Assembly (NCBI GenBank): GCA_026391415.1
Contig: JAPLEL010000103.1
Span: 1 to 33,795 of the forward strand
Source: Bacteroidota bacterium
GTDB lineage: Bacteria; Bacteroidota; Bacteroidia; Chitinophagales; Chitinophagaceae
Direction of reading: 5' to 3'
Length of the DNA stretch: 33,795 nucleotides
Shown: one piece after another, positions 1 through 33,795 of the stretch
Layout of the letters: every line of letters begins with the position of its first letter
Numbering within the stretch: the first letter of the stretch is position 1
Program-made: the position numbers and the translations under genes
Notes under the pieces: model-generated
What the model saw: the letters and a program-made list of their open reading frames with translations, nothing else
Databases searched by the model: none
Told to the model about the DNA's origin: nothing

Positions 1-988
1 GTCGCACAATATAATCGAGGTGGTCTATTAATAAACCCAAAGAAGGCCTTGCACTAATTACTTCTGAGCGGTATTTCTCGGTAAGCATTGTAACAGCATA
101 ATCTTTTTGCACCCCTAATTTTATTAAAGAATCAATTTCTGATGTATGCTTTTTTGTAAATAGGGATTCTTTTTTAATAAAACTACTATCAACAAATCCA
201 GAATAAAAATTAATATCAATAACACCACCATTTTTACCTACTGCAATTATTTGTTCGTCTTTTAAGTTTCTAAAAATTGGGCACAACGCATAGGCATTGC
301 TATGAGATACAATAACGGGCTTTGTACTTGTTTGAATTGCATCCCAGAATGTTTGCTCACCAGTATGCGAAAGATCTACTAGTATTCCCAAACTATTCAT
401 GCGTTTTACAACTTCTTTACCAAAATCTGTTAGTCCTTTGTGTGCATGGCTTAGGCTATCTTTTTTGGTTGTTTCATCAAAGGCTGAAGTAGCCCATGAA
501 GTTGAATTATTCCAAGTAAGTGTCATATACCTTACCCCTCTTTCATAAAATTTATTGAGGTTATTTAAGTCATTCGCCATCATATGTCCACCTTCTACGC
601 CAAACATAGCTGCTAATTGATGTTTGCGAACGGCGCGCACTAATTCCTTGTGATTTTTAACTAGTACGATTTTGTTGGGGTTTCTTGCTACAACCGCGTC
701 TAGGGTATCCATCTCTCGATTGGCCCATGCAAATGGATTCAGTTTTGTTCCATCGCACCATACAGAAAATATTTGTACATCCACTCCAGCTTCTTTGAAT
801 CGATTCAAATCTGAATGTGTTTTACCTTTTAAATTATCATCCATTGATAATTTCTTTTCTATACATGCAGTAAGTATATCATTGTGTGAATCAGCAAAAA
901 CTGCATTCTGATGAATCTTTAAATAGTTGCTTTGTGCATTTCCTAAAAAAGAAAAACTGAGCGAAATTATTATTGCCAACTTTTTCAT
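1..988 (-). CDS. Membrane dipeptidase, peptidase family M19 (C-terminus cut by the window edge)
   Basis: Not in the ORF track because the frame is open at the left edge. Reading the minus strand from ATG at 986-988 gives MKKLAIIISLSFSFLGNAQSNYLKIHQNAVFADSHNDILTAC..., then HSDLNRFKEAGVDVQIFSVW, LTWNNSTSWATSA, VDLSHTGEQTFWD and SARPSLGLLIDHLDYIVR. Signal peptide and HxD metal motif are present. Confidence 0.88.
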   Translation of the reverse strand, partial: MKKLAIIISLSFSFLGNAQSNYLKIHQNAVFADSHNDILTACIEKKLSMDDNLKGKTHSDLNRFKEAGVDVQIFSVWCDGTKLNPFAWANREMDTLDAVVARNPNKIVLVKNHKELVRAVRKHQLAAMFGVEGGHMMANDLNNLNKFYERGVRYMTLTWNNSTSWATSAFDETTKKDSLSHAHKGLTDFGKEVVKRMNSLGILVDLSHTGEQTFWDAIQTSTKPVIVSHSNAYALCPIFRNLKDEQIIAVGKNGGVIDINFYSGFVDSSFIKKESLFTKKHTSEIDSLIKLGVQKDYAVTMLTEKYRSEVISARPSLGLLIDHLDYIVR

Positions 989-1007
989 ACGACTTATTTT
1001 CATCAAA

Positions 1008-2573
1008 TTAGTGATAAGTATTTTTTAAAACCATTCCATTTCTACTGCCATTGTGAACCCCATCATTAACAGTAATTTTTCCATTCACTATTACATATTT
1101 AAATCCTGTAGAATACTGGTGTGGCTTGTTATAGGTTGATTGGTCTTGCACTGTTTTTTCATCAAACACTACAATGTCTGCGGCAAATCCTTCGCGCAAA
1201 ATTCCGCGGTCTTTTAATTGAAATTTTTGTGCAGGTAATGAAGTCATGCGCCTAATAGCTTCTTCTAATGAAATGATTTTTTCGTCTCGAACGTATTTTG
1301 ATAATACCCTAGCATTGGTGCCATATCCCCTTGGATGTGGATTGCCTGAACCAAATACACGAATACTCGCATCGCTTGCAAACATATTAAATGGATATTG
1401 CATAATATTGGCAACATCTTTATCACTCATGCCATGAAACACCATGCCAGCGCCACCTTGCTCCATCATTTCAATAATGGTGGTTGCTTCTTCTTTAGCA
1501 GTATGCGGTTTGCCCTTTAATAAATTCACTTCTTCAATGCTTTTGCCATTGTAGCTACTATCAGCTTTAAAAGAGGCAACAACTGGGTAGCTAAAATGTT
1601 TCAATTTTCTTTTTTGAAGTTTCTTTAGCATGTATGCCACCGCTTCTTTTCTAATACTTGTTCTTGCTAGTCTTGCTTTAATAGAATCTTCTCCATCAGC
1701 CAAAATCCAATCCGGAATTAAGGTGCTTAAAGAAGTACTACTGGCTGTATAAGGATATTGGTCAATGGTTACATCTAATCCTTCAGACCTTGCTTTAATA
1801 ATCATGGGAATGGTTTCTTTACTACGCCCCCAATTTTGCTGGCCACTTAATTTAAAATGCGATATCTCTACAGGAATATTTGCTTCTCTACCTATATGCA
1901 ATGCTTCTTCAATGGCTTGGGTTACACTATCTGCTTCGTCGCGCATATGGCTGGCATAAACGCCGTGGTGTGCTGCTGCAATTTTTGCGAGTCGTACAAT
2001 TTCAGTTGTTTTAGAATAAGTGCCAGGAATATAAATTAGTCCGGTAGACAATCCTACGGCACCGTCATTCATAGCTTTTTCAACAATCGATTCCATTCGT
2101 TGTAATTCTGCTTCTGAAGGATCTCTATTGGCAGAGCCCATTACTGCTTTTCTAACATCGTTGTGGCCAATTAAAGAGGCGGTATTTATAGAAAGATGCA
2201 AACTGTCAATCATTGAAAAATATCGGCCTAAATTGGTTTCAGAAAGGCCACAGTTACCAGTAACAACACTAGTTACCCCATCGTAAATAAAATTAGTAGC
2301 TGTTGGATTTTTACGCTCATCACCTTCAATATGTGTGTGAACGTCTATAAATCCAGGCGACACTATTAAGCCAGTTGCATTAAGGGTTGTTGTTGCTTTC
2401 CAGGCATTTAAAGCGCCGATTTTAATGATTTTTCCATCTTTTACAGCAATATCAGCATAAAACCAAGAATTACCAGTGCCATCTAAAATTTTGCCATTTT
2501 TAATGATTAAATCGGCTTGCTGTGCTTTGACAGCGCTTGAAATGAGTAGAAAAATTGCAATTAACTGTTTCAT
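1008..2573 (-). CDS. N-acyl-D-amino-acid deacylase / D-aminoacylase, amidohydrolase superfamily, secreted
   Basis: 521 aa with signal peptide (MKQLIAIFLLISSAVKAQ); ADLIIKNGKILDGTGNSWFYADIAVKDGKIIKIG, VSPGFIDVHTHIEGD, VTSVVTGNCG, GLSTGLIYIPGTYS, ASDASI and C-terminal GILREGFAADIVVFD. Confidence 0.88.
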   Translation of the reverse strand: MKQLIAIFLLISSAVKAQQADLIIKNGKILDGTGNSWFYADIAVKDGKIIKIGALNAWKATTTLNATGLIVSPGFIDVHTHIEGDERKNPTATNFIYDGVTSVVTGNCGLSETNLGRYFSMIDSLHLSINTASLIGHNDVRKAVMGSANRDPSEAELQRMESIVEKAMNDGAVGLSTGLIYIPGTYSKTTEIVRLAKIAAAHHGVYASHMRDEADSVTQAIEEALHIGREANIPVEISHFKLSGQQNWGRSKETIPMIIKARSEGLDVTIDQYPYTASSTSLSTLIPDWILADGEDSIKARLARTSIRKEAVAYMLKKLQKRKLKHFSYPVVASFKADSSYNGKSIEEVNLLKGKPHTAKEEATTIIEMMEQGGAGMVFHGMSDKDVANIMQYPFNMFASDASIRVFGSGNPHPRGYGTNARVLSKYVRDEKIISLEEAIRRMTSLPAQKFQLKDRGILREGFAADIVVFDEKTVQDQSTYNKPHQYSTGFKYVIVNGKITVNDGVHNGSRNGMVLKNTYH

Positions 2574-2676
2574 TGGTTGTATGGATATTGCCCGTTAATA
2601 TAAAGAAGCTCCAATTTAGGATGAAATTTTGAGCCTATGGTTAAATTTTCCAGATCCTTGGTCTATTGTAATGCCG

Positions 2677-2684
2677 TACTTTTG
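2677..2684 (+). promoter_or_regulatory. Candidate Bacteroidota -7 element (TACTTTTG) upstream of prfA
   Basis: Matches TAnnTTTG, 23 nt before the ATG; TTG at 2658-2660 is a possible -33 element with slightly short spacing. Confidence 0.4.
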
Positions 2685-2707
2685 CAAATTGAAAATTTAA
2701 ACAGGAT

Positions 2708-3769
2708 ATGTTAGACAAGCTCGATGCCATTAAAGCCAGGTTTCACCAAGTGGGGATAGCCCTTACCAACCCTGAGATTATTAATAACCAAAAAGAATAC
2801 GGTGCTTATAGTAAAGAATACCGTTCTCTAGAAAAAATAGTTGCGCCTTACGAAACATATAAAAGGGTTTTAACCGATTATGATTTTGCCAAAGAAAGTT
2901 TAAATGGAAGTGACGAAGAGATGCGTGAATTGGCCAAAATGGAATTGCCCGAAATTGAATCTAAAAAAGAGCAATTAGAAAAAGAATTAACCAAACTATT
3001 AATTCCAAAAGATCCTCAAGACGATAAAAATGCCATCATTGAAATTCGTGCTGGAACCGGTGGCGACGAAGCGAGCTTATTTGCTGGCGATTTATTAGGA
3101 ATGTACCTACGTTATTGTGCTAAAAAAGGTTGGAAAACAAGTGTGGTAAGCGAAAGCGAAGGAACAGTAGGTGGGTATAAAGAGGTAATAGTAGAAGTAA
3201 CTGGCGAAGATGTGTACGGCACTTTAAAATTCGAAAGCGGCGTGCATCGTGTGCAACGCGTTCCTAATACCGAAACACAAGGAAGGGTGCATACTTCAGC
3301 AGCAACTGTTGCAGTAATGCCCGAAGCCGAAGAAGTAGACTTTGAATTGAAAGAAAGCGATGTAAAAATGGAAACTGCCCGAAGTGGAGGTGCCGGTGGA
3401 CAAAACGTAAACAAAGTAGAAACAAAAGTATTCCTTACCCATATTCCAACAGGTGTAGTAGTGGTTTGTCAAACTGAGCGTTCTCAGTTAGGTAACCGCG
3501 AAAAAGCCATGACTATGTTGCGTACTAAATTATACGAAGAAGAGGTACGCAAACACGAAGACGAAATTTCTCGACAACGTAAAACATTGGTAAGTACGGG
3601 CGATAGAAGTGCCAAAATAAGAACCTATAATTGGCCACAGGGAAGGGTTACAGACCATCGTATTGGTTTAACATCTTATAATTTAGACGCTGTAATTGGC
3701 GGCGAAATTGAAGACTTTGTTGAAGCACTACAAATGGCAGAGAATGCAGAAAAAATGTTGCACCAATAA
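2708..3769 (+). CDS. prfA: Peptide chain release factor 1
   Basis: 353 aa; GGQ motif in [18 protein letters not shown]1-type PxT in [44 protein letters not shown], and C-terminal [20 protein letters not shown]. Confidence 0.96.
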
Positions 3770-3778
3770 GTTGAAGGC

Positions 3779-4819
3779 TTAGTTGTTTTTTGCGCTATCT
3801 TCTTGTGCTTTCAATTTAAGTTCCCAAGCCCAAGCGGTTTTCATCATGTCGGTGAGATTGTATTCAATTGTCCAGCCTAGTTGCGATACAGCGGCATCGT
3901 TATTGGCAAAAATAGCTACCACATCACCCGGACGTCTTGCAGTAATTTCGTAGTTTAAAGCAACCCCACTTACTTCTTGAAAACTTTGTATGGCTTCTAA
4001 AACAGTTACGCCAATACCGGTTCCCAAATTAAAAATATCACAGGCAGTTTTATTTTTTTCTTGCGCTAAATATTGAATGGCTAAAGTATGTGCACGTGCA
4101 ATATCGCAAACATGAATATAATCGCGAATGCAACTTCCATCACGGGTATCATAATCATTACCAAACACTTTCATCTTTGGCAATTTACCAATAGCTGTTT
4201 GTGTAATTGCAGGCACTAAATTTTGTGGTCTACCAATTGGCAATTCGCCAATAGCTGCACTAGGATGAGCGCCTACTGGATTAAAGTAGCGTAATAAAAT
4301 AGTATTGCAGCCACCATTTTTTGTAAAATCTTGTAATATTTCTTCACCCATTTGCTTGGTTGCACCATAAGGTGATTCTGCTTTTTTTATGGGCGATAAT
4401 TCTGTAACTGGAATTGCATCGGGGCTACCATATACGGTACAAGAAGAAGAAAAAACAAAATTAGGAATGCTAAATTCTTCTACGCATTTTAGCAAATTTA
4501 TGAGTGAAAACAAATTGTTTTCGTAGTATAATATAGGCGCATTTACCGATTCTCCAACTGCTTTGTAAGCGGCAAAATGTATAATGCCAGCAATATCTGT
4601 ATTCTCTTGAAACACAGCCTGGGTTTCTTCGAAATTCTTTAAGTCTACTAAATAATTTTTTACTTTTTTTCCTGTGATTTGCTCAATTCCTGCAATAGAA
4701 AAACTAGAAGAACGAGAATTGTCGTCAATTGATATTACCTCGTAACCATGGTTTAATAAATCAACTATTGTATGAGATCCAATATATCCGCAACCTCCTG
4801 TAACTAATATTTTTTGCAT
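3779..4819 (-). CDS. galE: UDP-glucose 4-epimerase
   Basis: 346 aa SDR; ILVTGGCGYIGSHTIVDLL, SSSCTVYG, SPYGATKQMGEEIL, RYFNPVGAHPS, RDGSCIRDYIHVCDIARAH. Confidence 0.95.
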   Translation of the reverse strand: MQKILVTGGCGYIGSHTIVDLLNHGYEVISIDDNSRSSSFSIAGIEQITGKKVKNYLVDLKNFEETQAVFQENTDIAGIIHFAAYKAVGESVNAPILYYENNLFSLINLLKCVEEFSIPNFVFSSSCTVYGSPDAIPVTELSPIKKAESPYGATKQMGEEILQDFTKNGGCNTILLRYFNPVGAHPSAAIGELPIGRPQNLVPAITQTAIGKLPKMKVFGNDYDTRDGSCIRDYIHVCDIARAHTLAIQYLAQEKNKTACDIFNLGTGIGVTVLEAIQSFQEVSGVALNYEITARRPGDVVAIFANNDAAVSQLGWTIEYNLTDMMKTAWAWELKLKAQEDSAKNN

Positions 4820-4881
4820 AGGGTATAAATATCCTGCAATATTAATTCAAGTAATTCAACAAGCGGCTAATCAACCAAATA

Positions 4882-5922
4882 TTAAATGAATAATTTCAGA
4901 ATATAAAAGATGGTAGCAGCTAAAATAGCCGAAATAGGGATGGTTAAAATCCAAGCCCACAATAGGTTAATGGTTACACCCCAACGTACTGCACTAAGTC
5001 TTTTGGTAGCACCTACGCCTATAATTGAACCAGTTATTGTATGTGTAGTAGAAACTGGAATTTTAAAATGCTCGGTTAAAAATAAGGTAATAGCGCCTGC
5101 GGTTTCTGCGGCAACACCTTCTAATGGGGTTACTTTGGTAATTTTGGTACCCATTGTTTTTACAATTTTCCATCCACCACTCATAGTACCAAGGCCAATA
5201 CACAAGAAACTTGTAAATGGCACCCATCCGTATTGTTCTACAAATTGGTTAAAATTCATATGAACCCCTAGCGTTCCTTGGTAGTAAATCATAGCCGCAC
5301 CAATAATTCCCATTACTTTTTGGGCATCATTACCACCGTGTCCAATACTAAAAGCTGCTGAAGAAACTAACTGTAAACGTTTAAACCAATTCTCTGCTTT
5401 ATAAGGGTTCGATCGCTTACATATATGCACAATTAGTATCGTGATAAAAAATGCAATAATCATTCCTATTAATGGTGCTAAGAAAATAAATAAGAAAGTA
5501 GGAATAACTTTTACGTAGTTAATAACGTGGTGGTCTAAATGACTAAATCCTTTTGCATTGGCAATTGCCGCGCCAATAAATCCACCCATCAAAGTATGAG
5601 AAGAACTAGACGGAATACCAAACCACCAAGTAATTAAATTCCAAATAATAGCAGCAACAATTCCTGCCAACAAAACTTGTAAAGTAATAAATTCAGGGTT
5701 AACCCATTTTGCAACCGTATTACCAATTCCAAATTCTTTGAATATATATTTTGATATAAAGAATGCAGCAAAATTAAACATAGCTGCCCATAAAACTGCT
5801 TGAAAAGGAGTTAGTACTTTAGTGGAAACTATTGTGGCTATTGAGTTTGCCGCATCATGGAATCCATTGATAAAATCAAAAACAAAAGCAAGTACTATAA
5901 TAACAATAAGTAAAGTAAACAT
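4882..5922 (-). CDS. Inorganic phosphate transporter, PiT family
   Basis: 346 aa polytopic; FDFINGFHDAANSIATIVSTKVLTP, GIPSSSSHTLMGGFIGAAIA, FSIGHGGNDAQKVMGII, PVSTTHTITGSIIGVGA. Confidence 0.94.
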   Translation of the reverse strand: MFTLLIVIIVLAFVFDFINGFHDAANSIATIVSTKVLTPFQAVLWAAMFNFAAFFISKYIFKEFGIGNTVAKWVNPEFITLQVLLAGIVAAIIWNLITWWFGIPSSSSHTLMGGFIGAAIANAKGFSHLDHHVINYVKVIPTFLFIFLAPLIGMIIAFFITILIVHICKRSNPYKAENWFKRLQLVSSAAFSIGHGGNDAQKVMGIIGAAMIYYQGTLGVHMNFNQFVEQYGWVPFTSFLCIGLGTMSGGWKIVKTMGTKITKVTPLEGVAAETAGAITLFLTEHFKIPVSTTHTITGSIIGVGATKRLSAVRWGVTINLLWAWILTIPISAILAATIFYILKLFI

Positions 5923-5994
5923 AAGCAGTTTTTTTTAGCTTGTCATTTTGGTTGGCAATAAACGCTTTCCATTAATGCAACAGTGGTCTACTGT

Positions 5995-6642
5995 TTATGC
6001 GTATTTAATAATGATTGATTCTATTACATTTGCAGCATCTTCGCATTTATCTGTAGCAATTTCCATTACTTGATAAATCTCTCTTTTCTTAATCACTTCT
6101 TTAAAATCATTCTCTGTTTGAAACAAAATTTCAATGCTCATATCAAATACATCATCGGCTTGATTTTCAATGCTATTTACTTTAACCATTGCTTCAGTCA
6201 TGGCACGCAAATTATTCATATCGCGCAAGCCAAATACTGCTTTTTTAATTTCAATGGTACCTTGCAAAATAAGGTCAGCCATTTTTTGGATACCTGTATC
6301 ATTAGGGTTTACATTATAGAAATTAATCTTTTTAGAACAAGCGTAAATATAGTCGGCAATATCATCTAAGGCAGAAGCCAAATAGTGAATATCTTCTCTG
6401 TCAAAAGGAGTAATAAAATTTCTTCCTAATTCAGTAAAAATGCGGTGTGTATTATCGTCATTTTTGTGCTCTAGGTCTTCAATTTGGGCAAGGTATGATA
6501 CGCGTTTGTCTGCATCAGACTCGCATACCATTTCTTTGAGTTTAATACCCATTTCGTGGACTTTTTCGGCTACATCTTCAAATAGCTCGTAGAAAACTTT
6601 GTTTTTTGGCATGAAAAATTTGCCGAAAGAGTTGATACCCAT
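5995..6642 (-). CDS. DUF47 family (PhoU-like) protein, likely PiT accessory
   Basis: 215 aa helical; FFMPKNKVFYELFEDVAEKVHEMG, EHKNDDNTHRIFTELGRNFITPFDREDIHYLASALDDIADYIY, IEILFQTE..KREIYQVMEIATDKCEDAANVIESIIIKYA; directly upstream of PiT. Confidence 0.9.
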   Translation of the reverse strand: MGINSFGKFFMPKNKVFYELFEDVAEKVHEMGIKLKEMVCESDADKRVSYLAQIEDLEHKNDDNTHRIFTELGRNFITPFDREDIHYLASALDDIADYIYACSKKINFYNVNPNDTGIQKMADLILQGTIEIKKAVFGLRDMNNLRAMTEAMVKVNSIENQADDVFDMSIEILFQTENDFKEVIKKREIYQVMEIATDKCEDAANVIESIIIKYA

Positions 6643-6659
6643 GGTTTATGTATTTGGTG

Positions 6660-6667
6660 CAAAAATA
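6660..6667 (-). promoter_or_regulatory. Candidate -7 element (TATTTTTG on minus strand) for the DUF47-PiT genes
   Basis: Plus-strand CAAAAATA is the complement of TAnnTTTG; 17 nt upstream of the DUF47 ATG. Confidence 0.35.
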
Positions 6668-6692
6668 GGTTGATGGTTATTCGTGTAAGCAG

Positions 6693-6720
6693 ATAACAAT
6701 AAGTTAACAATAAGGTAATA
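6693..6720. promoter_or_regulatory. Direct hexamer repeats at 11-bp period (ATAACA-N5-TTAACA-N5-GTAATA), candidate PhoB/PhoP-type box
   Basis: Sequence ATAACAATAAGTTAACAATAAGGTAATA, between the histidine kinase and DUF47; the 10-mer TAACAATAAG is perfectly repeated at 6694-6703 and 6705-6714. Confidence 0.4.
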
Positions 6721-6756
6721 TAAGCCCAAAAACAATAGTCTTAAACGACCATTGAA

Positions 6757-7806
6757 TTAATCTTTTTTCTTCTCTAAAGTGAACCCAATGGTGGTTCCTA
6801 CGTCTAACTTACTTCTCACATGCATGATTTCGCTGTGCACTTCTATAATATGCTTGCAAATAGCCAAGCCTAAGCCAGTACCCCCCACATTCCTGCTTCT
6901 GCCTCTGTCTGTTCTGTAAAAACGCTCAAAAATTCTTGGCAAATGCTCTTCTCCAATGCCAATTCCGTCATCACTAAACTCTACTAGCACGTGTTTTTCG
7001 TCAGTTTTATAGATACTCGCTACAATACTGCCGTCTTGTTTTCCGTATTTGGTGGCATTCTCAATTAAATTATTAATTACCTGCCTAATTTTTTCTTTAT
7101 CGGCATAAACACTTATTGGAGCTTCGCATCCGCTTTTAATAGAGGTTCGAATATTTTTTGCGGAGGTTTTAATAGATAAAGTTTCAAACACTTCTTTTAT
7201 TAAATCTTGTATAATAAACTGTGCTTTATATAGAGGTTGTTCGCCGCTTTCTAATCTAGTAATTTCGTCTAAATCTTCGGCTAGGTTTACCATTCGGTCT
7301 ACATTTTTAGCGGCGTTTTCTAAAAAACGTCTGCTGAGTTCTGGGTTGTCTATAGCCCCGCCTAGTAAGGTGTCTACATAACCTTGAATGGCAAAAATGG
7401 GGGTTTTAAATTCGTGCGATAAGTTTTGTAAAAATTCTTTTCTATAGGCCTCATTATCTTTTAATAGTTCAATTTCAGCCTTGCGTTGTTCTGCCCATTT
7501 TTCTACATCAGCTCTTACTTCATCAATGCTTTTTTGGGGTAAAATGTATTTGTAATAGGTCTCTTCTCTTTTATTGGCTTTTGTTTGGTAGATGAACTTA
7601 TAAATCAGTTTAATTTTTCGATAGATAAACCATTCAAGTACAAATTGTATTAAAAAATAGCTAAGTCCAAAGCTAATTACCAATACCCAAATTGCTGCCA
7701 CCCAATTGGCTCTAAGAATGCCAAATATTACTGCGTTGGGAATGGCCAAAGCCAATGCTGTAAAGGTAGAAAGTTGTTTGGGAGAAAAGTTTTTTGGATT
7801 TAACAT
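6757..7806 (-). CDS. Sensor histidine kinase (PhoR-like)
   Basis: 349 aa; two N-terminal TM segments; H-box LQNLSHEFKTPIFAIQGYVDTLL, N-box NLIENATKYG, G1 DDGIGIGEEHLPRIFERFYRTDRGRSRNVGGTGLGLAICKHI. Confidence 0.93.
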   Translation of the reverse strand: MLNPKNFSPKQLSTFTALALAIPNAVIFGILRANWVAAIWVLVISFGLSYFLIQFVLEWFIYRKIKLIYKFIYQTKANKREETYYKYILPQKSIDEVRADVEKWAEQRKAEIELLKDNEAYRKEFLQNLSHEFKTPIFAIQGYVDTLLGGAIDNPELSRRFLENAAKNVDRMVNLAEDLDEITRLESGEQPLYKAQFIIQDLIKEVFETLSIKTSAKNIRTSIKSGCEAPISVYADKEKIRQVINNLIENATKYGKQDGSIVASIYKTDEKHVLVEFSDDGIGIGEEHLPRIFERFYRTDRGRSRNVGGTGLGLAICKHIIEVHSEIMHVRSKLDVGTTIGFTLEKKKD

Positions 7807-7879
7807 GGGTTAATTTCAAACAGGCTTGTATCCATTTATTAGCAAGATAAATCATTGAAATGGAAAAGCCACTTTGAAT

Positions 7880-8584
7880 TTATAGATCAAATTTATACCC
7901 AACCCCTTTAACAGTTGTAATACAGTCAATGCCCATTTTTTGGCGAATTTTACGAATGTGTACATCAATAGTTCGGTCGCCCACTATTACTTCATTACCC
8001 CAAACCTGCGATAAAATTTCGTTGCGTAGAAAAACCCTACCTGGTCTTGATGCCAATAGATGTAATAATTCAAACTCCTTTTTTGCCAATACCACATCAT
8101 TTCCGTCAACCGTTACCATAAACTTTACTGGATCGATATTAATATTATCTATAACTATTGTTTTGCTATCGCTTGCATGATTATTGGCCCTTCTAAACAA
8201 AGCATTCACGCGGCTAATAAGCACTTTTGGGCTAATTGGCTTATTTACATAATCATCTGCACCTATTTCTAATCCTTTAATTTGAGAGGCTTCATCACTT
8301 AAAGCAGTTAAAAAAATGATCAAGGTTTTTTCGAACGTTGGCTGTGTTCGTAAAATAGCGCAAACCTCTGTACCTGTTTTTTTAGGCATCATAATGTCTA
8401 AAATGATCAGGTCTGGATTTAGTTTTTTAGCTTGTTCTATTGCCTCATTGCCATCTTTGGCAGTAAATACCTCGTATCCTTCTTTTGTAAGATTATAACC
8501 TACAATTTCTAGGATATCCGGTTCGTCGTCTGCAATTAATATTTTCTTAGATTTACCTTCCATGTTAACAGTAAGTTTACACAA
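7880..8584 (-). CDS. Response regulator, OmpR/PhoB family (likely start ATG at 8563)
   Basis: KKILIADDEPDILEIVGYNL, DLIILDIMMPKKTG, K in DDYVNKPISP, C-terminal winged helix GNEVIVGDRTIDVHIRKIRQKMG...TVKGVGYKFD. Internal ATG at 8563 (MEGKSKKIL) gives the usual N-terminus. Confidence 0.94.
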   Translation of the reverse strand: MCKLTVNMEGKSKKILIADDEPDILEIVGYNLTKEGYEVFTAKDGNEAIEQAKKLNPDLIILDIMMPKKTGTEVCAILRTQPTFEKTLIIFLTALSDEASQIKGLEIGADDYVNKPISPKVLISRVNALFRRANNHASDSKTIVIDNINIDPVKFMVTVDGNDVVLAKKEFELLHLLASRPGRVFLRNEILSQVWGNEVIVGDRTIDVHIRKIRQKMGIDCITTVKGVGYKFDL

Positions 8585-8589
8585 ACTTA
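8582..8589 (-). promoter_or_regulatory. Candidate -7 element (TAAGTTTG on minus strand) for the response regulator gene
   Basis: Plus-strand CAAACTTA; 18 nt upstream of the likely ATG at 8563. Confidence 0.35.
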
Positions 8590-8701
8590 ATTTTAATGAT
8601 TGGCAATTTGGGTATTTATCCTTATTATGTTATTGTTAACTGTTTAAATAGGCCTTCCTGCATTTTGAGGTGAAATGGTAGTATTTTTGGCTGATACTAA
8701 T

Positions 8702-10870
8702 ATGAAACAAGCTTTTCTTTTAATAGTAATGGGTGTATTTTTTGGGAGCATCATGGCCCAGACGCCAACCAATATGCCACCCATTCCTGCTACAAGGGTT
8801 TGGCACCACGAAGATATTTTAGGGTCACAAAAAAAAATACAAGGACTGTTTCCAGTTTTGCTCGACACTGTAAGAAAGTCAAATATTATTATAGATTCTT
8901 TCAATAATAGTATCACTGCTATTAGAATAAGTATTGAGTTGAATGATAATTTAGACAATAATAATAAGTTTAAATGGCTACGTAGTACCAATGAAATACT
9001 AACCAGTTTTATTTATGCGTTTAATATTAAAATGGTACAACTAGTGGATCTAATTCCACTGGTAAAATCATTTGGTCGGGCGATGAATTTGGCCATAAAG
9101 GATCAATCTATTTATCCAGTTTTTGAACAAAATAATTTAGCCATAGGATCTATTTTAATAGACAATTATGGATTCATAACAAATAAGGCTATTCCTGCTG
9201 CAAAAGATTTGTTGGTCTGGAAGTATTGTCAATTATATCCCGAAAAAATATTGGCAACTTTAAGTAATAATCCAACTAATATTTTTGCAGATACCTTACT
9301 TGTACAAGCGGCTTTTTTAGACCCAGAAAAATTATACAATTATGCAGCGGTACCCAATGCCTTAGGTAAAAAAATACAATCAACTAATCATCGGCTTGTT
9401 AAATTAATTAGCCAATTTTCAATTACCAAAACAGGCAGAATGTATATGCCTTTCTTAGATAATTTATACCAAAATAAAATATCAGTTAATGATATAACAC
9501 CGTTGTTAACGCCAGAAAAATCAGAAAATTATTATCAATTATTAGTAAGCACGCGGATTGATTATGTAGCAAGAATGCAATATGCAGATACACCCATTCT
9601 TGTAAAGGTATTAACCAATAAATTAAAAGACAAAGCCATTGAGCTATATATCAATGAAATCAATGCTTTACACGAAGAAAAGAATCCAAAAATCAGGTTC
9701 CTTTCGCTAGAAAAACTAAGTGCCCAAGACTTGTATTATTTGGCTGTAATGGGTGAAGCAGAAATGTATACATCTAGTTTTGTTAGTGGTATTTATCCCC
9801 GTATTTTTCAGCGGATGAAAAAGCCAGATGCCAATGATTTATTACAGTCTGTGCATAACGATTATGTTAAAAAATTCATTAAAATATCCGCAGCCTATAA
9901 TACACTTGATGACTTTCTACAAAAGATGGATTCAAGTATTGCTTTTACTAGAATGCAACAGTTTGTTGATGGGCTAGAAAAAACAAAAAGTTTAGAAGAA
10001 GCAGTAGATGTGGCAGATGCCTATGCTAGTATTTATCAACCAACATTTAAAAAAATTATTCTAGATCAAGTGCATGTAAATTTAGTGGATGCACAGCAAA
10101 AAAAACAAGTTCTTGGTATAGCTATTTATCAATTATTGGAAACCATTTTTGCTTCAATGGATACGGCTAATCATGTTGATGTTGCTGCAGAGCTTGGCAT
10201 TGCTCCGGTTTATTTTATGCCCAATAAATTGTTGCAAAATGCCCAAGGAAAAATAATCATACAACAATTCTTTTATGGAGATAAAGATGGCATGACTATT
10301 TTCAACGCTTTTATTACTTCGTTTACTCCTGCAAAATGGAAAGTTACCCAACATAAAGATTGGGTAGAAATTGTTTCAAAAAAAGGAGTGCCAATTAGTA
10401 TTTATGCTAATCGTCCATTAAACCCAGCGCTAGATTTAGACGAGCAAGCACAAGACGCTTTAATTGCATATTTAAAATCCCAACAGCTAACACCTTCCAT
10501 TGTCATTCATCGAGGGCATAGTTATCATTTAAATTCAACTATTGAAAAATTAGCATCGTCTGCTAAATTGGTAATTTTAGGAGGTTGTGGAGGATATCAA
10601 AACCTGAATCAAGTATTGGCAATTTGCCCTGGTGCACATATTATTTCTACTAAGCAAGTTGGCACTGGCATTATTAATAAGGGGCTATTAAATGAAATCA
10701 GTGAAACGCTTCGGTTGGGTCAAAATCTTTACTGGCCCAGTTTGTGGGCAAAAATGACCAATCAATTTAAAGCTCAATTAAAAGAAAGTTTCAACGATTA
10801 TGTGCCACCACATAAAAACTTAGGCGCCATTTTTATTATGGCTTATCAGAAAAAAATCAACCAACAATAG
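8702..10870 (+). CDS. Secreted protein of unknown function with a C-terminal putative clan CD (caspase/CHAT-like) domain
   Basis: ORF track opens at 8675; ATG at 8702 gives a clean signal peptide (MKQAFLLIVMGVFFGSIMAQ) and follows a TATTTTTG box at 8682-8689. C-terminus has FFYGDKDG, PSIVIHRGHSYH and AKLVILGGCGGYQN. Confidence 0.8.
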   Translation: MKQAFLLIVMGVFFGSIMAQTPTNMPPIPATRVWHHEDILGSQKKIQGLFPVLLDTVRKSNIIIDSFNNSITAIRISIELNDNLDNNNKFKWLRSTNEILTSFIYAFNIKMVQLVDLIPLVKSFGRAMNLAIKDQSIYPVFEQNNLAIGSILIDNYGFITNKAIPAAKDLLVWKYCQLYPEKILATLSNNPTNIFADTLLVQAAFLDPEKLYNYAAVPNALGKKIQSTNHRLVKLISQFSITKTGRMYMPFLDNLYQNKISVNDITPLLTPEKSENYYQLLVSTRIDYVARMQYADTPILVKVLTNKLKDKAIELYINEINALHEEKNPKIRFLSLEKLSAQDLYYLAVMGEAEMYTSSFVSGIYPRIFQRMKKPDANDLLQSVHNDYVKKFIKISAAYNTLDDFLQKMDSSIAFTRMQQFVDGLEKTKSLEEAVDVADAYASIYQPTFKKIILDQVHVNLVDAQQKKQVLGIAIYQLLETIFASMDTANHVDVAAELGIAPVYFMPNKLLQNAQGKIIIQQFFYGDKDGMTIFNAFITSFTPAKWKVTQHKDWVEIVSKKGVPISIYANRPLNPALDLDEQAQDALIAYLKSQQLTPSIVIHRGHSYHLNSTIEKLASSAKLVILGGCGGYQNLNQVLAICPGAHIISTKQVGTGIINKGLLNEISETLRLGQNLYWPSLWAKMTNQFKAQLKESFNDYVPPHKNLGAIFIMAYQKKINQQ

Positions 10871-10871
10871 T

Positions 10872-11144
10872 TTACAAATCGCCTTCTTCCCAGTCTTCGT
10901 CGGCTTCGTCTTCGTCGAACAAAAGTTCGTAGTTTAACGCTTCTTCATCTGAAAGTTCTTCTAAAATTTCAAAGATGGTATCTTCTTTTTTTCTCCAATA
11001 TGTAAGTTCTTCTTCGGCATCGTGCAAAATTAAAAACACAGCACCTGTTGTTTCCATCATGGGTTGTACCAATACTAATTCTTCGCCTTCGTTTTCTGTA
11101 ATTAAGTAATAGCGACCTATGGATAATTGCGAATATGTAGACAT
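10872..11144 (-). CDS. Small acidic hypothetical protein
   Basis: 90 aa, MSTYSQLSIGRYYLITENEGEELVLVQPMMETTGAVFLILHDAEEELTYW...LLFDEDEADEDWEEGDL; intact ORF in an otherwise empty slot between two other genes. Confidence 0.65.
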   Translation of the reverse strand: MSTYSQLSIGRYYLITENEGEELVLVQPMMETTGAVFLILHDAEEELTYWRKKEDTIFEILEELSDEEALNYELLFDEDEADEDWEEGDL

Positions 11145-11218
11145 ATAGATTTGTTTTAAGTTTGTTCGTTTATGCGTTACAAGTTACTCCAATTTTAGGG
11201 ATAATTTGTATATGCCAA

Positions 11219-11857
11219 TTAAGAAAGAAAGGGATTGTTTTTTCTTTCATGACCAATAGTGGTTGGTCTGCCATGTCCTGAGTAAACAATTACTTCATCG
11301 GGTAAGGTTAATATTTGTTCTTTAATGCTATTTAGCAATTGTTCATGGGAAGCCATTGGTAAGTCGGTACGGCCAATGCTTTCATAGAAAAGTACGTCGC
11401 CACTTATAATAAAACCCTGTTCTGCGCAATAAAAGCTAATACTTCCAGGAGAATGTCCTGGGGTAAATCGAATACTCAGCTGATCTTCCCCTATTGAAAT
11501 GGTGTTTTCTTGGTTTAAAAAATGTAGGGGGCCAGAATAATTGATAAATGGCATCCCCCAGTTTTCGCCCGATTTTGGTGCGAATTCTAGCATCTTTTCT
11601 TCATTTGGATGGATATACAGTTCTAATCCATAAGTTTTGTGTACCCAATCGTTGCCAAACACATGGTCTAAATGGCAGTGTGTATTAACTAATTGTATCG
11701 GTACAAGTTGGTTATCAGTAATAAACTTTTTTAACGTTTCTTGTTCTTCAGGTGCGTAACATCCGGGATCAATTATAATAGCTTTGTAGGTATCATTGTA
11801 TAGCAAATAGGTGTTTTCTTGTATAGGACTGAATTTAAAAACTTTAACATGAAACAT
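11219..11857 (-). CDS. MBL-fold metallo-hydrolase (glyoxalase II-like)
   Basis: 212 aa; NTHCHLDHVFGND (HxHxDH), FTPGHSPGSISFY, ISGDVLFYESIGRTDLP, VYSGHGRPTTIGHERKNNPFL. Confidence 0.93.
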   Translation of the reverse strand: MFHVKVFKFSPIQENTYLLYNDTYKAIIIDPGCYAPEEQETLKKFITDNQLVPIQLVNTHCHLDHVFGNDWVHKTYGLELYIHPNEEKMLEFAPKSGENWGMPFINYSGPLHFLNQENTISIGEDQLSIRFTPGHSPGSISFYCAEQGFIISGDVLFYESIGRTDLPMASHEQLLNSIKEQILTLPDEVIVYSGHGRPTTIGHERKNNPFLS

Positions 11858-11919
11858 AAATGGAATTTTGGGGTGCTTTTAATGGTAAATGACTAATTTT
11901 AAAATACTAAAGTTCGGAT

Positions 11920-14900
11920 ATGCAACTGAATAGATTTAATAAATGGCTTTTTTTAATAGGATTTCTTTTCCCCATCGTTTCTACGGCGCAAGTTAATGCA
12001 GTGGTGTTTGGAAAAAACAGGGTACAACACAAGAAATTTATCTGGAAATTTCACCAGTCTCCCAATTTCAATACTTATACCGCACAATCTGGTGTTGAAC
12101 TAGGCAAGTTTGTTGCCCAAGTTGCAGAAGACGAATTGCCATCAATAGAAAATTTTACAGAATATTCTTTGCAAAGACGCGCTAATATAGTAGTGTATAA
12201 TAATTACAATGATTATAAAAGCAGCAATATTGGATTGGGTTCCGATTGGCAAAATGCTGGCGGATCAACCAAGTTAGTGAATAATAAAATTATACTTTAT
12301 TTCGATGGTAATCACGAGCACCTTAAACAAAGTGTGAGAGAAGGAATTGCCAAAGTATTAACCGATAATTTATTGTTTGGAGATGATATAGGCGAGTTTG
12401 CCAGCAATCAAGCATTACTTGATTTGCCAAAATGGTTGCTTGATGGATATGTAGCCTATGTAGCAAAACCATGGAGTACCGAAAAAGATGATGCGCTTAA
12501 GAGTGCCATTTTGAGTGGCAATTACAATAGCTTTTACCAATTTGCATTTGAGAAGCCATTATTAGCAGGTCATGCATTCTGGTATTATTTTGGTGAAAAA
12601 TATCGCGTAGAAAACATCACCTACTTATTATATTTAGCAAGGATTTATAAAAATTTAAATAGTGCAGCGCTTCGTGTTTGTAAAATTAAGTTCAAAGATG
12701 TGTTGAAAGATTTCATGCAGTTTGAGCAAGACCATTATATAAAAGAAATCCGTCAACGAAGAAATGCTCCCAAGGGTTTATTAAATATTACAGAAGATGT
12801 AACGAAGAATGATTATTTCCGTTTTCAAGCAAGTCCAACACCTAAGAGTAATAATTACGCAGTTGTTGAGTTTAAAAAAGGTATTTATAGTGTAAAGTAT
12901 TTTGAGAATTTTTATAATGCCAAAATTTTACTTAAACTAGGTGTCCGCACCAATCAAGGCGATATCAATCCAAACTATCCTATCATGGCATGGGATGGAA
13001 AGGGTAGCAGGTTGTTGGTTATTTATTGGGAAGATGGAAAAACAAAAATGTTTGTGTATGACGCAGTGGCGCACTACAAACGTTTTAAACAAACGATTGA
13101 AGGATTAGACCAAATAACGGATGCGTCGTTTATGTTGGATGCCAATTCATTGGTATTGAGTGCGGTTAAAAATGGTCATTCAGATATTTTTACCTATAAA
13201 ATTGAAGAGCAAAAAATGACCCAAATTACCGACGATGTGTACGACGATTTGGATCCTAGTTTTGTTGCTTTTCCTAACCGAGTAGGAATAGTGTTTGCCT
13301 CAAATAGACCTAGTGGTTCTGCTCCAAATAAAGATACCGTTTTACCAAGTCGTTATCGCTTTAATATATTCATGGTGGATGTATTAAATACTAGTAAAGA
13401 AAAACAAATAGCCAAATTAACCAACCTACAGTTTGGTAATGCGCGCTATCCAATGCAATACAATCCAACACACTTTACATTTGCATCAGACGAAAATGGT
13501 ATCATTAATCGTTGGGCTGGTTTCTTTGCCACCCAAAGAAATGGAGTAGATACTTTGGTATATGTAGGGGATGAATTATTGCACAACCCGTCTAAAAAAG
13601 AATACGATTCAACACTAGTAGCTTGGAGAAAAAATGAACCCGATAGTGTGGGTTATTTTCAAGTATACAAAGACTCTACCTATACATTTCCTATTACCAA
13701 TTATCAAAGTTCTTTATTAGAAACTAGAATTGCGGGTAATAATGGACAAGTAAGTGAAGTACGTCAAGAAGGTGATTATAAGTTTTTATATAAATTAAAA
13801 GTAGACGAAACTGCATTGTTAAAACGTAATGTTAATGCGCGTCCTACTGAGTTTATGAAAAAGCAAATTGATGCCAAAAGAGCTTCAGAGGGTAAAGCAA
13901 TTATCTACAACAAAAAACAAGTAGTAGATACAGTAAAGCCAAAATCAACGGCTATTTTTCAAAATGAATTTGCAGACGAAAAGCCCGATACATTAGTTGC
14001 TGTAAACAAACTATTGAACAATGCAGTAAAAGTTTCAACACTTAGTAAGTCTAAATTATTTGACTATCGATTGAAATTTAGTAGTGATTATATTTTAGCA
14101 GGGTTTACCAATAATATACTTATCAATAGATACCAGCCTTATGGTGGAGGGTCGGGTCCTATTCAATTAAATAATGGTAACGACCTCAATTTTACTTTTA
14201 GGGTTGGCGCAAGTGATTTAATGGAAGACCTCAAATTTGTTGGCGGTTTTAGATTTGGCACCAATTTGAAAGATAAGGATGTGTTTTTCTCTTTCATGAA
14301 CAATAAAAAACGTTTAGACTGGGGCTTAACATACTATAGAAGTAATGTGAGCAATTATTTTAATACTAATTATAACAATGAATTAGTAACTAATTTGTTT
14401 CAAGGAAATGTTTCTTATCCATTTAATGAAGTAAAAAGTTTACGTGCAACACTTGGTGTACGTTCCGATAGAGGAATTTTAAAATCATACGATAATTATT
14501 CTGGTCAACCAGACCCTAATGCACTTGCTTATAAAGATACTGTGTCTAGATATGCGTTGGCTCGTGTAGAATATGTGCACGATAATATTTAGAATATGTG
14601 CATGATAATACCATTAATCCAATCCAAAATATTTGGAATGGATTGCGTTTTAAAATCTATTTAGATGTTAATCTGCCTGTTTATAAAAACTCTTTTGGTT
14701 CAGGAACTAAAACTTTTAATTTAGGGTTTGATGCAAGGCAATATGTAAAAATTTATAGAAACTTTATTTGGGCCGGACGTGCGGCTGCCGATTTCTCTTG
14801 GGGCAACCAAAAACTAATTTATTATTTAGGAGGTGTTGATGGATGGATAGGACCACAGTTTAATAGCAATCCGCCAGCGCCAGATCAAAACTATGCTTTT

Positions 14901-15329
14901 CAGTCTTTGGCAGTGAATATGCGAGGCTATAATCAAAATATTGCCAACGGAAACAATGCGTTTGTTATCAATTCTGAATTAAGATTGCCTCTTTTTGCAA
15001 CCTTAATAAATAGACCGATTAACAATGCATTTTTACGCAATTTTCAATTGGTACAATTCATTGATTTAGGCTCTGCTTGGAATGGCAAATACAATGGCAT
15101 TAAGCGCCCGGGGCAATATATTCAAACACTTGATCCTAGTGGAATTCCAACAGGAAATGTTACTGTTAAGATTGATGCCGGTGGGTTAGGACCTTTTGCT
15201 GGTGGATATGGTTTTGGTATGCGCAGTACCTTAATGGGCTATTTTATGAAATTAGATACGGCATGGCCAATGAAAGGTGTTTTTGTAGGAAAACCAATCT
15301 GGTATTTTTCTTTAGGGTTTGATTTTTAG
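11920..15329 (+). pseudogene. Outer-membrane protein with TolB/WD40-like propeller and C-terminal Omp85/surface-antigen-like barrel, interrupted by a 23-nt duplication (ORFs 11920-14592 and 14598-15329)
   Basis: ORF1 ends ...ARVEYVHDNI*, ORF2 opens MHDNTINPIQNIWNGLRFKIYLD. Removing 23 nt restores one 1129-codon frame (3410-23=3387 nt). The C-terminus GPFAGGYGFGMRSTLMGYFMKLDTAWPMKGVFVGKPIWYFSLGFDF is typical of barrel ends. Confidence 0.85.
14567..14610. repeat. 21-nt direct repeat (TAGAATATGTGCA[C/T]GATAATA), copies offset by 23 nt
   Basis: Copy 1 14567-14587 and copy 2 14590-14610 differ only at C14580/T14603. The stop TAG at 14590-14592 is created by copy 2. Confidence 0.97.
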
Positions 15330-15370
15330 GAAATTAACAGTTTGCCTTTAAATTGGCCAATCCTATGAGC

Positions 15371-15378
15371 TATATTTG
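15371..15378 (+). promoter_or_regulatory. Candidate -7 element (TATATTTG) immediately upstream of the DUF5686 gene
   Basis: Matches TAnnTTTG; only 5 nt before the ATG at 15384. Confidence 0.3.
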
Positions 15379-15383
15379 TTTGT

Positions 15384-17876
15384 ATGGCTGTTCGTTACAA
15401 ATTTGTGCTTAGTTTATTCTTATTATTTTTTTGTACAATCTGGGTACAAGGCCAGGGTAGAAAATTGTTTGGGGTTGTTAAAGACAAACAAAGCGACGAG
15501 CCTATTCCTTTTGCATCGGTTGTTTTTAGATTATCAAATAAAGGCGTTCTAACAGATTCTGCAGGAAGATTTTCGGTAGACTATGCATCCTTATTGGCCA
15601 ATGATTCAGTACGCGTATTAAGTGTTGGCTACAAGCCGCTGATAATTCCTATTCGCAGTATTAAAGACAGTGCAGAACTAATTTTAAAAATAGAAGTTTT
15701 ACCACCTACCGGCGAGGCGGTTGTAAAAAGCAAATACAATCGGGCACTTTGGTTCTGGCGCAAAATAATGGCCAATAAAGACAAGAATAACCGCACCCGT
15801 TGGGATAGTTATTCTTATGAAATTTACAATAAGTTAGAGATGGACCTCAACAATGTAAAATCAGAGAAACTCAAGAAAAATATTTTTTTAAAACCACTAG
15901 GATTTGTACTAGATTATGTAGACTCAGCCGATGGCAGTAAGCCTTATTTACCAGTCTATTTAACAGAAACCCTTTCTGATTATTACTACCAAAAAAATCC
16001 AGAAAAAATTCACGAAATCATCAAAGCCACTAAAACCAATGGTTTAGATAATGAAAGTTTAATAAAGGAATTAGGAGGGATGTACCAGAACGTAAATGTG
16101 TACAGCAATTTCATTCCTATTTTTAATAAAGATTTTATCAGTCCATTTAATTCCAATGCCGACAATTTTTATCATTTTAAATTAGCAGATACAGCCTATT
16201 TAAGTGGTAAAAGATTAGTGCATTTTCGCTTTACAGCCAAACGAAAAGGGGAGAGTACTTTTGAAGGTGACTGTTGGGTAAATGACACCAGCTTTGCTAT
16301 TCAAAAAGTAACCATGCGTCCGTCTCCGGATGCCAATATTAATTTTATTGAAGGGCTTTCTTTAATTCAGGAATTTAGGCTTATTCAAGATTCTGTTTGG
16401 TTTTTATACAAAGATAAATTTGTGGCAGATATTGCACCTATTGGTAACGGTAAACTCGGAATTAAAGGCCGAAAAACTACTACTTATGAGCATATTGTTT
16501 TAAATGACCAACAAGCTATAAAAGATTTAAGTGTCACACAAAAATCACAACAAATAGACCTATTAAAAAATACCGATAATTTCACCGATTCTTTTTGGAC
16601 GAAAAACCGACACGAGGCCCTGAATAAAAATGAAAATACGGTATATAAAGTATTAGATACACTTACCAAAAATCCTACCTATGTTTTTTATAGAGATGCC
16701 TCTAAGGCATTTTTAAAAGGCACCAAGGATATTGGTAATATTCGTATAGGCCCTTGGTACTATTGGGTTAGCGGAAATAATTGGGAAGGCAACAGGTTTA
16801 GATTCGACCTTTCTACTAACCGCTCATTTAGTAACAATTTGTACTTAACGGGTTATGCTGCTTATGGAACCAAAGACGGTAAGTTTAAAGGAGGGGGAGA
16901 AGCCAAATATTTATTTAGCAGAGACAACTGGACCTATTTAAAATTCGTTTATAAAAACGATTTGGACAATGGACAAGCAACTTACGATCAATTAGGAACA
17001 GATAATTTATTTGGTACAATTTTTAGACGTCCAAATATTCCTTTTAAATTTCAACAACTCATAGAAAAAAGATTGGAATTTTATAGAGAAACACCCAATG
17101 GCTTTGCCTATGGACTTTCTGGATCAAGCAAACAATTTAATGCACTCCAAAATCTACCAGGCAAAGAATTATTTTCGCAAAAAGGCAATAATCCATTTAA
17201 TACTTTTGAAACTATATTGCGTTTGCGGTATGCCTATTTAGAACGTAAAATAGAAGATAATTTTTTACGCGTTAGTTTGGGAAGTTTGTATCCTATTGCA
17301 GACTTTAAATATACCAAGGGATGGAACAATGTTTTGGGTAGTAATTACAATTACCAAAAATTAGATTTCAATGTTTCTCAATTGGTTAAAATATCGCCAT
17401 ACGGAACCGTTTATTATAATTTATTTGCAGGAAAAGTATTTGGAACTTTACCGTATCAAATGTTAGATATTTTGCCTGGAAATGAAATGTATTACTACAA
17501 CAAATTTGCCTTCAATTTAATGCAACGATTTGAGTACCTCACCGATCAGTTTACAGGATTTAATTTAGAACATAATTTTGGTCCAGGTTTGTTTAAATAC
17601 ATACCTATTACACGTAAATTAAAATTCCGTCAATTCTGGAGTGCCAAAGGAATAGTAGGGAGTTTAAGTGCCGAAAATCAACAATTAAATTATGTAGGAA
17701 ACTATCCATATCGATCATTGGATAGTAAGCCCTATATAGAACTAGGAACAGGGGTAGATAATATATTTAAATTCTTTAGAGTCGACTTTGTTTGGCGGGT
17801 TGCTGCACCAGCGCCAATTACTGGTGCTTTACGCGACAAGTTTGGCATATTTGGAAGTTTTAGATTCCAGTTTTAG
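15384..17876 (+). CDS. DUF5686 / carboxypeptidase-regulatory-like domain outer-membrane protein
   Basis: 830 aa; signal peptide; N-terminal GVVKDKQSDEPIPFASVVFRLSNKGVLTDSAGRFSVDY; central YEIYNKLEMDLNN; barrel-like C-terminus ending FGIFGSFRFQF. Confidence 0.85.
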   Translation: MAVRYKFVLSLFLLFFCTIWVQGQGRKLFGVVKDKQSDEPIPFASVVFRLSNKGVLTDSAGRFSVDYASLLANDSVRVLSVGYKPLIIPIRSIKDSAELILKIEVLPPTGEAVVKSKYNRALWFWRKIMANKDKNNRTRWDSYSYEIYNKLEMDLNNVKSEKLKKNIFLKPLGFVLDYVDSADGSKPYLPVYLTETLSDYYYQKNPEKIHEIIKATKTNGLDNESLIKELGGMYQNVNVYSNFIPIFNKDFISPFNSNADNFYHFKLADTAYLSGKRLVHFRFTAKRKGESTFEGDCWVNDTSFAIQKVTMRPSPDANINFIEGLSLIQEFRLIQDSVWFLYKDKFVADIAPIGNGKLGIKGRKTTTYEHIVLNDQQAIKDLSVTQKSQQIDLLKNTDNFTDSFWTKNRHEALNKNENTVYKVLDTLTKNPTYVFYRDASKAFLKGTKDIGNIRIGPWYYWVSGNNWEGNRFRFDLSTNRSFSNNLYLTGYAAYGTKDGKFKGGGEAKYLFSRDNWTYLKFVYKNDLDNGQATYDQLGTDNLFGTIFRRPNIPFKFQQLIEKRLEFYRETPNGFAYGLSGSSKQFNALQNLPGKELFSQKGNNPFNTFETILRLRYAYLERKIEDNFLRVSLGSLYPIADFKYTKGWNNVLGSNYNYQKLDFNVSQLVKISPYGTVYYNLFAGKVFGTLPYQMLDILPGNEMYYYNKFAFNLMQRFEYLTDQFTGFNLEHNFGPGLFKYIPITRKLKFRQFWSAKGIVGSLSAENQQLNYVGNYPYRSLDSKPYIELGTGVDNIFKFFRVDFVWRVAAPAPITGALRDKFGIFGSFRFQF

Positions 17877-18912
17877 CCAGTGCTTCGCAGATATTTTTTA
17901 CAATTTTCGGACCTTCATAAACAAAGCCTGTCCATACCTGAATTAAACTAGCGCCAGCATTTAATTTTTCTTTTGCGTCAAAGCCATTAAAGATGCCACC
18001 ACTTGCAACGATAGGTATTTGACCATTGGTATTGGTAGATAAATATTGTACTACTTCGGTAGCGCGATTGGTAACAGGTTTGCCACTTAAACCACCAGCG
18101 CCAATGGCTGCTATAGTATCTGCAGGTGTTTGCAAATTTTCTCTACTAATGGTGGTATTAGTTGCTACCAATCCATCGAGTTTGGTTTCAAAAGAAAGGG
18201 CCACAATATCGTCTAGTTGTTCTTGTGTTAAATCGGGTGCAATTTTTAACAACAAAGGTTTTGGTTTTGCTTTGCCTTGGTTAATATTTTGCAGTTGTGA
18301 TAATATTTTTTTTAAGGATTCTTTTTCTTGTAATTCACGTAGTCCTGGTGTGTTTGGTGAGCTAACATTCACAACAAAATAATCTACTTCTTCAAACAAG
18401 CCTTCAAAACAAATTTCATAGTCTTTCCATGCTAATTCGTTGGGGGTTAGTTTGTTTTTTCCAATATTACCTCCAATAATTAATTGGGTATTACTTTTTT
18501 GATTATTCCAATTGGCTAGTTTTTCTTTAATAGCCACTACACCTTCATTATTAAAGCCCATTCGATTAATCAGTGCTTTGTCTGCGGGCAAACGAAATAG
18601 TCTGGGTTTATCATTGCCGTTTTGTGCCAAAGGCGTAACGGTTCCTATTTCAACAAATCCAAATCCCAAACAAGCCAATTCATTTAAATAAGCGGCATTT
18701 TTATCAAAACCTGCACCTAACCCTACCGGATTGGTAAAATTCAATCCAAAAACTGTTTTCTGTAAACTTGTATCCTTAACACAAAACTGTTTTTCAATGA
18801 TGGCGCGCGAAGGCCCAAAAGCACAAGCTTTTTTTAATAGGTTCATTGAAAAATAATGTACTTCTTCGGGCGAAAATTGAAACAATAAATTGCGAAGGAT
18901 GGTGTATAACAT
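17860..18912 (-). CDS. pyrD: Dihydroorotate dehydrogenase (quinone), class 2
   Basis: ORF track opens at 18987; internal ATG at 18912 gives MLYTILRNLLFQFSPEEVHYFSMNLLKKA. Motifs NPVGLGAGFDKNA, GFVEIGTVTP, RLFRLPADKALINRMGFNNEG, VNVSSPNTPGLRELQ, LKIAPDLT, GGLSGKPV, IVASGGIFNG. Confidence 0.95.
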   Translation of the reverse strand: MLYTILRNLLFQFSPEEVHYFSMNLLKKACAFGPSRAIIEKQFCVKDTSLQKTVFGLNFTNPVGLGAGFDKNAAYLNELACLGFGFVEIGTVTPLAQNGNDKPRLFRLPADKALINRMGFNNEGVVAIKEKLANWNNQKSNTQLIIGGNIGKNKLTPNELAWKDYEICFEGLFEEVDYFVVNVSSPNTPGLRELQEKESLKKILSQLQNINQGKAKPKPLLLKIAPDLTQEQLDDIVALSFETKLDGLVATNTTISRENLQTPADTIAAIGAGGLSGKPVTNRATEVVQYLSTNTNGQIPIVASGGIFNGFDAKEKLNAGASLIQVWTGFVYEGPKIVKNICEALAKTGI

Positions 18913-19006
18913 AACGCAAAGATAAAGCAGGCGTTTCAAACCCCCTAAAACCCAAAACTTACCAAAAAATAATAGTTGCATAAACAACTTTTATTTTAAT
19001 TTTACC

Positions 19007-19014
19007 TACATTTG
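19007..19014 (+). promoter_or_regulatory. Candidate -7 element (TACATTTG) upstream of the thiolase gene
   Basis: Matches TAnnTTTG; 20 nt before ATG 19035. Confidence 0.4.
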
Positions 19015-19034
19015 ATTAGATTAAAAAGATTCTC

Positions 19035-20210
19035 ATGCAGGAAGCATATATCGTTGCAGGTTACCGTACAGCCGTTACTAAAAGTAAAAAAGGTGGATTT
19101 AGATTTTTTCGTCCAGACGATTTAGCGGTGGAAGTAATAAAAGGATTAGTAGCCACTATTCCACAATTAGATCCAAAAAGGGTAGACGATGTAATTGTTG
19201 GTAATGCTGTTCCGGAAGCAGAACAAGGTTTACAATTTGGTAGAATCATTTCTGCCCGGGCATTGGGTATAGAGGTTGCAGGTTTTACCATAAACAGGTA
19301 TTGTGCAAGTGGACTAGAAAGTATTGCACTTGCTACTGCAAAAATCAGATCCGGCATGGCTGATTGCATTATTGCAGGTGGCACAGAAAGCATGAGTTTG
19401 GTGCCAACGGCAGGATGGAAAACAGTGCCAGCATATTCTATTGCCAAAGATGATCCTGATTATTATTTGAACATGGGATTAACTGCCGAAGCGGTAGCAA
19501 ACGAATTTAAAGTAAGTAGAGAAGACCAAGACCAGTTTGCTGTTTTATCGCACCAAAAAGCAAACAAAGCTATTCAAGAAGGATATTTTAAATCAGGCAT
19601 TTTACCCATTACTGTAGAAGAAACTTATATCAACGAAAAAGGTAAAAAAGCCAATCGCTCTTATGTGGTGGATACCGATGAAGGTGTTCGTGCAGATACC
19701 ACTGCCGAAGTGTTGTCTAAATTAAAACCTGCATTTGCAATAGGTGGTTCGGTAACAGCAGGAAATTCTTCACAAACCAGTGATGGCGCAGCTTTTGTGA
19801 TTGTTATGAGTGAAAGAATGATGGTTGAATTACAATTAAAACCCATTGGTCGATTAGTAAATTGTGCGTCGGCGGGTGTGCCGCCAAGGTTAATGGGGAT
19901 TGGTCCTATTGCGGCTATTCCTAAAGTATTAAAACAAGCCAATATGAATTTGGCGGATATAGATTTAATTGAATTGAACGAAGCTTTTGCTTCTCAGTCT
20001 TTAGCGGTAATTCGCGAATTAGGTTTAAACCCAGCCATTGTAAATATTAATGGTGGCGCTATTGCACTTGGTCATCCTTTGGGTTGTACTGGCTGTAAAC
20101 TAACCGTACAAGTTTTAAATGACATGAAAAGATTGCAAAAAAAATACGCCATGGTAACTGCCTGTGTGGGCGGTGGACAAGGCATTGCAGGTATTATAGA
20201 AAATATGTAA
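19035..20210 (+). CDS. Acetyl-CoA C-acyltransferase / thiolase
   Basis: 391 aa; INRYCASGLESIALA (nucleophile Cys), GGTESMSLVP, NGGAIALGHPLGCTG, VTACVGGGQGIAGIIE. Confidence 0.95.
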   Translation: MQEAYIVAGYRTAVTKSKKGGFRFFRPDDLAVEVIKGLVATIPQLDPKRVDDVIVGNAVPEAEQGLQFGRIISARALGIEVAGFTINRYCASGLESIALATAKIRSGMADCIIAGGTESMSLVPTAGWKTVPAYSIAKDDPDYYLNMGLTAEAVANEFKVSREDQDQFAVLSHQKANKAIQEGYFKSGILPITVEETYINEKGKKANRSYVVDTDEGVRADTTAEVLSKLKPAFAIGGSVTAGNSSQTSDGAAFVIVMSERMMVELQLKPIGRLVNCASAGVPPRLMGIGPIAAIPKVLKQANMNLADIDLIELNEAFASQSLAVIRELGLNPAIVNINGGAIALGHPLGCTGCKLTVQVLNDMKRLQKKYAMVTACVGGGQGIAGIIENM

Positions 20211-20211
20211 G

Positions 20212-21894
20212 CTAACTCAAATATTTTCCAACAATAGGTACTCTTCTGCCCACTCCAAAGGCTTTCGGAGAAATACGAATGATAGGACAAAATTGGTTGC
20301 GTTTGTATTCGTTGGTGTTTACCATTTTTAGGGTTCTGTCTACCAATGCTGCGTCAAAACCTAGTGCTTTAATTTCTGCAGGACCTTGTCTTTTTTCAAT
20401 GTATTGATAGAGTATTTGGTCTAGCACTGCATAGTCTGGTAAACTATCACTGTCTTTTTGGTTGGGCCTTAATTCTGCGCTTGGTGCTTTGTCAATGATA
20501 TTGCTTGGAATAATTTCGCTGTGCCTGTTAATATAATTTGCAAGCGCATACACTTGTAATTTATAGCAATCACCTAATACGCCTAATCCGCCAGCCATAT
20601 CTCCATACAATGTTCCGTAACCAGTAGCGAGTTCGCTTTTGTTGGAAGTGTTTAGTAAAATATATCCAAATTTATTGGATATGGCCATTAATAAATTACC
20701 CCTGCTTCGGCTCTGAATATTTTCTTCTGCCAAAGAAAAAGGAAGTCCATTAAATATGGGTTCTAGGGTTTGTAAAAAAGTTTCGTACACATCATTTATG
20801 CGTAAAATATCGTAAGGATTTTCTAAATTCTTACTTAATGCAACGGCATCGTTTACAGAGTGATCTGTTGAATAAGGCGAAGGCATTAAAATGGCACGCA
20901 CATTTTCTTTTCCTAGTGCATCGCAAGCAAGTGCTAAGGTAACTGCTGAATCTATTCCGCCAGAAGAACCTATGATGGCTTTGCTAAATTGCATTTTAGA
21001 AAAATAGTCTCTAATGCCTACTACCAGTGCATCGTAGACCTGTGCAATATTGAGTGTTGGCTCTAGCGTAGCCGGGTTTAATTCTTTGTTGGGCACTCGG
21101 CTAGCAGGTTCTAAAATGCTTCCATCAATCGAACCATCTGCATTAACTGTTGCGCTAATTAATGCTTCTTTAAAGAGTGGAATTGATTGACAAAGATTAG
21201 CATCCTTGTCAAAAATCATAGAAGCACCGTCAAATACAATTTCTGTTTGACTGCCTACTGCATTGCAATAGAACATGGGAATTTTGTATTTTAATACGTT
21301 TGCTTTTATGACCGATTTACGGTCTTCATCGTGCGTATAATCGAAAGGAGAGGCGCTTAAATTGAGCATAATATCGGGTTGCTCTTCCATTAATAAATCC
21401 ATTGGGCAAATTCTATACAAAGGACTATCGCCTAAATTCCAAATGTCTTCGCAAATAGTAATAGCCAAACGCTTGCCTTTAAATAAAACAGTTTTCCATT
21501 CGTAAGCAGGTTCAAAATATCGGTACTCATCAAACACATCATAAGTAGGTAAAAGCGTTTTGTGTATTTCTGCTTTAATGCTTTGTTCATGTAAAAAGAA
21601 AGCAGCATTAAATAAACTTTTTCCTTTTTGAAATTGGTTTTTTGCGGGTGATCCTATAATTACTCCAATAGTGTCTGCGTGCATTTTTATTCGGTCAATG
21701 GCATCGTAGCATTTTGCAATAAAATCATTGAACTCCACAAAATCTCTGGCGGGATATCCGCATACACTCATTTCGCTAAATAAAATCAAATCGCCACCAG
21801 CTGCTTTAGCTGTTTCAATGGCCGAAATTATTTTTTGAATATTGTATTCAAAATTGCCAATATGGTAATTTTGCTGAGCAATGAAAATCTTCAT
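20212..21894 (-). CDS. nadE: Glutamine-dependent NAD+ synthase
   Basis: Nitrilase-like N-terminus (MKIFIAQQNYHIGNFEYN, LILFSEMSVCGYPARDF, ITICEDIWN, NAVGSQTEIVFDG) plus synthetase domain (IIGSSGGIDSAVTLALA, NTSNKSELATGYGTLYGDMAGG). ORF track opens at 21921; ATG 21894 is the likelier start. Confidence 0.95.
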   Translation of the reverse strand: MKIFIAQQNYHIGNFEYNIQKIISAIETAKAAGGDLILFSEMSVCGYPARDFVEFNDFIAKCYDAIDRIKMHADTIGVIIGSPAKNQFQKGKSLFNAAFFLHEQSIKAEIHKTLLPTYDVFDEYRYFEPAYEWKTVLFKGKRLAITICEDIWNLGDSPLYRICPMDLLMEEQPDIMLNLSASPFDYTHDEDRKSVIKANVLKYKIPMFYCNAVGSQTEIVFDGASMIFDKDANLCQSIPLFKEALISATVNADGSIDGSILEPASRVPNKELNPATLEPTLNIAQVYDALVVGIRDYFSKMQFSKAIIGSSGGIDSAVTLALACDALGKENVRAILMPSPYSTDHSVNDAVALSKNLENPYDILRINDVYETFLQTLEPIFNGLPFSLAEENIQSRSRGNLLMAISNKFGYILLNTSNKSELATGYGTLYGDMAGGLGVLGDCYKLQVYALANYINRHSEIIPSNIIDKAPSAELRPNQKDSDSLPDYAVLDQILYQYIEKRQGPAEIKALGFDAALVDRTLKMVNTNEYKRNQFCPIIRISPKAFGVGRRVPIVGKYLS

Positions 21895-21986
21895 GGTGCA
21901 AATTTCACGAATTATTGCCAAATCGACGAGGTTAAAACAAGATATAAATGATTATGTTTATCAAACTAATACAAAATTTTAAAATA

Positions 21987-22994
21987 ATGGGGTTGAAACG
22001 CGTGTTTTTCTTTGTAGCACTATCTATTCTTTTTGCTTGTAAACAGGGGTCTAAAACGCCAGATGTGTCAAAAATTAAAGTGAATCTACAAGTGATTCGT
22101 TTTGAACAAGCTTTTTTTAATATTGACACCAATCATATAGACGAAGCACTGGTTAAGCTAAATAATGACTATCCTGGATTTACCAAAGATTATTTATTTA
22201 ATATACTTGGTACTACGCCCGATAGTGCATCGAAAGATATCCGTCTATTTCATATGACTTATAAAAGGCTATTTGATTCTACTAAACAACTATTTGCAAA
22301 TATTAAACCACTCGAGCAAGCATTAACTAAGGGCTTACAATTTGTAAAATATTATTATCCTAAATATGCCATTCCAACTAAACTAGTAACATTCATTGGG
22401 CCTATCAATAGTTACGGAAATATTATTACTACCGATGCTTTTGGAATTGGCTTGCAATTATACATGGGCAACAATTATTCTTTGTATAATACAGAAATGG
22501 CACAACAATTATATCCTAGTTATATTTCTCGACGATTCGATCAAGCCTATATTCCTGTGAATTGTATGAAAAATATTATTGATGATATGTATCCTAATAA
22601 AAATTTGGGTAAGCCCTTAGTGGAACAAATGGTAGAAGCTGGCAAGAGACAATACTTACTTAATTTATTTTTACCTAATATGGCCGATACCCTTACAACT
22701 GGCTATACCGCTGCACAGCTATCTACTTGTAATAGTAATGAATCAAATATTTGGCATTATTTTATACAGAATAATTTACTCTACGAATCAAATCCAGATA
22801 TCACTAAAGACTATATTAATGATGGTCCTAGTACACCTGCACTAGGTGCCGATGCGCCTGGTTTGATTGGCCAATATGTAGGCACAAAAATTGTATTAAA
22901 ATGGTTAGATAAAAAAGGAATAGTATCGCCCGATATTTTAATGCAAACGCCAGCAAAACAAATTTTTGAAGAAGCAAAGTACCGGCCTAATTAA
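21987..22994 (+). CDS. GldB-like gliding-motility-associated lipoprotein
   Basis: ATG at 21987 gives a lipoprotein signal (MGLKRVFFFVALSILFAC); KVNLQVIRFEQAFFNID, LNNDYPGFTKDYLFNILG, ADAPGLIGQYVGTKIVLKWLDKKG; adjacent to nadE. Confidence 0.7.
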   Translation: MGLKRVFFFVALSILFACKQGSKTPDVSKIKVNLQVIRFEQAFFNIDTNHIDEALVKLNNDYPGFTKDYLFNILGTTPDSASKDIRLFHMTYKRLFDSTKQLFANIKPLEQALTKGLQFVKYYYPKYAIPTKLVTFIGPINSYGNIITTDAFGIGLQLYMGNNYSLYNTEMAQQLYPSYISRRFDQAYIPVNCMKNIIDDMYPNKNLGKPLVEQMVEAGKRQYLLNLFLPNMADTLTTGYTAAQLSTCNSNESNIWHYFIQNNLLYESNPDITKDYINDGPSTPALGADAPGLIGQYVGTKIVLKWLDKKGIVSPDILMQTPAKQIFEEAKYRPN

Positions 22995-23017
22995 GCAAAG
23001 AATTACTAAGAACTTAA

Positions 23018-23404
23018 TTAGTTATTTTTAAATGGAACAATCATTTCAAACGCAGGAATATTTACGTAAAATTGCTCCTTGTTGTTTTGATTTTCCATAA
23101 GGTAAGTGCCATGCATTTTACCCATTTCTGTTTTTAAATTACAACCACTCACATATTGGTATTGTTGGGATGGATTTAATACAGGTTGAATGCCAATAAC
23201 ACCTTCTCCTTCTACTTCGCGGTGTTCGCCATTGCTATCAAAAATAAACCAATGACGTCGTAACAATTTTACCGCAAAGCCATTGTGGTTTTCAACGCTT
23301 ACACGATAGGCAAACATATAGTCTTGATTCATAGGATTGCTATAATCATTTTGGTAAAATACTTCAACGCTCACTTCAACGCCTTCAGAAATTTTTGATA
23401 CCAT
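23018..23404 (-). CDS. apaG: ApaG family protein (DUF525)
   Basis: MVSKISEGVEVSVEVFYQNDYSNP..YMFAYRVSVENHNGFAVKLLRRHWFIFDSNGEHREVEGEGVIGIQPVLNPSQQYQYVSGCNLKTEMGKMHGTYLM. ORF track opens at 23443. Confidence 0.92.
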   Translation of the reverse strand: MVSKISEGVEVSVEVFYQNDYSNPMNQDYMFAYRVSVENHNGFAVKLLRRHWFIFDSNGEHREVEGEGVIGIQPVLNPSQQYQYVSGCNLKTEMGKMHGTYLMENQNNKEQFYVNIPAFEMIVPFKNN

Positions 23405-23473
23405 TTGTAGTTGTTTGCTTTTGGTAAATGTAGGTAAATCCAATACAATAAATCATTAAAGCTGGCTAAAATT

Positions 23474-23496
23474 GTAAGATTTCAATTAAATCTTAC
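23474..23496. repeat. Perfect inverted repeat GTAAGATTT-CAATT-AAATCTTAC
   Basis: 9-bp arms, 5-nt spacer, in the divergent apaG/icd intergenic region; no T-tract follows it. Confidence 0.85.
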
Positions 23497-23567
23497 TAAG
23501 CACCCAATTAAATACAATTTAACACTTGTTACATCAAATTTATTAGTCATCCTAAGCATACAAATGT

Positions 23568-23575
23568 TAATTTTG
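23568..23575 (+). promoter_or_regulatory. Candidate -7 element (TAATTTTG) upstream of icd
   Basis: Matches TAnnTTTG; 19 nt before ATG 23595. Confidence 0.4.
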
Positions 23576-23594
23576 CGGCCATAAATCAAGTACA

Positions 23595-25049
23595 ATGACA
23601 AAAATTGCAGTAGCTAAAGGTGATGGAATAGGCCCTGAGTTGATGGACGCGGTGTTAACGATATTTAAAGCTGCTGCTGTTCCGTTAGAATACGAGTTTG
23701 TAGAGATGGGAAAATGGGTGTTTGATAACGGTTATAGCAATGGAATGACACCTACTGCAAAAGATACTATTGAGTCATTAGGAATTTTATTTAAAGGCCC
23801 AATGGAAACGCCCAAAGGCAAGGGCGTAAAAAGTGTGAATGTTACTGCCCGAAAAACCTGGAACACTTACGCCAATAAAAGAACTTTTCAAACCCTACAT
23901 GGCGTAGATACGGTTTTTAGTAAAGCAGGTATTCCCATAGATATTACTATTGTTCGTGAAAATATAGAAGATACATATGGTGGAATAGAACACATGCTAA
24001 CCCATGATGTGGCATTGGGCAGAAGATTTATTACCCGCCCAGGTAGCATGCAATTAATTAAATACGCTTTTGAAATGGCCAAAAAAGAAGGGGCCAAAAG
24101 AATCACTTGCGGACACAAGTCGAATATCATGAAAATGACCGATGGCTTGTTTTTAGAAGTGTTTTATAAAGTTGCAAAAGAATATCCTGATTTAAATGCC
24201 GACGATGTAATTGTTGATGACCTTTGCATGAAACTTGTTTCAAGACCCGACTTATTTGATGTAGTGGTATTAACCAATTTACAAGGAGATATAGTAAGTG
24301 ATTTATGCGCAGGACTTGTTGGTGGATTAGGTTTTGCGCCGTCTGCTAATATTGGAGACCATATTTGTATTTTTGAAGCAGTGCACGGAACGGCACCAGA
24401 TATTGCCGGAAAAAATATTGCCAATCCAACGGCTTTATTGTTAAGTGGATTTGGCATGTTGCGTCACTTAGGGTTAATGGAAAAATCAGCCATGATTGAA
24501 AATGCATTGCTGTATACTTTAGAAAGTGGTGTGCATACAGGTGATTTTGGAGATAGAAGCATTCCATCTTTAAATACTACTGAATTTGCTACAGCCATCA
24601 TTAATAATTTTGGAAAGCAACCAACGCATCATCCAAAACCTGCTATTCAAAACCATTATGTTACCCCAACCCATTTCATGCTCAATAACAATCCCATGTT
24701 GGAAAGTAAAGAGATAGAAAACGAAGAAATTATTGGGGTAGATATGTTTATTGAAAGCAACGAACAGCCACAAATTATTGCCGATAAATGTTTGAAACAC
24801 ACGCTTGATATTTTTAAATTAGTCAACATCAGTAATAGGGGTACGCAGGTATGGCCCAAGGGTTCGGTTTTTACCAATCTTGTAAACCAGTACCATATTC
24901 GATTTGAAAGTATTGGCGAAATTCCAGTAACCCAAATAGAAATTTTAGAACTCTATAAACGTATGATTCAAGACTATAAAGTGTGTTCAACAGAGCTTTT
25001 AAACACTTGGGACGGCAAAAAAACCTATAGTTTATCGCAGGGGCAGTAG
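23595..25049 (+). CDS. icd: NADP-dependent isocitrate dehydrogenase, long (about 480 aa) form
   Basis: 484 aa; IAVAKGDGIGPELMDAVL, VRENIEDTYGGIEHM, GHKSNIMKMTDGLFLEVF, DDLCMKLVSRPDLFDVVVLTNLQGDIVSDLCAGLVGGLGFAPSANIG, FEAVHGTAPDIAGKNIANPTALLLSG; extra C-terminal domain. Confidence 0.93.
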   Translation: MTKIAVAKGDGIGPELMDAVLTIFKAAAVPLEYEFVEMGKWVFDNGYSNGMTPTAKDTIESLGILFKGPMETPKGKGVKSVNVTARKTWNTYANKRTFQTLHGVDTVFSKAGIPIDITIVRENIEDTYGGIEHMLTHDVALGRRFITRPGSMQLIKYAFEMAKKEGAKRITCGHKSNIMKMTDGLFLEVFYKVAKEYPDLNADDVIVDDLCMKLVSRPDLFDVVVLTNLQGDIVSDLCAGLVGGLGFAPSANIGDHICIFEAVHGTAPDIAGKNIANPTALLLSGFGMLRHLGLMEKSAMIENALLYTLESGVHTGDFGDRSIPSLNTTEFATAIINNFGKQPTHHPKPAIQNHYVTPTHFMLNNNPMLESKEIENEEIIGVDMFIESNEQPQIIADKCLKHTLDIFKLVNISNRGTQVWPKGSVFTNLVNQYHIRFESIGEIPVTQIEILELYKRMIQDYKVCSTELLNTWDGKKTYSLSQGQ

Positions 25050-25202
25050 GTCTAATATTTTTTAATAGGAAGCTAAATGATTTTGTGATTTTGGAAGTTT
25101 TTTATCCCCAATTACTTTTTTAACCCATAGAATTGGTGTTCTTTTACCTTGATTCTTTTTTTTACCTTAATTTCACTTTTAATTTTAAAGAGCAAAATAA
25201 CT

Positions 25203-26816
25203 ATGGCTGAAGCGATATTAATGCCCCGATTAAGTGATACAATGACAGAAGGTGTTATTGCGGCTTGGCATAAGCAAGTAGGAGATAAAGTTAGTAAAGG
25301 AGATTTATTAGCAGAAATTGAAACAGATAAAGCAACCTTGGAACTAGAAAGTTACCAAGCAGGAACGCTTTTACATATTGGAACCGGTAAGGGTGGAAAA
25401 TTACAAGTAAACGATTTATTAGCCATTATTGGAACTGCAGGTGAAGATATCAGTGCCCTGTTGGCTAAATCAACTGGCGAAACTGAAGCAGTGGTAGCAA
25501 CCCCAGTGGCAGCAGCTCCAGCGCCTACTGCAGCAGCAATTGATATTAGTGCAATGGATGAAGTAGTGCTTATGCCACGTTTAAGCGATACCATGACAGA
25601 AGGGGTAGTTGCAGGGTGGCAAAAACAAGTTGGCGATAAAGTAAAAAAAGGCGAAGTGTTAGCAGATATCGAAACCGATAAAGCAACCATGGAACTAGAA
25701 AGTTATAAAGACGGTATTTTATTATACCAAGGTGCAAAAGCAGGAGAGAAAATCTTAGTGAACGATTTACTTTGCATTATTGGCGATGCTGGTTTAGATA
25801 TTACAAGCATTGTAGCTTCAGCAAAATCTGCAGGTTCAGCACCAGTTGTAGCGGCTACTGCGGCGGCAGCAAAAGCAAGTCCAGCAGCAGCACCAGTTGT
25901 GGCGGCAGCAGTTGCAATTGAAAGCACTGTAGTAAATGAAGGACGCATTTTTGCATCTCCATTGGCTAAAAAAGTGGCTTCAGAAAAAGGCATTGATTTG
26001 CGTTTTGTAAAAGGAACTGGCGACAATGGACGGATTACCAAAACAGATATAGACGGCTACACACCAGCAACAGCGGCTACTCCAGCAGCAGCAACTGCAG
26101 CACCTAGTGTTTCAATTGCTTCAGTAGCAGGTCAAATTAGTTTTGATGAAGTACCTGTTTCTCAAATGCGCAAAGTAATTGCACGCAGATTGAGTGAAAG
26201 TTTATTTACTGCGCCACATTTTTATTTAACCATGAGTATTGATATGGATGCAGCTGTTGCAGCGCGCACCAAAATTAATGAAGTGGCTAAAGTAAAAATT
26301 AGCTTCAATGATATGGTGTTAAAAGCAGTAGCACTTTCTTTAAAACAACATCCTAAAGTAAACAGTAGTTGGTTGGGTGATACCATTCGTTATAACCACC
26401 ATGTAAATATTGGCGTAGCAGTAGCAGTTGAAGAAGGACTATTGGTGCCGGTAGTGCGTTTTGCAGATGCAAAATCATTGAGTCAAATTAATGTAGAAGT
26501 AAAAGAGTTTGCACAAAAAGCAAAAGATAAAAAATTACAACCATCCGATTGGGAAGGCAGCACATTCACTATTTCTAATTTAGGAATGTATGGTATAGAA
26601 GAGTTTACAGCCATCATCAATCCACCAGATGCCTGTATACTTGCAGTAGGTGGTATTGCACAAGTGCCGGTTGTAAAAAATGGCCAAGTAGTTCCAGGAA
26701 ATGTAATGAAACTTACTTTAAGTTGCGATCATAGAGTAGTAGACGGCGCAACAGGGGCCGCCTTTTTACAAACGCTAAAAAGCTTATTAGAAGAGCCTTT
26801 GCGCATGTTGGTTTAA
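25203..26816 (+). CDS. pdhC: Pyruvate dehydrogenase complex dihydrolipoamide acetyltransferase (E2), two lipoyl domains
   Basis: Two lipoyl domains with ETDKATLELES and ETDKATMELES, Ala/Pro linkers, peripheral-subunit-binding domain (FASPLAKKVASEKGIDLRFVKGTGDNGRITKTDIDGY), catalytic LSCDHRVVDGATGAAFL. ORF track opens at 25149; ATG 25203 (MAEAILMPRLSDTMTEG) is the likely start. Confidence 0.94.
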   Translation: MAEAILMPRLSDTMTEGVIAAWHKQVGDKVSKGDLLAEIETDKATLELESYQAGTLLHIGTGKGGKLQVNDLLAIIGTAGEDISALLAKSTGETEAVVATPVAAAPAPTAAAIDISAMDEVVLMPRLSDTMTEGVVAGWQKQVGDKVKKGEVLADIETDKATMELESYKDGILLYQGAKAGEKILVNDLLCIIGDAGLDITSIVASAKSAGSAPVVAATAAAAKASPAAAPVVAAAVAIESTVVNEGRIFASPLAKKVASEKGIDLRFVKGTGDNGRITKTDIDGYTPATAATPAAATAAPSVSIASVAGQISFDEVPVSQMRKVIARRLSESLFTAPHFYLTMSIDMDAAVAARTKINEVAKVKISFNDMVLKAVALSLKQHPKVNSSWLGDTIRYNHHVNIGVAVAVEEGLLVPVVRFADAKSLSQINVEVKEFAQKAKDKKLQPSDWEGSTFTISNLGMYGIEEFTAIINPPDACILAVGGIAQVPVVKNGQVVPGNVMKLTLSCDHRVVDGATGAAFLQTLKSLLEEPLRMLV

Positions 26817-29230
26817 TATTGGCTATCCCAATCACAACCAATTGGTGCGCCTGGTGCAATTGATTTTGCTGCAGGTAAACTGATTTCTTTTGGTTTATTA
26901 ATTCTTTCTACTGCATATAAATAATGTGCTTTTAATGAAGGATTGGTTTTTGCTTCTGCAAGCGCCAATCCTTTTATTATTTGTAGGCGATCGAAGCAAA
27001 TGGCTTTTACAGCATAGTTGGCTGATTCAGATTGGCTAAGTGCAATAATGAAACTTAATACCATTTGTTGCACTTGTAATTGCACCTGTTGTTCTAAGCC
27101 TTTTTTAGAACTGGATTTCCATGTTTTTTTTATCGTTGCATCTAATACATCATCATAACCCAAACTACCAGCTTCGGCTTTAAATTGCACTAGTCTATTG
27201 GCCCGTTCTGGGTTGAATAAAAATCCTAATTCAAAATTGGTGAGTGCTTCAGCAGCTGCCAAAGGATCGAAACTCATGCCTGTTCTTTTTTGAAAGAGTT
27301 CACCAATACCATAATACATTGGTGGTCGGGGCGGTATAAGACCAATGATTTTGTTAGATAAGGTTAATATTTCTGGACTCAAACAATCTAATGCTTCGGC
27401 CAACGCTTTTTCTTGAATGGCCTTTGATAAAATAGTTGGCTTTACTTGTTGGTCGCCTTTTACACTATAACTATAATTCATCCCGCCAATTAATTTGCAA
27501 TTGGCTTCTAATTGGTAACGATGAAAATTATAAATGGGTACTAAAACGTCTTCTAGTTTTGCATTAGGTGTATTAGGTGCAATGGCATCTTCAGAAAAAT
27601 GTTCAAGAGCAAGTTTTCTTACTTGTATTATTTTCTTTAATGCATCAGTAGCATCTGTGCCATTATCCCATAAATGCGCATAAGGATGCATACCACTTTC
27701 GGCACGCGCATCTGCATCTGCAATAAATAGCAATCCTTTTTTTGTATTTTCTTCTAGCAATTCGAGTAAGCCAGATTGTTCTTTATTTTGGTTTGCAAAT
27801 TGCGTGTATCCATATTGAATAGCTCTTTTATCCCATTCTCCAATTTCGTTGGTATACACTTGATTGAAATCAATTGCGCCCTTGCTGTTTACAAAAACAT
27901 CGGGATGCGGGTAGTCCATTACAGAAGCCCTATTATTAAAACTCGATGCATAATTATGTTGTAGACCAAGTGTGTGACCAACTTCATGTGCAGCTAACTG
28001 GCGCAAACGCTTTAGAGCCGCTAGTTTCATGGTTTCAGGAACAGGCTTACCTGTTTCAAATGGTGCAAGGAGTCCAGTGAAAATTAAATAGTCTTGACGA
28101 ACACGTAATGAGCCAAGCGTTACTTGACCTTTAATAATTTCACCCGTTCTAGGGTCTGTAATACTAGCACCATAACTCCATCCACGTGTTGATCGATGCA
28201 CCCAATTAATCAGGTTGTAACGAATATCCATTGGGTCTGCAGAATCTGGTAATACTTTAACAATAAAACCATTTTTAAAACCCGCTGCTTCAAAAGCTTG
28301 GTTCCACCATCTTGCTCCGTCTAACAAAGCAGAGCGAATGGGTTCTGGTGTACCATTGTCTAAATAATAAGTAATGGGTTTTACTGGTTCACTCATTGCT
28401 GCATCCGGATTTTTTTTCTCAATCCGATGGCGGTTGATGACCATTTGTTCAATGGGTTCTGTAAATGCAGTACTATAATCGAAATAAGATGTTCCAAAAT
28501 AACCACTGCGAATATCATAGCGACGTGGCTGGTATTTATTATCGGGCAATTGTACAAAAGAATGGTGCATTCTAACCGTAATTGCTTCTGGAGATGGGGT
28601 AACACTGGTTATAAATCTACCAACGTCAGTACCTCCAGTGAAAGTAATAGTCGCTTCAAATTCTGAGTTTAAAGGAAAGTTTTTAGTGTTGGCTAAGTAG
28701 ATGGCAGATCGTGCTTCATTAAAATTATAATTGCCTTGTTTTAATGCACGAATTTTATCGGCAACACCATGTGCGTCTCTAACAAAAAAACTAGTAGCAT
28801 CTACCAATACTTTGTCTCCTTCATCTTCTTCAATGGTAAAATTTGCAATGATTGATTGTGCAAAAGATTGCTTCACAGCCCTTTGTTCATTAGTGTTTGG
28901 GCTGATTGCTCTATATTCATAATTGGGCTGAACCAAAAATAATTTCTTTCCAACTTTATTAAAAAACACAATCCGTGTATCGCCAATTTGTCCTCGGTCG
29001 AGCCCTAAATCATTTGAGCCAATACCCGCTGGAAGTGAATTAACGTATAAAAATTCGGTTTCTAATTTATCGGCTTGCAGCCATATTTTTCCATTTGCAG
29101 CATCCCACCAATAGGTAAAATAACCATCATGGCGTTGCATGTTTTTTGTTCTATCATTAATTTTTCCATTCGATTGCGCCATTGAAACAATGGAAAAAAA
29201 ACAGGTAATTAAAAGGTAGATGCTGCGCAT
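26813..29230 (-). CDS. Secreted zinc-dependent metalloprotease (DUF5117-type / metzincin-like)
   Basis: 805 aa; signal peptide; HEVGHTLGLQHN followed by SVMDYPHP (Met-turn-like); GLDRGQIGDTRIVFFNKVGKKLFLVQPNYEYRA. Confidence 0.9.
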   Translation of the reverse strand: MRSIYLLITCFFSIVSMAQSNGKINDRTKNMQRHDGYFTYWWDAANGKIWLQADKLETEFLYVNSLPAGIGSNDLGLDRGQIGDTRIVFFNKVGKKLFLVQPNYEYRAISPNTNEQRAVKQSFAQSIIANFTIEEDEGDKVLVDATSFFVRDAHGVADKIRALKQGNYNFNEARSAIYLANTKNFPLNSEFEATITFTGGTDVGRFITSVTPSPEAITVRMHHSFVQLPDNKYQPRRYDIRSGYFGTSYFDYSTAFTEPIEQMVINRHRIEKKNPDAAMSEPVKPITYYLDNGTPEPIRSALLDGARWWNQAFEAAGFKNGFIVKVLPDSADPMDIRYNLINWVHRSTRGWSYGASITDPRTGEIIKGQVTLGSLRVRQDYLIFTGLLAPFETGKPVPETMKLAALKRLRQLAAHEVGHTLGLQHNYASSFNNRASVMDYPHPDVFVNSKGAIDFNQVYTNEIGEWDKRAIQYGYTQFANQNKEQSGLLELLEENTKKGLLFIADADARAESGMHPYAHLWDNGTDATDALKKIIQVRKLALEHFSEDAIAPNTPNAKLEDVLVPIYNFHRYQLEANCKLIGGMNYSYSVKGDQQVKPTILSKAIQEKALAEALDCLSPEILTLSNKIIGLIPPRPPMYYGIGELFQKRTGMSFDPLAAAEALTNFELGFLFNPERANRLVQFKAEAGSLGYDDVLDATIKKTWKSSSKKGLEQQVQLQVQQMVLSFIIALSQSESANYAVKAICFDRLQIIKGLALAEAKTNPSLKAHYLYAVERINKPKEISLPAAKSIAPGAPIGCDWDSQY

Positions 29231-29271
29231 TTTTTAAATTTTATTTAAAAAAAAGGAGTTAATAACTTCTT

Positions 29272-29315
29272 AAAAAAAACTCCTGCCATCATTCATATTT
29301 GAATATTGGCAGGAG
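29272..29315 (-). terminator. Intrinsic terminator of the histone-like gene
   Basis: Stem CTCCTGCCA (29280-29288) / TGGCAGGAG (29307-29315), inner ATTCA/TGAAT stem, followed on the minus strand by eight T (A-tract 29272-29279 on plus); 26 nt downstream of the stop. Confidence 0.88.
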
Positions 29316-29341
29316 GATAAATGTATTAATTAAAGAAAGCT

Positions 29342-29926
29342 TTATTCAGCTACTGGAGGTACAGGTGTTTCAGTAACAACAACTTCTGGAGCTGCAACTA
29401 CTTCAACAACCGGTGCAAACAATACAGGTGCTACTACTTTTTTAGGAGCTTTTTTCTTTTTAGGAGCTGCTTTCTTTACAACTACTGGAGCAGGTGCAAC
29501 CACAACTGGTGCTAATACTACTTTAGTTGTTTTTTTCTTTTTAGGAGCTGCTTTTTTAGGTGCAACTGCTTTCTTAGCTGGAGCCGCTTTTTTCACTGCT
29601 TTTTTAGGAGCTGCTTTTTTAGCTGGAGCCGCTTTTTTTACAACTTTTTTAGGAGCTGCTTTCTTAGCTGGAGCCGCTTTTTTTACAACTTTTTTAGGAG
29701 CTGCTTTTTTAGCTGGAGCTGCTTTTTTCACTGCTTTTTTAGGAGCTGCTTTTTTAGCTGGAGCTGCTTTTTTTACAACTTTTTTAGGAGCTGCTTTTTT
29801 AGCTGGGGCTGCTTTTTTTACTGCTTTTTTAGGAGCTGCTTTTTTAGCTGGAGCTGCTTTTTTAGGAGCTGCTTTTTTAGCTGGAGCTGCTTTCTTTGCT
29901 ACCTTTTTTTTACTTGCTTTTGCCAT
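29342..29926 (-). CDS. Histone H1-like Lys/Ala/Pro-rich repeat protein with Val/Pro/Glu tail
   Basis: 194 aa; MAKASKKKVAKKAAPAKKAAPKK..., six consecutive 15-aa units KKAAPAKKAAPKK(A/V)V; tail FAPVVEVVAAPEVVVTETPVPPVAE. Confidence 0.88.
   Translation of the reverse strand: MAKASKKKVAKKAAPAKKAAPKKAAPAKKAAPKKAVKKAAPAKKAAPKKVVKKAAPAKKAAPKKAVKKAAPAKKAAPKKVVKKAAPAKKAAPKKVVKKAAPAKKAAPKKAVKKAAPAKKAVAPKKAAPKKKKTTKVVLAPVVVAPAPVVVKKAAPKKKKAPKKVVAPVLFAPVVEVVAAPEVVVTETPVPPVAE
29594..29863 (-). repeat. Six tandem 45-nt coding repeats inside the histone-like gene
   Basis: 270 nt = 6 x 45 nt encoding KKAAPAKKAAPKK(A/V)V; partial units flank both sides. Confidence 0.88.
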
Positions 29927-30166
29927 GATTGTATTAGTTTGAATGATGGGTTAATAATCTATTAGGAAAGTTAGAAAATATATATTAATAAACAATGTGT
30001 TTTTAACTTCGAAGCCTTATTTTTTTGCACATGATTATCACTTTTTTTAATTATCAATTTCTTAACATAAAAAATAGAAGTAAAAAACAAAACAAATAGT
30101 ACAAAAAACAAGTTTATTTTTATTAATTAAACAACCCTTTATTTTACTAATTTAATAGTGTGCGTT

Positions 30167-30535
30167 ATGGTTTCCAATAAAAAAACAATAGTTCTTGGCG
30201 CTTCAAACAATCCAGAACGGTATAGCTTTTTAGTGGTTGAAAAATTAAAAAAACACCATCATTCGGTAGTAGCAGTGGGCAATAAGGCGGGCAATATTGG
30301 AGATACACCTATTGTTACAGGATTCCCTGAAGAACAAGGTGTAGACACAGTTACATTGTATTTAAACCCTGTGTTACAAGAGCAATATTATCAATACATT
30401 CTTTCTTTAAAACCCAAGAGAATCATTTTTAATCCTGGAACAGAAAATGCCGCTTTATCTGAGCTAGCAAAAGCAAATGATATAGCGGCATTAGAAGCTT
30501 GCACCTTAGTGCTATTAGGATCTGGTCAGTACTAA
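30167..30535 (+). CDS. CoA-binding domain protein (YccU-like, Rossmann fold)
   Basis: MVSNKKTIVLGASNNPERYSFLVVEKLKKHHHSVVAVGNKAGNIGDTPIV, TVTLYLNPVLQEQYYQYILSLKPKRIIFNPGTEN. ORF track opens at GTG 30158; ATG 30167 is preferred. Confidence 0.87.
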   Translation: MVSNKKTIVLGASNNPERYSFLVVEKLKKHHHSVVAVGNKAGNIGDTPIVTGFPEEQGVDTVTLYLNPVLQEQYYQYILSLKPKRIIFNPGTENAALSELAKANDIAALEACTLVLLGSGQY

Positions 30536-31260
30536 CCGTATAATTCTAAATGGATGGCTTTTTTATCGTAACCCATGGCAAGAATACTTTGCTTGGCTTC
30601 GTCTATCATGTTCTTCCAACCACATAGATAAAAGTTGGCGGGTTTGGCGCCATTTTCACATAATTCTTTATAAACGCTGTGAACATAACCCTTTTGGCTG
30701 CCTGCAGGCACTTCCGTTTCTCTTGAATAACAGGGATGAAAATGGATGCCAGGTTCTAATTTTTCTAATTCTTTTAATTCGTTGATATATAATCCATCTT
30801 CAAAATGTCGGCATCCAAAAATTAAATGAACTTTTTGGTGCGGTATTTTGTGGTTATGTATATGGTGAACCATTGAACGGAAAGGTGCAATACCGGTTCC
30901 TGTACAAATTAAATACAAATCGGTATCTAGAATTTCTGGTATTACAAATTTACCTTGAGGGCCTCTTAATAAAATTTCGGATCCTATACTTACTTCGTTG
31001 AATAAATAAGTAGTACCCAATCCGCCTTCTAAAAAAACAATTACCAACTCAAATACATTTGTTCCATCAGGAGCAGATGCAATGGAATAACTTCTCCATC
31101 GTTTATTTTTCTGTTCGTGTATAGGAAGATCCAGGGTTACAAACTGCCCTGATATAAAATTAAATTCAGAAATTTCTGGTACTTCAATCCAAAATCTGCG
31201 AGTAGATGGGGTTTCATTAGCTATTTTAATAACTTTTCCCATGCGCCAAGGTTCCAACAT
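30532..31260 (-). CDS. Ferredoxin-NADP reductase-like FAD/NAD(P)-binding oxidoreductase
   Basis: 242 aa; FISGQFVTLDLP, RWRSYSIASAPD (FAD), LRGPQGKFVIPEI, LYLICTGTGIAPFRSMVHHI (NADP), FGCRHFEDGLY, FYLCGWKNMIDEAKQSI. Confidence 0.9.
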   Translation of the reverse strand: MLEPWRMGKVIKIANETPSTRRFWIEVPEISEFNFISGQFVTLDLPIHEQKNKRWRSYSIASAPDGTNVFELVIVFLEGGLGTTYLFNEVSIGSEILLRGPQGKFVIPEILDTDLYLICTGTGIAPFRSMVHHIHNHKIPHQKVHLIFGCRHFEDGLYINELKELEKLEPGIHFHPCYSRETEVPAGSQKGYVHSVYKELCENGAKPANFYLCGWKNMIDEAKQSILAMGYDKKAIHLELYG

Positions 31261-31330
31261 AAATAATATTTTAGGGCATAAAGGTAATTCAGAACACTTA
31301 CAATGTTCTATAAAAGGCTAAAAAAATCAA

Positions 31331-31846
31331 TTATTGCAAACGTTCTGATTCTAATTCAATTATTTGCGGGATTATTCTTGTGTATCTGCGGCCTTTTGAA
31401 TCTTTTAGTAGTACCACTAAATTATTATTGCTAATAAGGGGCTGTAATTTTTGTTGATTTGCAATTTTTGTTAATTTACCAAGTACCTGTAATTGCCAAA
31501 GGCTTGTGTTTTTTGTGGCAGATATAGTAGTAGAATCGGTACTATTTTTTAGAACAATTGTATGGGTTTTTAGTTTTGATATCTTGGCACTAAAACAGAC
31601 TTGTTTTATCCAAACTTGTTCAATGGAAACTTGTAAATAATTCGATGCAATTAGGTAAAAAAAATACGAAGGGCTTGCGTTATTTGGTTGCTCAATGGTC
31701 TCTTTTCCGCCAATACTTATAATAGGTGTTGGGGCAACGCCACTAATGGTATTGCGTTCGAATGCTTTAATAATAAGTGTTTGAGCCTGCGTAGTTATTA
31801 CAAGCATTAAAAAAATAATTAAGCCAAATATTCGATTAAAATTCAT
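31331..31846 (-). CDS. Secreted hypothetical protein downstream of the T9SS protein
   Basis: 171 aa; signal peptide MNFNRIFGLIIFLMLVITTQAQ; 2-nt gap after the preceding minus-strand gene; no motif recognised. Confidence 0.65.
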   Translation of the reverse strand: MNFNRIFGLIIFLMLVITTQAQTLIIKAFERNTISGVAPTPIISIGGKETIEQPNNASPSYFFYLIASNYLQVSIEQVWIKQVCFSAKISKLKTHTIVLKNSTDSTTISATKNTSLWQLQVLGKLTKIANQQKLQPLISNNNLVVLLKDSKGRRYTRIIPQIIELESERLQ

Positions 31847-31848
31847 GT

Positions 31849-33795
31849 CTATTGCTTAATTACTTTTTGTATTGTTTGATATTTTTTATCGCTACTAATT
31901 ATTTTAATAATATAAGTGCCTGCAGGATATTGGCTCAGTGAAATATTGCCCCTTGTATATTTTCCTTGTACTTGAAAAACTAATTGACCTAATAAATTAT
32001 AGGCTTGAATATTTACTGATTGAATACCGGTGAGGGTTCCTGGTTGGTATTGATAAACCCCTTTACTAATAGTAGGGAAAATTGAAATAAAGTTCTTATC
32101 ATTTAAAACAGTAGCAATGGCAGTAGGTTGATTAGGTACAAAATTAGCAGACCCAATGGTTGTGTAATACATACCATTACCATGGGTGCCAATCAATAGG
32201 GTATTGTCTTCTGGGCGATAATCTAAAGATGAAATCACGGCATAATTTAAAACAGTTGCACCTTCTCTAGACCATACAATTGTTCCGCCAGCGCCAAGTG
32301 TTTGCCCAATACTTGAAGTAGTATAAAGTCCTACAGAAGTGCCCACATAATATTCAGTGATAGGGTTGTTATTGGCATCTTTTTTTACCACAATTGCACA
32401 AGCCCTAACAGATGGAAGGGTTAAGTTGCCTTCTGCATTAGACCAACTTGGTGTAGGAGATTTTGCATTGTAAGTCCACCAAATGGATACTACGCCATAG
32501 TTAGATACTACAGCCATTATTTCGTTGTCGTCATTTGGATTCACTGCAATGTCTTGCACATTTCCTGTAGTTAAAAGTTTAGGGGTAATATCAACAGGAA
32601 TAGAATTACCATTGGCATTTTCGTAATTATCTAGTCGATATATTTTACCTGTATTGGTGCCAAAAAACATGGCATGGGTCGTTTGATAAGGGCCCCAAGA
32701 GAAATCCATTGCACGAATAGAAACACTCGCAGTGCCTAAACTATTCACCGTAGTTTCTACACCAGACAATCTGGTCCATTTAGTACTATCCACCAAACTT
32801 GCCTGATTGGTTTTAAATAGCTTGTTGTAGTTGGCATAAAATAAAACATCTGAATTTGAATTACTCAATTTAAAATTGGTAATAAAATCGCCATAGCCTG
32901 TAGATCCATTACTAGTTAAATCCGCCACTTTAGGCTTGATAGATAGACCTGGATAGCTGGCATTATTCAATAATTCATCTCTAACAATTATGCCACTCTG
33001 CGCACCAAAATAAGTTAGTTGTTGGCCACCATTAACCTTGGCAATATCTACAGCAACACCATCTCCACCATATAAGTTTACATAGTCATTTATACCAGGT
33101 CTAGTAATGGGTCTTGCTCCAAAGTTTAAGGAGGCATCACGGTACCAAGTACCATTGTCTTGTGCGCCTCCAATAAAATTATTTCTTTCAGCTACAGGAT
33201 CAATTGCAACATAATAATATTGCAGGGTTTGGTAATTTGGCAAAAAAGTCCATGCCACTGTTGTTGCAGTTATGTCTTCTGTAACCTGAATTCCTGCATC
33301 GTTACAGCAAAAAGCCCTTTTAGAATTGGTAGGATCAAAAGCCAAATAGTGCATATCTGGATGACTGTTTAGATATAGGTTTGTAGTAAAATTACTGGCA
33401 TATCCGCCAATCCAACTGGTATTTCCACTAGTAGCAAAACCATTGGTAGAACGATACAAATTAGTGCCTCCTACAAATATGGCATTTGCATCGTCGGGTT
33501 TAATTTGCATCAACATATCATATCCGCCTTGTATTGCAATAGGATCAGATCCTGCTTTATTATTGCCAGGCATATCTGGCATATTGATGGATAAATTTGT
33601 AAATATAGGCGTGCCACTGGTAAGGTCTATTTTAAACATATCAACCTCAGGCAATAATGATGGACTCGCTTGGCTCTGCCCATTTTCATAAAGCACATAC
33701 AATAAATTATTATTAGATGGGGCTAATTGTAAAACTACCCTGCCCCAACTAGTAGAACCATTGTTTACTTGCCATCCTGCGGGTGTTCCAGCCAC
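31849..33795 (-). CDS. T9SS type A sorting-domain protein with BNR/VPS10-like beta-propeller (N-terminus cut by the window edge)
   Basis: 648 aa partial; NLYRSTNGF, MHYLAFDPTNSKRAF, FIGGAQDNGTWY, LLIGTHGNGMYYTT; C-terminal FISIFPTISKGVYQY...QAYNLLGQLVFQVQG..ISLSQYPAGTYIIKIISSDKKYQTIQKVIKQ. The initial M in the track is a GTG at the window edge, not evidence of a start. Confidence 0.88.
   Translation of the reverse strand: MAGTPAGWQVNNGSTSWGRVVLQLAPSNNNLLYVLYENGQSQASPSLLPEVDMFKIDLTSGTPIFTNLSINMPDMPGNNKAGSDPIAIQGGYDMLMQIKPDDANAIFVGGTNLYRSTNGFATSGNTSWIGGYASNFTTNLYLNSHPDMHYLAFDPTNSKRAFCCNDAGIQVTEDITATTVAWTFLPNYQTLQYYYVAIDPVAERNNFIGGAQDNGTWYRDASLNFGARPITRPGINDYVNLYGGDGVAVDIAKVNGGQQLTYFGAQSGIIVRDELLNNASYPGLSIKPKVADLTSNGSTGYGDFITNFKLSNSNSDVLFYANYNKLFKTNQASLVDSTKWTRLSGVETTVNSLGTASVSIRAMDFSWGPYQTTHAMFFGTNTGKIYRLDNYENANGNSIPVDITPKLLTTGNVQDIAVNPNDDNEIMAVVSNYGVVSIWWTYNAKSPTPSWSNAEGNLTLPSVRACAIVVKKDANNNPITEYYVGTSVGLYTTSSIGQTLGAGGTIVWSREGATVLNYAVISSLDYRPEDNTLLIGTHGNGMYYTTIGSANFVPNQPTAIATVLNDKNFISIFPTISKGVYQYQPGTLTGIQSVNIQAYNLLGQLVFQVQGKYTRGNISLSQYPAGTYIIKIISSDKKYQTIQKVIKQ

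Follow-up and report, generated by a model that had tools for sequence, protein, structure and literature searches.

A 23-nt tandem repeat that divides an Omp85-type outer-membrane gene is probably an unmerged join between two contig ends

In the window, that is, the whole 33.8-kb stretch of DNA analysed here, which comes from an uncultured Bacteroidetes bacterium, a 1128-codon gene for an outer-membrane protein is divided by a directly repeated 23-nt sequence into two open reading frames (Table 1), and the question arises whether this break exists in the living bacterium or only in the assembled sequence. The initial annotation had left a real duplication, a phase-variable switch and an assembly artefact open, calling the artefact a serious alternative, under the headline of a split gene whose repeat copies differ only synonymously. 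Single-copy homologues, the presence of the nearest relative's Leu codon in unit 2, purifying selection and unmerged joins elsewhere in the assembly now favor the artefact, and the headline is no longer the preferred reading.

Table 1. Positions of the gene parts, the repeat units and the putative seam in the window
Feature	Position	Strand	Description
Upstream gene part	11920..14592	+	890-aa ORF: signal peptide, N-terminal mostly helical domain, TolB-like propeller, first half of Omp85-type barrel
Downstream gene part	14598..15329	+	243-aa ORF in a different frame: second barrel half, MRGY motif, C-terminal ..SLGFDF
Repeat unit 1	14565..14587	+	TGTAGAATATGTGCACGATAATA; in the upstream ORF frame, codes for the end of ..R V E Y V H D N
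Repeat unit 2	14588..14610	+	TTTAGAATATGTGCATGATAATA; in the downstream ORF frame gives L E Y V H D N, same as nearest relative
Putative assembly seam between two contig ends	14587..14588	.	inferred

The two 23-nt units abut directly, with no spacer, and are identical at 21 of 23 positions. Both 21-nt strings in which the repeat had originally been described were located where that description placed them, and the TT regarded there as a spacer is part of unit 2, since the full units abut exactly. Besides these two copies, no further match to the strings was found at up to three mismatches across the 33.8 kb, and 100 shuffles gave none, as against the two observed. The units differ at two sites. 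One is a G/T difference in the first base of the codon preceding Glu and is nonsynonymous (GTA, Val, in unit 1; TTA, Leu, in unit 2), while the other is a C/T difference in the third base of a His codon (CAC/CAT) and is synonymous. The claim of a synonymous difference alone is therefore valid for the trimmed 21-nt core and not for the full units. Unit 1 continues the upstream ORF as ..ARVEYVHDN, and unit 2 opens the downstream reading LEYVHDNTINPIQ.., both units being clean coding alleles that keep the reading frame of their respective sides. In the upstream frame, unit 2 gives a TAG stop at 14590-14592, which confirms the proposed termination of the 890-aa ORF by the second copy. A hairpin with a 7-bp stem at 14562..14582 (+ strand; one found vs 0.2 expected in shuffles of the region) overlaps unit 1; speculatively, it might have helped to break the assembly here. 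Elsewhere in the window, the minus strand encodes at 29342-29926 a 194-aa Lys/Ala/Pro-rich repeat protein (KKAAPAKKAAPKK...) with a 45-nt tandem array at 29548-29880, which resembles histone H1-like or AlgP-like proteins.

The 1128-aa protein obtained in the initial annotation by joining the two parts has exactly the length of the intact protein of the nearest relative. Profile matches and the predicted fold indicate that the product is an ordinary WD40-Omp85-type outer-membrane protein with a BamA-like barrel. Among the NCBIfam models, the upstream part matches TIGR02800 (TolB propeller) with E=1.1e-6 and the downstream part NF047779 (Omp85_fam) with E=4.2e-6, each under the curated cut-off of its model; Pfam gave no match to either gene piece. 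TolB structures were found in the PDB by family profile (7mx5, E=1.1e-6). The predicted model of the intact 1128-aa relative, which is of moderate confidence (mean pLDDT 67.5), begins with a mostly helical domain, continues with a propeller and ends in a barrel, and its best fold-search matches are BamA barrels (E=1.4e-11). The RG of the MRGY motif in the barrel half is invariant. In this model, the position of the repeat corresponds to the end of strand 874-888, approximately midway round the barrel. A real break would deprive the product of about half of the barrel, of the conserved MRGY motif and of the aromatic residue at the C-terminus.

The proposed alignment of homologues was run in search of the extra 23 nt, and no homologue carries it: the repeat sequence is present as a single copy in every homologue covering the site (about 45 loci, plus further loci genus-wide). 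Besides the window's own genome, 11 genomes of the genus match almost the entire query, and in each of them the gene is a single open frame of 1120-1139 codons; two further genomes of the genus give partial matches only. The nearest relative, L032, aligns colinearly with the window along 12.3 kb (89.5% identity), a region in which the 23-nt insertion is the sole indel longer than 1 nt; L057 (from G128) is 100% identical to L032 over 3.8 kb. In the downstream frame, unit 2 is translated as LEYVHDNTINPIQNIWNG; this matches the nearest relative exactly, down to the TTA Leu codon, which is also the common one in the family. At the repeat site, L032 combines this Leu codon, as in unit 2, with the His codon CAC, as in unit 1. 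A shift in identity to L032 across the seam was looked for and none was clear, so that a switch of strain is not independently visible. At the far end of the L032 contig (L032:12281-13214), the match to the window stops inside pyrD, the aligned part ending at window position 18223, and the last 930 bp encode unrelated fragments; this may be a chimeric end in a metagenome-assembled genome.

Comparison with L032 reveals strong purifying selection on both gene halves, with dN/dS values of 0.034 for the part preceding the repeat and 0.031 for the part following it. The conserved neighbors at 7880-8584 and 11219-11857 give 0.03 and 0.05, respectively, which means that the gene is as constrained as they are. 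No other stop or frameshift was found in the gene in this comparison and, together with the dN/dS values, this indicates that the gene has not decayed after the supposed break. The next gene (15384-17876), which encodes a DUF5686 protein with a carboxypeptidase-regulatory-like domain, has a dN/dS of 0.21, far above the 0.03 of the split gene.

The window constitutes contig 122 in a draft assembly of 306 contigs (2.93 Mb, 91% complete, 3% contaminated). The assembly statistics and the mostly metagenome-assembled origin of the relatives suggest that this draft is metagenomic. The assembly checks cover 822 kb, sampled as stretches, in which 13 N-gaps of variable length (10-110 nt) are present, and these differing lengths indicate that the assembly was scaffolded. 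At three of the 13, the end of one flank is repeated without mismatch at the start of the other, over 5, 5 and 8 nt, the chance of an overlap of at least 5 nt being 0.26% per gap. Reading through the three overlaps gives continuous proteins in which motifs can be recognized, namely an GIPTETVYGLAANAL N-terminus, GRKSDLIISGGFNIYP and a PPNEFTLAVGDRISISI stretch, the first presumably YrdC/Sua5-type and the second presumably acyl-CoA-ligase-like. Consequently, no sequence is missing at these gaps, where the overlap was simply left unmerged, and the assembly does leave overlapping ends unmerged. Unmerged overlapping flanks are an error type described for IDBA-UD and CLC (PMC7111523). No other N-free join or frame-breaking tandem duplication was found in the 822 kb sample, so that exactly such a failure is not shown to recur in this assembly; the same tandem-duplication search in control genomes gave few matches, of low complexity. 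Shared k-mer ends between contigs yielded one 18-nt join only, uninformative as to the assembler used, a second allele was not found elsewhere in the assembly, and the search for viral contigs gave no match. Some contig ends duplicate sequence of the same contig: L094 (G000 C19) over 130 nt and L132 (C127) over 35 nt, both direct, and L113 (C38) over 99 nt, inverted.

Collectively, these findings make it very probable, although not proven, that the repeat arose when two overlapping contig ends, each bearing its own allele, were joined with no intervening Ns. The two ends would span the same stretch of the gene, the upstream one carrying the Val GTA + CAC allele and the downstream one the Leu TTA + CAT allele; set end to end with the 23-nt overlap unmerged, they would cause the overlap to be printed twice. 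As 23 is not divisible by three, the repeat shifts the frame of the gene as printed, which then appears to stop early. The failure would be the same as at the overlapping N-gaps, here with zero Ns, the two strain alleles presumably having been too different to merge. At this N-free junction the unmerged contig join is inferred, and the allele-like differences suggest that the two units derive from two co-occurring strains. The gene itself, as present in the living bacteria, is most probably unbroken and codes for one WD40-Omp85-type protein of about 1128 aa.

The main rival is a real, recent 23-nt tandem duplication, arising by replication slippage or by out-of-register recombination with a divergent allele and inactivating the gene in the strain sampled or in a subpopulation. 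The exact abutment of the units is as expected from slippage, a second allele is absent elsewhere in the bin, and an event unique in 822 kb suits a rare mutation. Nevertheless, a duplication of this kind is unlikely: slippage would at first leave an exact copy, yet 2 of 23 positions differ, and for differences that arose later no corresponding decay is seen in the adjoining 3.4 kb. For a duplication too young to have affected the rest of the gene, two substitutions in 46 nt are many, with a probability of approximately 0.15 at the most generous rate bound and 0.045 at half that rate; divergence of the units after duplication would need a higher rate than that suggested by the nonsynonymous differences in the gene, an argument of moderate and not decisive weight. 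Furthermore, unit 2 has the family's common Leu codon, and the duplication is absent from all homologues of a gene that is widely conserved in the genus. It is very doubtful that a real out-of-register recombination of two divergent alleles produced a 23-nt repeat that reversibly switches off this conserved Omp85-type protein in the natural population.

Outer-membrane proteins often phase-vary in other bacteria, and a switch in which the gain or loss of one 23-nt unit toggles the protein off and on would agree with the nature of the product and with a unit length that is not a multiple of three. Such a switch is nonetheless highly improbable, given that there are just two, imperfect copies, that no homologue has a repeat tract at the site, and that dN/dS is 0.03; Omp85-type proteins are also not known as typical phase-variable antigens. 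The number of repeats does not vary among the relatives, all homologues covering the region being single-copy, and a search of the literature for phase-variation repeats of 23 bp yielded nothing close. A genuine fission, with the barrel assembled from two separate polypeptides, can be almost entirely discounted: both ORFs are still open and conserved, but the downstream one has no visible signal peptide and its start would fall inside the repeat, no relative is split, and the cut lies about halfway round the predicted barrel.

The evidence thus points to an ordinary artefact and not to biology, of low biological interest and useful as an illustration. The probable contig join is an instructive case of strain variants whose seam, in a public genome, can mimic a gene-breaking duplication, and such seams can yield false pseudogenes and false claims of phase variation. 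The signs by which it can be recognized are allele-like differences between the copies, each copy in the frame of its own side, a single copy in relatives and unmerged overlaps at other joins.

Regarding known systems, the gene product resembles the WD40-Omp85 subfamily of the Omp85/TpsB superfamily (PMC4104836): a TolB-related N-terminal beta-propeller is followed by a C-terminal Omp85-type barrel with the RGY/F motif, and the predicted fold of the relative fits BamA barrels. An additional, mostly helical N-terminal domain before the propeller would set it apart from that subfamily. With the slipped-strand frameshift and phase-variation tracts of outer-membrane genes, the repeat shares a tandem unit of a length not divisible by three; in contrast to those tracts, it consists of two long imperfect units, relatives have no tract, and there is no sign of repeated switching. 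The repeat also resembles the scaffolding-type error of metagenome-assembled genomes (PMC7111523), in which sequence common to two contig ends is present twice where they meet and breaks a gene. Three joins of this type, with Ns, are present in the same assembly. Unlike these, the junction described here contains no Ns, and its 23-nt overlap carries two mismatches, compared with the shorter, exact overlaps of 5-8 nt at the N-gaps.
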